Shown one piece after another: positions 1 through 64,000 of a DNA stretch of 64,000 nucleotides. The DNA is taken from NCBI RefSeq assembly GCF_003234445.2, contig NZ_CP126269.1, positions 2,976,001 through 3,040,000 on the forward strand, written 5' to 3'. How positions within the stretch are numbered: position 1 is the stretch's first letter; every line of letters starts with the position of its first letter. The translations under genes and the position numbers were made by a program. Below the pieces are notes generated by a model. It did not search any database. It saw only the letters and a list, made by a program, of their open reading frames with translations, and was not told the origin of the DNA. Source of the stretch: Curtobacterium sp. MCLR17_036. GTDB taxonomy: Bacteria > Actinomycetota > Actinomycetes > Actinomycetales > Microbacteriaceae.

Positions 1-120
1 CGCACCGCCGCACCGCCGCACCGCCGCCCGCCGCCCGCGCCGCACTGCAGACCGCCCCACCGCACCGCCGCACCGCACCGCCGACCGCGCCGCCCACCGC
101 CCGCCGCCCTGCCCCCCCCC
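1..120. repeat. low-complexity C/G tract
   Basis: Degenerate tandem cgcaccgcc-type units with cccgccg blocks and a run of nine or more C around 113-121. No open frame here has a recognisable product. The stretch up to 250 holds only the leader of the first gene. Confidence 0.6.
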
Positions 121-250
121 GCGCGACGGAGCAGGCGGAGCAGACGCCGCACCGATCCCCGCCACTCGTGGGAGGCGTCGGGCACACCCCGCGCAATAGC
201 GTCGGACGCACCGACGACGACCGTCGCGGACAGTGCCACGAAGGGACGAC

Positions 251-1132
251 ATGCTCACCATCGACGGGGTGACCAAGCAGTTCGGCGACCGCCGGGTGCT
301 CGACGACGTCGGGTTCACGGTCGGCAGCGGCCGGCTCACCGGGTTCGTCGGCGGCAACGGCGCCGGCAAGACGACCACCATGCGGATCATGCTCGGGGTG
401 CTCCGGGCCGACGCCGGCACGGTGTCGATCGACGGCACCGAGGTCCGACCGGCGGACCGGCGCCGCTTCGGCTACATGCCCGAGGAACGCGGCCTGTACC
501 CGAAGATGCCGGTGGCCGAGCAGGTCGCGTACATGGCCCGGCTGCACGGGGTCGACAAGCGCACGGCGACCTCGCGGACGAGTGGCCTGCTCGAACGCCT
601 CGAACTGACGGCGCACGCCACCGACCCCGTCGAGAAGCTGTCGCTCGGCAACCAGCAGCGCGTGCAGATCGCGGCCGCGCTGGCACACGACCCCGAGGTG
701 CTCGTGCTCGACGAGCCGTTCTCCGGCCTCGACCCGATGGCCGTCGACACGGTGCTCGGCGTGCTGCGCGAGACCGCGGCGCGCGGGGTCCCGGTCCTGT
801 TCTCGAGCCACCAGCTCGACGTGGTCGAGCGGCTCTGCGACGACGTCGTCGTGATCGCCGGCGGCACCATCCGCGCCGCCGGGCCGCAGGAGGAACTCCG
901 CAAGCAGGCCGGTCCGGCCGCCTGGGAGCTGCTGGTCGACGGCGACGTCGCCTGGCTCCGGGAAGAGCCGGGGGTCGGCGTCCGCGAGTTCGACGGCGGG
1001 TACGCGGTCTTCGAGGCCGACGCCGCCACCGCCCAGCGCGTCCTGCAGCGTGCCGTGCAGCACGGCACCGTCGGGTCGTTCGCGCCGCGGGTGCCGCGGC
1101 TCAGCGAGGTCTTCCGGGAGGTCGTCCGATGA
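251..1132 (+). CDS. ABC exporter ATPase, NatA-like
   Basis: ATP-binding subunit (293 aa) of an ABC-2 type exporter; it hydrolyses ATP at the inner membrane face for the permease encoded next. Visible motifs are Walker A GGNGAGKTT (about residues 34-42), Q-loop region PEERGLYPKM, an LSLGNQQ signature as in NatA-type ATPases, Walker B VLVLDEPFSGLDP and the switch His in SSHQLD. The C-terminal 80 residues form the accessory domain usual in this subfamily. ATG 251 is chosen over GTG 233 because GAAGGGA lies at the right distance before it. The stop overlaps the next start (ATGA), so the two are translationally coupled. Substrate unknown; NatAB export sodium and relatives export drugs or peptides. 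Confidence 0.93.
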   Translation: MLTIDGVTKQFGDRRVLDDVGFTVGSGRLTGFVGGNGAGKTTTMRIMLGVLRADAGTVSIDGTEVRPADRRRFGYMPEERGLYPKMPVAEQVAYMARLHGVDKRTATSRTSGLLERLELTAHATDPVEKLSLGNQQRVQIAAALAHDPEVLVLDEPFSGLDPMAVDTVLGVLRETAARGVPVLFSSHQLDVVERLCDDVVVIAGGTIRAAGPQEELRKQAGPAAWELLVDGDVAWLREEPGVGVREFDGGYAVFEADAATAQRVLQRAVQHGTVGSFAPRVPRLSEVFREVVR

Positions 1133-2205
1133 ACAGCTCCTTCGTGCAGGCCGTGCGCCTCGTCGCCGGACGCGAGATCCAGGCACGCATCCGCAGCAAG
1201 GCCTTCGTGGTGTCGGCGCTCATCCTCATCGGCATGGTCGTGGCCTCGATCGTCGTCGGCGGGATCGTGGGCAAGGCCACCGCCGACGACACGACCCCGG
1301 TTGCCGTCGTGGACGGTGTCTCGCTGCCCTCGACGAGCGGGCTCGACGTCACCGACGCGGCCTCCGTCGACGCGGCCGAACGACTCGTGCGGGACGGCGA
1401 CGTCGACGCGGCGATCGTGCCGTCCGACGACCCGCTCGGCTACACGGTCGTCGGACTCGACGACGCACCGTCCGAGGTCGTCTCGGCGCTGAGCGTCTCG
1501 CCGCGGATCGAGCTGCTCGACCCGGACGCCCTGCCCGGCGGTCTGGTCTACCTCATCGCCATCGCGTTCGGTGTCGTGTACTTCGCCTCGGCAGTGACGT
1601 TCGGCCAGTCGATCGCGCAGAGCGTCGTCGAGGAGAAGTCGACACGGGTGGTCGAGATCCTCATGTCCGCGATCCCGGCCAGGGCGCTGCTCGCGGGCAA
1701 GGTGCTCGGCAACAGCCTCATGGCGTTCGCCCAGATCGTCGCGGTGGCCGTCGCCGCGATCGTCGCACTGGCCCTGACCGGACAGGACAACGTGTTCGCG
1801 ATGCTCGGCCCGAGCATCCTGTGGTTCGTCGGGTTCTTCGCCGTCGGGTTCGTGCTCATCGCGTCGCTGTTCGCTGCGGCCGCGGTGCTCGTCTCCCGCC
1901 AGGAGGACGTCGGCAGCGTCACCACCCCGGTGATGATGCTCGTGATGATCCCGTACTTCCTCATCATCGTCGCGTACGACAACCCGCTCGTGCTCGGGAT
2001 CATGTCGTACGTGCCCTTCAGCGCCGCGATCGGGATGCCGATGCGGATCTTCCTCGGCTCGGCCGCGTGGTGGGAGCCGGTCCTGGCGCTCCTGGTCGTC
2101 GTCGCGTCGGTCGTCGTCGTGGTCGCCGTCGGCGCCCGGGTCTACGAGAACGCGCTGCTGCGCACCGGCAGCCGCGTGAAGCTGTCGGAGGCGCTGCGCG
2201 GCTGA
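1129..2205 (+). CDS. ABC-2 permease, NatB-like
   Basis: Membrane subunit (358 aa) paired with the upstream ATPase. One TM helix follows the N-terminus (about residues 22-47), then an extracytoplasmic domain of roughly 100 residues rich in Asp/Val, then five or six TM helices in the C-terminal two thirds, the layout of NatB/YhaP ABC-2 permeases. The loop EEKSTRVVEILMSA is typical of the family. The start overlaps the ATPase stop by four bases. A long hairpin follows at once, so this is probably a two-gene operon. Substrate not predictable. Confidence 0.9.
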   Translation: MNSSFVQAVRLVAGREIQARIRSKAFVVSALILIGMVVASIVVGGIVGKATADDTTPVAVVDGVSLPSTSGLDVTDAASVDAAERLVRDGDVDAAIVPSDDPLGYTVVGLDDAPSEVVSALSVSPRIELLDPDALPGGLVYLIAIAFGVVYFASAVTFGQSIAQSVVEEKSTRVVEILMSAIPARALLAGKVLGNSLMAFAQIVAVAVAAIVALALTGQDNVFAMLGPSILWFVGFFAVGFVLIASLFAAAAVLVSRQEDVGSVTTPVMMLVMIPYFLIIVAYDNPLVLGIMSYVPFSAAIGMPMRIFLGSAAWWEPVLALLVVVASVVVVVAVGARVYENALLRTGSRVKLSEALRG

Positions 2206-2211
2206 CGGACA

Positions 2212-2259
2212 GGAGGCCCGGATCACGTGAGCAGGTCGGCTCACGTGATCCGGGCCTCC
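2212..2259. terminator. bidirectional hairpin terminator
   Basis: Perfect inverted repeat: arms 2212-2232 and 2239-2259 (21 bp each), loop of six bases. It lies between two convergent genes, seven bases after the permease stop and 35 bases beyond the YeiH stop, so it probably serves both. There is no T-run, as is common in high-GC actinobacteria. The core GGAGGCCCGG resembles the hairpin family seen elsewhere in the window. Confidence 0.8.
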
Positions 2260-2293
2260 CGTCGCGGCGGCGGCCCGTCCGGACCGGACCAGC

Positions 2294-3325
2294 TCAGAGC
2301 AGGCCGAAGGCGGCCTGCATCCCCAGGCTCGTGCCCGCGACCAGGACCCAGAGCGCGATGCCGAGCACCATCGGTCGGAAACCCGCTCGCCGCAGGGCCG
2401 CGAAGTCCGTCGAGCAGCCGATCGCGGCGAGCGCCACCGTGATGAGGAACGACGCGACCGTCGCGAACCCCGGCGCCGCCGCCTCGGGCAGGACCCCGAC
2501 GGTCCGGAGCAGCACCACCACGAGGAACCCGACGAGGAACCACGGCACCAACCGGAGCACGCGGAACCCGCGAGCCGGCCCCGGGGCGGGGGCGGGCTGC
2601 TCGTGTGCGGCGCGGCGGGCCTCCAGTCCGGCCAGCCCGATGACGATCGGGATGATCATGAGCGTGCGCACCAGCTTCACGACGACCGCGGTGTCGGTCG
2701 CCTGGCGGCCGTAGACGGTCGCGGTGGCGACGACCGACGACGTGTCGTTGACGGCGGTGCCGGCGAAGACGCCGAAGGCGTGCTGGCTCAGTCCGAGCGC
2801 GTGCCCGAGCAGCGGGAACGCGAAGACCGCCGCGATGTTGCAGAGGAAGATCGTCGACATGGCGTAGGCGACGTCGGCGCTGACGGCACCGATGACGGGG
2901 GTGACGGCGGCGATCGCCGACGCACCGCAGATGCCCGTGCCGACGCCGATCAGGGTCCGGAGGGCGCTCGACACCCGCAGCGCCCTGCCGATCCCCCACG
3001 CCGCGACCAGGCAGACGACGAGCGTCGCGAGCATCACCGGCAGGGTCTCGCCGCCGATGCGCAGGACCTCGCCGATCGACAGCTGCGCGCCGAGCAGCAC
3101 GACCGCGGCCTGCAGCACACGGCTCGACGAGAACTTCACGCCGGGTGCCAGAGCGGCGAGCGTGCCACCGGTGCGACGGCGGACGAGCCAACCGACCACG
3201 GCACCGATGACCACGGCGGGGACGGGACCGCCGACGACGGGGACTCCGCGACCGATCAGGGTGGCGACGATGCCGATCGCGACGGCGAGGACGACACCGG
3301 GGGCGGCGGTGCGGGCGGACTGCAT
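2294..3325 (-). CDS. YeiH-family (UPF0324) putative sulfate/organic anion exporter
   Basis: Integral membrane protein of 343 aa with about ten TM segments. It carries the family's conserved stretches GVKFSSSRVLQAAVVLLGAQ, IGVGTGICGASAIAAVTPVI and GTAVNDTSSVVATATVYG. UPF0324/YeiH proteins are annotated as sulfate exporters, but the substrate is poorly established. Monocistronic; its 3' end faces the shared hairpin. No transport or sulfur gene is adjacent, so the physiological role stays open. Start at ATG 3325. Confidence 0.88.
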   Translation of the reverse strand: MQSARTAAPGVVLAVAIGIVATLIGRGVPVVGGPVPAVVIGAVVGWLVRRRTGGTLAALAPGVKFSSSRVLQAAVVLLGAQLSIGEVLRIGGETLPVMLATLVVCLVAAWGIGRALRVSSALRTLIGVGTGICGASAIAAVTPVIGAVSADVAYAMSTIFLCNIAAVFAFPLLGHALGLSQHAFGVFAGTAVNDTSSVVATATVYGRQATDTAVVVKLVRTLMIIPIVIGLAGLEARRAAHEQPAPAPGPARGFRVLRLVPWFLVGFLVVVLLRTVGVLPEAAAPGFATVASFLITVALAAIGCSTDFAALRRAGFRPMVLGIALWVLVAGTSLGMQAAFGLL

Positions 3326-3382
3326 GCGTCCAGCATCTCGCGCCTACGGACGCCCCGCTGCGCCGACGGGCAGGATGGGTCT

Positions 3383-4066
3383 GTGCAGTACGCGGGGGAA
3401 CGGTGGGTGCAGCGGCTCCGCGACGGGGTGCCACCGAAGCGGTGGCCGTTCCTGGTCGGGCTGGTCGTCGTCACGCTGGTCGGTGCCGTCGGCCTGTGGC
3501 TGACCGTCGTGCACCTCGACGACATCGCGCAGTCGGACGCCCGACGACCGTGGTCCGGGCCGCTGCTGGCCGTGTTCCTGTTCGCGTTCGGGCCGGTCGC
3601 CGCTGTGCTCTCGTGGCTGCGCGGACGGCGCGACCGACGGGTCCTGGCCCGGATCCGCGTCCACGGCACGACGCCGGCGTTCCACCTGCCCGTGCTGCAG
3701 TCCGGACTGCACGCCCTCGACGACTTCCCGGAGCCCCGACCGGAGATGTGGACCGTCGACCGTGTGGGTCTGCACGCGTGGTCCGCCGAGCGGGACGACC
3801 CGGTCTTCGACCTGGCGTGGGGCGACGTCGCATCGATCGACCTCGCGTCGCAGGACGTCCGTGGGCAGCGGACCGACGTCGGGATCTGGATCGTCACCAC
3901 GGACGTCGGCCGGTTCACCCTGCAGCCGCGACCCACGATCGGACGGCCGTTCGGTGCGAGCGCGACGAAGCTCCACATCACGATGGAGGTGCTCCGGTCG
4001 CTGCAGCGCGAGCTCGGGTCGGGACGCGGCGCCGACCGCCCGGGTTCGAGGTCGTCGGAGCGATGA
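3383..4066 (+). CDS. two-TM protein, first of a tandem paralogous pair
   Basis: 227 aa from GTG 3383. N-terminal motif ERWVQRLRDG, two TM helices (about residues 22-45 and 57-77), a short basic RGRRDRR loop, then a soluble C-terminal domain beginning HLPVLQSGLHALDDF. That domain is beta-rich in appearance and could be PH-like (inference). The next gene encodes a paralogue with the same layout; matched blocks are HLPVL.SGL, PRP.(M/I)WTVD, LHAW, RGQR, GIWI.TTD and VLRSLQRELGS. Start codon of the next gene overlaps the stop (ATGA). Function unknown. Confidence 0.75.
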   Translation: MQYAGERWVQRLRDGVPPKRWPFLVGLVVVTLVGAVGLWLTVVHLDDIAQSDARRPWSGPLLAVFLFAFGPVAAVLSWLRGRRDRRVLARIRVHGTTPAFHLPVLQSGLHALDDFPEPRPEMWTVDRVGLHAWSAERDDPVFDLAWGDVASIDLASQDVRGQRTDVGIWIVTTDVGRFTLQPRPTIGRPFGASATKLHITMEVLRSLQRELGSGRGADRPGSRSSER

Positions 4067-4728
4067 CGACGACGGACGAACCGTGGGTGCAGCGGCTGCG
4101 CGACGGGACCGTGCCGCGACGGGGCCCGGTGCTGCTGGCGGCGGTGGTCACCATGGCGGTGGGCGTCACCGCATCCGTCGCCGAGTTCGCGTTCCCCGAC
4201 TTCCTGAGGAGCATCGACACCGGCAGGATGCAGACGACGCTCTTCCTCGTCCCGCTGCTGGTCGCCGCGTCCGGGATCGTGCTGGCCGTGTCGACGCTGT
4301 CGTCCGGCCGGTCCGACCGGCGCACGCTGGCGCGCATCCGGGCGGGCAGGGCTCAGCGGTTCCACCTGCCCGTGCTGGCGTCGGGGCTGCGGACCACCGA
4401 CGACCTCGCCGGACCCCGACCCGCGATCTGGACCGTCGACGAGTTCGGCCTGCACGCGTGGGCGCCGTCGCGGGACACCCCGGTCCTCGACCTGCCGTGG
4501 GCACGCGTCCGGCGGTTCGCCGTCGCGACGAAGGCCGACCGCGGGCAGCGCGTCGCCTTCGGGATCTGGATCACGACGACCGACGGCGCGGACGTCGTCG
4601 TGCAGCCGCGCACCGCGCTCGGCAGGGGGTCCGAGGCCGGTGCGGGGAAGCTCGACACCCTCGTGCGGGTCCTGCGGTCGCTGCAGCGCGAGCTCGGGTC
4701 GGACCGCGGTGCGGCCGACCGTCACTGA
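4063..4728 (+). CDS. two-TM protein, second of a tandem paralogous pair
   Basis: 221 aa; clear paralogue of the preceding gene, with start EPWVQRLRDG, two TM helices (about residues 19-42 and 57-77), the same basic linker (SGRSDRR) and a C-terminal domain ending VLRSLQRELGSDRG. It starts inside the upstream stop (ATGA), so the pair is a translationally coupled local duplication and may form a hetero-oligomer (inference). The 3' end overlaps the convergent lipoprotein gene by seven bases. Function unknown. Confidence 0.75.
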   Translation: MTTTDEPWVQRLRDGTVPRRGPVLLAAVVTMAVGVTASVAEFAFPDFLRSIDTGRMQTTLFLVPLLVAASGIVLAVSTLSSGRSDRRTLARIRAGRAQRFHLPVLASGLRTTDDLAGPRPAIWTVDEFGLHAWAPSRDTPVLDLPWARVRRFAVATKADRGQRVAFGIWITTTDGADVVVQPRTALGRGSEAGAGKLDTLVRVLRSLQRELGSDRGAADRH

Positions 4729-5357
4729 ACCGGCGGGGTGTCGCCCGTCATGTCCACGCGGCCGGTGTCCGCGTTCCAGGTGAAGGTCGCGGTGGTGCGG
4801 CCGGACGGCGACGCGTTCGGCTCGCCGGCCTTCGGGTAGCGGTACGTCACGACGATCGTCTCGTCGCTGCGGCGCTCGACGGCCGGTTCGAAGGCGTACT
4901 GCTCCGCCGTCGCGGTGCCGAGGTACCGGCCCTGGTGGAAGAGCAGGATCGCGTACGGCGACCCGGCGGTGCCGCCCCGGAGGGTCACCACGGCCCAGGA
5001 CAGCGCGGCGCAGGCGTCGTACCCGGCGGTGTCGGCGTTCGCACCGTCCCACCGGAACCCGTCCAGCCCGGCGGGCAGCGGGAGCGAGGCGACGGCGTCC
5101 GACACGGCCGCCGCACCGTCGGCGGGGCCGCACGTCGGGGTCGGGGTCGTCGCCGGGCTGTCCGTCGGCGTCGGGGTCGACGCCGGGGTCGACGCCGGGG
5201 TCGACGGGTCGTCGGTCGGTGCGGCGGTCACGGTCTCGGTCACGGTCGGGGTGGCCGCGTCGCCGCCGTCTCCCCCGCCCTCGCCGCCGGAGCAGCCGGT
5301 GAGCAGGGCGACCAGCACGGCACCGGTCAGGATCACGGACGTCCTCGAGGTCAGCAC
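4722..5357 (-). CDS. LppP/LprE-like secreted lipoprotein
   Basis: 211 aa from GTG 5357. A lipoprotein signal runs to the lipobox LLTGC (Cys22), followed by a low-complexity Thr/Pro/Ser linker (about residues 35-72, with repeated TPAS units) and a compact C-terminal domain containing HQGRYLGTATAEQYAF. The HQGRYLGTAT block and overall size resemble actinobacterial LppP/LprE lipoproteins of unknown function. Expected on the outer face of the membrane. The GGAGGG before the start is rather close, so the exact start is uncertain. Confidence 0.72.
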   Translation of the reverse strand: MLTSRTSVILTGAVLVALLTGCSGGEGGGDGGDAATPTVTETVTAAPTDDPSTPASTPASTPTPTDSPATTPTPTCGPADGAAAVSDAVASLPLPAGLDGFRWDGANADTAGYDACAALSWAVVTLRGGTAGSPYAILLFHQGRYLGTATAEQYAFEPAVERRSDETIVVTYRYPKAGEPNASPSGRTTATFTWNADTGRVDMTGDTPPVQ

Positions 5358-5416
5358 CCCTCCCACGGTGCCAGGGACCACCCTCCGGTGCCCGGACGTG
5401 CTGCCACACTGGTGGT

Positions 5417-6241
5417 GTGCGGGGGATGCAGCCGGGGACGATCGTGGCCGAGGACGACCGGGTCGACGGGCCGCACGGGCCGGTGCCGGTCCGCCGGTAC
5501 CACCCGGACCTTGCCCGCGCCGTCGACGGCCCGACTCTGGTCTGGCTGCACGGCGGTGGCTTCTTCCGGGGCGACCTCGACCTGCCCGAGTCCGACGCCG
5601 TCGCACGCGACCTCGCGGCACGCGGGACACCCGTCGTGACCGTCGACTACCGGCTCGGGCCGCTGCCCGGGCTGCCCTGGGTCGGCCGGGGTGGGCCCCG
5701 TGGCCGCCGGCGCGCGCCGCACGCCCGCGACGAGGTCGCCGCCGTGCTCCGCAGCCTGCACGACGAGTCGCCGTCGGGACTCGTGCTCGGCGGCGCGAGT
5801 GCCGGGGCGTGCCTCGCGGCGGCGACGGTGGCGGACGCTCCCGCGCTGGTCGGCGTCGTGCTCGCCTACGGGTTCTTCCACCCGACGATCCCCCGTGACC
5901 CCGCCGTGCAGCGACTCGTCCGCGGGCACCGCCGCGTCACGCACGCTCCGTTCCTGCTCGACCTGAGCAGCCGGGCGTACGCGGGTCCCGGAGCGGGGTC
6001 CACGTTCCCGGCACCCGGACACCTCGACGCCTTCCCGCGCACGCTGTTCGTCGACGCCGAGCGGGACGTCATGCGGACCTCCGGCGAGCGCTTCGCGACG
6101 GACCTCGCTGCAGCGGGTGTGGACGTCGAACGACACGTCGTCCCCGGCAGTCGGCACGCGTTCCTGAACCGGCCGGGCACCCCCGACTCGGTCGCCGCGC
6201 TCGACCTGGTGGCGGCGTGGCTCGGCCGGTCCGTCCGCTGA
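5417..6241 (+). CDS. alpha/beta hydrolase, HSL-type esterase
   Basis: 274 aa cytosolic esterase/lipase of the hormone-sensitive-lipase group. Oxyanion-hole motif HGGG (residues 45-48), nucleophile elbow GASAG (126-130, Ser128), acid Asp in FVDAERDVM and His in PGSRHAF make a full catalytic set. An Arg-rich insert (about 91-103) in the cap region is unusual. Start is GTG 5417 or ATG 5426; a CACACT hexamer six bases before the GTG fits a leaderless transcript only weakly. Substrate unknown; likely a small carboxyl ester. Confidence 0.85.
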   Translation: MRGMQPGTIVAEDDRVDGPHGPVPVRRYHPDLARAVDGPTLVWLHGGGFFRGDLDLPESDAVARDLAARGTPVVTVDYRLGPLPGLPWVGRGGPRGRRRAPHARDEVAAVLRSLHDESPSGLVLGGASAGACLAAATVADAPALVGVVLAYGFFHPTIPRDPAVQRLVRGHRRVTHAPFLLDLSSRAYAGPGAGSTFPAPGHLDAFPRTLFVDAERDVMRTSGERFATDLAAAGVDVERHVVPGSRHAFLNRPGTPDSVAALDLVAAWLGRSVR

Positions 6242-6369
6242 GCGCTGCAAGGGTGCGAACGGCGGACATCGGGCGGACGGCTCGGCCGCCCCGGACGTAC
6301 CCTGGGACCGGAAGCGACGGCGGTTCCGAATCCCCAGCGCCGCGCTCCCTGCCGTGACGCTCAACCATC

Positions 6370-6750
6370 GTGACGAAGAGTTCCCCCGTGACCGAACACC
6401 TCATCGAGTACGTCGCCCGTGACCGAACGGGCATCACCGCCGTCGTGACGACCACCGGCGTCATCGACGTCGACGTCGTGATCGAGAACATCCGGTCCGG
6501 GCACTCGGGGTACTTCGTGGCGGCCGACTCGTGGAAGCGCGCCCCGGTCCGGAGCATGTCCTTCATCGGCGGGACGTACCTGTTCGCGAACTGGGACGGC
6601 TCGAAGCGGAACATGCTGCACGACCTGGCGTTCCGCACGCCGACCCGGGCCGTCCAGACCCCGCCCGCCCGCGAGTCCTGGTTCGCGCGGCTCGTCGCGG
6701 CGCTGTCCGGGCGCCGGGCGTTGCCCGACGGACGGCACCTGCAGCACTGA
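6370..6750 (+). CDS. small protein, possibly DUF3892
   Basis: 126 aa from GTG 6370; GTG 6388 is an alternative. Residues 30-90 contain IENIRSGHSGYFVA...VRSMSFIGGTYLFANWDGSKRNML, which resembles the DUF3892 pattern (glycine-containing loop, aromatic-Leu-x-(T/A)-x-(P/W)-Asp and a downstream Asn-x-Leu) but the match is by eye only. No TM segment or signal peptide. A TACCCT hexamer at 6298-6303 may be the -10 of a short-leader transcript. Function unknown. Confidence 0.6.
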   Translation: MTKSSPVTEHLIEYVARDRTGITAVVTTTGVIDVDVVIENIRSGHSGYFVAADSWKRAPVRSMSFIGGTYLFANWDGSKRNMLHDLAFRTPTRAVQTPPARESWFARLVAALSGRRALPDGRHLQH

Positions 6751-6774
6751 CCGGGCCGCGGGCCGGGCCCGACC

Positions 6775-6940
6775 GGTCCGTGCGGTCGGCACGCGGCATC
6801 GGGCTGCGCGGGCCGTGCGGTCGGCACGCGCCGTCGGGCTCCGCAACCCGCGCGGTCGGCCCGCGCGGTCGGGCTGCTCGGCCAGCGCGGTCGGGCTGCT
6901 CGGCCAGCGCGGTCGGGCTGCGCGGTCCCCGCGGTCGGCT
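6775..6940. repeat. 22-bp tandem repeat, intergenic
   Basis: Three successive copies of GCGCGGTCGGGCTGCTCGGC(CA) start at 6863, 6885 and 6907 (period 22), preceded by degenerate versions of the same gcggtcggc word from about 6780. It lies just beyond the stop of the ketoacyl synthase gene and after the DUF3892-like gene, so it is noncoding on both sides. No hairpin is obvious. Confidence 0.7.
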
Positions 6941-6945
6941 CGTGG

Positions 6946-7887
6946 TCAGAGCCGCAGTGCCAGCGCGTTCGCCGTGAGTCCCGCCGCGGTCCCGCACAGC
7001 AGCACCGTGTCGCCGGGGCCGAGACGACCGTCCTCCAGGCACTTCGCGAGCGTGTACGGCACCGAGGACGACACCATGTTGCCGTACTCGGCGACGGCGT
7101 CCACGTAGCTGTCCCGTGGGAACCCGATCCGCCGCATCGCGATGCCGAGCGCGCCGCTCGCCTGGTGCGGCACGACGAGGTCGACGTCGTCGAGGCCGAG
7201 CCCGGCGCGCTCGAAGAACCGGTCGAAGAACCCGGGCAGGACCTTGAGCATCCCCATGAGCGCCCGGCGTCCGTGCATGTCGAAGCGGTAGTCGGCGGGG
7301 TCGCCGTCGGCGTAGTCCTGGGCGGGGTACCGCGACAGGCCGCCCCGCAGCTCGGTGTCGTGCGCGTGTTCGGGCCAGGTCTGCTGCAGGCTCGACAGCA
7401 CGCCCTGCTCGCCGGTGCCCCGCTCGAGCACGACCGCGGCGGCCGCGTCCGAGAACAGCTCGTACGACTCGCGCTGCTCCGGGTCGAGGAACCGTGAGCC
7501 GACGTCCCCCGAGACGACCAGGATGCGCTCGTACTCGCCGTCGGCCAGGTACCGCGAGGCGATGTCGACGGCGGTGATGAAGCTCGTGCAGGTGGAGTTC
7601 ACGTCGAACGCCGCCGCGCGGGCGCCGGGCGCGACGCGTTCCATGACGAGCGACGCCGTGCACGGGATCGGCTGCACACCGGCCGCGCACGCCGCGATGA
7701 CGCAGTCGACGTCGTCGGGGGTCAGCCCGGCACGTCGGATGGCGTCCTCGGCGGCGGCCGACAGCATGTCCAGCTGCGAGACGTCGTCGGCGATCCGGTG
7801 ACGCGTGGCGGTGCCGGAACGGGACGTGAACGTCACGACCCCGTCCGGCAGGTACGTGCCCCAGCCGCTGATCCGGCAACTCCTCAT
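6946..7887 (-). CDS. beta-ketoacyl-ACP synthase III family protein
   Basis: Thiolase-fold condensing enzyme, 313 aa. The full KAS III triad is visible: Cys100 in NSTCTSF, His241 in VVPHQASG and Asn270 in EYGNMVSSS. Such enzymes join an acyl-CoA (or acyl-ACP) to a malonyl-thioester or to a second acyl-CoA. It is the last gene of a three-gene operon: its start overlaps the stop of the metallo-hydrolase gene. The dehydrogenase at the operon head looks like OleD, so an OleA-type head-to-head condensation is possible, but sequence style is FabH-like. No fatty-acid synthase genes are nearby, which argues against housekeeping FabH. Confidence 0.9.
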   Translation of the reverse strand: MRSCRISGWGTYLPDGVVTFTSRSGTATRHRIADDVSQLDMLSAAAEDAIRRAGLTPDDVDCVIAACAAGVQPIPCTASLVMERVAPGARAAAFDVNSTCTSFITAVDIASRYLADGEYERILVVSGDVGSRFLDPEQRESYELFSDAAAAVVLERGTGEQGVLSSLQQTWPEHAHDTELRGGLSRYPAQDYADGDPADYRFDMHGRRALMGMLKVLPGFFDRFFERAGLGLDDVDLVVPHQASGALGIAMRRIGFPRDSYVDAVAEYGNMVSSSVPYTLAKCLEDGRLGPGDTVLLCGTAAGLTANALALRL

Positions 7888-8819
7888 GCTGGTCCCCCTT
7901 CGTCGGTGCTCCGGTGCGCGTCCGCGCGGCCGGCTTCGTGGTCGTCCTCGGCCGGCGGGCGGGCGTCGGTGCGGTGCTGGTCGACACCGACCTGGTCGAC
8001 ACCGAGCTGGTCGGCGGCGACCTGATCAGCTTCGACCTGATCAGCACCGAGCAGGTCGACGTCGGTGCGGTGGTGGTCGTGGCTGAAGAGCAGCCGCACC
8101 CCGGAGCATTCGGCGTCGAGCAGCCGTGCGGCCGTCGTGCGCTGCGCCGTGTGGTCGTCCGCGACGGCGCGCGGCACCGGTCGGATGCGGTGCTCCTGAC
8201 CGAGCAGGTCGCGGCCCCAGGCGGCGTCCGCGGCGAGGAGGACGCGGCCCTCGATGACGGCCCCGAGGTGGCCGGGCGCGTGGCCCGGCAGGTCGACCAG
8301 TCGGTACGAGCCGTCGCCGAACAGGTCGGCGGTGCGCAGCCCGCCGGGTCCGGCCCCCTGGTCGAAGGCGTCGTCCGGCACCACCAGGAGCCGTCGGGTC
8401 AGGTCGTCGGGCAGCAGCCCCGCCAGGACACCGTCGCGGAGTCGCGGTGCGGCCAGGGTCCGGCGCACCGGCTCCGACACGACGACGGCGGCCGAGGGGA
8501 ACGCGGACAGGCCGCCGACGTGGTCCGGGTGCAGGTGCGACAGCACCACGTGCGTCACCGTGCCGGGGTCGGACACCTGCGCACCGGCCGACGCCCCGGC
8601 CGGCACGTGCGGGGGCAGCAGGAGCCGGTAGGCGGCGCCCGCCGGGCCGGTACGCCACGGCAGCGGCGCGTACCCGGTGTCGAACAGCACCCGCCGGTCG
8701 CCGTCCTCGTACAGGAACACGTTCGCCGGGAACACGCGGCGCTCACGGGCGGCACCGCGCAGGAGCTGGTGCACGCCGTGGACGGTCGACCCGCAGGCGA
8801 ACGCGCGGAGGCTACCCAC
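7884..8819 (-). CDS. metallo-beta-lactamase fold hydrolase with repetitive acidic tail
   Basis: 311 aa. Metal-binding HLHPDH (residues 95-100), a later His in LPGHAPGH, Asp in ADAAWG and His in LFSHDHH give the binuclear site of MBL-fold hydrolases; lactonase/thioesterase-like members look like this. The last 55 residues are a degenerate pentapeptide series (GADQV, EADQV, AADQL, GVDQV, GVDQH) then an Asp/Glu/Arg-rich end, encoded by a 15-bp tandem repeat. Middle gene of the operon, overlapping both neighbours (8 bp upstream, 4 bp downstream). It may hydrolyse an acyl-thioester or beta-lactone intermediate (inference). Confidence 0.85.
   Translation of the reverse strand: MGSLRAFACGSTVHGVHQLLRGAARERRVFPANVFLYEDGDRRVLFDTGYAPLPWRTGPAGAAYRLLLPPHVPAGASAGAQVSDPGTVTHVVLSHLHPDHVGGLSAFPSAAVVVSEPVRRTLAAPRLRDGVLAGLLPDDLTRRLLVVPDDAFDQGAGPGGLRTADLFGDGSYRLVDLPGHAPGHLGAVIEGRVLLAADAAWGRDLLGQEHRIRPVPRAVADDHTAQRTTAARLLDAECSGVRLLFSHDHHRTDVDLLGADQVEADQVAADQLGVDQVGVDQHRTDARPPAEDDHEAGRADAHRSTDEGGPA
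7975..8050. repeat. 15-bp in-frame repeat in the MBL gene
   Basis: On the plus strand the word (ga)cctggtcgacaccga recurs with a period of 15 bases, degenerating toward 8050; translated on the minus strand it gives Asp-Gln-Val/Leu pentapeptide units. The period is a multiple of three, so copy-number change would keep the frame. Confidence 0.7.
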
Positions 8820-9795
8820 CGGCGCTCCCAGGGGTCGTCGCCGTGCGACCGGCCGACGCGTAGCTGGCCAGGGCGGCGTCGAGGCCGACGATCGGCTCGT
8901 AGCCCAGGACCTCGCGCGCCCGGGTGATGTCGAGCGTCTGCGAGTGCGTGATCGTCGTGACGGTGTAGCGCGTCACCGGGGGTTCGGGCCGCCCGGGCAG
9001 CACACCGCAGACCGCCTCGAGCAGGCCCGCCGCGCGGTACACGGCCCCGGCCGGCAGCGACCGGTGCCGCAGCGGCAGCCCGAGCCCGGTGAGCAACTGG
9101 TCGAGCAGGTCGACGAAGGGCCGTGGGTCTCCGTTCGTCACGTTGACGGCGAGCCCGGCGGCCTCGGGTACCTCGATCGCCAGCCGGACGGCGAGTGCGA
9201 CGTTCTCGACGGCGGTCAGGTCGACGAGACCCCGGCCGCCGCGCAGCAGCGGCACCCCGACGCGCTCGTGCACCCGCAGCAGGCGGGGCACCAGTCCCGG
9301 GTCGCCGGCCCCGATGATGCCGCGGGGGCGGAGGACCACGACCTCGACGTCCCGTGCCGCGCGGAGCAGCGACTCGGCGTGCAGCTTCGACCGGATGTAG
9401 TGGTTCATCGGCCGGCTCGGGTCGACCTCGTGCTCGCGGATGCCGAGGCGGTCCCGCGGCGCGGCGTAGACGCCGGGCGAGGAGACGTGCACGATGCGGC
9501 GCGCGCCGACGCGTCGCGCGTACTGCAGCACCCGCGCGGTCCCGGTGACGTTCGCGTGCTCGAACTCGGACCACCGACCCCACGGCGACGAGAGCGCCGC
9601 GCAGTGCACGACGACGTCGGCGGGGACGGACGAGCGGCCGAGGTCGTCGAGGTCCCCGACGAACACCGGCCCGTCGGGCAGCGCGTCCGCGCGCCGACCG
9701 GCCGCGGTCACCCGGTGTCCGTGCGCCCGCAGGTCCCGCACGACGTGGCCGCCGAGGAACCCGGTGGCGCCCGTGACGAGCACGTTCTCCCCCAT
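8812..9795 (-). CDS. NAD(P)-dependent dehydrogenase, OleD/3-beta-HSD-like
   Basis: 327 aa extended short-chain dehydrogenase. Rossmann motif GATGFLGGHV (residues 8-17), catalytic YIRSK (Tyr-x3-Lys), VDLTAVENVA and the C-terminal GLPLRHRSLPAGAVYRAAG and EPPVTRYTV blocks resemble OleD and 3-beta-hydroxysteroid dehydrogenases, where the latter block reads PP(V/L)TR. OleD reduces a 2-alkyl-3-ketoacyl acid. First gene of the operon: TAGGAT ends six bases before its ATG, suggesting a leaderless mRNA, and CGGAGG abuts the start. Its stop overlaps the MBL gene. Confidence 0.88.
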   Translation of the reverse strand: MGENVLVTGATGFLGGHVVRDLRAHGHRVTAAGRRADALPDGPVFVGDLDDLGRSSVPADVVVHCAALSSPWGRWSEFEHANVTGTARVLQYARRVGARRIVHVSSPGVYAAPRDRLGIREHEVDPSRPMNHYIRSKLHAESLLRAARDVEVVVLRPRGIIGAGDPGLVPRLLRVHERVGVPLLRGGRGLVDLTAVENVALAVRLAIEVPEAAGLAVNVTNGDPRPFVDLLDQLLTGLGLPLRHRSLPAGAVYRAAGLLEAVCGVLPGRPEPPVTRYTVTTITHSQTLDITRAREVLGYEPIVGLDAALASYASAGRTATTPGSAGG

Positions 9796-9879
9796 CCTCC
9801 GATCCTAGGGTGCCCGCCGCTCGGTGCTCGCTGCCCGGTGCTCGCTGCCCGCCCCGGGCCGCCGTCTAGGCTCGTCCAC

Positions 9880-11130
9880 GTGCGGATCGCCCTCGTCACC
9901 GACTACTACCTGCCGACGCTCGGCGGCGTCCAGACCGCGGTGCGCGCGCTCGCGGAGACCCTCACCGCGGCCGGACACGAGGTGACGGTGTTCTGCCCGC
10001 TCACCACGCCGTCGACGGCCCCCGGTGTCGTGGGGCTGCCGGTCTCCCCCGTCTTCCGCCCGGACGGCTACCCCTTCGCGTGGTCGCCGCGACGACTCCG
10101 TGGGCTGCTCCGTCGCGAGTTCGCCGCCCGCGGCATCGAGGTCGTGCACACCCACTCCGAGATGTTCGCGGCGCTCGGCGGCGTCCGGGCCGCCCACGAC
10201 CTCGGGCTGCCGGTCGTGCACACCATGCACGGGCGGATCGACGTCTACACGCGGAACGTGCTGCCGCTCCCCGCGGTCACCACCGTCCTGCTCGCCGCCC
10301 TGCACGGTCGACAGATCAGCCACGCCGGCATCCGGGTGGCCGGTGACCGGCCGTACACGAGGACACGCACCGGCCGGCGCATGTGGAGGGTCATGCTCGC
10401 GCAGTCCCGGGCGTCCACGCACGTCGTCGTGCCGTCCGGGCACTTCGCGCAGAAGCTCGTCGACCAGGGCGTCCGCACGCCGGTGACGGTGCTGACCAAC
10501 GGCATCGAGACGAGCGTGCTCGATGCGATCGGCGCAGTGCCGGCCCGGACCCTGCGCGCCGACGAACCCCTGCGGATCCTCTGGGTCGGGCGGCTCTCAC
10601 CCGAGAAACGTCCGGACGTGCTCGTCCGGGCGGCGCACGCGTTCCCGCCGGGGGTGCAGGTCGACGTGCACGGCGACGGGGTGGCCCGCGCCGACGTCGC
10701 CCGAGCCGCGGAGGGCGCAGCGGTGACCCTGCACGGCTCGACACCGCACGACGGGGTGCTCGACGCCATGCGATCGGCGCACCTGCTGGTGTCGAGCTCG
10801 TTCGACTTCGACAACCAGCCGATGGTGATGCTCGAGGCGATCGCGACCGGACTGCCGGTGCTCTACTGCGACCCCGACCTGGCCGAGGTCGTGCCGGAGG
10901 GCGGCGGCTTCCTCGCCCCGACCCCGGACGCAGCCGGCCTCGCCGCCGTGGTCGGTCGGCTCCGCGCCGACCCGGATGCGGTCACCCGCGCGAGCGAGGC
11001 GGTGCTCGCCGACCGCGGTCGCGTCGCGCAGCCCACCGCGGCCGTGGTCGACGTGTACGAGCAGGCCGTGGCGGCTGTGCGCGACGAGGGGGCGTCGCCG
11101 CCTACTGGTCGCCGTCCTCTTCCTGGTTGA
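9880..11130 (+). CDS. GT4 family glycosyltransferase
   Basis: 416 aa retaining glycosyltransferase. N-terminal GGVQTAVRALAETL after the first beta strand, GDP/UDP-sugar region GRLSPEKRPDVLVRAA, and the E-x7-E equivalent region DNQPMVMLEAIATGLPVL mark a GT-B, GT4 enzyme of the PimB/mannosyltransferase kind. Probably cytosolic face of the membrane. TAGGCT at 9867-9872 lies seven bases before GTG 9880, with no Shine-Dalgarno, so it is likely leaderless. It is divergent from the KAS III operon with an 84-bp gap. The last 29 bases overlap a convergent small gene. Acceptor unknown; glycolipid synthesis is plausible. Confidence 0.88.
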   Translation: MRIALVTDYYLPTLGGVQTAVRALAETLTAAGHEVTVFCPLTTPSTAPGVVGLPVSPVFRPDGYPFAWSPRRLRGLLRREFAARGIEVVHTHSEMFAALGGVRAAHDLGLPVVHTMHGRIDVYTRNVLPLPAVTTVLLAALHGRQISHAGIRVAGDRPYTRTRTGRRMWRVMLAQSRASTHVVVPSGHFAQKLVDQGVRTPVTVLTNGIETSVLDAIGAVPARTLRADEPLRILWVGRLSPEKRPDVLVRAAHAFPPGVQVDVHGDGVARADVARAAEGAAVTLHGSTPHDGVLDAMRSAHLLVSSSFDFDNQPMVMLEAIATGLPVLYCDPDLAEVVPEGGGFLAPTPDAAGLAAVVGRLRADPDAVTRASEAVLADRGRVAQPTAAVVDVYEQAVAAVRDEGASPPTGRRPLPG

Positions 11131-11272
11131 AGTGCGAGTCGTCGCCCGTGTGGCCGGCGGCCAGGCCGTCGGGGTCGTTCGGGATGGTGTTGTCGTCGCC
11201 GAGGCCGCCCGGCTTCTCGGTGCCCTCCGGGTCGTTCTTCGGGGCGTCGTGGGTGCTGGCGTTGTCGCTCAT
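11102..11272 (-). CDS. small acidic hydrophilic protein
   Basis: 56 aa, MSDNASTHDAPKNDP at the start and ending HFNQEEDGDQ. It has 15 acidic residues and no hydrophobic segment. GGAG lies six bases before ATG 11272, which supports translation. Its 3' end overlaps the glycosyltransferase 3' end by 29 bp on the opposite strand. Comparable tiny acidic proteins of unknown role are frequent in actinobacteria. Function unknown. Confidence 0.6.
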   Translation of the reverse strand: MSDNASTHDAPKNDPEGTEKPGGLGDDNTIPNDPDGLAAGHTGDDSHFNQEEDGDQ

Positions 11273-11391
11273 GGGCTGCTCCAGTGCAGGGTCGGTCCGG
11301 GGGCGCTGCCACCGGCGGTGCTGAGGTCTCGGACAGTACGGCCCGTGCCTCGGAATCCGCCGACGACGGCGCCGCGGGGCTGCCCTGCCGG

Positions 11392-11430
11392 GTGACACCG
11401 ACCGCACCGTTCGCTAGATTGTTCAACAAC
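11392..11430 (+). promoter_or_regulatory. pxpA promoter with GntR-type operator
   Basis: GTGACA (11392-11397), 17-base spacer, TAGATT (11415-11420). The palindrome TTGTTCAACAA (11419-11429) overlaps the -10 and start of transcription. The same palindrome, extended to a perfect ATTGTTCAACAAT, recurs before the DUF969 gene next to a GntR-family regulator gene, so repression by that regulator is inferred. Confidence 0.65.
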
Positions 11431-11452
11431 TCCGGCGACGACAGGGGACCTC

Positions 11453-12214
11453 GTGACGACGATCGACCTGAACAGCGACCTCGGTGAGGGCTACGGCGCC
11501 TGGACCACGGCCGACGACACCGCGATGCTCGACGTGGTGTCGAGCGCGAACGTCGCCTGTGGTGCCCACGCGGGTGATCCGGTGATCATGCTCGCCACCG
11601 CGCGGGCCGCCGCCGAGCGCGGGGTCGCCGTCGGCGCCCACGTCGCCTACCGCGACCTCGCGGGCTTCGGCCGCCGTCCGGTCCACGTCACGCCCGACGA
11701 ACTCCACGCCGACGTCGTGCACCAGATCGGCGCACTCGCCGCCGCGGCACGGGTCGCCGGCACGGCCGTCACCTACGTCAAGCCGCACGGCGCGCTCTAC
11801 AACACCGCGTGCGCCGACCCGGTGCAGGCCGAGGCCGTGGTCCGGGCGGTCGCCGACGTCGACGGGTCCCTCGCGGTGCTCGCGCTGCCGGGGTCCGAGC
11901 TGCTGCTCGCCGCCGAGCGCCACGGGCTCCGCGCGGTGAGCGAGGTCTTCGCCGACCGCGCCTACGAACCCGACGGGTCGCTCGTGTCGCGGAGCCGACC
12001 CGGCGCGGTGCTGCACGACCCGGACCAGGTCGCGGCGCGCGTGCTCCGCATGGTCACCGACGGGGTCGCGACCGCGGTCGACGGCTCCGACGTCCCGGTC
12101 CGCGCCGACTCGGTGTGCGTGCACGGCGACTCCCCCGGCGCGGTCGCGATGGCCCGGGCCGTCCGCGCGCTCCTCACCGAGCACGGCATCCGGATCACCC
12201 CGTTCGCGCGATGA
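11453..12214 (+). CDS. pxpA: 5-oxoprolinase subunit A (LamB/YcsF)
   Basis: 253 aa. Conserved family blocks [11 protein letters not shown] (start), [13 protein letters not shown] and VKPHGALYN are present, with a final HGDSPGA block. In PxpABC the complex opens 5-oxo-L-proline to L-glutamate with ATP; PxpA supplies the ring-opening part. GTG start with AGGGGA five bases upstream. First gene of pxpABC, overlapping pxpB (ATGA). Length is normal. Confidence 0.95.
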
Positions 12215-12840
12215 CCGCCCCCGACCTCCGGACCGCGGGACGGACCGCGCTCCTCGCGACGTTCGACTCCCTGCCCGACGTCGTCGCGTTCCGCACGGGG
12301 CTGGCAGCGGTCCCGGTCCCCGGTCTGACCGAGGTCGTGTCCGGCGCCCGGACGCTGCTGCTCCGGTTCGACCCCGCCACGACCGACGCCGCCCGCCTGC
12401 GGGCCGACCTGCAGCGGATCGCCCCGGTCGCCGCCGCGACCGCGGTCGACGGCGCCGCGCTCGTCGTCCCGGTGGTCTACGACGGCGAAGACCTCGACGC
12501 CGTCACCGGCCTGACCGGCATGTCCCCGGACGAGCTCGTCGCCTGGCACACCGGCCAGGTCTGGACGAGCGCGTTCTGCGGTTTCGCCCCCGGGTTCAGC
12601 TACCTGACCGGCTCGCAGCCCCCGCTCGACCTCCCCCGCCGCCCGGCTTCCCGCACCGCCGTACCGAGCGGGTCGGTGGCGCTGGCCGGTGAGTTCAGCG
12701 CCGTCTACCCGCGGGTCTCGCCCGGTGGGTGGCAGCTGATCGGACGCACCACGGTGCCGATGTGGTCCCTCGACCGCGACCCGCCGGCCCTCGCGCCGGC
12801 TGGTACACGAGTCCGCTTCGTCGAGGCGGGTCGGGCATGA
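12211..12840 (+). CDS. pxpB: 5-oxoprolinase subunit B (KipI-like)
   Basis: 209 aa. The KipI/PxpB signature region is clear: [13 protein letters not shown], then [20 protein letters not shown] and WQLIGRT. Works with PxpC to phosphorylate 5-oxoproline before ring opening (known for the E. coli and B. subtilis complex). Start overlaps pxpA stop and its own stop overlaps pxpC, so all three are coupled and probably made in equal amounts. Confidence 0.94.
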
Positions 12841-13721
12841 GCGCCCTCACCGTCACGCACGTCGGCTACGGCGTGACCACCCAGGACCTCGGCCGGCCCG
12901 GCTTCAGCGACATGGGGCTCGGCGCGGCGGGCGCCGCCGACCGCGGGTCCGCGGCGCTCGCGAACCGGCTGGTCGGCAACCGTCCCGACGCGGCCGTCCT
13001 GGAGGCACTGCTCGGCTCGGTCGCGCTCCGTGCGGACGCGTACGTGGTCGCCGCCACCGCCGGCGCGGCCTGCCCCGTCGAGATCGAGCGCGCGGACGGC
13101 AGCGTCCGGGGCGCGGCGTCGCACGAGGTCCTGCTCCTGGCGCCCGGCGACACCCTGCGCATCGGCACGGCGTCGGTCGGGCTGCGCGCCTACGTCGCGG
13201 TGCTCGGCGGCGTCGCGGTCGACCCGGTCCTCGGCAGCCGGTCGTGGGACTCCCTCGCCCGACTCGGCCCGCCACCCCTGACCGTCGGGGACGTGCTGCC
13301 CGTCGGTGACGCGCGGGTGTCCTGGCCGAACGTCGACGCCGTGCCGCAGCCGGCACCCCGCTGGCCCGACGAGCCCGTCCTGCTCGACGTCACCGTCGGT
13401 CCGCGCGACGACTGGTTCACCGCCGACCGTCGAGCGACCCTGACCGGCCAGGAGTTCCACGTCACCGCGGACAGCGACCGCGTGGGTGTCCGCACGACGG
13501 CGGCGACACCGTTCGAGCGCGCGGTCGCCCACGAGCTCCCGAGCGAGGGCGTCGAGACCGGCTCGTTGCAGGTACCGCCCGAGGGCTTCCCGGTGCTGTT
13601 CCTCGCCGACCACCCGGTCACCGGGGGCTACCCGGTCGTCGCGGTGCTGACCCCGACAGCCGTTGACCGTGCCGCGCAGCTGCGCCCGGGCGACCGGATG
13701 CGGTTCCGCATCGTCGAGTAG
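12837..13721 (+). CDS. pxpC: 5-oxoprolinase subunit C (KipA-like)
   Basis: 294 aa, biotin-carboxylase-related KipA/PxpC family. Typical blocks: GVTTQDLGRPGFSDMGLG at the N-terminus, AANRLVGN-like ALANRLVGNRPDAAVLE, SRSWDSLARLG and the C-terminal VLFLADHPVTGGYPVVAVL. Partner of PxpB. ATG overlaps the pxpB stop (ATGA). The operon may continue into the ABM-domain gene 65 bp downstream. Confidence 0.94.
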   Translation: MSALTVTHVGYGVTTQDLGRPGFSDMGLGAAGAADRGSAALANRLVGNRPDAAVLEALLGSVALRADAYVVAATAGAACPVEIERADGSVRGAASHEVLLLAPGDTLRIGTASVGLRAYVAVLGGVAVDPVLGSRSWDSLARLGPPPLTVGDVLPVGDARVSWPNVDAVPQPAPRWPDEPVLLDVTVGPRDDWFTADRRATLTGQEFHVTADSDRVGVRTTAATPFERAVAHELPSEGVETGSLQVPPEGFPVLFLADHPVTGGYPVVAVLTPTAVDRAAQLRPGDRMRFRIVE

Positions 13722-13785
13722 GCCGGGCCGGAACAACCACGCGGTGTCGGGAGTTGTCTCGGACATCCCCGACGAAAGGCACCAC

Positions 13786-14088
13786 ATGTCGATCACCGTC
13801 CTGCTCGAGGTCCGGTTCCAGCCCGAGGCCGCCGCCGATGCCGTCGAGACCGCCGTCCGGCAGACCCTCGCCCAGACGGCGTCGTTCCCGGGCAACGAGT
13901 CGCTCGAGGTCCTGGTGGACGACGACGACCCGACCCGCATGGTCGTCGTCGAGTCATGGACCACCGCGGCGGACCACGACGCCTACGTCGCCTGGCGCGC
14001 CACCCCCGAGGGATCGGCGGCCATCGGACCGCTGCTCGCCGAGGCGCCCGTCACCCGCACCTTCGCACGGACGATCCCGCTGGGCTGA
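13786..14088 (+). CDS. antibiotic biosynthesis monooxygenase (ABM) domain protein
   Basis: 100 aa ferredoxin-like dimeric alpha/beta barrel protein. Strand-helix pattern ITVLLEVRFQPE...LAQTASFPGNESLEVLVDDDDPTRMVVVESWTTAADHDAYVAWR matches ABM/YgiN-type proteins, which range from quinol monooxygenases to haem-degrading or purely regulatory proteins. GAAAGG precedes ATG 13786. Same strand as pxpABC; whether co-transcribed is unclear. Specific role unknown. Confidence 0.8.
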   Translation: MSITVLLEVRFQPEAAADAVETAVRQTLAQTASFPGNESLEVLVDDDDPTRMVVVESWTTAADHDAYVAWRATPEGSAAIGPLLAEAPVTRTFARTIPLG

Positions 14089-14130
14089 GCGCTCGCGCGC
14101 GGTGACCCCGCTGGACCGGCCAGAGCCGGG

Positions 14131-15192
14131 TCACCGCCCGACGTGCTCGCGGGCCTCCATCGCGTCCCAGGCGAAGCTGGCGAGCCAGTGCGTCGAGTAG
14201 TACTCCTCGCCGACGCTCGCCGCGAGCCCGGAGGCCAGCAGCCGGTCGGCCGCGTCGTCGAGCAGCCCCGCGATCCCCGCGCCCGCCCCGGGCGATCCGT
14301 CGGCGCGCAGGGCGTCCGCGATCCGGCGTGCCGCGCCGGCACGGGACAGGTCGAGGCCGAACAGGTGGACCTGCTGCGGGTCGTTCTCGTCGCGGACCAC
14401 CGTCGACCGCAGGATCGCGTCGCCCGGCTGCACCTCGGCGAAGAACGCCTGCGCCCAGGTCGCGAACTCGTCGGCCGGCAGGACCGCGCGCACCAGGTCG
14501 GCCTCGGCGAGCCCGGCCGACAGGAAGTCGTGACCGCTGCGCTCCCACGCGAAGGGCCATCCGGCGTCGTCGCCGAACCACTCGCGCGTGGCACGCTCGA
14601 CCGTCGAGGCGAGGGCGTCCCGGCCGAGCGACCGGGCGGCCTCGAGCACGAGCAGCAGCCCGAACGCCGAGTTCGAGTGCACCCCGTGCCGGACCGGGTG
14701 GGCGGCACCGTCGACCCACCGGGTGACGAGGTCCTCGAGCACGTCGACGACGGGTGCGAAGCCGGGCGCGAGCTGCCGGATCGCGGGCACCTCGGACGCC
14801 GAGACCTCGGCGGCGAGCCGGGCGAGCCAGGCCCAGCCGTAGGGGCGCTCGTAGTGCGGTGTCCCACGCAGGTAGGCCGCCTCGGTCGCGAGGTGATCCG
14901 TCGTGAGGTGCGCCTGCAGGATCGAGGTGAGCCGGGCCTCCAGACCGTCCGACAGACCGTGCGCCACCAGGCGCGTGGCGAGCCAGTGCATGTGCACGGA
15001 CGAGTGCCAGTCGTAGGACGTGGCGAAGGCCGGGTGGAGCTCGACGGGCAGGGCCCGGTCGTCCGGACCGGACGTGGTGTGGTGCGCCGCGTACGGGTAC
15101 TCGCGGGTGGTGTTCTCGGCGGCGACGGCCGCGAAGCGGTCGGCCCAGGCAGCCCGGGTCAGGTCGATCGGGGTGGCATCAGAACGCGACAA
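14131..15192 (-). CDS. DUF2891 protein
   Basis: 353 aa soluble, helix-rich protein. YDWHSSVHMHWLATRL, GTPHYERPYGWAWL and HWLASFAWDAM are the family's aromatic/His-rich blocks; the repeated helical look suggests an alpha/alpha toroid like some isomerases or lyases (inference). Third gene of the DUF969-DUF979-DUF2891 operon; its TTG start overlaps DUF979 by 14 bp, with GGGAG nine bases upstream. Placement beside 5-oxoprolinase suggests a role in pyroglutamate or glutamine-derived compound use. No enzymatic activity is known to me. Confidence 0.82.
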   Translation of the reverse strand: MSRSDATPIDLTRAAWADRFAAVAAENTTREYPYAAHHTTSGPDDRALPVELHPAFATSYDWHSSVHMHWLATRLVAHGLSDGLEARLTSILQAHLTTDHLATEAAYLRGTPHYERPYGWAWLARLAAEVSASEVPAIRQLAPGFAPVVDVLEDLVTRWVDGAAHPVRHGVHSNSAFGLLLVLEAARSLGRDALASTVERATREWFGDDAGWPFAWERSGHDFLSAGLAEADLVRAVLPADEFATWAQAFFAEVQPGDAILRSTVVRDENDPQQVHLFGLDLSRAGAARRIADALRADGSPGAGAGIAGLLDDAADRLLASGLAASVGEEYYSTHWLASFAWDAMEAREHVGR

Positions 15193-16249
15193 GGTACATG
15201 ACTCCCATGTTGACGACGAGCAGGACGGCGGCGGTCGGGATCTGCGCCTTGATCGGGCCGTACTTGTCCCGCATCTCGAGCAGTGCGGCCGGCACCAGGT
15301 TGAAGTTGGCGGCCATCGGCGTGACCAGGGTGCCGCAGAAGCCGGCGAGCATGCCGATGGCGAAGATCGCGGCGGGGTTGCCGTCGAAGCCCTGCACCAG
15401 GACGGGCCAGCCGATCGCCGCGGTCATGATCGGGAAGGCGGCGAAGGCGTTGCCCATGATGATCGTGAAGAGCGCCATGCCGAGGCAGTAGATCACCACG
15501 GCGGCGAGCAGCGAGCCCTCGGGCAGGACCGACTTGATGATCGTGCCGACGGCGTCGCCGACCCCGGCCTGCGTGAAGACGATGCCGAGCGTGGACAGCA
15601 TCTGCGGCAGCAGCGCCGCCCAGCCGATCGCCTGCAGCAGGCGGCCGCCCTCGCGGACCGGGGTGGCGATGCGCGGCGGGCGCAGGACGAACACCGCGAC
15701 GACCACGGCCAGGACCGAACCGATGCCCAGGCCGGTCAGGGTCGCGCTGCCCTCGGCGAGCAGTGGCTCGCCGCCGATCCGGACCAGCGGGCCGAGCGTC
15801 GCCACGAGGACGGCGACCACGGGCACGACCAGTGCCGGGATGAAGAGCCTGTTGCCGAAGCGGGTCGCGAACGCCGCACGCTCGTCGGGGCTGGTGGTGG
15901 CGAGGACGCTCGTGCTGGCGGACGGCTTCGTCGCGACGCCCGTCGGTTCGGCCGGCCCCGTCTCGGCGCCCGTGCCGGCACCGGGGATGCTCGCGACCCG
16001 GGTGCGGCTGGTGGTCCCGGTGAACCCGAGACCGGCGAGGGCGACCATGACGAGGACGGCGATGCCGAGCACCCACGAGGGCGCGGTCTTCGCGGCGACG
16101 AAGGTGCCGTAGAAGAAGGACAGGCCGAGGATGCCCCAGAACGCCGCGTTGCCGAGGCGCTTCGCGTGCGCGGTGTCCGTGACGATGAGGACCGCGACGG
16201 CGATGAAGAACGCGCCGATGAGCCAGTAGAGCCATTCGCTGGTGATCAC
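15179..16249 (-). CDS. DUF979 membrane protein, putative permease subunit
   Basis: 356 aa with about nine TM helices and a cytoplasmic Pro/Thr/Ser-rich loop at residues 78-125. Conserved-looking intramembrane motifs are MGNAFAAFPIMTAAIG and GMLAGFCGTLVTPMAANFN. DUF979 always seems to travel with DUF969, and together they have the size and helix number of an anion-symporter-like carrier split in two. GTG 16249 overlaps the DUF969 stop. Next to pxpABC and a shared operator, a 5-oxoproline permease is the natural guess (inference). Confidence 0.82.
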   Translation of the reverse strand: MITSEWLYWLIGAFFIAVAVLIVTDTAHAKRLGNAAFWGILGLSFFYGTFVAAKTAPSWVLGIAVLVMVALAGLGFTGTTSRTRVASIPGAGTGAETGPAEPTGVATKPSASTSVLATTSPDERAAFATRFGNRLFIPALVVPVVAVLVATLGPLVRIGGEPLLAEGSATLTGLGIGSVLAVVVAVFVLRPPRIATPVREGGRLLQAIGWAALLPQMLSTLGIVFTQAGVGDAVGTIIKSVLPEGSLLAAVVIYCLGMALFTIIMGNAFAAFPIMTAAIGWPVLVQGFDGNPAAIFAIGMLAGFCGTLVTPMAANFNLVPAALLEMRDKYGPIKAQIPTAAVLLVVNMGVMYLVAF

Positions 16250-16950
16250 GCCGGGACCTCCGTGCCGGGGGCGAGCGACACGTCGGCCGCCATCTTGTCG
16301 AGCCGTCGGTCGAGCAGCAGCAGCCGGGTGCCGTGCACGAGCAGGGCGGCGATGCCGGTCGGGATGGCCCAGAGTGCGAGGTCGATCGGTTCGAGCGCGA
16401 GCCCGTAGGTCGAGTCGACGAAGGTCGTGATGAGCAGGATCGATCCGACCGCGACGAAGACGTCCTCGCCGAAGAAGACCCCGACGGTGTCGGACGACGC
16501 CGAGTAGCCCTTGATCTTCTCGCGCATGCGCTCGTCGATCCGGCCGTACTTCTTGAGCGCCGCACCCTCGGCCATCGGGTGCACGAGTGGGCGCACGGTC
16601 TGCGCCGGGCCGCCGATGCTGGTCAGGCCGACCGCTGCCGTGACCTGCCGGATGGCGAGGTACCCGGCGAGCAGGCGCCCCGTCGTCAGCTTGTCGAGCT
16701 TCGCGATGAGGCGCTTCGCCTGGTCCTGCAGGCCGTAGCGCTCGATCAGACCGATGACCGGCAGGACGAGCGCGAAGGTCGTGACCGAGCGACTCGACGC
16801 GAAGCCGTCGCCGAAGGCGGTGAGGATGCCGACGGGACCGATCCCGCCGATGGCCGCGGTGACGATGCCCGCGACGGTCACGACGAGGAGCGCGTTGACG
16901 CGCAACGCGAACCCGACGATGACGACGGCGACGCCGATGAGGACGAACAT
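16246..16950 (-). CDS. DUF969 membrane protein, putative permease subunit
   Basis: 234 aa from ATG 16950, five or six TM helices; GFALRVNALLVVTVAGIVTAAIGG at the N-terminus and LIERYGLQDQAKRLI in a loop fit the DUF969 family. ATG 16971 would add seven residues but falls inside the operator, and the family normally begins near MFVLIG. First gene of the operon with DUF979 and DUF2891. See the promoter entry for control. Confidence 0.82.
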   Translation of the reverse strand: MFVLIGVAVVIVGFALRVNALLVVTVAGIVTAAIGGIGPVGILTAFGDGFASSRSVTTFALVLPVIGLIERYGLQDQAKRLIAKLDKLTTGRLLAGYLAIRQVTAAVGLTSIGGPAQTVRPLVHPMAEGAALKKYGRIDERMREKIKGYSASSDTVGVFFGEDVFVAVGSILLITTFVDSTYGLALEPIDLALWAIPTGIAALLVHGTRLLLLDRRLDKMAADVSLAPGTEVPA

Positions 16951-16955
16951 GCGGG

Positions 16956-16992
16956 CCAGTCTGGACTGCATTGTTCAACAATCGCAAGAGGG
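16956..16992 (-). promoter_or_regulatory. DUF969 operon promoter with GntR-type operator
   Basis: Reading the minus strand: TTGCGA, 18-base spacer, CAGACT, then seven bases to ATG 16950. The perfect palindrome ATTGTTCAACAAT (16970-16982) sits exactly in the spacer. This is the same site as in the pxpA promoter. The GntR-family gene begins 86 bases away on the other strand, so one regulator plausibly controls both arms. Confidence 0.6.
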
Positions 16993-17067
16993 CGTTCTGC
17001 TCTGTAACACGACGGTCACACAGCACGCCCCCGCGAGCCCGCGCCGGATCGTGTCAGGATCGACGGC

Positions 17068-17709
17068 ATGACCCGAACCGTCGGCGGCGCCGAGTCCTCC
17101 GCGGCGCGACTGCGCACGATGATCGCGGACGGGGAGTTCGCCCCAGGAGCCCAGCTGTCCGAGGAACGGCTGAGCGACCAGCTCGGCGTCTCGCGCAACA
17201 CCCTGCGCGAGGCCTTCCGGCTGCTCGCGCGGGACCGGCTCGTCGAGCACGTGTTCAACCGCGGGGTGTTCGTCCGCCGGCTGTCCACCGCCGACGTCGT
17301 CGACCTGTACGCCGCGCGGCGCGTGCTCGAGCAGGCGGCGGTCCACGCATGCGACCCGTCCGCTCCGGCGCTGGCCGACGCCGCCGCCGCGGTGGCCGAG
17401 GCACGCGCCGCGGCAGCCACCGGCGACTGGCGTGCGGTCGGCACGGCGGACATCCGGTTCCACGCCGCGCTCGTGCGGGCCGTGCCGAGCGAGCGCCTGT
17501 GGGGACTGATGGACGGACTGCTCGCCGAGATGCGGCTGGCGTTCCTGACGACCGACGACCCGGCGTCCTTCCACGCGGGCTTCGTCGAGCGGAACGAGGC
17601 GATCGTCGACGCGCTGCGCGCCGGCGACCGCCCGGGCGCGTCCGCGCTGCTCGAGGACTACCTCGACGACGCCGAGCGCGCGCTGCGGTCGGCCACGGGT
17701 GCGGGCTGA
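17068..17709 (+). CDS. GntR family regulator (FCD domain), likely 5-oxoproline responsive
   Basis: 213 aa. Winged-helix HTH in residues 10-75 (LSDQLGVSRNTLREAFRLLARDRLVE), then an all-helical FCD effector domain with metal/ligand positions DIRFHAALV and an HAGF block. FadR/FCD regulators usually release DNA on binding an organic acid. Divergent from the DUF969 operon and in the same block as pxpABC, whose promoters share a palindrome. Ligand identity (5-oxoproline or glutamate) is inference. Confidence 0.88.
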   Translation: MTRTVGGAESSAARLRTMIADGEFAPGAQLSEERLSDQLGVSRNTLREAFRLLARDRLVEHVFNRGVFVRRLSTADVVDLYAARRVLEQAAVHACDPSAPALADAAAAVAEARAAAATGDWRAVGTADIRFHAALVRAVPSERLWGLMDGLLAEMRLAFLTTDDPASFHAGFVERNEAIVDALRAGDRPGASALLEDYLDDAERALRSATGAG

Positions 17710-17807
17710 CGGGGAGGGGCTCGGGGCGTCGACGTGGAACGACAGGATCGCCGTCGAACGACGTCGACCATGTCCGCCCGGGTCGGCAGGCGAACACCGT
17801 CCGGGCC

Positions 17808-17845
17808 TTGTCGTCCGCGCGACCGACCCGTATGGTAACGATACC
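17808..17845 (+). promoter_or_regulatory. GH76 promoter with LacI-type operator
   Basis: TTGTCG (17808-17813), 17-base spacer, TATGGT (17831-17836). The dyad GGTAACGATACC (17834-17845) overlaps the -10 and the first transcribed bases. Similar dyads precede the ManA-like gene and the sugar importer, next to a LacI-family gene; repression in the absence of the inducing sugar is inferred. Confidence 0.7.
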
Positions 17846-17864
17846 AACGGGAAGGAGAGCAACG

Positions 17865-19094
17865 ATGCTCAGCTCGACACGAAGCACCGCCGTCCGCGGG
17901 GTGCGGGTCACGGCCGCCGCGATCGCCCTCGGGGTCGCCGCCGTCGGCGTCGGAGTCGGCGCCCCCCAGGCTGCCGACGCCGCGACCGCACCGGCGGACG
18001 CCGTCTGGCAGCAGCGCGCGAGCGCCACCTACGACGCCATGCAGGACGCCCTGTACACCGGCTCCGCAGGTCACGGCCTGTACCGGGAGAACACGGACAC
18101 GAGCACCGGCAACCCGTACTCGTTCCTCTGGGAGTACCGCGAGGCCACGCAGGCCGCGCTCGACCTGCAGGGCATCGACGGTGCCGGCGCCGCCTACGCG
18201 CACTCCGCCGCTGCACGGGTGGACGGCTTCGAGCGGTACCACGCGGTCGCCCCGGGAGGCCGCCCCGGCTACGAGTCGTACCTGCCCGCACCGCTCGGCA
18301 CCGGCGGTGACGTCTACTACGACGACAACGCCGTCGTCGGCCTCTCCTTCGTCAGCCAGTACCAGGCCACCGACGACCCGGCGTACCTCGACCGCGCCGA
18401 GGCCGCCTTCGACGTCGCTGCTCGCAGCTGGAACACCGACGCGACGCTGCCCTGCCCCGGCGGATCCGACTGGATCGACCGACCGGACAACACGGTCCGC
18501 GCTGCGAACGTCACCGGGCTCACGGCACAGCTCGCCGCGCACCTGTACGAGGAGACCGGCGAGGCGTCCTACCTGCGCACGAGCACGAAGCTGTACCAGT
18601 GGAACAACCGCTGCCTGCGCGAGTCCGCCGGCCTGTACCGGAACAGCATCGGCCCCGACGGCACCGTCGACCCGACGCTGTGGACCTACAACTCCGGCGC
18701 GATGATCGGGACGGCCACGATCCTGTACCGCGCCACCGACGACCCGAAGTACCTGCGCCAGGCAGCCGCGGCCGCCAAGGCGTCGCTGCGGTACTGGACG
18801 GCGGAGGACCGCCTGCAGCAGCAGCCGGCCGTCTTCAACGCGTTCTACGTCAAGGACCTGCTGCTGCTCGACTCCGTGCAGCACGATCCCGCGTACCGCG
18901 CCGCCGCCGAGCAGTGGGCGACCGCCACCTGGCGCGACAACCGCGACCCGGCGACTGGGCTGTTCCACTTCCAGCCGAGCGGCGGCGGCGATCCGGACTG
19001 GTCGCGCCCGGCCGCGACGCTCGACCAGGCCGCGATGATCCAGGTCTTCGCCGTCCTCGCGTGGTCGCCCGACCGGCTCGGCGAGGTCAGTTGA
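17865..19094 (+). CDS. secreted GH76 alpha-1,6-mannanase
   Basis: 409 aa. Signal peptide of about 40 residues ending ADAA. Mature part is an (alpha/alpha)6 GH76 domain: YRENTDTSTGNPYSFLWEYREA near the N-terminus and the catalytic Asp-Asp pair in GGDVYYDDNAVVGL. GH76 endo-alpha-1,6-mannanases cut the mannan backbone of fungal walls or actinobacterial lipomannan; with the neighbouring importer and GH38, fungal mannan is the likely target. GGAG precedes ATG 17865. The stop overlaps the ROK kinase start (TTGA). Confidence 0.88.
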   Translation: MLSSTRSTAVRGVRVTAAAIALGVAAVGVGVGAPQAADAATAPADAVWQQRASATYDAMQDALYTGSAGHGLYRENTDTSTGNPYSFLWEYREATQAALDLQGIDGAGAAYAHSAAARVDGFERYHAVAPGGRPGYESYLPAPLGTGGDVYYDDNAVVGLSFVSQYQATDDPAYLDRAEAAFDVAARSWNTDATLPCPGGSDWIDRPDNTVRAANVTGLTAQLAAHLYEETGEASYLRTSTKLYQWNNRCLRESAGLYRNSIGPDGTVDPTLWTYNSGAMIGTATILYRATDDPKYLRQAAAAAKASLRYWTAEDRLQQQPAVFNAFYVKDLLLLDSVQHDPAYRAAAEQWATATWRDNRDPATGLFHFQPSGGGDPDWSRPAATLDQAAMIQVFAVLAWSPDRLGEVS

Positions 19095-20014
19095 CCACCG
19101 CACTCCCGACCGGGGCTCCCGTCGGCGTCATGGACGTCGGCGGGAGCCACGTCACGGCCGCGCTCGTCGACCCGGCGACGGTGGGCGCCCTCGAGCGCGA
19201 GGCCGGCTCGGCGGTCGACCCGCACGCACCGGTCGACGTCCTGCTCGACCAGCTCGTCGCCCCTGCCCGGTCGCTGCTCTCGACGGTTCCGCCGATGGGT
19301 TGGGCCGTCGCGATGCCCGGACCGTTCGACTACGCCGCGGGCACCGGCACCTTCGCCGGGGTCGAAAAGTTCCGCTCGCTGGCGGGCGTCGACCTGCGCC
19401 GGGCCCTCGCAGAGCGCCTCGACGTCGCACCGGAGGACGTCCGCTTCTGCAACGACGCCGTCGCGTACGGCATCGGCGAGTGGGCCGCCGGGTCCGGCGC
19501 ACGGGCACCGCGCATGGTCTGCATCACCCTCGGCACCGGGGTCGGCTCGGCCTTCCTGCACGACGGCGTCGAGGTCAGCACCGGCGACCGGGTGCCGGAG
19601 GAGGGCGAGGTGCACCGGCTGACGATCGACGGACGCCCGCTCGAGGCGACCTTCTCCTCCCCCGCCCTCCGAGACGCCTACCGCGCAGCCGCGGGCCGTG
19701 ACCGCACCGTCGAGGAGCTCTGCGCCCTCGCGCGACAGGGCGACCGGCTCGCCGCCGAGGTCGTCGACCGGGCGGCCCGCGCCCTCGGCACCGCACTGCG
19801 GCCGTGGGTCGAGCGGTTCGCCGCGGACCGTGTGGTCGTCGGTGGGTCGATCGCCCGGTCGTGGGACGTCGTCGGCGGCCCGCTCCGGGACACGATCGCG
19901 CCGGACACTCGCGCGGACGACGGCCCGGTCGTCGCCGCCTTGCTCGGGACGAGGGCGCCACTGGTCGGTGCCGCCGTCGCCTGGGCCCGCGCCGCCGGGC
20001 ACGACGGCCGCTGA
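19091..20014 (+). CDS. ROK family sugar kinase, zinc motif absent
   Basis: 307 aa. ATP-binding ASKHA blocks GVMDVGGSHVTAALVD and ITLGTGVGSAFLHDG, and the NDAVAYGIGE catalytic region. The usual ROK zinc motif (Cys-x-Cys-Gly-x2-Gly-Cys) is missing; the region reads EVHRLTIDGRPLEATFSS. Probably phosphorylates mannose or a related hexose released by the mannosidases (inference). TTG 19091 overlaps the GH76 stop and GAGG lies before it; ATG 19130 would cut off the first glycine loop, so TTG is preferred. Confidence 0.82.
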   Translation: MTTALPTGAPVGVMDVGGSHVTAALVDPATVGALEREAGSAVDPHAPVDVLLDQLVAPARSLLSTVPPMGWAVAMPGPFDYAAGTGTFAGVEKFRSLAGVDLRRALAERLDVAPEDVRFCNDAVAYGIGEWAAGSGARAPRMVCITLGTGVGSAFLHDGVEVSTGDRVPEEGEVHRLTIDGRPLEATFSSPALRDAYRAAAGRDRTVEELCALARQGDRLAAEVVDRAARALGTALRPWVERFAADRVVVGGSIARSWDVVGGPLRDTIAPDTRADDGPVVAALLGTRAPLVGAAVAWARAAGHDGR

Positions 20015-20157
20015 TCCGCGGCCCAGCCCGCGGTGGGGCCTGCGGTCCGGCGTGCAGCCCGGCCCCCGCGGTCCAGCCCGCCGTCGGACATCGGGAGCGG
20101 GGCGGGAACCCCGGGCAGCGGCCGCAGCCGGCGCCCGGGGTCGACTCGCGGACCCGG

Positions 20158-21939
20158 TCAGTCGCTCAGACCGGTCCCCCGCACGGCGGCCTTCACGGTA
20201 CCGAGCCGCTGCCCGACCCCGGCCCCCCAGGGCCGGATCGTGTAGTGACCGACGCTCGCGGGCACGATGAACGTCTCGGCGTAGTGCACGACGAAGGGCT
20301 CGAAGGCGCCGTCGGGGCTCTCGACCACGGCCTCGGCACCCTCGACCAGGTTGAGCACGTTCACGGTGCCGTCGGTGTCGTGCGGGACGACGCCGTCGAA
20401 CCAGTGCCGCCGCACCTCGATGAACTCGAGCTCGTGCAGCCCGGTGCGCTCCTCGACCCAACCGTCACCACGAGCGACCTCGGTCACCTGGTTCACGAGC
20501 TCGTCGCGGGCGAAGTCGGTGCGGCGGTCCCACTGGATGTTGGCGAAGGCGTGGTCGAGGTGCACCGGGCGCGGCACGCCGTCCAGGCCGACCCGCCCCC
20601 AGTCCCACATCTTGAACGTGAAGATGTACGGCGTCGCCGAGATCTCCAGGACCATCGAGTCGGCGCCGGAGCAGTGCACGGTGCCGGCCGGGATGAGGAA
20701 GTGGTCGTGCTTCCGGGCCGGGAACCGGTTCACGTACCGGTCGGCGGCGAAGGGCTCCTCACCCGCCGAGGCCGAGCGGAGCGCGCCCTGCAGCTCGTCC
20801 GGGTCCGCGTCGTCACGGAGGCCCAGGTACACGACGGCGTCGTCGGCGGCGTCGAGCAGGTAGTAGCTCTCGTCCTGCGTGTAGGGCATGCCGAACACGT
20901 TCTGCATGTAGTCGGTGAGCGGGTGGACCTGCAGCGACAGGTTGCCGCCGTCCATGGTGTCCAGGAAGTCGAACCGGATCGGGAACTCGGCGCCGAACCG
21001 GGCGTGGGTCTTCGCGCCGAGCAGTTCGCGCGGGTGGCGGAACACCAGGTCGAGCGCCGGCAGCTCCACGACGGTGTCGCCGATGCGGAACAACAGGCTG
21101 TTCTCCTCGGGGACGCAGTCGAAGCACCACGCGTAGTTGTCGGCGTCGCCGACCTCGAGGACCTCCTTCATCCACTGGCCGCCCCACACCCCGGGGTCGA
21201 AGAACGGCACCACGCGGAACGGACGCCGGCTCGCGAGTTCGAGCCCGGCGCGGAAGGTGTCGCCGGTGATGAGCTTGGCCTCGGCCATCGAGGCGTTCGC
21301 GTCGAGCACGAGGTCGATCCGGTCGAGCAGGGCGCGCTTGTGCCGGTCGGCCGTGCGCCACTCGACGAAGTAGCCGCGCTTGACCTTGCGGAGCTGGTCC
21401 TCGTCGCCGTTGTCGGCACGCCAGTTCGGTGCCCCGGCCCGCTGCCGACGCTGGATCTCCCACCGCGCCAGGTCGGCGAGCACGACCGTGTCGAACGCGG
21501 TCGGCACGAGCGTCGCGCCCCAACCCACCACCACCACGGGGCCGTCGGCCGACCGGACACGCTCGGCGACCTGCTCGAGGCGCCCGGCGTCGTAGAAGTC
21601 AGCGAGGACCTGGTGCCCGAGCACCCCGAACACGCGGTCGTCGGTGAGGTTCGCGGCGATGCGCTCCTCGATCTCGGCGTTCGGCAGAGCGGCAGCGTCC
21701 TCGACGTCGATGACGAGGGCGTCGGGCACGGCCGCGGTGAGTGCACGGCAGAGCCCCGCCAGGTCCGACCCCGGGTACGCGTCGACGGCCATGGTGTGGT
21801 GCTCGGACGCGGCGAGGACCTCGGCCAGCCGTCGCCAGGCATCCGGACCGGCCCAGGCGTCGTGGCCCGGCGGCAGCTCGATGACGGGAGCCTTGTCGTA
21901 CTGGCCGGCGGTCACACCGGTGGGCAGGAAGGTGGACAT
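20158..21939 (-). CDS. class I mannose-6-phosphate isomerase with N-terminal kinase-like domain
   Basis: 593 aa, much longer than ManA (about 390). The C-terminal two thirds is a ManA-type cupin: LSLQVHPLTDYM (Gln/His metal ligands), AGTVHCSGADSMVLEIS and MWDWGR. It should interconvert mannose-6-P and fructose-6-P. Residues 1-200 form a separate alpha/beta domain with HTMAVDAYPGSDL and LTDDRVFG, resembling a nucleotide kinase fold but with no Walker A. AAAGGGG precedes ATG 21939, and a LacI-type operator lies 17 bases upstream, placing it in the mannan regulon. Confidence 0.8.
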   Translation of the reverse strand: MSTFLPTGVTAGQYDKAPVIELPPGHDAWAGPDAWRRLAEVLAASEHHTMAVDAYPGSDLAGLCRALTAAVPDALVIDVEDAAALPNAEIEERIAANLTDDRVFGVLGHQVLADFYDAGRLEQVAERVRSADGPVVVVGWGATLVPTAFDTVVLADLARWEIQRRQRAGAPNWRADNGDEDQLRKVKRGYFVEWRTADRHKRALLDRIDLVLDANASMAEAKLITGDTFRAGLELASRRPFRVVPFFDPGVWGGQWMKEVLEVGDADNYAWCFDCVPEENSLLFRIGDTVVELPALDLVFRHPRELLGAKTHARFGAEFPIRFDFLDTMDGGNLSLQVHPLTDYMQNVFGMPYTQDESYYLLDAADDAVVYLGLRDDADPDELQGALRSASAGEEPFAADRYVNRFPARKHDHFLIPAGTVHCSGADSMVLEISATPYIFTFKMWDWGRVGLDGVPRPVHLDHAFANIQWDRRTDFARDELVNQVTEVARGDGWVEERTGLHELEFIEVRRHWFDGVVPHDTDGTVNVLNLVEGAEAVVESPDGAFEPFVVHYAETFIVPASVGHYTIRPWGAGVGQRLGTVKAAVRGTGLSD

Positions 21940-21955
21940 GGGACCCCTTTCGCGC

Positions 21956-21974
21956 TGATAACGTTACCAACATA
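21956..21974 (-). promoter_or_regulatory. LacI-type operator before the ManA-like gene
   Basis: Plus-strand TGATAACGTTACCAAC (21956-21971), a dyad matching the sites near 17834 and 23639. On the minus strand TATGTT (21969-21974) is a likely -10 overlapping the operator, so LacI binding would block initiation. Confidence 0.65.
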
Positions 21975-22067
21975 CCGCCGCACCCGCGCTCCTCCGCAAC
22001 CTCGGACCTCGGCGCCCCTCGGCGCACACCCGTTCACCCCGGGTGCAGTTCCGCGCGTCGGCGGTCG

Positions 22068-22541
22068 TTCCGCGCGTGGTGAGCAGAACCGCGCGTCGGA
22101 AGCCGTTCCTTCTCACCACCTACGCGCGGAACGGCTTCCCACACCACCCGCGATGGGACAGAACGTGCGTGGCGCCGGACGGGAGGCCCGGTGCAAGCCC
22201 GCCACGAGCCTCCCGTCCGCGCCGCGTACGCTCCTCGCTCGCTGGCGGCAGTTCCGTGCGTGGTGAGCAGGATCGCGCGTAGGGAGCAGGTTCTTCCGGC
22301 CCCCCACGCGCGGAACGGCTTCCCACACCACCCGCGATGGGACGGAACGTGCGCGCCCGCCGGACGGGAGGCCCGGTGCCAGCCCGCCACGAGCCTCCCG
22401 TCCGCCCTGTGCGCAGACCCCGCGCACCGACGGCAGTTCCGCGCGTGGTGAGCAGGACTGCGCGTAGGGAGGCGATCTTTCTCGCCCTCTACGCGCGGAA
22501 CGGCTTCCCACTCCACCCGCGAGGGGACAGAACGTGCACGC
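22068..22541. repeat. ~184-bp tandem repeat, 2.6 copies
   Basis: Copies begin at 22068, 22252 and 22437 (periods 184 and 185). Each opens TTCCGCGCGTGGTGAGCAG, continues to a CGCGCGGAACGGCTTCCCAC segment, and the first two carry a CGGACGGGAGGC...GCCTCCCGTCCG hairpin (22176-22219, 22361-22404). The third copy is cut short before its hairpin by the end of the LacI gene. No ORF here has plausible coding character. It fills the 600-bp gap between the ManA-like gene and LacI. Confidence 0.85.
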
Positions 22542-22545
22542 CGCC

Positions 22546-23580
22546 TCAGTGGTGCACGATGCTGACGGGCAGCTCGACGCGGCGCGGCGCCTCGCCGTCG
22601 GCGCTCCCGTCCAGGCGGGACAGGAGCATCCGCGCGGCCACGCGGCCGAGCTCGGCGGGGTCGTGGTCGATCACCGAGAGCGGGATCGGCGCCATGTCGG
22701 CGAAGTCGAACGAGTCGAAGGCGAAGAGTCGCGGCGGGCGAGCCACCGTGCCGTCGGCGACCGCTCCGGCGATCGCGCGGATGGCGCCGACGCTGATCCG
22801 GTTGTTCGCCGCGAAGACGGCGGTCGGCGGCTCCGACTGGCCGAGCAGCCGGCGCGTCGCCTGTTCGGCCGCGGCGGCGTCCTGCAGCTCGAGGACGACC
22901 AGGTGCTCGTCGGGCTCGGACCCGCGCTCGGCGAAGGCGCTGCGGAACCCGGCGAGGCGGCGTTGACCGGTCGACACCGTGACCTTGTTGCCGAGGAAGG
23001 CGATCCGCCGGTGGCCCTCGTCGAGCATGATCGCGGTGGCGTCGTGGGCGCCGCGGACGTCGTCGATGAGCACGGCGTCGGCCGGGGCGTCCTCGACGGT
23101 GCGCGACGCGAGCACGACGGGCGCGTCGTTCAGCCGGTCGGCCGTGAAGCGGGTGCCGTCCTGGCCGACGGGCACGACGATGAGGCCCTCGACCTGGCGA
23201 CCGAGGAAGTCCGACAGCAGCTGCCGCTCGAGGTCGCCGTCCTCGTTGGTCGTGCCGACCAGGATGCGGCGGCCGGTGGCGGCGACGACCTGCTCGATGC
23301 CCTGCACGACGCCCGCGTAGTAGGGGTTGCCGATGTTCGTGATGAGCACGCCGACGAGGCCGGACCGCTGCCCGGGGCGCAGGCTGCGTGCGTTCTCGTT
23401 GCGGTGGTAGCCGACCTCGGCGATGACGCGCTCGACGTGCTCGCGGAGCGCCGGGCGGACGTTCTTGCCGCCGGAGAGCACGCGGGACACGGTCATCGGG
23501 CTCACCTCGGCGACCCGCGCGATGTCCTTCACGGTCATCGTGGCCTTGCGGCCCGGCTCGGGTCCCTCGGCTGCCTGCAT
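22546..23580 (-). CDS. LacI family regulator of the mannan regulon
   Basis: 344 aa. N-terminal HTH MTVKDIARVAEVSPMTVSRVL with hinge region, then a periplasmic-binding-like sugar domain (LVGVLITNIGNPYYAGVVQGIE; IAFLGNK; VFAANNRISVGAIRAI). Divergent from the importer operon with LacI-type operators before that operon, the ManA-like gene and GH76. ATG 23580 has AGGGA nearby and TATACA seven bases upstream; ATG 23538 would start directly at the HTH and is an alternative. Inducer likely a mannose oligosaccharide (inference). Confidence 0.92.
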   Translation of the reverse strand: MQAAEGPEPGRKATMTVKDIARVAEVSPMTVSRVLSGGKNVRPALREHVERVIAEVGYHRNENARSLRPGQRSGLVGVLITNIGNPYYAGVVQGIEQVVAATGRRILVGTTNEDGDLERQLLSDFLGRQVEGLIVVPVGQDGTRFTADRLNDAPVVLASRTVEDAPADAVLIDDVRGAHDATAIMLDEGHRRIAFLGNKVTVSTGQRRLAGFRSAFAERGSEPDEHLVVLELQDAAAAEQATRRLLGQSEPPTAVFAANNRISVGAIRAIAGAVADGTVARPPRLFAFDSFDFADMAPIPLSVIDHDPAELGRVAARMLLSRLDGSADGEAPRRVELPVSIVHH

Positions 23581-23606
23581 GCGTCCCTGTATACCGGACG
23601 GCCCAC

Positions 23607-23654
23607 TTGCGGCCGTTCGTCGGCCGTGTATGCTCCACTTGGTAACGTTATCAA
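23607..23654 (+). promoter_or_regulatory. importer operon promoter with LacI-type operator
   Basis: TTGCGG (23607-23612), 16-base spacer, TATGCT (23629-23634), then the dyad TTGGTAACGTTATCAA (23639-23654) over the transcription start. It is the best of the three operator copies. Confidence 0.72.
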
Positions 23655-23707
23655 TTCACCGTCGAATGGATCGTCCGATGCCGAACCCGCTCTCCCGAGG
23701 GCCCGCC

Positions 23708-24979
23708 GTGACCCGCCGTTCCGCACTCGCCGTCGGTGGCGGCGGCCTGCTCGCACTCGCCCTCTCAGCGTGCGCCCGCGGCTCGGACACCCAGCCGTCC
23801 GCGCCCGGCACCGTAACGCTCAACAGCGACAACCCGACGTGGGGCCCCGGCTACGCGGCCGCCTCGGCGGTGCTCGCGAAGCGCACGGGGTACCGCATCA
23901 CGTCGCGCTCGGTGGCGAGCGTCGCGAACTACGGGCAGATCATCCGGATGACGGCGCAGACCGACAGCACCACGGACCTCATCAAGTGGACGAACGGCTA
24001 CCGCCTGCAGGACATCGCCCGGGCCGACATCCTCACCGACCTGAACAGCGTGTGGGACGACGTCGAGCGGCGCGGCTGGGTCGACCCCGGGCAGCGCGAG
24101 TCCTTCAGCTACCGGGGCAAGGCCTACGGCGTCCCGCTCTACAAGAGCTACTACGCGGTCTTCTACAGCAAGAAGGCGTTCGCCGAGCACGGCATCCAGG
24201 TGCCGACGACCTTCGACGAGGTGATGGACGCCGCGCAGAAGCTGAAGGACGCCGGGATCACTCCGTTCCTGTCGCCCGGCGCCACCACGTGGGAGGCCGA
24301 GATCTGGTTCATGCAGCTGCTCGCCTCGACCGATCCGGACTACTACCAGGCCGTGACGACCGACAAGGCGGAGTACACCGCCGACCAGGCGGTCGAGGCG
24401 ATGGACCTCTGGTCGGGCATGTACGCGGACGGGTTCTTCTCCGCCCCCGACGTCACCTCGAACGACCTGCCCGGCCTGGTCGGCAAGGGCAAGTTCGGGA
24501 TGATGCTCTACGGCACCTGGTTCGCCAACACCCTGCTCGCAGCCGGTCTGACCGACGACGACATCGGCTTCTTCCGCGTCCCGCCGCGGGGCGACGCCCC
24601 TGCGGCGGTCGTCGTCGAGAGCGGGTCGCTCTCCGTGCCCGTCAAGGCCCACCGGCACGCGGCCGCCGTCGACGTCGCGAAGAACTGGCTCGCGACCGAC
24701 GTGCAGACCGCCTGGGTCGGGTTCCTCGGCGACACGAGTCCGAACCCCGACGCGCTGCCGAAGTCCGACCTGGTGCAGGACCTGGCGAAGGACATCGCCG
24801 CCACCCGCCCCGTCCAGCTGACGCGGTACTGGGAGGCCTCCCCCACCCCGCTCGTCGAGGGCAACGTGCAGGACCTCGGCGCCTTCATGGTGAACCCGTC
24901 GAAGGCGAACGGGGTCGCGACCCTGCGGTCGATGGAGAACCGGGCCCGGACCGAGTGGAAGATCTGGAACGCAGCATGA
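23708..24979 (+). CDS. sugar ABC importer substrate-binding lipoprotein
   Basis: 423 aa from GTG 23708, chosen because GAGGG lies six bases upstream; ATG 23666 and 23678 are possible earlier starts. Twin-Arg-containing signal TRRSALAV, lipobox LSAC (Cys22). The mature domain has the two-lobe family-1 solute-binding look (YGVPLYKSYYAVFYSKKAF; GKFGMMLYGTWFANTL). Anchored outside, it delivers an oligosaccharide to the two permeases that follow; gene context suggests manno-oligosaccharides. Confidence 0.9.
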   Translation: MTRRSALAVGGGGLLALALSACARGSDTQPSAPGTVTLNSDNPTWGPGYAAASAVLAKRTGYRITSRSVASVANYGQIIRMTAQTDSTTDLIKWTNGYRLQDIARADILTDLNSVWDDVERRGWVDPGQRESFSYRGKAYGVPLYKSYYAVFYSKKAFAEHGIQVPTTFDEVMDAAQKLKDAGITPFLSPGATTWEAEIWFMQLLASTDPDYYQAVTTDKAEYTADQAVEAMDLWSGMYADGFFSAPDVTSNDLPGLVGKGKFGMMLYGTWFANTLLAAGLTDDDIGFFRVPPRGDAPAAVVVESGSLSVPVKAHRHAAAVDVAKNWLATDVQTAWVGFLGDTSPNPDALPKSDLVQDLAKDIAATRPVQLTRYWEASPTPLVEGNVQDLGAFMVNPSKANGVATLRSMENRARTEWKIWNAA

Positions 24980-25926
24980 CCCTCACCCAGCCGCCCGTCC
25001 CCGAGACGGCCGTCGACCCCGCGGCCCGCACCGCTCCCACCCGACGCCCGACGGCGCAGCAGCGCGTGCCGCTGCGCGCGCGGCTCACCGGCGGGGTGTT
25101 CCTCGCGCCGGCCGTCGTGCTCGTCGTGGTGCTCCTCGTCGCCCCCTTCCTGTTCACCATCTACCGCAGCTTCTTCGACGACAACGGCTTCACCCGCAGC
25201 TGGGTCGGCCTCGAGAACTACCGGGCGATGTTCGCGGACCCCGCGTTCGGCCAGTCGGTACTCAACACGTTCCTGTGGGTGGTCGGCACCCTGCTGCTGC
25301 CCGTCGGGATCGGGCTCGCGATCGCGGTCGGGACGTGGAAGCTGAAGCTCGGCGGACTGGCACGGTTCGCGATCGTGCTGCCCTACGCGATCTCCGGCTC
25401 GGCGACCGCCGTCGTCTGGACCTTCATGCTCTCGACCGACGGCGGCCTCGACACCCTGCTGCGGACGTTCGGGCTCGACGGCCTGGTGTCGCAGTGGCTG
25501 CTGCAGTGGCCGCTCAACACCGTGATGATGATCATCGCGACGACGTGGCAGGCGACCGGGGCGTGCGTGATCCTGTTCCTGGTCGGCCTGCAGTCCATCC
25601 CGCCGAACACGCTCGAGGCCGCGCAGATCGACGGCGCCTCCGGCTGGCGGCTGTTCTGGTCCGTGACCTTCCCGCAGCTGCGTCCGATGACCGTGGTCGT
25701 CGTCGGCATCTCGATCGTCGGCAGCCTGAAGGTGTTCGACCAGGTGCTGCTGCTCACGAACGGCGGTCCCGGCACCGCGTCGGAGACCCTGGCGCTGACG
25801 ATGTACCGCGAGACGTTCACGCTCTCCCGCTACGGTTCCGGCGCCACCGTGGCCGTCTTCCTCACCCTGGTCGTGGTGGTCGCCTCGTACGCCTACCTCC
25901 GCCGGCAACTCCGTCCCACCGACTAG
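24976..25926 (+). CDS. sugar ABC importer permease, MalF-like
   Basis: 316 aa, six TM helices after a 35-residue cytoplasmic lead. The ATPase-contact EAA loop reads TLEAAQIDGASGWRLFWSVTFP. ATG overlaps the binding-protein stop. No ATPase gene is in the operon; such CUT1 importers in actinobacteria use a shared MsiK-type ATPase encoded elsewhere. Confidence 0.92.
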   Translation: MTLTQPPVPETAVDPAARTAPTRRPTAQQRVPLRARLTGGVFLAPAVVLVVVLLVAPFLFTIYRSFFDDNGFTRSWVGLENYRAMFADPAFGQSVLNTFLWVVGTLLLPVGIGLAIAVGTWKLKLGGLARFAIVLPYAISGSATAVVWTFMLSTDGGLDTLLRTFGLDGLVSQWLLQWPLNTVMMIIATTWQATGACVILFLVGLQSIPPNTLEAAQIDGASGWRLFWSVTFPQLRPMTVVVVGISIVGSLKVFDQVLLLTNGGPGTASETLALTMYRETFTLSRYGSGATVAVFLTLVVVVASYAYLRRQLRPTD

Positions 25927-25938
25927 CAGGAGCCCGAG

Positions 25939-26757
25939 ATGACCAAGACCTCCCGCCGGATCCTGACGGTCGTGCTGATCGTCGTGTCCCTCATCTGGCT
26001 GATCCCGTCGTACCTGCTCGTCGTCAACGCGTTCACCCGCGGCGCCGACTACTCGGGCACGCCGTCGTGGTGGCCCACCTCGTGGTCGCTGTTCGAGAAC
26101 ATCGGCATCGCGTTCCGGAACGCCAACGTCGGCCAGGGCATGGCCAACAGCCTGCTCTACTCGGTCGTCGGCGCCGGTGCCGCGGTGTTCATCGCCGCGC
26201 TCGCCTCGTTCGCGGTGACGATCATGCCGGTGCGGCGCCCGACGCTGTGGTTCTGGGTGATCTACATCGGCACGATCCTGCCGCTGCAGGCGTTCCTGTC
26301 CCCGCTCTTCACCGGGTACGCGGCCGCGTCGCTGTTCGACACCCAGTACGGCATGCTGCTCGTCTACGTGGCACTGACGATCCCCTTCGCGTTCTTCGTC
26401 GTGCGCGGGCACATGACCGGCCTGCCGAACGAGGTGCGCGAGGCCGCGTCGCTGGACGGCGCCGGGTGGGTGCGGATGTTCTTCCAGGTCCACCTGCCGC
26501 TGTCGACCAGCGCACTGCTCGCCGCCTTCGTGTTCCAGTTCACCTGGATCTGGAACGACCTGCTGTTCGGCCTGACGCTCTCGTCGAGTCCGAACATCAG
26601 GCCGGTGATGGCGACCCTGGCCGACCTGACCGGCAACTACTCGACGTACGGACCACCGGTCGCGTTGGCCGGTGCACTCGTCGCGTCGCTGCCCACGGTG
26701 ATCGTGTTCTTCGCGTTCCAGCGGTTCTTCGCCCGCGGCCTGAACCCGACCGCCTGA
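25939..26757 (+). CDS. sugar ABC importer permease, MalG-like
   Basis: 272 aa, six TM helices; EAA loop EVREAASLDGAGWVRMFFQVHLP. Starts 12 bases after its partner with a GGAG before ATG 25939. Ends GLNPTA, and the DNA for that end is repeated downstream (see the repeat entry). Confidence 0.92.
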   Translation: MTKTSRRILTVVLIVVSLIWLIPSYLLVVNAFTRGADYSGTPSWWPTSWSLFENIGIAFRNANVGQGMANSLLYSVVGAGAAVFIAALASFAVTIMPVRRPTLWFWVIYIGTILPLQAFLSPLFTGYAAASLFDTQYGMLLVYVALTIPFAFFVVRGHMTGLPNEVREAASLDGAGWVRMFFQVHLPLSTSALLAAFVFQFTWIWNDLLFGLTLSSSPNIRPVMATLADLTGNYSTYGPPVALAGALVASLPTVIVFFAFQRFFARGLNPTA

Positions 26758-26880
26758 CCCCGACCGACCGGCCGACCGCCAGCCCGACGGCCTGACCCCG
26801 ACCAACCGGCCGACCGCCAGCCCGACGGCGTGACCCCAACCGGCCGACCGCCAGCCCGACCGCCTGACCCCGGCCGGCCG
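26751..26880 (+). repeat. 38-bp tandem repeat after the permease stop
   Basis: Unit GCCTGACCCCGACC(g/a)ACCGG CCGACCGCCAGCCCGACG repeats about 3.3 times, beginning with the permease's own final codons and stop, then decaying up to the GH38 leader. The gap to 26984 is otherwise proline-codon-like low complexity with no gene. Confidence 0.75.
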
Positions 26881-26984
26881 CCCCTCAGGCCCTCAGCCCG
26901 ACCACCCTCCGCCCGGCCCCTCCGGCCCGACCGCCTGCCTCCCCGGCCGCCCGGCCACCCCGACCTCGAAGGACTCCCCCGACG

Positions 26985-30152
<3,168 letters not shown>

Positions 30153-30196
30153 CGGACGGGAGGCGCGGGGCGGGGCCGACCCGCGCCTCCCGTCCG
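30153..30196. terminator. GH38 terminator hairpin
   Basis: Arms 30153-30169 and 30180-30196, 17 bp perfect, starting one base after the GH38 stop: CGGACGGGAGGCGCGGG and its complement. Member of the CGGACGGGAGGC hairpin family. Confidence 0.8.
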
Positions 30197-30263
30197 CCAC
30201 CGGTCGCGACCGCGACACCGGCGCGACCCGACGGGCGGGCTGCGGTCCGCCGCCGTGCGGCGG

Positions 30264-30435
30264 TACCCTCGCAGCAGTGACAGCTCTCACCGCCCTGTGA
30301 CCCAGGGCCCACCCAGCGACACCCGTTCGCTCCTCGGACGAGGGGCGGTGGTCTCGTGTGCCCGGAACCGGGACTCCGATCGGAGTCCCCGCTCCCCCGC
30401 CACCCACACGACACCGTCCGAGAGAGCCCGTCACC
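30264..30435 (+). promoter_or_regulatory. long leader with 7-codon leaderless ORF and palindrome
   Basis: TACCCT (30264-30269) is followed after seven bases by GTG, opening a tiny ORF 30277-30300 (Val-Thr-Ala-Leu-Thr-Ala-Leu, TGA). Downstream, GGGACTCCGATCGGAGTCCC (30370-30389) is a perfect 20-bp palindrome, and GAGAG lies before the ATG of the next gene. The layout recalls translation-coupled attenuation leaders, but function is inferred. Confidence 0.4.
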
Positions 30436-31320
30436 ATGACGATCGACCGTTCCACCGACCCCACCGCTGACCGTTCCGCGCTGCGAGCCGACTGCGCGAA
30501 CTGCGCTGCCCTGTGCTGCACCGCCTTCGGGTTCCAGCGCTCCGCCGACTTCCCCGTCGACAAGCCCGCCGGCACCCCGTGCCGGAACCTGACCGACGGG
30601 TTCTCCTGCTCGGTCCACGACTCGCTCCGTCCCCGGGGGTTCCGGGGCTGCACCGTCTTCGACTGCTTCGGTGCGGGGCAGTACGTGTCGCAGGAGCTGT
30701 TCGGCGGACGGAACTGGCGGGACCACCCCGAGGTCCGCTCCGGGATGTTCCGAGCGTTCGCCGTCGCGCGGCAGCTGCACGAGCTGCTCTGGTACCTCGC
30801 CGAGGCCCGGACCCGGGCGGTCGGGCCGGAGACGGCGGCGCAGGCCGCCGCGCTCGAGCAGCAGGTCCGGGCCGTGCTCGACGGGGACGTCGGCGAGGTG
30901 CTCGACCACGACGTGCAGCGGACGCACGCCGCCGTGCGGGACACGCTCGTCGAGGTCAGCGCGGAGGTCCGCGGCGGCTTCCTCGCCGACGACGGGGCCG
31001 ATCTGGCCGGGCTCCGGCCGGGCGCGGACCTCGCCGGTCGTGACCTCCGGTCGCTGCGGCTGACCGGTGCCGACCTGCGTGGAGCGTCGCTCATCGCGGC
31101 GGACCTGCGCGGTACCGACCTGGCGTCCGTCGACCTGCTCGGCGCGGACCTCCGGGACGCCCGGCTCGACCGGGCGGACCTGTCGACCGCCCTGTTCGTC
31201 TCGCAACCGCAGGTCGACGCCGCGCGAGGCGACCACGACACCCGGCTGCCGGCCGACCTGCGTCGTCCCGGCCACTGGGAGGGGACGACCGGGGGACGCG
31301 CTTGTCCCTCGTTGTGCTGA
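30436..31320 (+). CDS. Cys-rich YkgJ-like plus pentapeptide-repeat protein
   Basis: 294 aa. Residues 17-75 contain CANCAALCC, GTPCRNL, FSCSVHDSLRPRGFRGC and FDCFG, a pattern like YkgJ/UPF0153 proteins thought to bind metal or an Fe-S cluster. A helical middle follows, then from about residue 190 some nine pentapeptide repeats of the A(D/S)L type (GADLAGRDLRSLRLTGADLR and on), which form a right-handed beta-helix. No TM segment. Preceded by the unusual leader described above. Function unknown. Confidence 0.8.
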   Translation: MTIDRSTDPTADRSALRADCANCAALCCTAFGFQRSADFPVDKPAGTPCRNLTDGFSCSVHDSLRPRGFRGCTVFDCFGAGQYVSQELFGGRNWRDHPEVRSGMFRAFAVARQLHELLWYLAEARTRAVGPETAAQAAALEQQVRAVLDGDVGEVLDHDVQRTHAAVRDTLVEVSAEVRGGFLADDGADLAGLRPGADLAGRDLRSLRLTGADLRGASLIAADLRGTDLASVDLLGADLRDARLDRADLSTALFVSQPQVDAARGDHDTRLPADLRRPGHWEGTTGGRACPSLC

Positions 31321-31435
31321 TTGTCGCCGTCGACCGACCGGTCTACCGTCGCTTGCGCGCGGCAACGGGGTCGCTGTCCTCGGTCGGCTGCGCCTCACCG
31401 CCGCCGTCCGTGAGCGGCTGATCGAAGGAGATCAC

Positions 31436-32644
31436 GTGCACAGAACCGCCGGGCCCTCGGCCCTCAGCCGCCGCGCGTTCCTCGGAGCGGGTGCCGTCGG
31501 GCTCGCCGCCGCGGCGTTCCCCGTCACCGGCGAGTCACTCGGCCTGCTCCGCCCCGCTGCGGCGAACGCGGCGGCGCTGCTCCCGGTCGGCATCGTCAAC
31601 CGCACCGGGAACTACGCCGACGAGAACGTGTGGATCCACGTCGTCGGGACAGACCTCGGCACCGGCCAGCTCGGACACGTGACGCCGCAGGGCACCTTCC
31701 ACGCCGCCAGCACGAGCGACAACGGTGCAGACGGGATCGCGCACTGGGGCGTCCGGCTCAGCGACGCGCGGACCGTGACCATGCCGGCCGGTGGCATGTC
31801 CGGCCGCATCTACGTCTCGCTCGGGCAGGAGATCCCGTTCCGGGTCGTCGGCACCGCCGGTGGCGCCGGCGTCGTGCAGCCCGTGGGCTGGGTGAGCGGC
31901 GACCCGACCTTCTCGGTGTTCCACGACTACTTCGAGTTCACGTGGCAGAACGGCTCGATGTACTGCAACTCGACCCAGGTCGACATGTTCAGCATCCCGA
32001 TCGCCATCCAGCTGCAGGGCGCTCGGAACCAGACCATCGGCGTGGTGCGCGACGGCGGCCGCTCGGCGTTCTTCGACCGCATGCGCGGTACCGAGGGGTT
32101 CGCCGACCTGGTCGTCGACGACGTCCGCGTCATCGCGCCGGGGCACGGCATCGACGTCGGCCGGTTCAGCGGGACCTACCTGGACGGGTACGTCCGCGAG
32201 AGCTGGGACGCGTACACGCAGCGCGACCTGCTCGTCGACGCGAACGCCGCGCGGTACACGCTGCGGACGAGCGGCGACGTGATGACCGCGACGCGGGTCG
32301 GCGGCGGCCAGGTCGCGCAGTTCCGGCTGCCGTCGACGCGGGACGTGTTCTACTGCGACGGCAACCTCGCGGCGCCGAACGACGGGGTCGTCGGGCCGAT
32401 CGCCGCGGTGCTCGGGGCGGCGCTGAACCGCTCGACGCTTCGCGACGTCGGGACGCAACCGACCACCGACCCGTCGGGCTTCTACCGTCAGCCGCGGACG
32501 AACCACTACGCGGCGGGCCTGCACGACGTCCACACGGACGGCAAGGCGTACGGGTTCCCGTTCGACGACGTGGGGAGCTTCGCGTCGTACATCGAGGACG
32601 GCGCCGCCACCTCGTGCACGCTGACGATCGGTCCGCTCGACTGA
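31436..32644 (+). CDS. secreted GH64 beta-1,3-glucanase
   Basis: 402 aa from GTG 31436 (AAGGAG five bases upstream). Tat signal with SRRAFL (Arg12-Arg13) and AANAA cleavage region near residue 45. The catalytic domain is GH64/thaumatin-like: FEFTWQNGSMYCNSTQVDMFSIPI carries the Glu and Asp expected for the laminaripentaose-producing enzymes. It should cut beta-1,3-glucan of fungal walls into pentasaccharides outside the cell. No carbohydrate-binding module is present. Monocistronic. Confidence 0.88.
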   Translation: MHRTAGPSALSRRAFLGAGAVGLAAAAFPVTGESLGLLRPAAANAAALLPVGIVNRTGNYADENVWIHVVGTDLGTGQLGHVTPQGTFHAASTSDNGADGIAHWGVRLSDARTVTMPAGGMSGRIYVSLGQEIPFRVVGTAGGAGVVQPVGWVSGDPTFSVFHDYFEFTWQNGSMYCNSTQVDMFSIPIAIQLQGARNQTIGVVRDGGRSAFFDRMRGTEGFADLVVDDVRVIAPGHGIDVGRFSGTYLDGYVRESWDAYTQRDLLVDANAARYTLRTSGDVMTATRVGGGQVAQFRLPSTRDVFYCDGNLAAPNDGVVGPIAAVLGAALNRSTLRDVGTQPTTDPSGFYRQPRTNHYAAGLHDVHTDGKAYGFPFDDVGSFASYIEDGAATSCTLTIGPLD

Positions 32645-32649
32645 TCGCG

Positions 32650-32800
32650 GGCGCCGGCGCTGACACGGGGTCGGCGCTGGCGCAGGGTCGGCGCTCGCGC
32701 GGGCCGCGGCGTGCTGGCGCAGGGCGCGGGCGGTGCTGGCGCTGAAGCTGGCGCGGCGCGCGGGCGGTGCTGGCGCGGGGCGGCGCATCGCTGCCGGTGG
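32650..32800. repeat. degenerate GGTGCTGGCGC low-complexity tract
   Basis: Words such as gcgctggcgcagggtcgg and gcgggcggtgctggcgc recur irregularly between two convergent genes. No gene or clear hairpin is seen. Confidence 0.55.
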
Positions 32801-32815
32801 CCGCCGCGCCGATCG

Positions 32816-33805
32816 TCAGGCGCCGGTCGCCCCGAGCGCCACGAGCACCGCACGCTCGTCGGCCGGCGACAGTCCGGACCGCCGGGGCCGCTCGACGCCG
32901 CGCGCCCGCTCGTCCTCGAGCACACGACGCAGGGTCTCCTGCAGCGGTCGCGTGCGGCCGCCCGCAGCCCGGAAGGCCGCACCCGATCGCCGGGCGAACC
33001 CCGCGGCGGACGTCGGCAACCACAGCGGCAGCGAGCGCGGACCCGCCCAGTACTGCACGTCTCGGTCGAGCAGCGCGTCGTCGTCCGCCTCGACGAATCC
33101 GCCGGTGTACCCGGCGAGCGCCGCGACCTGGCGCAGGACGTCACCGAGCGGCTGCGGCGCGCCGACCGCGTTGACGGTGCCGACGAAGCCGGTCGTCCCG
33201 GCGTGCACGATCCACGCCGCCAGGTCCGTCACGTCGACGACCTGGACGGACCGCTCGGCGAGGACGGGGACCAGCACCGGGCCGGGCCGGCTCAGTCGGG
33301 CCGGCCAGTACCCGAACCGGTCGCTCGGGTCGCCCGGACCGACGATCAGACCCGGGCGGACGATCGCGAGCCGGTCGCCGAGCCGCGCTCGGCTGGCCCG
33401 TTCGGCGGCGACCTTCGCGGCGCCGTACTCCGACAGGTCGTCGGACTCGACGAGCGCTGCCGACTCGTCGGCGTCCGGCTCGGCGTCGTCGGCGTACACC
33501 GACACGGTCGAGACGAGGGTCCAGTGCGCCGCACGATCGGCGAGCGCGGCGAGCGCGGGGCCGACGAGGTCCGGCGCGTGCGCGAGCTCGACGACCTCGT
33601 CCCAGTCCCCCGTCACCGCGTCGTAGGCTCCCGGCTGCACCCGGTCCGCCCGCTCGAGTTCGGCACCGTCCGCGACCGCGCCGGACTCGCCGCGGGCGAG
33701 GCACACGACCTCGGCCCCGGACTCGACGGCAGCCCGGGTGACCTCGCGACCGAGCCACCCCGTCCCGCCGAGGACCAGCACGCGCCGCACGTCGCCCGTC
33801 ATCAT
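32816..33805 (-). CDS. NAD-dependent epimerase/dehydratase family protein
   Basis: 329 aa. Rossmann motif VLVLGGTGWLGREV at the N-terminus; the active-site Tyr-x3-Lys equivalent is YGAAK (in SEYGAAKVAAERA) and Ser/Thr in VSTVSVY. Resembles the reductase/isoflavone-reductase-like end of the extended SDRs. Starts ten bases after the TetR gene stop, so the two are probably one transcript with the TetR protein controlling it. Substrate unknown. Confidence 0.82.
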   Translation of the reverse strand: MMTGDVRRVLVLGGTGWLGREVTRAAVESGAEVVCLARGESGAVADGAELERADRVQPGAYDAVTGDWDEVVELAHAPDLVGPALAALADRAAHWTLVSTVSVYADDAEPDADESAALVESDDLSEYGAAKVAAERASRARLGDRLAIVRPGLIVGPGDPSDRFGYWPARLSRPGPVLVPVLAERSVQVVDVTDLAAWIVHAGTTGFVGTVNAVGAPQPLGDVLRQVAALAGYTGGFVEADDDALLDRDVQYWAGPRSLPLWLPTSAAGFARRSGAAFRAAGGRTRPLQETLRRVLEDERARGVERPRRSGLSPADERAVLVALGATGA

Positions 33806-33815
33806 CGGAGCCGGG

Positions 33816-34400
33816 TCAGCCGACGATGGCGGCGACGGCGTCCACGACGACCTGCCGCCGCCGCGCCGGGGTGACCGCGTGCACGAGCGCGTCGTACTCC
33901 GGCGCGGTCGTCGGCGCGGTCACGCTCCAGAGCGCGGCGAGGTGCAGCACCAGACCGAGCAGCACCGCCGGCCGGTAGGACCGCGGCAGCACCCCCGCAC
34001 GCTGTGCGTGCTCGACGGCTGCCACCGCTTCGGCGTTGCGGGCGACGACGGCTTCGAGGGGTTCGGCGTCGCCGCGCTCCAACCGGTGCCAGGCCGCGAG
34101 CCGCGGTGCCCACGGACGGCGGGCCAGCGAGTCGTGCAGCCGTCCGGCGAAGGCGGGCAGGTCGTCGGTGTCGACCGGGACCTCGGCGAAGGTCTCGGCG
34201 ACGGTCTGCTCGACGAGGGCGTCGAACAGGCCCTCCTTGCTGCCGAAGTAGTGGAAGACCTGGGCCTTGTTGCTCGACGCCGCCGCTGCGATCCGCTCGA
34301 CCTTCGCACCGTTGCACCCGAGTGCCGCGAACTCGTCGCGCGCGGCGAGCAGGAGTCGCGCCCGGACGGCGTCGGCGGCGGGCGGCGTGAATCGGGCCAT
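33816..34400 (-). CDS. TetR family regulator
   Basis: 194 aa. N-terminal HTH: FAALGCNGAKVERIAAAASSNKAQVFHYFGSKEGLFDAL, the canonical tail YFGSKEGL. The C-terminal ligand domain is helical. TACGGT lies seven bases before ATG 34400 with no Shine-Dalgarno, so a leaderless mRNA is likely. Forms an operon with the dehydrogenase downstream. Confidence 0.88.
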   Translation of the reverse strand: MARFTPPAADAVRARLLLAARDEFAALGCNGAKVERIAAAASSNKAQVFHYFGSKEGLFDALVEQTVAETFAEVPVDTDDLPAFAGRLHDSLARRPWAPRLAAWHRLERGDAEPLEAVVARNAEAVAAVEHAQRAGVLPRSYRPAVLLGLVLHLAALWSVTAPTTAPEYDALVHAVTPARRRQVVVDAVAAIVG

Positions 34401-34464
34401 GCCGACCACCGTACCGACCCGAGCGCCCGGGCGGGTCGCGCCGTGGGGTGGTCGCGACCGCGGC

Positions 34465-34508
34465 CGGACGGGAGGCGCGGTGTCAGCTGGCACCGCGCCT
34501 CCCGTCCG
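34465..34508. terminator. CGGACGGGAGGC-family hairpin
   Basis: Arms 34465-34482 and 34491-34508, 18 bp perfect, loop of eight bases. It is upstream of TetR and beyond the end of the GH10 gene (minus strand), 223 bases from that stop, so it may be a mobile-like repeat as much as a terminator. Confidence 0.7.
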
Positions 34509-34535
34509 CCACGGGGTGCGGAACCGCGCGTGGTT

Positions 34536-34649
34536 CGCAGGATCGCGCGTCGGAAGCAGGATCGCGCGTCGGAAGCAGAGTCGCGCGTCGGAAGCAGAGT
34601 CGCACGTCGGAAGCAGAGTCGCGCGCAGGAAGCAGGATCGCGCGCAGGA
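34536..34649. repeat. 19-bp tandem repeat, six copies
   Basis: Unit AGCAG(g/a)(a/g)TCGCGCGTCGGA, six head-to-tail copies with few changes, followed to 34727 by CGCGCGGAAC-type words. No spacers separate the units, so this is not a CRISPR array. The same words occur in the 22-kb and 36.1-kb repeat areas. Confidence 0.8.
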
Positions 34650-34730
34650 GGTCGGAAGGAAAGGCTCCCCATGCGCGGAACGTCGCACCACGCGCGGAAC
34701 TGCGACCGGGGCCCGGCGCTCCGCGGGTGG

Positions 34731-35987
34731 TCAGGCGACGATGTGGACCCGAGCGGGCGCGTCGGCGATCGTGAACGGCGCGGTCGTGCCCCGCACGTCG
34801 ACGCGGTAGTCGCCGCGGAACCCGCGGACCTGCACCGCTCCGCGTTCGTCGGTGCGCAGCACCGTCGGGCCGAGCCACCACTCCTGCTTGACCAGGCGGC
34901 GGAGTGCGTCGTACGACGGCTTCGGCGTGCCGTCGGCGCGCACGAGACCGATCGGCGCACCGAGCCAGGCGTCGGCGTCGGTGATGCCCCAGTAGGTGAT
35001 CGCCTCGACGGCGGGGTGCCCGACGAGGCTGCGGTAGTGCCGCTCGACGTCGTCGGCCTGTCGCGCCTCGCCCTCGGGCGTCGACGGCCACGAGTCCACC
35101 TGGTGGTCGTTCAGGTCGACGATGTGCGCGGGCATGAGGTCACCCGAGACGAGCGAGGTCTCGGTCAGGTGCAGCGGCAGCCCGTACCGAGCGAAGCGGT
35201 CGACCATGGCGAGCATCGTCTCCTCGCCCCAGTAGCCCTGGTGCATGTGGGTCTGCAGGCCGATGGCGTCGATCTGCACCCCGGCCTCGAGCACGCCCTC
35301 GATCAGGCACTCGTACGCGCTCGACAGGTCGAAGTCGTTGAGCAGCAGGGTGGCGTTCGGGTTCGCGGCACGGGCCTCGTCGAAGGCCATCCGGATCATC
35401 GGGATGCGCCCCCGTGCCCGGGCGAGCGGCGTGATCGCGTTGTCGCCGTTGTCGAACACCGGCATGATGACGACCTCGTTGATGGCGTCCCAGGTGTCGA
35501 TGACGCCGGCGGCGTCCGAGACCTCGCGGCGGATGCGCGAACGCAGCAGCTGCTCGACCTCGTCCGTCGGCAGCCCGAGCAGCCAGTCGGGCTGGACGGT
35601 GTGCCAGACGAGCGGGTGTCCCTTCACGGCGATGCCCCGCTCCCCGAACCACCGTGCCGCGGCGAGCAGGCGGCGGGTGTCGGGGGCACCGCGCTCGGGT
35701 TCGAAGCGACCCCAGTAGAACGGGAGCGTCGCGGTGTTGAACACGTCCGCGAACAGGTCGGCGAGGTGCGCGGTGGCGTCTGCGTTCGCGGCGGCTGCGT
35801 CTGCGTCTGCGTCTGCTGCGAGGTCGACGAAGTCGAAGCCGATGTTGCCGAAGGTGAAGGCGTGGCGGGTCTGCTCGACGGTCACCTCGGTGTCACGCAG
35901 CGGAGCGCCGCTCGCGTCGACGATCGTCAGCGTGGCCGCTCCGTGTCGGTGTGCCGGCCCGGTCGTTGTCGTGGTCTCGTGCGGCAT
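34731..35987 (-). CDS. GH10 endo-xylanase, apparently intracellular
   Basis: 418 aa from ATG 35987 (GGAGG seven bases upstream). GH10 barrel with acid/base Glu in WDAINEV and nucleophile Glu in HLTETSL; also GHPLVWH. There is no signal peptide, so it acts in the cytosol unless exported another way. An N-terminal small beta domain (LTIVDASGAPLRDTEVTVEQ) and a C-terminal 50-residue beta tail flank the barrel. Residues 57-70 are an Asp-Ala run from a hexanucleotide repeat. Probable substrate: short xylo-oligosaccharides. Confidence 0.88.
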   Translation of the reverse strand: MPHETTTTTGPAHRHGAATLTIVDASGAPLRDTEVTVEQTRHAFTFGNIGFDFVDLAADADADAAAANADATAHLADLFADVFNTATLPFYWGRFEPERGAPDTRRLLAAARWFGERGIAVKGHPLVWHTVQPDWLLGLPTDEVEQLLRSRIRREVSDAAGVIDTWDAINEVVIMPVFDNGDNAITPLARARGRIPMIRMAFDEARAANPNATLLLNDFDLSSAYECLIEGVLEAGVQIDAIGLQTHMHQGYWGEETMLAMVDRFARYGLPLHLTETSLVSGDLMPAHIVDLNDHQVDSWPSTPEGEARQADDVERHYRSLVGHPAVEAITYWGITDADAWLGAPIGLVRADGTPKPSYDALRRLVKQEWWLGPTVLRTDERGAVQVRGFRGDYRVDVRGTTAPFTIADAPARVHIVA

Positions 35988-36119
35988 CGCTCGTCCTCCG
36001 ACGTCGGCGTCGACGTCCCGCGGGGCGCTCGCCGGGCGGGATCGTCCGCCGGTGGCCCGACGTGCGCGCCACGGTAGCACCGGGCCCGACGGGCCGGGGC
36101 GGGACAGCGCGGTCGGCGA

Positions 36120-36250
36120 TGTCCCGCGCGTTCCTTCCCACAGCGCCTGGCATGGGAAGCAGGATCGCGCACGAGAGGCCAGAAGAACGGGCCTCCCATG
36201 CGCGGAACCCCCCACCACACGCGGAACGACCTCCCACGCGCGGAACTGCA
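36120..36250. repeat. CGCGCGGAAC-type repeat remnant
   Basis: Contains gggaagcaggatcgcgcac, cccatgcgcggaacc, ccacacgcggaacg and cccacgcgcggaactgc, the same words as in the 22-kb and 34.5-kb arrays but scattered. Lies between the GH10 start and the GNAT gene; no gene visible. Confidence 0.65.
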
Positions 36251-36255
36251 CCCCC

Positions 36256-36789
36256 TCAGGACGCGACGGGCCGCGCGAGCTCGACGAGTCGGAGTGGCTC
36301 CGCGCCGGGGACCTCACCGAGCAGGTGGAGGTCACGCGTCCGACCGGTCGCCGTGAAGCCCCGGCGCGCGTAGAAACGCCCCGCCGGCACCGCCTGGTCG
36401 TACACCTCGAGACGGAGCTGCTCCCCACGCCCACGCGCCCAGGCGATGACGTGGTCGAGCAGTGCGTCCGCCACCCCGTGGCTGCGCCCCCGGAACTCGG
36501 GCGTGACGTAGACCCCGGTGAGCACCGGGTCGGCCCCGTGGGCGTCCCCGACCTGCCCGCTCATCATGCCGATCCACCGCCCGGTGGCGTCGATCGCCGC
36601 CAGGCTCGTCGCGTCCGCCGCCTCGCCGCGTCGGGCCCGCAGCCGCCACTCGTCCTCGGACATCCGGAGCGTGTACTCGCGCGTCGCGCCGTACGAGATC
36701 GGGTTGTCCGTCGCGTTCTCGACGCGGAGCGCCCGCACCCGCTCCCAGTCCCGTTCGGTCGTGGTCCGGATCGAGAAGGCATCGGGCAT
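36256..36789 (-). CDS. GNAT family N-acetyltransferase
   Basis: 177 aa. Acetyl-CoA motif A appears as LTGVYVTPEFRGRSHGVADALLDHVIAWA (R-x-x-G-x-G/A type), followed by LRLEVYDQAVPAGRFYARRGF. TACGCT lies six bases before ATG 36789, implying a leaderless mRNA. Substrate unknown; small-molecule or protein amine. Confidence 0.85.
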   Translation of the reverse strand: MPDAFSIRTTTERDWERVRALRVENATDNPISYGATREYTLRMSEDEWRLRARRGEAADATSLAAIDATGRWIGMMSGQVGDAHGADPVLTGVYVTPEFRGRSHGVADALLDHVIAWARGRGEQLRLEVYDQAVPAGRFYARRGFTATGRTRDLHLLGEVPGAEPLRLVELARPVAS

Positions 36790-36841
36790 ATCCGCAGCGT
36801 ACCGGCGCCCACCGCACCGCTCGAGGGGTCCGCTCGAGCCC

Positions 36842-37342
36842 CTACAACGACATCCCGAGCACCGTCCGCACCGCGATGGCCCCGCCCCGGTCGTCCTCCC
36901 GTCGCTCCATCCCGAGCTTGCGCGCGACCCGCTCCGACGCGGTGTTCTCCGGGTGGATGATCGCCACGAGGTCGCTCGCGTGCAGGACGTCACGGGCGAG
37001 GTCCCGGCAGGCAGCCGCGGCCTCGGTCGCGAAGCCCTGCCCCTGCAGCGCCGCCCGCACGTGGTAGCCGACCTCGAGCGCCGGCGTCCCGTTGACCTGC
37101 TGCCACGTCAGGCCGCAGTCCCCGACGAAGTCGCCGTCGAGGGTCTCGACGATCCACAGCCCGTGGCCGTGCTCGGCGTAGTTCTCCTGGTTCCAGGCGA
37201 TCCACCGGGCGGCGTCCTCGCGGCTCTTCGGCGCGGGGTAGAACGCCATCACCTGCGGGTCGCCGAGCAGCGCGGCCATGTCGTCGAGGTCGTCCGGCGT
37301 CATCTCGCGGAACCGGAGCCGCATGGTGGGGGCAGGGAGCAT
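36842..37342 (-). CDS. GNAT acetyltransferase, RimJ/RimL type
   Basis: 166 aa. MRLRFREMTPDDLDDM start, LEVGYHVRAALQGQGFATEAAAA as the CoA loop (Q-G-Q-G-F/Y-A-T-E-A) and HPENTASERVARKLGM are hallmarks of the RimJ/RimL group. ATG 37342 is supported by TACCGT six bases upstream; it is divergent from the next gene across 54 bp. Confidence 0.87.
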   Translation of the reverse strand: MLPAPTMRLRFREMTPDDLDDMAALLGDPQVMAFYPAPKSREDAARWIAWNQENYAEHGHGLWIVETLDGDFVGDCGLTWQQVNGTPALEVGYHVRAALQGQGFATEAAAACRDLARDVLHASDLVAIIHPENTASERVARKLGMERREDDRGGAIAVRTVLGMSL

Positions 37343-37396
37343 GACAGCACGGTACCGGTGGCCGTCGCCACGGTCCGGCGGCCCTACCATCGGGGC

Positions 37397-37996
37397 ATGG
37401 TGGACAGGATCGTGCTCGTCATGGCCGAGTACGGCGTCGACGCACCGCTGTGGCTCCGCGGGTGGCGCGATCCGTACGAGGACGACGACGAGGTCGACCG
37501 CGCGCTGAGCGCAGAGCTGCGCGTTGCGCTCCGCGAGTGGAACGAGGTGTTCGAATCGACCGACGAGTGGCCGTCCGCAGCGGCCGCCGCCGCCCACCGC
37601 ACCGACGCGTTCGAACTGGCCGCCCGCGTGCAGCTCGAGCTCGGCGACGGGACGCACGTCTGGTGCGGCGCCGGCGCAGGGATCGACGTGGTCGCCGAGT
37701 CCGGTCGTGCGGTGGTGCTGACCGCTGCACGGGCTGGCACCGACGTCGAGTTCCTGCGGGACGGCCGCCGCGACGTCCGGACCGCCAGGGAGGCCGGTGC
37801 GTACCCGGCCACCGCGAAGGCGATCGTGCACTGGCGAGCGCGCACCGAGCGTGTCGGACTGCCCTACGGGGACGCCGAGACCCGAGCACTCGGGCTGCGC
37901 ACCGCCGGTCGCGTGCAGGCCGACGTCGGAGCGGGCATGCAGATCCTGTTCTTCGGCGGAGCCGCGGAGCCGTACTCGCTGCGCGACCTCGACTGA
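37397..37996 (+). CDS. hypothetical protein
   Basis: 199 aa, acidic, soluble, no signal or TM segment. Starts MVDRIVLVMAEYGVDAPLW; contains RDPYEDDDEVDRALSAELRVALREWNEVF and ends ILFFGGAAEPYSLRDLD. Not recognised. TACCAT six bases before ATG suggests a leaderless transcript, back-to-back with the GNAT gene. Confidence 0.72.
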   Translation: MVDRIVLVMAEYGVDAPLWLRGWRDPYEDDDEVDRALSAELRVALREWNEVFESTDEWPSAAAAAAHRTDAFELAARVQLELGDGTHVWCGAGAGIDVVAESGRAVVLTAARAGTDVEFLRDGRRDVRTAREAGAYPATAKAIVHWRARTERVGLPYGDAETRALGLRTAGRVQADVGAGMQILFFGGAAEPYSLRDLD

Positions 37997-38037
37997 GACC
38001 TCGGGACCGGCACCGGGTTCCGGACGCGACCAGCCGT

Positions 38038-38081
38038 CGGACAGGAGGCACGGTGCGGGCTGGTACCGCGCCTCCCGTCCG
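38038..38081. terminator. CGGACGGGAGGC-family hairpin
   Basis: Arms 38038-38054 and 38065-38081 with two mismatches (CGGACAGGAGGCACGGT against ACCGCGCCTCCCGTCCG). It follows the hypothetical gene stop by 42 bases and probably terminates it. Confidence 0.7.
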
Positions 38082-38156
38082 ACAGGGACGCGCGCTGGCC
38101 GTCCGGCCGACCGGAACACGTTCCCAGCGCGCCGTCGGTTGGCTACCCTGTGGCGC

Positions 38157-38405
38157 ATGCCCGAGTTCCGTGTGGTCGCTCCGACGCAGCCGACCGACGG
38201 CTCCACCGTGAAGGGTCCCGCCTCGTACTTCCCGAGCATCGAGCGCACCTACGGGCGCCCGGTGCAGGACTGGTTGGACCTGGCGAACGAGCGGCTCGAC
38301 GACGAGACGCACATGCAGGTCGTGGCCTGGCTGAAGACCGAGCACGGCCTGGGACACGGACACGCGAACGCCGTCGTCGCCTACGTCAAGGCCGCCCGCG
38401 CCTGA
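38157..38405 (+). CDS. DUF4287 domain protein
   Basis: 82 aa. GPASYFPSIERTYGRPVQDWLDL and HMQVVAWLKTEHGLGHGHANAVVAY match the DUF4287 pattern closely. Function of the family is unknown. TACCCT seven bases before ATG 38157 points to a leaderless mRNA. Confidence 0.85.
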   Translation: MPEFRVVAPTQPTDGSTVKGPASYFPSIERTYGRPVQDWLDLANERLDDETHMQVVAWLKTEHGLGHGHANAVVAYVKAARA

Positions 38406-38523
38406 CACGGGCGTCCGTCCGGGCAGGACCGGTGCGGCAGAGCACGGGTGCGGCTCGATGCTCGTCGGCCATCGGGCCGCGCTCGTCGCCGTCCGCGCCT
38501 CGACGGCAGGACGCGCCCCGACG

Positions 38524-38979
38524 TCAGCGCAGCAGCTGGACCAGGGCGACGGTGAACAGCACGAACGCGACACCCGCGGCGGTCGATCGGAGCACGTCGA
38601 TGCGCTCCCACCGCACCACGGTGCGTCGCCAGTCGGCGGGCGGGTCCGTCGGGTCCCAATCGTTGACGCCGATGTTGATCGGCACGGTTCCGAGGAACGA
38701 CGCCAGCACGAAGACCACCAGCGCGCCGAGCGCGGCGATCCGCCACCCGAGGCCGGCGGCTCCCCCGGCGACCACGACCACGGCGACCGAGGCCAGGACC
38801 GCCGGCACCATCAGGGCGGGCACGACGACCTTGAGCGACCGCACCAGGGCGATCCGGGTGCGCAGGTGCGCGTCGTCGGGCAGCGCCGCCACGGCGGGCT
38901 GGACGCCCCAGCGGACGATGAACTCCTCGCCCGCGAGCAAGCCCACGAGCACCAGCTGCACGACGAGCAGGACGGTCAC
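38524..38979 (-). CDS. DUF1772 (anthrone oxygenase-like) membrane protein
   Basis: 151 aa, four TM helices. LLAGEEFIVRWGVQPAVAALP, GTVPINIGVNDWDP and WRRTVVRWERIDVLRS fit DUF1772. GTG 38979 overlaps the TetR stop (GTGA), so the two are co-transcribed and this is the likely target output of the TetR protein. Enzymatic role, if any, unknown. Confidence 0.78.
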   Translation of the reverse strand: MTVLLVVQLVLVGLLAGEEFIVRWGVQPAVAALPDDAHLRTRIALVRSLKVVVPALMVPAVLASVAVVVVAGGAAGLGWRIAALGALVVFVLASFLGTVPINIGVNDWDPTDPPADWRRTVVRWERIDVLRSTAAGVAFVLFTVALVQLLR

Positions 38980-39563
38980 CGGGCGCCGCCGATCTCGCCG
39001 ACCAGCGCTCGCGCGGCCCGGTGCGCCGCAGCGACGACCGCGGCGTCGGAGACGTCGGCCTGGGCTGCGGCCTGCACGGCGGCGTTGACGCTGAGGATCG
39101 CCATGCGCACGAGCACGACCTGTTCCTGCCCACCGTCGGGCAGGAGCGCGACGAGCTCGTCGGCGAGTTCCTGCAGCGGCGCACCGACCCGGTCGCCGCT
39201 GGCGTCGGCGAGCCCGCGCACCACGAGCGGGTTGGCGGTCGTGAACCGGATCCCGGCGAGCTTCTCCGTGGTGAAGGTGTCCACCCACCGGAGCACCGTC
39301 TGCTCGAGCAGCCGCGGTCCGCGCGGCTGCTCGCGGAGCCAGGTCAGCAGGTCCGCCACCTCGGTGCCGCGGTCCTCGAAGAGCGATCGCAGGATCGCCT
39401 CCTTGCTGGCGAAGTGGTGGTACAGCGAAGCCTTGTTGATGCCGAGTTCGTCCGCGATCTGCCGCAACGACGTCGACTCGTAGCCCTGCTCCGTGAACAG
39501 TGCGAGCGCCACCTGTTGGGCGCGCTGTCGGGTCCCGGTGCTGCGGTGAGTGGTGTCGATCAC
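38976..39563 (-). CDS. TetR family regulator
   Basis: 195 aa, GTG start at 39563. HTH is textbook: ALFTEQGYESTSLRQIADELGINKASLYHHFASKEAIL. Its promoter is covered by a 32-bp perfect palindrome (separate entry), so it represses itself and the coupled DUF1772 gene. Inducer unknown. Confidence 0.92.
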   Translation of the reverse strand: MIDTTHRSTGTRQRAQQVALALFTEQGYESTSLRQIADELGINKASLYHHFASKEAILRSLFEDRGTEVADLLTWLREQPRGPRLLEQTVLRWVDTFTTEKLAGIRFTTANPLVVRGLADASGDRVGAPLQELADELVALLPDGGQEQVVLVRMAILSVNAAVQAAAQADVSDAAVVAAAHRAARALVGEIGGAR

Positions 39564-39598
39564 GGTGTCACCCTACCTACCGGTAGGTAGGGTGACAA
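39563..39598 (-). promoter_or_regulatory. TetR operator overlapping a leaderless promoter
   Basis: Perfect 32-bp palindrome at 39566-39597, arms GTCACCCTACCTACC and GGTAGGTAGGGTGAC plus one more base pair. On the minus strand TTGTCA (39593-39598), a 17-base spacer and TAGGGT (39570-39575) form a promoter wholly inside it, with six bases left before GTG. The core TACCTACCGGTAGGTA is a common TetR-family operator. Confidence 0.85.
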
Positions 39599-39790
39599 CC
39601 CCGGTCGTGACGGTTCTGTCGGATCGTGGTCGGCATCGCCAGCCAGTACGACGCCGGCCAGCACCCGAGGCCGATCGCGCGGCCTCCCCGGCGTCGGCGT
39701 CCGTACCGCTCACCGCGCCCGCCTCGCCGGTGGCCTCCGACCCGATCGCGCGGGGCAACCGTGCACGATGAGCCGGGACCAGGCGAGTCG
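39599..39790. other. gap without recognisable gene
   Basis: About 190 bp between the TetR operator and the VOC gene. Codon-like GC pattern in places, but no ORF with a credible start, and no repeat or hairpin seen. Confidence 0.5.
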
Positions 39791-40141
39791 TCAGTCGACG
39801 GGCTCCCAGAGCTCCAACGGCAGCCCCTCCGGGTCGGTGATGCGGACGAAACGCCCGTACTCGGTCTCCCACTCGGGGCGACGCTCGACCGGGATCCCCG
39901 CCGCTCCGAGCCGGACGACGAGCTCGTCGAGCGCCGTCACACGGAGGTTGAGCATGAACGGCTGAGCGGCCGGGAAGTACTCGCTGTCTGCCGGGAACGG
40001 CGCGAACACGGTCGCACCCGGCTCCTGCTGCCACACGGCGTCCGCGCCCGCGTCGATCCCGAGGTGGTCCCGGTACCAGGCGGCCCGGCCTTGCGGATCA
40101 CGACTCCGGAAGAACAGCCCGCCGATGCCCGTCACAGTCAT
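39791..40141 (-). CDS. VOC family (glyoxalase-like) protein
   Basis: 116 aa. GIGGLFFRSRDPQGRAAWYRDHLGI and the C-terminal GRFVRITDPEGLPLELWEP are the paired beta-alpha-beta-beta-beta units of VOC proteins; metal ligands would include the Glu of ELWEP. ATG 40141 is backed by TACCGT six bases upstream. Substrate unknown. Confidence 0.85.
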   Translation of the reverse strand: MTVTGIGGLFFRSRDPQGRAAWYRDHLGIDAGADAVWQQEPGATVFAPFPADSEYFPAAQPFMLNLRVTALDELVVRLGAAGIPVERRPEWETEYGRFVRITDPEGLPLELWEPVD

Positions 40142-40242
40142 GCGTGCACGGTAGCCGTGGCGGCGCGTCGGCACCAGGGGCACCGACGACCAACCCGAAC
40201 AGGGGCCTGCGGCGATCGGGGTGCGGTCAATAGCCTCACGGC

Positions 40243-41315
40243 GTGAGGACCTCCGTGCGCATCGTCTCCGCGCTCATGCCCGCGCAGCGGCGGCGGTACG
40301 AGACGTGGCGCTGGATCGGCCTCGGACTCGTCGTCGCTGGTGTGCTGCTGTCCGTCGTCGGGACCGGGGTGGTCGGCGTGCTCGCCGTCGTCCCGATCGT
40401 GACCGGCGGCGCCCTGTTCACCGTTTCGTCCGTGCGGTGGTGGGACCTCGCCGTCGACACTGCGCGGTCGTTCCAGGCCGACCAGGCCGTCCGGAGCCCG
40501 CAGCTGGAGGACCGTGCGACCGTGTCCGTCGCCGCGGTCAGCAGCGCGCGCCGGAGTGCGGTGGTCCTCGGCGCGGCGCTCTCGGTCCTCGCGCTCGGGG
40601 CGGGCGTTGCCGGTTCGGTGCTCCCGGTGCTCGGGTCGACGGAGCCTCCCTCGCCGCGGTCGACGAACCCGCATCGCTGTCGACCGCGACGCCGACGACC
40701 GTGCCGACCCGGGGCGCGCACGGCTCCCCCGTCGGACCCGTCGTCGTCGCCGACGGCACCGTCCAGATCGGACAGGTCGACGACGAGGAAGCATGGTCGG
40801 CGGTCTGCGGCGCGGTGTCCAGCGACTCCGGCTGCTCGGCCTGGGCCGTCGTCGCGTCGGGCGAGTGCGACCTCGACGTCACCATCGGCTTCGCGGACAC
40901 CCAGCACGGCGCGACCACCCGCACCGAACTCCGGTCGGTGCGGGTGCGTCCGGGCACGCCTGTCTTCGTCGCGTCGGTCGGCGACGAGCTGTGGAGCGGC
41001 ATCGAGTCCGCCGCCTGCCGATCGCAACCGGCGGTCGACGAGCACGTCGCCACCTGGTTCGCGACCGACGACCCCGAAGCCGCCCCCGAGGAGTGCTGGG
41101 AGCTCGGCTGCATCGGCTTCGACGTGCTCCCGAGCCGCGACTGCCCGCAGGCCGACGTGCAGTTCGCCGTGTACGACGACTACGGCGGTCTGGGGAACCC
41201 GCACGACCTCGTGGTCCCCCTCGAGCTCCACGAGGGCACGCCCGTCACCGCATGGGCGAGCGGGACCGAGAGCTTCGAAGGCGACGCCGTCCTCACCCGG
41301 GTCTCGTGCCGCTAG
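40243..41315 (+). pseudogene. membrane protein gene with apparent frameshift near 40640
   Basis: Reading frame from GTG 40243 gives a membrane N-terminus (two TM helices at about residues 25-65, another near 105-128, ending VLPVLGSTEPP). From about 40640 sensible coding (high G/C third positions, GASLAAVDEPASLST onward to IGFADTQHGATT and VLTRVSCR stop 41315) continues one frame back, as if one base were lost. The C-terminal 200 residues look like a secreted domain with several Cys. It could be a sequencing error, a true pseudogene or a slippage site. TAGCCT six bases before GTG suggests a leaderless start. Function unknown. Confidence 0.65.
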
Positions 41316-41342
41316 CGTCGGATCGATGACGCCGTCGCGGAC

Positions 41343-41732
41343 TCAGAGCGCGATGTGACCCCACCACCCCAGGCCGTCGGCATCGATGTCGAGGATTTCG
41401 ACGTACCGCCCGAGTGGTTCACCGATGTTGTAGTCGGCGACCTCGTGGCCGAACTCCTCAGGCGTCGCCTCGCCGGTGGTGTACGCGTCCGTCCGGTCGA
41501 TCGTCGTCCAGCGATCCCGGATGATCCCGACGCGCGGACCCCACGGGGAGTCGTAGACGACCCGGAACTCGTCGGACGTGCTCCAGGCGTCGTGGACGAC
41601 CACGAGCGCGGCTTCGGTCGGGCCGCCGTCGCGGAGCTTCTGCAGACAAGCCAGGAGCGCCCGCGGCCCCCACTCATCGGAGCCAGCAGCCTCGAGTTCC
41701 GCGATCAGGGCGGCATGCCGTTCGCTCTCCAT
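41343..41732 (-). CDS. hypothetical acidic protein
   Basis: 129 aa, no TM or signal. MESERHAALIAELEAAGSDEW start; WGPRVGIIRDRWTTIDRTDAY and GRYVEILDIDADGLGWWGHI in the C-terminal half. Not recognised. TAGGGT six bases before ATG 41732 fits a leaderless mRNA. Confidence 0.7.
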   Translation of the reverse strand: MESERHAALIAELEAAGSDEWGPRALLACLQKLRDGGPTEAALVVVHDAWSTSDEFRVVYDSPWGPRVGIIRDRWTTIDRTDAYTTGEATPEEFGHEVADYNIGEPLGRYVEILDIDADGLGWWGHIAL

Positions 41733-41815
41733 GCGAGGACCCTACGGGGCGCACCCTGTCTACCGTGCACACGAGCCGAGCACGGCGATCTGTCCACAGC
41801 CCAGCCGCCAGCTCG

Positions 41816-41843
41816 TTGCGGTGCCATGCGGCACCGGTAGGTT
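41816..41843 (+). promoter_or_regulatory. promoter
   Basis: TTGCGG (41816-41821), 16-base spacer, TAGGTT (41838-41843), 41 bases before ATG 41885, which has GGAGAAGGG as ribosome site. Confidence 0.6.
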
Positions 41844-41884
41844 GTCGGACACCTCCACGACCACCGACGGAGAAGGGCACACCG

Positions 41885-42187
41885 ATGCAGTCGACCTCGA
41901 CCTCGACCTCGACCACCACCACCAGGCGCTTCGTGGCCCGGTGGTGCGGAGCACTCATCACCCTCGGCGGGCTGGCGGCCACGGTCGGCGCGTTCTTCCT
42001 GTTCGGCGCTGTGGCAGCCGGGGTGACCGCGCTCGCGACGACGTGGTTCGCCTGGTCCGGGCCGAGCGTCGTCGGGACCCCGACGACGGCCACCGCAGCC
42101 GCCGACCCGCGCGAGGTCCGCCGGTACCGGCAGGCACACCCGGGCACGACCATCAGCGAGGCCGCCGCCGCGGTCGCTCGGCGCTGA
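41885..42187 (+). CDS. small two-TM membrane protein
   Basis: 100 aa. N-terminal Ser-Thr run from a CGACCT hexanucleotide repeat (41892-41915), two TM helices (about residues 20-60) and a C-terminal RRYRQAHPGTTISEAAAAV helix that resembles a short DNA-binding-like or Lsr2-tail helix, only by eye. Function unknown. Confidence 0.68.
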   Translation: MQSTSTSTSTTTTRRFVARWCGALITLGGLAATVGAFFLFGAVAAGVTALATTWFAWSGPSVVGTPTTATAAADPREVRRYRQAHPGTTISEAAAAVARR

Positions 42188-42311
42188 CCCGACAGAACGG
42201 TCGGAGCAATCCGGGGCAGGCGGTCCCGGTACTGTTCAGTGGGTCGCTCGGCCCAGCTGGGAGAGCAGGGCGACGCGGTGCAGGCAGGCGTTCGTCCGAG
42301 GGGAGCACGGC

Positions 42312-43778
42312 GTGGAGCGTCGGATGAAGATGCAGGTCAGACGGTCGGTCGCGGTCGCCCTGGCGATCACGATGTCGGCGGTGGCCGCGATCGGCATCGA
42401 CGCCGTCGGGCGATCAGCGGACGCAGCGACGCCGAAGCCCCCCGCCGTCACGGTCACCAAGGTCGTCGCGACCACCACCGTCACGTCGACGGGCACCGCC
42501 GTGCGCACCACACTCAGGGTGAAGAACACCGCATCCGTGGGGCAGCCGGCGTCGTCCGCTTGGCTCTCCCTGTCCGCCGGCAGCCGGAAGTACACGCTCG
42601 GCCCGGTCACCGTGAAGGCCCTCGCCGCGGGGGCGAGCACGACGGTCCGCGCGATCCAGAAGACACCGTCGCGCGCGCGAGCCGGCACGTACTCGGTCCT
42701 CGCCTGCACCGGCGCGTACTCCGCGCAGCAGTGCCGGACGTCGACCACGACCGTCACCACCAAGCCCTCGAAGCGCGCACGCCCGGAGACGGGCGTGATG
42801 CTCGACGTCGCTCGCGCCTACTACCCCGTGGCGTTGATCAAGCGCTACGTCGACCTCCTCGCCGACGACGGCGGCCGCTTCCTGCACCTGCACCTCACCG
42901 ATGACCAGAACGTCGGGATCGAGAGCAAGGTGCTCGGCCAGACCCCGGCGAACGCAGACCTCGACCACGGTGTCTGGACGAGCCGTGTGACGCACCGCCC
43001 GTTCCTCAGCGCCGCACAGGCGCGCACGATCGCCGACTACGCGACGAGACGGGGCGTCGCGGTCGTGCCGGAGATCGACACCCCGGGCCACATGGCCGCT
43101 GCCTTCGCCCTGCTCGAGGCACGACACGGCACGAAGTGGGTCGATCGTGTCCGCGCGGGCGAGAACGAGCTCGACACCTCGGCGCCGGCGAGCGTCGCGC
43201 TCGCGACCGACCTGTACCAGGAGGTACGGCGCACCTTCCCCGCGAGCCGGGCCGTGCACATCGGCGGTGACGAATGGGGCGACGACGTCTCCGCGACCGG
43301 ACGCGTCGAGTGGTTGAACGCGATGGCAGCCGCGCTGGGCAACCGCGAGGTGTGGGCCTGGAACGACGGGATCGACCGGGCCGCGGTGGAACGGCTCGAC
43401 CCGCGCATCCGCGTCACGTACTGGAGCTTCGACGGGGACACCGAGGACGAAGCGGAACGCTCGGAACGCCGGGCGCGACGGGCGAGCGCGAACGACCTGG
43501 CGAAGGCCGGCATCGACCTGCTCAACTACAACTCGTACTACCTGTACGAGGTGCCGACCGACCTCGACCCGGCCGACAGCGCGTACACCGTCGCCGATCT
43601 CCGCGCGCACTGGTCGCTCCGGACCTGGGACAGCGACTCCGGGCGGCGTCTCGCCGCCCCGATGTCGGGTGCAGCCGTCGCGATCTGGGGAGAGGACCTC
43701 CGCCGTCCGCTGTCGGCCGCGCTCCTGCGCTGGAGCGCGCCGCACGTGAGGGCGATGATCGAGACCGCAGGGTCCTGA
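42312..43778 (+). CDS. secreted GH20-like beta-N-acetylhexosaminidase
   Basis: 488 aa from GTG 42312 (ATG 42324 also possible; both have GGAG). Signal peptide of about 40 residues, a beta-sandwich region (about 45-150, CARDB-like), then the GH20 barrel: GVMLDVARAYYPVALIKRYVD, HLHLTDDQN, PEIDTPGHM and the catalytic Asp-Glu in HIGGDEWG. The usual N-terminal GH20b domain is missing, as in dispersin-type enzymes. Likely releases or cuts GlcNAc polymers such as chitin fragments or poly-GlcNAc outside the cell. Confidence 0.85.
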   Translation: MERRMKMQVRRSVAVALAITMSAVAAIGIDAVGRSADAATPKPPAVTVTKVVATTTVTSTGTAVRTTLRVKNTASVGQPASSAWLSLSAGSRKYTLGPVTVKALAAGASTTVRAIQKTPSRARAGTYSVLACTGAYSAQQCRTSTTTVTTKPSKRARPETGVMLDVARAYYPVALIKRYVDLLADDGGRFLHLHLTDDQNVGIESKVLGQTPANADLDHGVWTSRVTHRPFLSAAQARTIADYATRRGVAVVPEIDTPGHMAAAFALLEARHGTKWVDRVRAGENELDTSAPASVALATDLYQEVRRTFPASRAVHIGGDEWGDDVSATGRVEWLNAMAAALGNREVWAWNDGIDRAAVERLDPRIRVTYWSFDGDTEDEAERSERRARRASANDLAKAGIDLLNYNSYYLYEVPTDLDPADSAYTVADLRAHWSLRTWDSDSGRRLAAPMSGAAVAIWGEDLRRPLSAALLRWSAPHVRAMIETAGS

Positions 43779-43829
43779 CGGACGCGTGTCGGGCCTCCTG
43801 TCCGGTCGCTGGTCGGAACCGGCGCCTGT

Positions 43830-44771
43830 CTACCCGAGTGGCTCGACGCCGTAGCTGGTGACCACCGCCCGCAGCTCGTCCAGGTACGCCTGCGCCTGCA
43901 CGGTGAGGGGCACGGAGGCGTGCGCGATCCAGCCGATCTCGATGCGTTCGTCGACGTCGAGGGGGATGGCGACGATCTCGGGGTCGAGGTCGTCGCTGAT
44001 GAGCCCGGTCGAGATCGTGTACCCGCCGAGGCCGATCATGAGGTTGAAGATCGTCGCGCGGTCCGAGACGCGGATCTCCCGCTTGCTCGACATCGTCGAC
44101 AGGATCTCCTCGGCCAGGTAGAAGGAGTTGTTCGCGCCCTGGTCGAAGGTGAGTCGGGGCAGGTCGGCGAGGTCCTCGAGGGTCGCGCGTTCCCGTGCCG
44201 CGAGCGGGTTCCGCTTGGCGACGAAGATGTGGGGCTGGGCGACGAACAGCGGGGTGAACACGACACCGGCGTCGCGCAGCAGCTTGCCGAGCACCTGCGT
44301 GTTGAAGTCGTTGCGGTACAGGATGCCCACCTCACTGCGCAGGGTCCGGACGTCCTCGATGATGTCCCAGGTGCGTGTCTCGCGGAGCGAGAACTCGTAC
44401 TCGTCGGCGGCCGCCGCGTCGACCATCCGGACGAAGGCCTCGACCGCGAACGAGTAGTGCTGCGCGGACACCCCGAGCAGCCGTCGCGAGGCCCGCCGCC
44501 CGACGTAGCGCTGCTCGAGCAGGGAGACCTGCTCGACGACCTGCCGGGCGTACCCGAGGAACTCGACGCCGTCGACCGTGAGCACGACGCCCCTGGCCGA
44601 CCGGGTGAAGAGCGGGCGGCCGATCCGCGTCTCGAGGTCCTTCATGGCCGCGGACATCGTCGGTTGGGACACGTAGAGCAGGTCGGCGGCTGCGCTGATC
44701 GAGCCCTCGGTCGCGACCTCGATGAAGTAGCGGAGCTGCTGCAACGTGATGTCGTTCGAGACCCGGGCCAT
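43830..44771 (-). CDS. LysR family regulator, likely of mesXD
   Basis: 313 aa. N-terminal winged HTH: LRYFIEVATEGSISAAADLLYVSQPTMSAAMKDLETRIG. The remainder is the two-lobe co-inducer domain. Divergent from mesX with 119 bp between; a T-N11-A dyad overlaps its start codon. Known relatives of this arrangement place LysR proteins beside methionine genes; the co-inducer here is unknown. Confidence 0.9.
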   Translation of the reverse strand: MARVSNDITLQQLRYFIEVATEGSISAAADLLYVSQPTMSAAMKDLETRIGRPLFTRSARGVVLTVDGVEFLGYARQVVEQVSLLEQRYVGRRASRRLLGVSAQHYSFAVEAFVRMVDAAAADEYEFSLRETRTWDIIEDVRTLRSEVGILYRNDFNTQVLGKLLRDAGVVFTPLFVAQPHIFVAKRNPLAARERATLEDLADLPRLTFDQGANNSFYLAEEILSTMSSKREIRVSDRATIFNLMIGLGGYTISTGLISDDLDPEIVAIPLDVDERIEIGWIAHASVPLTVQAQAYLDELRAVVTSYGVEPLG

Positions 44772-44796
44772 AGGCGCAGGCTATACGACCACATAG
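44769..44796. promoter_or_regulatory. LysR-type T-N11-A box
   Basis: ATAGGCGCAGGCTAT (44770-44784) has ATAG/CTAT arms and a T-N11-A core; CTAT then pairs again with ATAG at 44793-44796. TATAGC on the minus strand (44780-44785) is a possible -10 for the LysR gene, eight bases before its ATG, so autoregulation is likely. Confidence 0.45.
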
Positions 44797-44890
44797 CGTC
44801 TCGGTATTACCTGATGGCTCGCGTTTCCGGCCATGATCGAGGAATCCCTTCCCCAGCGCCTCCGGGCGCTCGACGAGCAGATTGCCGGCC

Positions 44891-45850
44891 ATGGCGAACG
44901 ACCCCACCTTCAGCATCACCCGGACCCGGTTCGACGAGGACTACTCCCCCGCGGACAGCTCCCGGCTGACCACGAACTTCGCGAACCTGGCGCGCGGCGA
45001 GCGCCGGCAGGAGAACCTGCGTGCTGCGCTGGCGATGATCGACGGGCGCGCGAACGACCTCGCCGGGGCGCACGACCGCTACCGGCTGCAGCTCGACATC
45101 GTCTCGGTCGCGCTGCAGTTCTCCGACGGTGGATCGGATGCGGAGTTCCCGCTGCTCGAGATGCTCGACGTCACGATCGTCGACCAGCACACCGGCGAGC
45201 ACCACCGCGGGATCCTCGGCAACAACTTCTCGTCGTACGTGCGCGACTACGACTTCTCGGTGCTGCTGCCGTCGTCGCCGTCGCTGCCGTCCGACTTCGG
45301 ACAGCTGCACGGGGCGCTCTTCCAGCGCTTCCTGGAGTCGTCCGCGTTCCACGCCGACTTCGACACGGAGCCCGTGGTCTGCATCAGCGTCTCGACGAGC
45401 CAGACCTACCGCCGGAACGGGTACGTCCACCCGGTGCTCGGCGCCGAGTACGAGCACGAGCACTCCTCGCTCACCGACGACTACTTCGGCCGGATGGGCA
45501 TGCGGGTCCGGTACTTCCAGCCCGCCGGCGCCGCGGCCCCGCTCGCGTTCTACACGCGCGGCGACCTGACCGGCGACCACACGGACCTCCAGCTCATCGG
45601 CACGATCGCCACCATGGAGACGTTCCAGAAGATCTACCGACCGGAGATCTACGCCGCGAACACCCCGGCCGGCAGCACCTACCGCCCGACGCTCGACCAC
45701 ACCGACTTCACACCCACCCCGGTCACCTACGACCGCGAGGAGCGCAGTCGCCTCGGCGTCACCCAGGGCCGGTGGACCGAAGAACACCTCGTGACGCCGC
45801 ACGGTGCGCTCCTGTCCCGTCTCGCCGCCGAACCCGTCCCCGCCCGCTGA
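44891..45850 (+). CDS. mesX: MesX-like protein (DUF1852), partner of MesD
   Basis: 319 aa, soluble. ITRTRFDEDYSPADSSRLTTNFANLARG, GNNFSSYVRDYDFSVLLPS and DYFGRMGMRVRYFQPAG are DUF1852-type blocks. In published work on folate-independent methionine synthases, MesD enzymes require MesX (DUF1852) and oxygen. It sits 20 bp before the MetE-like gene, matching that pairing. ATG 44891 is chosen over TTG 44882. Gene symbol assigned by family and context. Confidence 0.8.
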   Translation: MANDPTFSITRTRFDEDYSPADSSRLTTNFANLARGERRQENLRAALAMIDGRANDLAGAHDRYRLQLDIVSVALQFSDGGSDAEFPLLEMLDVTIVDQHTGEHHRGILGNNFSSYVRDYDFSVLLPSSPSLPSDFGQLHGALFQRFLESSAFHADFDTEPVVCISVSTSQTYRRNGYVHPVLGAEYEHEHSSLTDDYFGRMGMRVRYFQPAGAAAPLAFYTRGDLTGDHTDLQLIGTIATMETFQKIYRPEIYAANTPAGSTYRPTLDHTDFTPTPVTYDREERSRLGVTQGRWTEEHLVTPHGALLSRLAAEPVPAR

Positions 45851-45870
45851 CCGTCTGGACCGCCACTCCC

Positions 45871-46920
45871 ATGAGCTCTCTCCTCCCCACCTCGATCGTC
45901 GGCAGCCTGCCGAAGCCGTCCTGGCTCGCCGAGCCCGAGCGACTCTGGTCCCCCTGGCAGCTCGACGGCGCCGCCCTGACCGAGGGCAAGCAGGACGCCC
46001 TGCGCTCCGCCGTGCACGAGCAGGAACGCCGCGGCATCGACATCGTCAGCGACGGCGAGCAGACCCGCCAGCACTTCGTCACCACGTTCATCGAGCACCT
46101 GGACGGCATCGACCAAGAGCGCAAGGAGACCGTCCGGATCCGGGACCGGTACGACGCTGCCGTCCCCACGGTCGTCGGCGCCGTGAGCCGCCCCGCCCCG
46201 GTCTTCGTCGACGACGCCCGGTTCCTCCGCGCACAGACCGACCGACCGATCAAGTGGGCGCTCCCCGGTCCGATGACGATGATCGACACCCTCTCCGACC
46301 AGCACTACAAGAGCCGCGAGAAGCTGGCGTGGGAGTTCGCCACGATCCTGAACGAAGAAGCCCGCGAGCTCGAAGCTGCCGGCGTCGACGTCATCCAGTT
46401 CGACGAGCCCGCCTTCACCGTCTTCCACGACGAGGTGCAGGACTGGGGCGTCGCCGCGCTCGAACGCGCCACCGAGGGCCTGCGCGCCGAGACCGCCGTG
46501 CACATCTGTTACGGCTACGGCATCGAGGCGAACAACAAGTGGAAGGAGACCCTCGGCGCCGAGTGGCGGCAGTACGAGCAGTCGTTCCCGCTGCTGCAGC
46601 AGTCGTCGATCGACATCGTCTCGCTCGAGTGCATCCACTCGCACGTGCCGCTCGAGCTCGTCGAGCTCATCCGCGGCAAGAAGGTCATGCTCGGGGCGAT
46701 CGACGTCGCCACCGAGACCGTAGAAACGGCGGACGAGGTCGCCGAGGTCCTGCGTCGGGCCCTCGAGTTCGTCGATGCGGACAAGCTCATCCCGAGTTCG
46801 AACTGCGGGATGGCTCCCCTTGCACGGGGTGCAGCGCTGGGCAAGCTCAGCGCGCTGTCCGCTGGTGCGGACATCGTGCGGGCCGAGCTCGCCCCCGTCG
46901 CGGCGACGGCTGCGCGCTAG
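45871..46920 (+). CDS. mesD: MesD-like core methionine synthase (MetE C-terminal domain)
   Basis: 349 aa, the size of the catalytic half of MetE only. Zinc ligands are visible: His and Cys in AVHICYG, Glu in VSLECIHSH and Cys in SNCGMAPL; IVGSLPKPSWL starts the barrel. Homocysteine is methylated to methionine without the folate-binding N-terminal half, so an unusual methyl donor is expected. Co-transcribed with mesX and followed by a strong hairpin. Confidence 0.85.
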   Translation: MSSLLPTSIVGSLPKPSWLAEPERLWSPWQLDGAALTEGKQDALRSAVHEQERRGIDIVSDGEQTRQHFVTTFIEHLDGIDQERKETVRIRDRYDAAVPTVVGAVSRPAPVFVDDARFLRAQTDRPIKWALPGPMTMIDTLSDQHYKSREKLAWEFATILNEEARELEAAGVDVIQFDEPAFTVFHDEVQDWGVAALERATEGLRAETAVHICYGYGIEANNKWKETLGAEWRQYEQSFPLLQQSSIDIVSLECIHSHVPLELVELIRGKKVMLGAIDVATETVETADEVAEVLRRALEFVDADKLIPSSNCGMAPLARGAALGKLSALSAGADIVRAELAPVAATAAR

Positions 46921-46932
46921 CGGACCGGCTCC

Positions 46933-46972
46933 GCAGGACGGCTCGCCTCGGCAACGGGGCGAGCCGTCCTGC
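46933..46972. terminator. mesXD terminator
   Basis: Arms GCAGGACGGCTCGCC (46933-46947) and its exact complement (46958-46972), ten-base loop, 12 bases after the mesD stop. Confidence 0.85.
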
Positions 46973-47049
46973 GTGTCGCGTCCCGCAGGTGCCGGGGTCT
47001 CGGTCCGGCCTGGAGGCGCGGCTCGGTTCCGGAAGTCAGGTCGCGGTCG

Positions 47050-47547
47050 TCACTCCTGACCGTCGAGGCTCATCTTCTCGAAGTCCCCCGCGACGCACTG
47101 TGAGCTGCCGTCGATCGTGTACCCGCGCGGATCCGCACGGAAGTCGGAGGAGCTCACCGGGCCACCCCTGCCCCGGACGCCGAGGATCGGGTCCTTTCCG
47201 CCCGTCTGGTACCGCTCGGTCGTGACCCCCAGCTCCTTCCAGTGCTGTTCCACCGCCTCGACGTCGGCCTTCGGGTCGTCGCTGGCAGCGCGGACCTCGG
47301 CGTAGACGTACTGGACACCCCCGACACCAGGGCCGAGGTCGCACTTCCCGAGTCCGGGACCGTCCCGAACGTTCCACCCATCACCGACCACGCTGGTCGA
47401 TCCTGCTACGAACGTGACGATCGACTGCTTCGCTTCTTCCGTGTTCATGCCGGACCCCTCGCTGCAACCAGTGAGAACGGCGACCGCGAGCAGCACTGCC
47501 CCTGTCGACCGGGCGAGGTTGCCGGCCTTCCGTCGATGTGGTTCCAT
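47050..47547 (-). CDS. lipoprotein of unknown function
   Basis: 165 aa. Signal ending in lipobox LTGC (Cys28); mature part small, with Cys in GKCDLGPG and SQCVAGD that could form a disulfide. GGAAGGAG lies before ATG 47547. It resembles LppA-type actinobacterial lipoproteins only in layout. Follows the small membrane protein gene by 81 bp on the same strand. Confidence 0.78.
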   Translation of the reverse strand: MEPHRRKAGNLARSTGAVLLAVAVLTGCSEGSGMNTEEAKQSIVTFVAGSTSVVGDGWNVRDGPGLGKCDLGPGVGGVQYVYAEVRAASDDPKADVEAVEQHWKELGVTTERYQTGGKDPILGVRGRGGPVSSSDFRADPRGYTIDGSSQCVAGDFEKMSLDGQE

Positions 47548-47628
47548 CTGGCTTCTCCTTCCAGAGACGCATCAGCTCGTCCGCCCCCTGGCTCGCCCGC
47601 GCCTTCGGCAGAGTCCCGGCGAGCCCGA

Positions 47629-47844
47629 TCAGCGTCGAGCGATCAACCCGACTGCGCCGACGAGCAGAAGCGCACCACCCACGACGGCGAGCGGGACCCC
47701 GAGGAGCAGCAAGACACCGGCGCCGATGTTCGCACCGCCGTCGAACCCGACGGCGAACGTCGCGATCACCGCCGAGCCGCAGATGAGACCGCCCACGGCG
47801 GAGATGATGCCGCCGACGAGGGTGAGCACGCGAGGACTGTTCAT
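47629..47844 (-). CDS. small two-TM membrane protein
   Basis: 71 aa, two glycine-rich TM helices (about residues 6-30 and 40-67). TACGCT six bases before ATG 47844 supports the start as leaderless. Function unknown. Confidence 0.7.
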   Translation of the reverse strand: MNSPRVLTLVGGIISAVGGLICGSAVIATFAVGFDGGANIGAGVLLLLGVPLAVVGGALLLVGAVGLIARR

Positions 47845-48015
47845 CTGGTCAGCGTATTCGGCGTCGCAGTTCCGACTGCGACGATCTGCACGAGCACGGG
47901 GCGTGGGTCCGGACCCCCTGAGTCCAGTACGTCATCCTGCAGCCACCCGCCGCCGAACCAGCTGCTCCAACGTGATACTTTGCCGTTCGCTGATCGGAAC
48001 AGTAGCGTCGGTCTC

Positions 48016-48369
48016 ATGGCCGGAGCAATGGTGTTCGCGTTGACGATCGAGATCGCAAGCGCTGTCCTCGTGACCTGGCTCACCTGGAGGGCTGCCGACG
48101 GATCCCTCGCTCGGAACAGCTTGGCCGGCATCCGGACCCGGATCACGATGTCCAGCGAGGCGGCCTGGCGCATCGGACACCGCGCGGCACTGCGGCCGAC
48201 CATCATCGCGGGAGCGATCACCGTCCTCTGGTGTTCGACGAGCATCGGTCTTGCGCCGCTCCGCACGCCGCTCTCCGTGATCGTGGCTTCGGTGGTGCTC
48301 CTCGGTGGTGCACTCCTGTCCATCCCGGTGGCGCACCGGGCTGTGCGCCGCAGCACATCCGAAGGCTGA
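48016..48369 (+). CDS. SdpI family membrane protein
   Basis: 117 aa, three TM helices. NSLAGIRTRITMSSEAAWRIGHRAA matches the SdpI/YhfL signature (G-I-R-T-x-x-T-x-x-S-x-x-x-W-x-x-x-H). B. subtilis SdpI gives immunity to the SdpC toxin, but many relatives have no toxin nearby and none is seen here. TAGCGT seven bases before ATG 48016: leaderless. Confidence 0.78.
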   Translation: MAGAMVFALTIEIASAVLVTWLTWRAADGSLARNSLAGIRTRITMSSEAAWRIGHRAALRPTIIAGAITVLWCSTSIGLAPLRTPLSVIVASVVLLGGALLSIPVAHRAVRRSTSEG

Positions 48370-48489
48370 CCGGGCGCGACACGGAGAACGTGAGCTCGCG
48401 GTGGGACTCCAGCGCCCGATCGCCATGCCGATCGAGGGCGCCCCGGGACACGGCGAGCGCTTCGCCGCGAAGCGCCAGGCGGAAGGGCG

Positions 48490-48927
48490 TTGACTACGCC
48501 CATGATCACCAAGAGCATGATCCACGAGGTCGAGAGCGCAACCGTCCGCGACCGCGACGGCGCGTCGGTCGGCAAGGTCGCGCAGGTGTTCCCCTCCGAC
48601 GAGGACGGCAGCGCCGCGTTCGTCAGCGTCGCGACCGGCCTGCTCGGGAGTCACCACACGCTCGTCCCGGTCGAGGACGCCACCTTCGACGGCACGGACC
48701 TGCACGTCGGGTACACGAAGAGCGCGATCAAGGGCGCGCCGTCCCTCGGAGTCGGACAGACCTTGTCCCCTTCCGAGGCGAACGCCGTCCGCAAGCACTT
48801 CGGGCTGTCCCCCGCGGGCAAGGCCACCGGCGACATGGGCGATCCGCACGAGAACCTGGATCAAGCAGGCACCGGCCCCGCAGGCGCGGACGACACCGAG
48901 GGTGCAGGGACGACCCCACCGGCGTGA
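48490..48927 (+). CDS. PRC-barrel domain protein
   Basis: 145 aa from TTG 48490 (GGAAGGG just upstream); ATG 48502 is the alternative. Residues 10-85 are a PRC-barrel-like beta domain (VESATVRDRDGASVGKVAQVF; HHTLVPVEDATFDGTDLHVGY), then a flexible Gly/Ala/Asp tail ending GAGTTPPA. PRC-barrel proteins are often stress-induced in actinobacteria. A diverged copy of its last 28 codons occurs at 54.4 kb. Confidence 0.8.
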   Translation: MTTPMITKSMIHEVESATVRDRDGASVGKVAQVFPSDEDGSAAFVSVATGLLGSHHTLVPVEDATFDGTDLHVGYTKSAIKGAPSLGVGQTLSPSEANAVRKHFGLSPAGKATGDMGDPHENLDQAGTGPAGADDTEGAGTTPPA

Positions 48928-49002
48928 TCGTGCGGAGCGCGGACGCTCGCACGATGGACGGGGCACCTCGGAGTGGACGACGGGCCGAGGAGCCCCGCCG
49001 CG

Positions 49003-49839
49003 TCAGCCCTTGACCGCGCCCGCCGTGAGCCCCTGCACGATCCACCGACTCGCGAACGCGAACAGCACCATGGTCGGGATGACGGTCAGGACCGCGGCCG
49101 CCGACATGGGTCCCCAGTCGATGTTGAAGCTGCTGATGAAGCCGTTGATCGCGGTCGGCAGGGTCTTGTTCGCGTCGCTGTTCATCAGGGTCGTCGACAG
49201 GAACAGCTCGTTCCAGCAGTTGACGAAGTTGAAGATGAACGCCGCGACGATCCCCGGCTTCATCACGGGCACGATCACGCGGAAAAGCGCGCCGAACCGC
49301 GAGCAGCCATCGATCATGGCCGCTTCCTCGAGTGCGGCGGGGACGTTCGCGAAGAACCCGCGGAGCATGACCGTGCTGAACGGGATGCACACGGCGATGT
49401 AGATGAGGACGAGCCCGACCCGGTTGTCGACCAGCTCGAGGCGCGTCATGAGCAGGTACAACGGCCCCAGCGCGATGAACGACGGGATCATCTGGGTCAC
49501 GAAGAACGCCGTCAGCAGCGCGCCCTTCGTCCGGAACTCGAAGCGGGAGAGCACGTAGCCGGACAGCAACGAGATCACCGTCGCGGTGACCGCAGCCGCC
49601 AGGCTGACGACCAGGCTGTTGACCACGTAGACGCCGAACTGCGACTTGGCGAACAACCCGATGTAGTTCTGCAGCGAGAACTCCGTCGGCCAGTACGTGA
49701 GGGGCCGGCTGAAGATCGAGCCGGGCGCCTTCAGGGACGTGATGGTGATCCAGTACAGCGGGAAGAGCGTGATGAGGAGCCACAGCCCGAGGAATCCGAA
49801 ACGGACGAACCGGGCTGAGCGGGTCTCGTGGTCGATCAT
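49003..49839 (-). CDS. sugar ABC importer permease, MalG-like
   Basis: 278 aa, six TM helices, EAA loop ALEEAAMIDGCSRFGALFRVIVP. ATG 49839 overlaps the stop of the MalF-like gene. Last gene of the aminotransferase-importer operon. No ATPase gene is in the operon. Confidence 0.92.
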   Translation of the reverse strand: MIDHETRSARFVRFGFLGLWLLITLFPLYWITITSLKAPGSIFSRPLTYWPTEFSLQNYIGLFAKSQFGVYVVNSLVVSLAAAVTATVISLLSGYVLSRFEFRTKGALLTAFFVTQMIPSFIALGPLYLLMTRLELVDNRVGLVLIYIAVCIPFSTVMLRGFFANVPAALEEAAMIDGCSRFGALFRVIVPVMKPGIVAAFIFNFVNCWNELFLSTTLMNSDANKTLPTAINGFISSFNIDWGPMSAAAVLTVIPTMVLFAFASRWIVQGLTAGAVKG

Positions 49840-50855
49840 CGGGTCTTGGGTCCCTTCTCCCGCATCGCGAGCAGGTAGAACACGGAGAACACGAGCAGCA
49901 CGGCGATGACGATGAGCCCGAGCGCCGAGGCCCGGCCGTAGTCGCCGCGCTGGGTGGTCTGGATCATCCACGTGGTGATGATGTGGGTGCGGTCGGCGGG
50001 GCCGCCGCCCGTCATGCCGTAGATGATGTCGGGGAAGTTGAAGATCCAGATGACACGCAGGAGCACCGAGAGGGCGAGCGTGACGCGGATGTACGGGATC
50101 ACGATCGAGAAGAGCGTGCGGACCTTGCCGGCACCGTCGAGCGCGGCGGCTTCGAGCATCTCGTCGGGAACCGACTGCAGCGCCGCGAGGATCATGATCG
50201 CGAAGAACGTGACGCCGTACCAGATGTTCGCGATGAGCACGGCGACCATGGCGGTCGCCGGGTCGGCGAGCCAGTTGATCGGCTCGTCGATCAGTCCGAC
50301 CTTGGCGAGCAGGTCGTTGACGACGCCGAACTCGCTGTTGAACATCCAGCGGAACAGGATCCCGATGAGGAACCCGGACACCGCCCACGGGAAGAACACG
50401 AGCGCCTGGTACAACCCGCGGAACCGGAACTTGCGTCGCAGCCACAGGGCGAGGGCGAACCCGATCACGAACTGCGGCACGAGCGAGGCGACGACCCAGA
50501 CGACCGAGTTCCGGAGCACCGTGTAGAAGACGGGGTCGGTGAGGATGTCGCGGAAGTTGCCGAGTCCCACCCACGACGTGTCGCTGAGGTTGTTGAGGTT
50601 CCAGTTGCGGAACGCCATCTGGCCGCCCGCGAACAACGGGTAGTAGACGAACACCGCCACGAAGACGAGTGCGGGTGCCATGAACCCGAGGAGACTGAGC
50701 CCCTTCCGCTTCGTGAAGGTGCGGCGACCTGTGGGTGAGGAGCCGCGCCTCCTCGGGTCGTTGCCACCGCTTCGACCACCCGGGGTCGGAGGAGTGGTGC
50801 CGGCGCCGGTCCCCGACACCGCGGACGGCGCGGTGGACGCGTCCTGGACCGTCAC
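49836..50855 (-). CDS. sugar ABC importer permease, MalF-like
   Basis: 339 aa, GTG start. A 50-residue cytoplasmic lead rich in Gly/Pro/Thr/Arg precedes six TM helices; EAA loop EMLEAAALDGAGKVRTLFSIVIP. Overlaps both neighbours by four bases. Confidence 0.92.
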   Translation of the reverse strand: MTVQDASTAPSAVSGTGAGTTPPTPGGRSGGNDPRRRGSSPTGRRTFTKRKGLSLLGFMAPALVFVAVFVYYPLFAGGQMAFRNWNLNNLSDTSWVGLGNFRDILTDPVFYTVLRNSVVWVVASLVPQFVIGFALALWLRRKFRFRGLYQALVFFPWAVSGFLIGILFRWMFNSEFGVVNDLLAKVGLIDEPINWLADPATAMVAVLIANIWYGVTFFAIMILAALQSVPDEMLEAAALDGAGKVRTLFSIVIPYIRVTLALSVLLRVIWIFNFPDIIYGMTGGGPADRTHIITTWMIQTTQRGDYGRASALGLIVIAVLLVFSVFYLLAMREKGPKTR

Positions 50856-52150
50856 TTCGCGTCCTTCTCGGTCCAGTACTCGTCCCAGCTGGCGAGCAGT
50901 TCCTTGCTCGTCATGTCGCCGACGAGGACCCGCTGCAGCTCAGAGTCGGCCTTCTGGGTCCACTCGGTCCACCAGGCGACGGTGCGCGGCTGCACGACGG
51001 GGATGTAGGTCTCCGGTGCGTCGGTCATCGTGACGTAGCTCGCCCAGGCGCCCTCGCTGTAGAACGGGTCCTCGGTGGCGCTGGTGAGGATCGGGACGAG
51101 GCTGTTCTCCTTGGTGAAGCGCGTGGAGGCGTCGCCCGACGACAGGAACTCGATCAGCTTCGCCGCCTCGGCCTTGTGGTCACTCGACTCAGCGGTGCCC
51201 CAGCCCGACGTGGCGACGGCCTGGGCGGCCTTCCCGGTCGGCCCGGTCAGCAGGGGTGCCGTGGTCCACTGGTCGGCCTCGATGGCCGTCGAGGTCCCGA
51301 TCGCGCTGATGACCTCGGGGTCCTGCAGCAGGAACGCGGTCGAGCCGTTCGAGAAGCCCTCGACCATCTCCGGGTAGCCCCACGCGACGCTCGACGGCGG
51401 CGAGGCCTTCTCGAAGAGGTCGAAGTACATGTCGGCGGCGTCCTGGGCTTCCGGTGCCGAGAAGATCGTGTCGCCGTTCTCCAGTCGGAACGCGTTCTCG
51501 GTGTCGAGGTCGTCGGCCACGTAGGCCTCGATGGCGGTGACGAGGTTGGAGTTGCCGTTCATGCCACCGCGGAAGGCGTAGCCGTAGTCGCCGTCGCCCG
51601 ACTCCTGCACCGCCGTGGCCTGCTCGAGCAGGTCGTCCCACGAGGCGGGCGGGGCATCGAACCCGGCGTCCTTCGTGAGGTCCGTGCGGTAGAACAGGCT
51701 CAATCCGTAGAAGCCGTAGGGGATGTAGTAGACGGTGCCGTCGTCGTTCTTGGCGTAGTCGACGGCGTTCTCGGTCAGGTCGTCCCAGCCGGACCAGTCG
51801 TCGAGTTCGGTCGACATGTCGCTGATCCAGCCGTTCGCGCTGAAGGGCCCGACCGTCGTGTCACGGACCTCGAGCACGTCGACACCGTTGCCGGACTGCA
51901 GCATCTGCTGGATCTTCTGGTCGGCCTGGTCGGTCGGCGGCGAGATGAGCTCGACCCGGATGTCGGGGTTCTCGTCCTCGAAGTCGGCGAGGAGCTCCTT
52001 GAGGAGCGTCGTGCGCGTCGGGTTCGTCAGGCTCTCGACCATCTGCAGGGTGACGGTGCCGTCGCTGCTGCTCGGGGCGGAGCAGCCTCCTGCCAGCAGC
52101 GCGGTGGCGAGGCCCAGGCTGAGCGCCGCGATCATCTTGGTGCTTTTCAC
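50852..52150 (-). CDS. sugar ABC importer substrate-binding lipoprotein
   Basis: 432 aa from GTG 52150 (AAGGA six bases upstream). Lipoprotein signal ending LLAGGC (Cys23). Family-1 solute-binding protein: LQMVESLTNPTRTTLLKELLADFE, YYIPYGFYGLSLFYRTDL, STAFLLQDPEVISAIG. Substrate unknown; the linked aminotransferase hints at an amino-sugar or modified sugar, but this is only inference. Confidence 0.9.
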   Translation of the reverse strand: MKSTKMIAALSLGLATALLAGGCSAPSSSDGTVTLQMVESLTNPTRTTLLKELLADFEDENPDIRVELISPPTDQADQKIQQMLQSGNGVDVLEVRDTTVGPFSANGWISDMSTELDDWSGWDDLTENAVDYAKNDDGTVYYIPYGFYGLSLFYRTDLTKDAGFDAPPASWDDLLEQATAVQESGDGDYGYAFRGGMNGNSNLVTAIEAYVADDLDTENAFRLENGDTIFSAPEAQDAADMYFDLFEKASPPSSVAWGYPEMVEGFSNGSTAFLLQDPEVISAIGTSTAIEADQWTTAPLLTGPTGKAAQAVATSGWGTAESSDHKAEAAKLIEFLSSGDASTRFTKENSLVPILTSATEDPFYSEGAWASYVTMTDAPETYIPVVQPRTVAWWTEWTQKADSELQRVLVGDMTSKELLASWDEYWTEKDAK

Positions 52151-52216
52151 GGTTGTCCTTCGTGTCAGGTGGAGCACGTGTCGTCAGGGTCGGACAGGTG
52201 GTGCGGTCGGAGGTCC

Positions 52217-53461
52217 TCAGGCGGTGCGGGCCCAGTCCGCGAGGACGGGCACGCAGCGTTCGGCGAACGACTCGTAGTCGGCAGCGGTGTTGTAGACGTG
52301 GGTCGACAGCCGCAGGTAGCCCACGCCCGCGAAGGCCGTGAACGCGCACTCGACGCCGAGCTCGTCCAGGACGCGGTCGCGGAGCGCGTTGCCCTCGCCG
52401 TGTCCGGCGGCGAGCACTCCGGGCAGCCGCACGAGGCGGAGCGCACCGACGGGCATGCCGACGTCGACGCGGTGGTCGTCGCCGGTGATCGCCGAGAAGG
52501 CTCCCGCCACGACGTCGACGGCGTGGTCGGCCAGATCGGACATGTACCGGCGAGCCGTGTCCCACCCCCACGTGTCGCCGATCAGGTCGAGCGACGTCGA
52601 TGCCGCGAGCCAACCGGTGAGGTCGAGGGTGCCCTGGGTGTCGAAGCGCTCCGGGAAGGGGTCGGTCGCACCCCAGGAGTCGATCGACGGGTTGAGCTCC
52701 TGGACGAGCGGGCCGCGGGCGACCAGGACACCGGTCCCGCGGGGCGCACAGGTGAACTTGTGCAGGTTGCCGACCCAGAAGTCGCACTCGAGGTCGGCGA
52801 GCGGATCGGCGAGCAGTCCGGGCGCGTGCGCACCGTCGACGAGGACGGGCACTCCGAGCTGCGCGGCGTGCCGTGCCACCGCCCCGACCGGCAGGCGCCG
52901 CGCCGTGGGGGACGTCACCTGGTCGATGACGACGAGGGACGTCGCGTCGGTGATGCTGTCCGTGATGATCCCGGCTGCCGTGTCGTGGTCGGCGTCGAGC
53001 GGGACCGAGACGGTGCGGACACGGCCGTTCCAGCGCCGGGCGAGTCGCTCGGCACCCATCGTGACCGCTCCGTAGCCGTGGTCGGTGACGAGGATCTCGA
53101 CCCGGCGGCCCACCGGCAGGCTCGAGTAGACGACGCTCGCGCCGGCACTCGCGTTCGCGACGAACGCCGTGTCCCGGACGTCGGTGCCGAGGAACTCGGC
53201 GACGCGGCCGCGAGCCTGCGCGACGAGCCCGGGCAACGGCGGGAACCAGGCGACCGGGGCTGCTTCCATCACGTCACGGAGGCGCTGCTGCTCGGCCTGC
53301 GTGGCGCGGGGCACAGCGCCGAACGAGCCGTGGTTGAGATGGCCGAGGTGCGGGTCGAGCGTGAACGCAGCAGCCGCCGGCCGCCCGTCGTGGAGCGTCA
53401 GCGGCCCGGGGCCGACCGCGGGATCGGTTCGAGCGGCGTCGGTGGTCGTCGCGAATGCCAT
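52217..53461 (-). CDS. class V aminotransferase, isopenicillin-N-epimerase-like
   Basis: 414 aa PLP enzyme, fold type I. HLNHGSFGAVP near the start, VDGAHAPG (the Asp that holds the pyridine ring) and the Schiff-base Lys in WVGNLHKFTCAPRGTGVL are typical of the CefD/EgtE branch. First gene of the importer operon; TAGTGT seven bases before the ATG suggests a leaderless mRNA. Substrate unknown. Confidence 0.86.
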   Translation of the reverse strand: MAFATTTDAARTDPAVGPGPLTLHDGRPAAAAFTLDPHLGHLNHGSFGAVPRATQAEQQRLRDVMEAAPVAWFPPLPGLVAQARGRVAEFLGTDVRDTAFVANASAGASVVYSSLPVGRRVEILVTDHGYGAVTMGAERLARRWNGRVRTVSVPLDADHDTAAGIITDSITDATSLVVIDQVTSPTARRLPVGAVARHAAQLGVPVLVDGAHAPGLLADPLADLECDFWVGNLHKFTCAPRGTGVLVARGPLVQELNPSIDSWGATDPFPERFDTQGTLDLTGWLAASTSLDLIGDTWGWDTARRYMSDLADHAVDVVAGAFSAITGDDHRVDVGMPVGALRLVRLPGVLAAGHGEGNALRDRVLDELGVECAFTAFAGVGYLRLSTHVYNTAADYESFAERCVPVLADWARTA

Positions 53462-53468
53462 GCCGGCA

Positions 53469-53556
53469 ACACTAGGAAGTCATCAGATGACTCCGGTTTC
53501 GACTGCGTTACGAACGTGTCAAAAGCCCGATCACCTGCAAGGACATCAGATGAGTC
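53469..53556. promoter_or_regulatory. paired GntR-type operators and aminotransferase promoter
   Basis: Perfect palindrome AGTCATCAGATGACT (53478-53492) and a near copy GACATCAGATGAGTC (53542-53556) share the core CATCAGATGA, 63 bases apart. The first abuts the -10 (TAGTGT, minus strand 53469-53474) of the aminotransferase operon. The divergent gene encodes a GntR/FadR protein, the likely binder. Confidence 0.68.
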
Positions 53557-53571
53557 GCCTGCCGAAGCGCG

Positions 53572-53600
53572 TTGATGGCCCGTCTTCGTGCCGGTAGGCT
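53572..53600 (+). promoter_or_regulatory. GntR gene promoter
   Basis: TTGATG (53572-53577), 17-base spacer, TAGGCT (53595-53600), then GAGAGGGG before ATG 53622. Confidence 0.65.
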
Positions 53601-53621
53601 CGCCCCGACGAGAGGGGCACG

Positions 53622-54308
53622 ATGTCCGCGGTCGACGATGCCTTCCACGGCCTGCGTCACATGATCAGCTCGGGGCGCCTCGGCGCCGGGCAGCGGTTCC
53701 CGCCCGAGGCGGACCTCTGTCAGGAGCTCGGGGTCTCGCGTGGGTCGTTGCGCGAGGCTGTCCGCATGCTCTCCGCCCTCGGTGCCGTCGAGTCCCGCCA
53801 CGGATCCGGCGTCTACGTGTCGGCGCTCCGCCCCGAGGACATCATCGGCAGCCTCGCCCTCACCGTCGGCCTGCTGCCACTGTCCGGCCTCCTCGACGTG
53901 TACGAGTTGCGCCGGGTGCTCGAGAGCCACGCCGCGGCGCAGGCCGCCGCACGCGCCAGCGCAGACCTGCTCGACGAGCTCGACGGCGTGCTCGACGCGC
54001 TCGAGGCCACCACGGACGTCGAGGAGTCCGCGCAGCTCGACTCCGACTTCCACGAGGCGATCGCCCGGGCCGGAGGCAACCCGACCATGGTCGCGCTGCT
54101 CGGCGTGTTCCGGAGCCGCAGTCGCGCGTACCAGATGTTCGACATGCCGGACGGGCAGACCATCAAGCACACCAGCGACCAGGCGCACCGGGCCATCGCG
54201 CGGGCCATCCGGCAGCGCGATCCGGTCGCGGCAGCCACGGCGGCGGCGAGCCACGTCGCGCAGACGGAGCAGTGGCTGCGGCACTACCGTCCCGACCCGA
54301 CGCGCTGA
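53622..54308 (+). CDS. GntR family regulator, FadR subfamily
   Basis: 228 aa. Winged HTH: RFPPEADLCQELGVSRGSLREAVRMLSALGAVESRHGSGVYV; the FCD domain follows with DSDFHEAIARAGGN and TSDQAHRAIARAI, where Asp and His residues can bind metal. Divergent from the aminotransferase-importer operon and very likely its repressor. Confidence 0.9.
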   Translation: MSAVDDAFHGLRHMISSGRLGAGQRFPPEADLCQELGVSRGSLREAVRMLSALGAVESRHGSGVYVSALRPEDIIGSLALTVGLLPLSGLLDVYELRRVLESHAAAQAAARASADLLDELDGVLDALEATTDVEESAQLDSDFHEAIARAGGNPTMVALLGVFRSRSRAYQMFDMPDGQTIKHTSDQAHRAIARAIRQRDPVAAATAAASHVAQTEQWLRHYRPDPTR

Positions 54309-54360
54309 CACGCACGGCGGAACGGGTTGGCTGCAACCGGCGGAGCGGCCGGGAGGTGGG

Positions 54361-54448
54361 CGACACGAACGAGGACCCCGACCAGGTCGGCACCGGCCCG
54401 GCGGGCGCAGACCACACCGAGGGTGCGGGGACGACGCCACCTGGGTGA
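54361..54448 (+). pseudogene. 3' fragment of a PRC-barrel-type gene
   Basis: Translates as DTNEDPDQVGTGPAGADHTEG then AGTTPPG and stop, matching the tail of the 48.5-kb PRC-barrel protein (NLDQAGTGPAGADDTEG, AGTTPPA). DNA differences fall mostly at third codon positions. No barrel-coding sequence precedes it. It marks one end of the importer cassette. Confidence 0.75.
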
Positions 54449-54572
54449 GCGCTTCTGGAACCCGCGCCCTCGCGCCCGCTGGATGCGCGCCTCCAGACCC
54501 GGACAGGAGGCGCGGCGGCACCCCGCCCCGCCGGTCACGTCGCCGCGGCGTCACCCTGACGTGCGCCGACGT

Positions 54573-55178
54573 TCAGTCCCAGGGACCATCCACGGTCCCG
54601 AGGTGCTCCCTGCCGAGTGGCGTGATCGGCAGGGCCGCGAGGCTCGCGATCCCCACTTGCAGGAGCGCCGCTCGCGAGGTCCCGACGCGCCCGATCGCCC
54701 CCATCCCCTCGATCACCGCGCAGAAGTAGGTGCCGAGCGCCTCCCCGTCGGCATCGGCCTCGACCTCGCCGGCCGCCTGCGCGTCGGCGATGCAGGCCGT
54801 GTAGCCCGCGCGGATGGTGTCGAAAGTCTCCGTGACGGTCGCCGCGACCTCTGGGTCACGGGCCGACAGCTCCAGCGCTGCGCGGAGCAGCAACGAGGGT
54901 GCCCCCTGCGCTGCACCGTGCTCCACGGCCACGGACGCCAACCGCGTCCGGATCCGTGCGATCGGGGACTCCGCACTCCGCAGGACCGCCTGCACGACCT
55001 CGACGGCCTCGGCGGTGTCACTGAGGAACGCGCGCATGAAGAGTTCCTTCTTGCCGCCGAACGTGTCGTAGAGGCTCTGCCGACCGAGTCCCGTCGCCGC
55101 GAGCAGGTCGTCGAGGGACGTGCCGTCGAACCCGGACTCCACCAACCCGGCGATCTTTGCCACGAACCAGCTCATCAT
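54573..55178 (-). CDS. TetR family regulator
   Basis: 201 aa from ATG 55178 (ATG 55175 follows). HTH GFDGTSLDDLLAATGLGRQSLYDTFGGKKELFMRAFL is complete, with YDTFGGKKEL as the tail motif. No target gene is adjacent: downstream lies the PRC fragment, upstream the AT-rich island. It is the last clearly host-style gene before the island. Confidence 0.87.
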   Translation of the reverse strand: MMSWFVAKIAGLVESGFDGTSLDDLLAATGLGRQSLYDTFGGKKELFMRAFLSDTAEAVEVVQAVLRSAESPIARIRTRLASVAVEHGAAQGAPSLLLRAALELSARDPEVAATVTETFDTIRAGYTACIADAQAAGEVEADADGEALGTYFCAVIEGMGAIGRVGTSRAALLQVGIASLAALPITPLGREHLGTVDGPWD

Positions 55179-55828
55179 GCCCGTGCTCGTCTCACACGAC
55201 AGCGCCGCACCCGGAATAGCTCCAGACCGATCGTCAGCCACTTCGTAACTTCTGGAGGCGCGCCGGCCGGTGCTTCGCCGACGGTGGTCAGCTCCGGACA
55301 ATCGATCACGTTCATCGAGGTCAGAACCTTGGTCCCAATCAGTGCACTGACGAACGCGCAGGGCTAAATCACTTCCCTGAGGCACCTACGGCACCGTGCA
55401 GGGTCATCCCGGCGTTGAACCGGAAACTTTGACCTCCCGTTGATGAAGACGCTGACCGTCAGCCGACGCCGGAACGGGAGCCAGCGACCGAGGTGCAGGG
55501 GAAGTCAAGATGAATGGGAAATCGGATCTCTAGGGCCGCGTTGAGCAGCCGACGAAGCCGCGCACGCACATATGGTCCGCCGGTCTCCCACCGCACCCAG
55601 AGCATAGCGAAGGATGAGCAACACGCTTGCCAACTTGGCACTTTGGAGTGGTAGTGGTGCCGCCCTTCCGAGCCGAGCCGGCGCAAGCGACGCCTGCGCG
55701 CCACAGTTCAGCCACCATCCGTGTAGCGAAGACCCGACGACCCAATCCAAGGCCGACCTCCGGATGGTTCCGCGGATCCCTCTCGCGGCGAGCATCCTCC
55801 TGCCGTAGCGCTCAGCCACCACTCCCGC
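55179..55828. other. noncoding left flank of the AT-rich island
   Basis: About 650 bp with no convincing gene on either strand; short overlapping frames have no family resemblance. Base composition falls from about 55310 onward. No tRNA, integrase, transposase or terminal repeat is visible. It may hold decayed sequence or the island's junction. Confidence 0.5.
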
Positions 55829-55834
55829 TAAAGT
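55829..55834 (+). promoter_or_regulatory. -10 of the island operon
   Basis: TAAAGT seven bases before GTG 55842, with no Shine-Dalgarno: a leaderless start. No good -35 is seen. Confidence 0.45.
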
Positions 55835-55841
55835 CGCGGAC

Positions 55842-56777
55842 GTGACGGACGCGATTTACTGGTGGACAGAGACCGCAGAGCTCCACGGGCCCTTCGACGC
55901 GGAAACTGCCATCGCATTGAGCGACCGCATGAGCGTGAAGTGGCGTCTGATCATCACCGAAGGCCCGGCGCGAAACGCTTCGCCAACTGCTGACAAAGAG
56001 CCCCCGTTGACGGAGCACCGGTCCGCGCTTGTGCCTGCGTTGCGGTCCGCGGACCCGAGCGCACTACTTACTATCCGCGAGTGGCGCAGCGACAATTTGC
56101 GTGTTCTCGAGGTTTCTCCCGCAGGAACTCAGGACAGCCCTGCCGGGTCCATACGCGGAATCAGCATGGAAGATCTCAAGGGATTGGTATTGCAAGCAGG
56201 GCCCGATGCTCCGGGGATTGTCGATGCGTTGTGGAACGAGGTCGAGCGTCAGAATGCCCTATTGTTTGCGGCTGAGGTTTCGCATATAAGCGAAGCTATC
56301 TTGAAGGACCCCGGCGCGGTCGATCAAATTGAGCGGACGCGCCACGTCAACGAACTGCAACGGTTGAGGGCGAGGTACGGACAACTGTTCCTCCACGCGA
56401 CCCGCGTGGAGGTTGGTGATCGCAGAAGCACGTCCACCCTGGCGGAATGGATACACATCCTCGACGGACTAGCCTCAACTGTCCTTATGCATCAAATTTC
56501 GATACTGAACGCGACTGAAGCAGAAACACGTAAGCGAGAAGCCGCGGCCGCGGGAAGGTCAGCTTCGCGAGACAGATTCCTAGCACTCTGGGCCACCTTA
56601 CTTCTTTTGCCAGGATTATGGTTCGGGTTTCTCGGAACCAATGTCCTCCCTCCTACGATATTCGGCATCTCCGTGCCAGGCAATAATGCGCTATTGATCA
56701 CCCTTATCGGCGGATTGGCCCTAGCTGCCATCGGAGGCGGGATCATTCTTACATATTTCCATAGGAGGAAATTTTGA
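55842..56777 (+). CDS. two-TM membrane protein with CorA-like C-terminus
   Basis: 311 aa, GTG start. Residues 1-115 are an unassigned soluble part; 120-242 are long amphipathic helices; then TM1 (about 246-264), a short loop with GTN (265-267) and TM2 (about 283-306), ending HRRKF. The order long helix, TM1, G-x-N loop, TM2, basic tail is that of CorA/ZntB channels, where the loop is GMN; here Met is Thr. The match is structural and by eye. AT-rich codons unlike neighbours. Its 3' end carries the AGGAGG for the next gene. Proposed: pore-forming or membrane-acting effector of a two-gene system (inference). Confidence 0.72.
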   Translation: MTDAIYWWTETAELHGPFDAETAIALSDRMSVKWRLIITEGPARNASPTADKEPPLTEHRSALVPALRSADPSALLTIREWRSDNLRVLEVSPAGTQDSPAGSIRGISMEDLKGLVLQAGPDAPGIVDALWNEVERQNALLFAAEVSHISEAILKDPGAVDQIERTRHVNELQRLRARYGQLFLHATRVEVGDRRSTSTLAEWIHILDGLASTVLMHQISILNATEAETRKREAAAAGRSASRDRFLALWATLLLLPGLWFGFLGTNVLPPTIFGISVPGNNALLITLIGGLALAAIGGGIILTYFHRRKF

Positions 56778-58873
56778 CTGAGCTGACGTATTCCGAGTTC
56801 CGAACCCGCTTGCCTCGCTCAGAGGCGCGACCGGCCTACTTAGGCGAACTCCTAGGCCCACGCCCAAGTCAGAGTCAATTTGTAGAACCTAATATTGAGA
56901 TTGTTCGCGAGTATGAAGATGCTCGAATCGCACTCATTTCTGCCCCCGCGGCAGTAGGTAAGAGCTTTCTTGCACGCCAATTAAGCTCAGACAACAATGC
57001 TCTATATTGGGATCTGGCGTCCTTCAGCCTCGGATCAAACTTTTTTGTTGGAACCGCTGTAGCGGCTTATCAGCCCGAGGGTTACCCAGCGTTCCTCCAG
57101 GAACTTCGCTCGGGCGAGCGCCTATTAGTCCTTGACGCCGCTGATGAAGCGTTAGTTCGTGCCGGGCGCGAGAATTATGTCGCTGCCATAACCAACCTGG
57201 CTGATATCACCTCGGAGTCCTCATCTCTGAGCGTGATAATCCTCGGTCGCAGTGACACGATTGACGACACCGCGGCCGTCCTTTCCGCTCATGGCGTCGC
57301 CACGAACATGTATTCGGTCTCCTACTTCACGGAAGAACAATCGTACGCGTTCGTCAAATATAAAGCGGAGCAGCTCGGGAACCCAGCCATCAAGGAATTC
57401 ACGCCGTTCATGAGGGGTTTCTTCCACGCGGTCGGCGAAGCGCTTGGCGCAACCTCCTTCGAGGGCGCCCGTGCCTTCCTCGGCTATGCGCCAGTACTAG
57501 ACGCGCTTGCCGCCTACTATGCTGACGAGATAAACCCAATTAAGTTCCTTGAGGCCGTGAAACGAGCGGGGGACCGACAGCACGTTTGGGAGCTCCTCCA
57601 TCGAATCGTGCAGGAGGTGCTGACGCGAGAGCAGGGTAAGTTTGCTCGAAATTTCAGCGGAGAAACGAGCGGGCGCAAATGGCAGTTTGGGTTCGATGCC
57701 TTCACTCCGGAGGCTCAGCTGACGTATCTCCTCGACACGAACCCGGTTCGGCAAGCAGTCGCTTTCTCCGAGGACGGAGAAAGCGACTGGTACGCGGAGC
57801 TAGAGGATCAGCTCGAACTACAGCTCAAGGAACACCCTTTCCTCAAGAGCGAGGTCGGCACAAGGGGGCCAAACCCGTTCAACAACTTTGCGAACGCTGC
57901 CTTCCGTGACTACGCGTTAGCACGCGTACTCGAGAACGAGGCTCTTCTGCCGCATGCTTTGCTTGAGGGTTACTGGCGGAGTCCGGAGCTCAACCCGACT
58001 CCCATCCTTGCAGGTCTCCTGTTTGCGGGGCTATTTGACTACAGCCGCGGCCTCCCTCCCGCCGCCTTCGGAATCATCCACGACTCGCACGCCGCTGAGA
58101 ACGAAGATGGCGGTTCCCCGTTCTTGATCTCGTCTGCTGACTTGGATGACGAAGGACGCTCATTGGGGATATCGATTTATCGGATTGAAGGACGCGCGAA
58201 GGACAGCAAGGCACTATGGGTGCGGTCGGACGAAAGGAGTCCGTCTCTGTATCGGCGCACGGCGCGCGCGATCATCGATCTTCAGGGGTCTCACCTCCGG
58301 GCTGGGGACGGCTTCGCTGATTTCCTGATTGGTCCCACAGTTTTTATTGCTTGCGACTCTTTCGATTCCTTAGTGTCCGACATCCGGGTGCGCGCAAACG
58401 GAACGGCGGGTGGCGTGACCCTTTTGGTCAATAACATCGGCGGCTCAACTAAGCGTCTGGACTGTATCCCCTCGGATTCTTTGCAGGTCAAGGGTAACCG
58501 CAATTCCATCCCGCACCCATGGTTCCGGTTTGCATCGAGCACCCCGGGAGCTGCCAGTTCGCAATCGGTGGAGAACGACCTGGCGATGGAAGTGCGCCGA
58601 GCAGTCATGTGGTTCACCAAACCGAGCATGTTCGGCGGGGGTTTGCGTTATCCCGTGGGCGCCGTCGACGCGCTCGTCGGGAAGCGGCGCGTCTCCCCTG
58701 AATTCATCGCTTACTTGAACGATCGACAGTTGCTCGAGCGGTCAGGAGATGAGTACGTCATGAGTCTTCCCGTGCAGACTGGGTCCATCGTTCGGAATGA
58801 CTTGGCGGATCCCGAGCTTCGCGCTTTCCTGCTCGATTACGGAAAATGGAAGTCCGGATTGACCACCAGTTGA
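56774..58873 (+). CDS. NACHT/STAND-like P-loop NTPase
   Basis: 699 aa, TTG start overlapping the previous stop (TTGA), with a perfect AGGAGG five bases upstream. Walker A-like APAAVGKS (Lys63, Ser64), Walker B LLVLDAADEA (Asp121 to Glu125, like the NACHT D-G-x-D-E), sensor strand VIILGRS and YFTEEQSYAFVKYKA, which parallels the NACHT L-T-E-E-Q segment. Helical region 210-330, then a beta-rich C-terminal part (about 430-690) that I cannot assign and may be the sensor. TTA Leu codons (residues 23, 70, 118, 127) and AT-rich bases mark foreign origin; 56881-56940 has only 24 G/C in 60. No TM segment. Likely a regulated switch partnered with the membrane protein. Confidence 0.75.
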   Translation: MTELTYSEFRTRLPRSEARPAYLGELLGPRPSQSQFVEPNIEIVREYEDARIALISAPAAVGKSFLARQLSSDNNALYWDLASFSLGSNFFVGTAVAAYQPEGYPAFLQELRSGERLLVLDAADEALVRAGRENYVAAITNLADITSESSSLSVIILGRSDTIDDTAAVLSAHGVATNMYSVSYFTEEQSYAFVKYKAEQLGNPAIKEFTPFMRGFFHAVGEALGATSFEGARAFLGYAPVLDALAAYYADEINPIKFLEAVKRAGDRQHVWELLHRIVQEVLTREQGKFARNFSGETSGRKWQFGFDAFTPEAQLTYLLDTNPVRQAVAFSEDGESDWYAELEDQLELQLKEHPFLKSEVGTRGPNPFNNFANAAFRDYALARVLENEALLPHALLEGYWRSPELNPTPILAGLLFAGLFDYSRGLPPAAFGIIHDSHAAENEDGGSPFLISSADLDDEGRSLGISIYRIEGRAKDSKALWVRSDERSPSLYRRTARAIIDLQGSHLRAGDGFADFLIGPTVFIACDSFDSLVSDIRVRANGTAGGVTLLVNNIGGSTKRLDCIPSDSLQVKGNRNSIPHPWFRFASSTPGAASSQSVENDLAMEVRRAVMWFTKPSMFGGGLRYPVGAVDALVGKRRVSPEFIAYLNDRQLLERSGDEYVMSLPVQTGSIVRNDLADPELRAFLLDYGKWKSGLTTS

Positions 58874-58914
58874 ATTTTTAGGTTCTCGGGCTCGATGATT
58901 CGTCAACGATAAAG

Positions 58915-58950
58915 GAGTGCCCCGCTGGCGAAACCAGTGGGGCACTCTTT
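58915..58950. terminator. bidirectional terminator between island and nrdF
   Basis: Arms GAGTGCCCCGCTGG (58915-58928) and CCAGTGGGGCACTC (58934-58947), loop CGAAA, one G-T pair, T-run after and A-run before. It can end both the NTPase transcript and the nrd operon. Confidence 0.88.
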
Positions 58951-58965
58951 CCTTATCAAGCAGAC

Positions 58966-62215
<3,250 letters not shown>

Positions 62216-62684
62216 AATGCATCCAATCCTGAGTTGACCGCCGACACGTCGTCAGGGGTCCCGAAGAGTTCGAATCGATAGAGAAGAGGGACGTTGCACT
62301 TCCGTGCGACGACGTCCCCTGCCAGGCCGTACGCCTCGCCGAAGTTCGTGTTGCCGCCGACGACCACGCCGCGGATGAGCGAGCGGTTGTGGGCGTCGTT
62401 GAGGAACTTGATGACCTGCTTCGGGACCGCGCCCTCGCCGTTGCCGCCACCGTAGGTGGGCAGGACCAGGACGTAGGGCTCGTCGACGTGCAGGAACGGT
62501 TCGCTCGGGTAGAGAGGGATCCGGTCCGCATCACGGCCGAGCTTCTCGACGAAGCGCGCGGTGTAGCCGGACACGCTCGAGAAGTAGACGAGGCGACTCA
62601 TGTGCACTCCCAGGTGGGGGATGCGGACAGCAGATCAGGGGGTCGGTGCTCCCGGCCGCGGACGGGCCGGGAGCACCGGGGCGA

Positions 62685-62918
62685 TCAGCCCAGTTCGGCG
62701 CTGAGCGTCGCGATCTTGTCGGGGCGGAAGCCCGACCAGTGGTCGTCGTCCGTGACGACGACGGGGGCCTGCATGTAGCCGAGGCTCTTGACGTGCTCGA
62801 GGGCGGCCTCGTCGGTGGAGACGTCGTGCACCTCGTACTGGATGCCCTTGTTGTCGAGCGCGCGGTACGTCGCGGTGCACTGGACGCAGGACGGCTTGGT
62901 GTACACGGTGACTGCCAT
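62685..62918 (-). CDS. nrdH: NrdH glutaredoxin-like redoxin
   Basis: 77 aa. Redox motif CVQC (residues 11-14) and the C-terminal WSGFRPDKI box are diagnostic of NrdH. Electron donor for NrdE, reduced by thioredoxin reductase. First gene of the operon, with a long regulatory upstream region. Confidence 0.96.
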   Translation of the reverse strand: MAVTVYTKPSCVQCTATYRALDNKGIQYEVHDVSTDEAALEHVKSLGYMQAPVVVTDDDHWSGFRPDKIATLSAELG

Positions 62919-63040
62919 GGTCTCCCCTGGTTTCTACTGGTCTTCGAAGGCGCTTCGCGCCGGTGGGCGCTGCGTGCTGTGAGGTGGTGCTGATGCCTGT
63001 TCGCAGACGTGTCCGGGAAGGGGCCGCTGCGATGGCTCCA

Positions 63041-63088
63041 CACTACATCTAGTGGCTGGCCGGGTGAACGACCACAAGAGGAAGTGTT
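63041..63088 (-). promoter_or_regulatory. pair of NrdR-box-like sites
   Basis: ACACTACATCTAGTGG (63041-63056) and CCACAAGAGGAAGTGT (63073-63088) each have the CACA/GTGT-type dyad of NrdR boxes and their centres are 32 bp apart, the three-helical-turn spacing usual for NrdR. They lie 120-170 bases before nrdH. NrdR represses nrd operons when (d)ATP is high. Confidence 0.75.
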
Positions 63089-63101
63089 ACAGCCGTGTAG
63101 T

Positions 63102-63222
63102 TCTCCACAACGCTCTCCACACGCTGTGGATTCCTGCGAGGCCCGTCGTTCCGCCAGTCTCCGCCCGACCACCGACACTTCCCCACACCCGTGGACAGCC
63201 TCGATCCACATGTGTGGAATCA
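63102..63222. promoter_or_regulatory. cluster of DnaA-box-like sequences
   Basis: TTCTCCACA (63102-63110), CTCTCCACA (63114-63122), TGTGGATT (63126-63133), TTCCCCACA (63180-63188), ATCCACA/TGTGGAAT back to back (63205-63221). All are one or two changes from TTATCCACA. Lies between nrdH and the divergent MFS gene. Confidence 0.5.
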
Positions 63223-63298
63223 GCGTGTCGGCGTGTCGCGGTGGCCCCCTCCCCAGGACGGGGGACAGCCCGTTCCGTCCGGTCCGTACACTCGTGTC

Positions 63299-64000
63299 GT
63301 GAGTACGTACGGCCCCCTCCTCAAGACCCCCGGCGTGGGTCGTGTCATCGCTGCACAGCTCACCGCGCGCTTCCCCTTCGGGATGCTGTCGCTGGCCTAC
63401 CTGCTGCACGTCGAGCACGTCTTCGGCTCCTACGGCGCCGCCGGCCTCGTGCTCGCCACGACGAGCATCGGGCAGGCGATCGCGGGTCCACTGACGAGCC
63501 GATGGATGGGCAGCTGGGGCATGCGCCCCGTCCTCGTCCTGACGAGCATCGTCGCGCTCGCGAGCATGGCCGTGATCGCCTTCTCCACCATGCCGCTCTG
63601 GGCCTACGTCGTGGTCGGGTTCCTCGGCGGCCTCGCCGTCCCGCCCGTGCAGCCCGCGGTGCGCACCATCTACCCGAAGATGGTGACCTCGTCGCAGCTC
63701 ACCCCGCTGTTCTCGCTCGACGCCAGCGCCCAGGAGCTCATCTGGGTCGCCGGCCCGGTCATCACCACCTTCGTCGCGACACAGGTCGGCACCGTGCAGG
63801 CGATCGTCGTCGCCATGGTCTTCCTGGTGATCGGCGGCGTGTGGTTCATCGCCTCCCCCGAGCTCGGCCGCGTGCGCATCCCCCGCTCGAAGCGCGCGTT
63901 CGGCGTCGTGCTCCGCCGCCCCTCGGTCGTGGTGGCGACCCTGACCGGTCTGCTGCTCATCGGCGCGTGCTCCGCGGTCGAGGCCAGCGTCACCAGCGTC
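63299..64000 (+). CDS. MFS transporter, partial (runs off the window)
   Basis: First 234 codons, no stop before the end. VIAAQLTARFPFGMLSLAYLLH begins TM1; the helices run to at least TM7. LTSRWMGSWGMRP is the loop 2-3 motif (G-x3-D-R-x-G-R-R type, degenerate). Members of this group are drug or sugar efflux proteins. GTG 63299 with TACACT six bases upstream, so leaderless. Divergent from nrdHIEF. Confidence 0.85.
   Translation, partial: MSTYGPLLKTPGVGRVIAAQLTARFPFGMLSLAYLLHVEHVFGSYGAAGLVLATTSIGQAIAGPLTSRWMGSWGMRPVLVLTSIVALASMAVIAFSTMPLWAYVVVGFLGGLAVPPVQPAVRTIYPKMVTSSQLTPLFSLDASAQELIWVAGPVITTFVATQVGTVQAIVVAMVFLVIGGVWFIASPELGRVRIPRSKRAFGVVLRRPSVVVATLTGLLLIGACSAVEASVTSV

Follow-up and report, generated by a model that had tools for sequence, protein, structure and literature searches.

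A gene pair encoding a CorA-like membrane protein and a NACHT-type NTPase at an insertion hotspot of Curtobacterium: a candidate split NLR for anti-phage defence

Here we describe two overlapping genes of Curtobacterium sp. MCLR17_036 that lie between a TetR-type gene and nrdF in the window, that is, the whole stretch of 64,000 nucleotides that was analysed, which belongs to a host genome of one contig (3.64 Mb). The features of the pair and of its flanks are listed below by window position.

54573..55385, minus strand: TetR-type regulator (assigned by eye), left flank, outside the system; it also flanks the gap in Curtobacterium locus L110
55842..56777, plus strand: gene 1, CorA-like membrane protein, predicted effector; GTG start, 311 aa
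56634..56642, plus strand: G-T-N (gene 1 residues 265-267) at the end of TM1, counterpart of CorA G-M-N by alignment and profile
56763..56768, plus strand: AGGAGG within the 3' end of gene 1, from its sequence the likely ribosome-binding site of gene 2
56774..58873, plus strand: gene 2, NACHT/STAND-type NTPase, predicted sensor/switch; TTG start, 699 aa
56942..56965, plus strand: Walker A APAAVGKS (gene 2 residues 57-64); G62 and K63 invariant in 41 aligned sequences
57122..57148, plus strand: Walker B LLVLDAADE (residues 117-125); D121 and E125 invariant in 41 sequences
57230..57250, plus strand: sensor-1-like strand, VIILGR region (residues 153-159); R159 invariant in 41 sequences
57476..57499, plus strand: FLGYAPVL (residues 235-242); F235, G237, Y238, P240, V241 and L242 invariant
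58121..58492, plus strand: beta-rich C-terminal domain (residues 450-573) by secondary structure of the model, candidate sensing part
58966..59967, minus strand: nrdF, fixed flank of the insertion hotspot by genus comparison, outside the system

An earlier note on this DNA had described two coupled genes with a TTGA overlap and an AGGAGG inside the end of the first, AT-rich and carrying TTA codons in a GC-rich genome. The open reading frames, coordinates and motifs bear this out, the overlap being four bases long, and the compositional measures agree: GC content is 57.3% in the pair versus 71.5% in the remaining window, GC3 is 0.625 in gene 1 and 0.643 in gene 2 versus 0.80-0.97 in six neighbouring genes, and TTA occurs 8 times in the 1,012 codons of the pair versus once in the 2,409 codons of those neighbours. 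The GTG start of gene 1 is backed by a 78% identical protein (P0058) with the same N-terminus; in P0057, the window's own protein as recorded in the database, the start is an ATG 29 codons downstream, and a 90% identical relative of gene 2 starts one residue after our TTG reading. A search for a sigma-70-like promoter at the pair found none, and terminator-like sites there did not exceed the level of shuffled sequence.

Gene 2 encodes a P-loop NTPase with a Walker A and a D-x-x-D-E type Walker B. The three elements picked out by the earlier note (APAAVGKS, LLVLDAADE and the VIILGRS strand) are all present, with key residues invariant in an alignment of 41 sequences that counts the window's protein in; FLGYAPVL resembles the GxP motif of STAND proteins. 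When the predicted structure (pLDDT 85) was structurally realigned to solved chains, the best matches were NLRP3, NLRC4 and NOD2, with NLRP3, NLRC4/NAIP or NOD2 making up 22 of the 27 top realigned rows; at least a fifth of the realigned rows covered model residues 17-420, and alignments to NLR chains extended past residue 400, where a winged-helix domain may follow the helical one. Comparison by hhalign of the gene 2 profile with bacterial NACHT proteins (30 loci were fetched, and the 23 with a P-loop in a usable reading frame were kept) gave a probability of 96% and a score of 84.8 over 145 columns, versus 18.5 for the reversed control and at most 18.1 in 40 shuffles. Foldseek placed NLRP3 at rank 1 and FtsH chains at ranks 2-7, with TM-scores near 0.2. 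The single sequence had no match to Pfam NACHT at E <= 1, a search of the host genome with PF05729 gave no match, and Pfam, NCBIfam and PADLOC yielded no family name for either gene; Pfam matches of gene 2 to AAA_16, AAA_22 and nSTAND1 fell below cut-off and were set aside. By realignment and profile the protein is thus closest to NACHT, with FtsH just behind NLRP3 in Foldseek, which sustains the STAND/NACHT-like assignment, and we hold its relationship to NACHT proteins to be nearly certain. There is no room in gene 2 for an effector domain N-terminal to the P-loop.

Gene 1 has the layout of the CorA superfamily, with an N-terminal alpha/beta cytosolic domain, a long helix (residues 194-267) leading into TM1, the GTN motif, and TM2 (helix 280-310); the two C-terminal TM helices joined by GTN that had been noted before are there, with FLGTN in between. 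The GxN motif reads FLG[TAS]N in six of seven aligned gene 1 rows and YLGMN in the seventh (Microbacteriaceae L116), and the TM1-GxN segment keeps the spacing of CorA, at an equal distance from a conserved proline. In the structural comparison with the predicted model the first 33 rows are all CorA, Mrs2, ZntB or CmaX chains; the model itself is moderate (pLDDT 70.6, built from 6 sequences), it reaches TM-scores of 0.2-0.3 against CorA, and the rmsd of most whole-chain realignments is 9-12 A. Against a CorA profile the probability was 66% over 30 columns, the reference set being 10 of 30 fetched loci kept by a G[MIV]N motif filter. Pfam CorA (PF01544) had no match at E <= 1 in any of six gene 1 family members, for which reason we call the protein CorA-like, nor did a search of the host genome with it give a match at the pair locus. 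Sequence searches were nearly empty, retrieving from the best 8,000 candidates two proteins with the sequence (one being the window's own) and three with the profile, and relatives were therefore found through their NTPase neighbours; against the PDB the sequence had no meaningful match. A weak Pfam match to Phage_holin_3_6 (0.066) was set aside. As the best solved-structure matches are CorA-family channels, the proposed kinship with CorA stands: gene 1 is almost without doubt a degenerate CorA-superfamily protein, and it may act as a pentameric ion channel.

The coupling of the two genes is conserved. In one clade of the NTPase, the DNA of six loci was examined, and in all six a gene 1 partner lies directly upstream: the window, Curtobacterium oceanosedimentum (L004), Frigoribacterium (L005), Plantibacter flavus (L006), Mycobacterium sp. 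GA-1841 (L007) and Microbacteriaceae L116, whose genome (the same as that of L124) is probably a Microbacterium by its position in the tree. The closest named record is that of Curtobacterium citreum (90% identity for gene 2, 78% for gene 1), in which both proteins are present according to protein records. In a quick, midpoint-rooted tree of 77 NTPase rows, 38 of which have no known gene context, the seven partner-bearing members fall in one clade of 42 rows, the remaining 35 being without known context; outside that clade the partner is absent in 32 of 32 context-known rows, and each label, partner present or partner absent, amounts to one change. Absence here means absence of a set motif pattern, which a CorA-like gene that carries a different motif could escape (for L117 it rests on separate inspection), and the count of 32 leaves out loci that are not on the tree, e.g. 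L013, L019, L020, L024, L029, L032, L035, L037, L038 and L040. The partners in other genera and in L004 are only 20-23% identical to that of the window and keep the TM1 signature, which indicates that the coupling is old.

More distant NTPases are found in Bacillota, Bacteroidota, Pseudomonadota, Myxococcota, Planctomycetota and other Actinomycetota, and since many of these relatives have no CorA-like partner, the NTPase can evidently work otherwise. Two partner-less relatives are encoded in viral contigs near terminase genes (L050:4794-6986 and L051:4632-6953), a common place for cargo genes; the former also matches a clamp-loader family (E 1e-6). One relative, in Streptomyces, has a type IIG restriction enzyme at a distance of about 4 kb. 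In two Bacteroidota (L016:3735-7772 and L022:4402-8734) the NTPase relative is the last gene of an apparent three-gene operon, overlapping by 4 bases the gene of a protein of about 200 aa; in L016, the one scanned for domains, the first gene encodes an AAA_21 ATPase with PADLOC matches that include HEC-02A and AriA, and the middle gene had no match.

The pair is accessory and mobile, and its occurrence is patchy. An NTPase homologue is present in 3 of 60 Curtobacterium genomes, namely the window's own, one other with the partner and one with a distant, partner-less type. Four broader genome searches over overlapping sets gave NTPase matches in 9/396, 9/398, 9/394 and 7/325 genomes, of which 5, 4, 5 and 3 were strong (the first three figures including the window's own); the weak ones (4, 5, 4 and 4 genomes), with E from 5e-5 to 1e-3 over 29-77 positions around the P-loop, were dropped as generic. 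The loci at which these searches of related genomes gave short matches of the NTPase profile to a P-loop are L046-L049, L056-L060, L071-L073 and L119-L123. A genome scan with the single sequence confirmed no NTPase relative; plasmid records held 3 partial relatives, IMG/VR 3 distant ones, and the phage records searched none.

The distribution of the pair is horizontal, and in Curtobacterium it occupies a hotspot. nrdF is present in 59 of 60 Curtobacterium genomes, and when the 30 loci with the most similar nrdF were compared, the 1.4 kb beyond its 3' end fell into 30 clusters at 40% coverage, i.e. they were unrelated, and the other side of nrdF formed one cluster of 30. The 3' flank of nrdF is accordingly an insertion hotspot of the genus (window 54573-58966; loci L079-L108), and the pair, patchy and seated at it, is not one of the fixed housekeeping genes that the earlier note had named as the contrary outcome. 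Where the variable stretch ends on its far side is established for two loci only: L110, which has the same TetR flank and different genes in the TetR-nrdF gap, and L115, which has a TIR protein in the gap beside nrdF. The gap of L110 also holds an 802-aa protein (L110:5530-7938) with no Pfam or PADLOC match, a candidate further system.

We scanned against Pfam 20 genes beyond nrdF from 14 genomes, a hand-chosen and not a random set in which some genes lie several kilobases from nrdF. Matches were obtained for 13 and none for the other 7; they included DUF4411, TIR_2, DUF3037, HipA_2, DUF4209, SocA_Panacea, HTH_3, a D12 methyltransferase, Peptidase_M78, a reverse transcriptase, an HTH_17/MerR domain and Multi_ubiq, with a deoxyribosyltransferase-like domain below cut-off. 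PADLOC, run on four hotspot loci, identified PDC-S39 in L109 (E 6e-163) and, as a partial match, PDC-S66 in L115 (E 2e-9); the genes of L110 and L112 had no match. Away from the hotspot, the L124 pair has near it DrmA of DISARM (E 1e-200) as well as an HSDR_N protein without a PADLOC match, and a GmrSD_N protein lies near the Plantibacter pair. The idea that the pair resides in defence islands thus holds in part: it is upheld by the defence-like genes at the hotspot and by the DISARM- and GmrSD-type genes near two pair loci, and not by the 10 neighbours of the L004, L005 and L007 pairs, among which PADLOC found 0 matches.

That the pair serves defence is in our view probable, and the reading we favour, with rather less assurance, is that it forms an accessory anti-phage split NLR in which a NACHT sensor drives a CorA-like membrane effector. 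Resting gene 2 would hold ADP; its C-terminal part would sense a phage product, leading to nucleotide exchange and ligand-induced oligomerisation. In contrast to most bacterial NACHT proteins, gene 2 would have no effector fused to its N-terminus, and the effector would instead be the CorA-like protein translated just upstream, whose oligomer the NACHT oligomer may engage by its cytosolic part. A pore lined by TM1 would then be opened or deformed, ions would leak, and the infected cell would be killed or stalled before phage release. Computation supports the two folds, the conserved coupling and the horizontal, hotspot-bound distribution; the phage trigger, the nucleotide switch, the direct contact, the pore opening and the cell death are inferred, and we give direct gating of gene 1 by gene 2 about an even chance. 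Several results count against the split-NLR reading: the 0 PADLOC matches, the many NTPase relatives that lack a CorA-like partner, the failure of whole-genome searches with Pfam NACHT and Pfam CorA to pick up the pair, the position of FtsH and other AAA+ proteins right behind NLRP3, the clamp-loader match of L050, the moderate model of gene 1 with its low TM-scores and high rmsd against CorA, its weak match to the CorA profile (66%, 30 columns), and the 7 of 20 chosen hotspot genes without a Pfam match, in a set that covers the hotspot only. A more specific version, which we put forward tentatively and think rather unlikely, is a two-part bacterial resistosome in which a ring of NACHT proteins, once docked to an oligomer derived from CorA, opens a pore; it would be the first known NLR with a co-opted magnesium-transporter channel. 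CorA and the plant ZAR1 resistosome share five-fold symmetry, and the ring here may perhaps be five-fold as well.

Three other explanations were weighed. The pair could be a toxin-antitoxin-like or exclusion module, with gene 1 as a membrane toxin that gene 2 silences and that is freed when gene 2 is lost or disturbed. Overlapping translation and the two-gene layout would suit such a module, as would the toxin-antitoxin-like genes beside the hotspot, those with DUF4411, HipA_2 and SocA_Panacea domains. The available text of PMC10600005 adds that a CorA effector of type III CRISPR shows some toxicity alone. However, an antidote in the form of a NACHT NTPase of 700 aa would be costly, and the distant partner-less NTPases, some of them in viral contigs, indicate an independent function of the NTPase; we consider this explanation unlikely. 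Nor does it seem at all probable that the pair serves regulated cation transport and has no role in immunity, with gene 1 moving Mg2+ or some other metal under the control of gene 2 as an ATP-driven regulator. The CorA-like fold and the GxN motif would fit, and in UniRef the gene 1 relative of C. citreum bears the name 'CorA-like Mg2+ transporter protein', but the host genome already has Pfam-recognised CorA genes at three other places, six of seven gene 1 rows lack an acidic residue among the eight that follow the GxN asparagine whereas the CorA reference rows have MPE there in seven of ten and IPE in one, and patchy occurrence, AT-rich islands and a hotspot position are unlike housekeeping. 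Least credible is that defence lies with the NTPase and that gene 1 merely anchors it at the membrane, where it would meet incoming phage DNA or a membrane-associated phage protein: the partner-less relatives in several phyla and the divergence of gene 1 to about 20% identity with the TM1 signature kept would allow it, yet an anchor needs neither a whole CorA-like fold nor a GxN with CorA spacing.

If the split-NLR reading is correct, the pair offers a simple case, of two genes, in which the NLR switch and the membrane channel that it acts on can be separated. How an NLR turns into a membrane channel could then be tested directly, with sensor and channel handled apart. The pair would also extend CorA-type effectors beyond CRISPR, and the nrdF flank of Curtobacterium would be a rich place to look for further systems.

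Neither gene matched any family of PADLOC-DB 2.0.0 at E <= 1, and in the open-licence PMC literature no paper was found that describes a CorA-like protein as the partner of a NACHT or STAND protein. The view that the pair is unlike any described defence system therefore stands within the family libraries and open-licence literature searched, with the qualification that UniRef already gives the gene 1 relative of C. citreum a CorA-like name. Avs (AVAST) proteins carry fused effectors. The Avs4 chains (8dgf) have 1,534-1,541 residues versus the 699 aa of gene 2, whose effector candidate is separate. Gene 2 resembles the bacterial NACHT (bNACHT) and NLR-related antiphage proteins in being a NACHT-type NTPase with STAND logic; in the bNACHT proteins, according to the available parts of PMC12169576, the effector domain is N-terminal in the same protein, whereas here the effector candidate is a separate, overlapping gene of CorA type and gene 2 has no Pfam NACHT match at E <= 1. 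Gene order nevertheless puts this candidate, as a gene of its own, where the N-terminal effector of bNACHT sits. In the parts available of PMC8195603 and in PMC12839542 the term CorA matches only 'coral', and in PMC13092281 it matches nothing. In type III-B CRISPR, as far as the accessible text of PMC10600005 goes, CorA is the immune effector, Cas10 makes SAM-AMP, and CorA is accompanied by an NrN, DEDD or lyase enzyme. Gene 1 is likewise of the CorA family, with an N-terminal soluble and a C-terminal TM domain, but its neighbour is a NACHT NTPase; the Cas10 models TIGR02577 and TIGR02578 had 0 matches in the host genome, and controls matched in 4 and 7 of 14 genomes. With the CARD-NLR systems, from what the available portion of PMC13236601 describes, the pair has in common that the NLR-like protein and the effector, membrane-breaking or of another kind, are encoded separately; those systems use a CARD component and proteolytic activation of gasdermin, whereas the present one has two genes and a CorA-like candidate. 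NACHT proteins and CorA-like effectors are each known in bacterial immunity, whereas for their coupling as a gene pair these searches found no earlier description.
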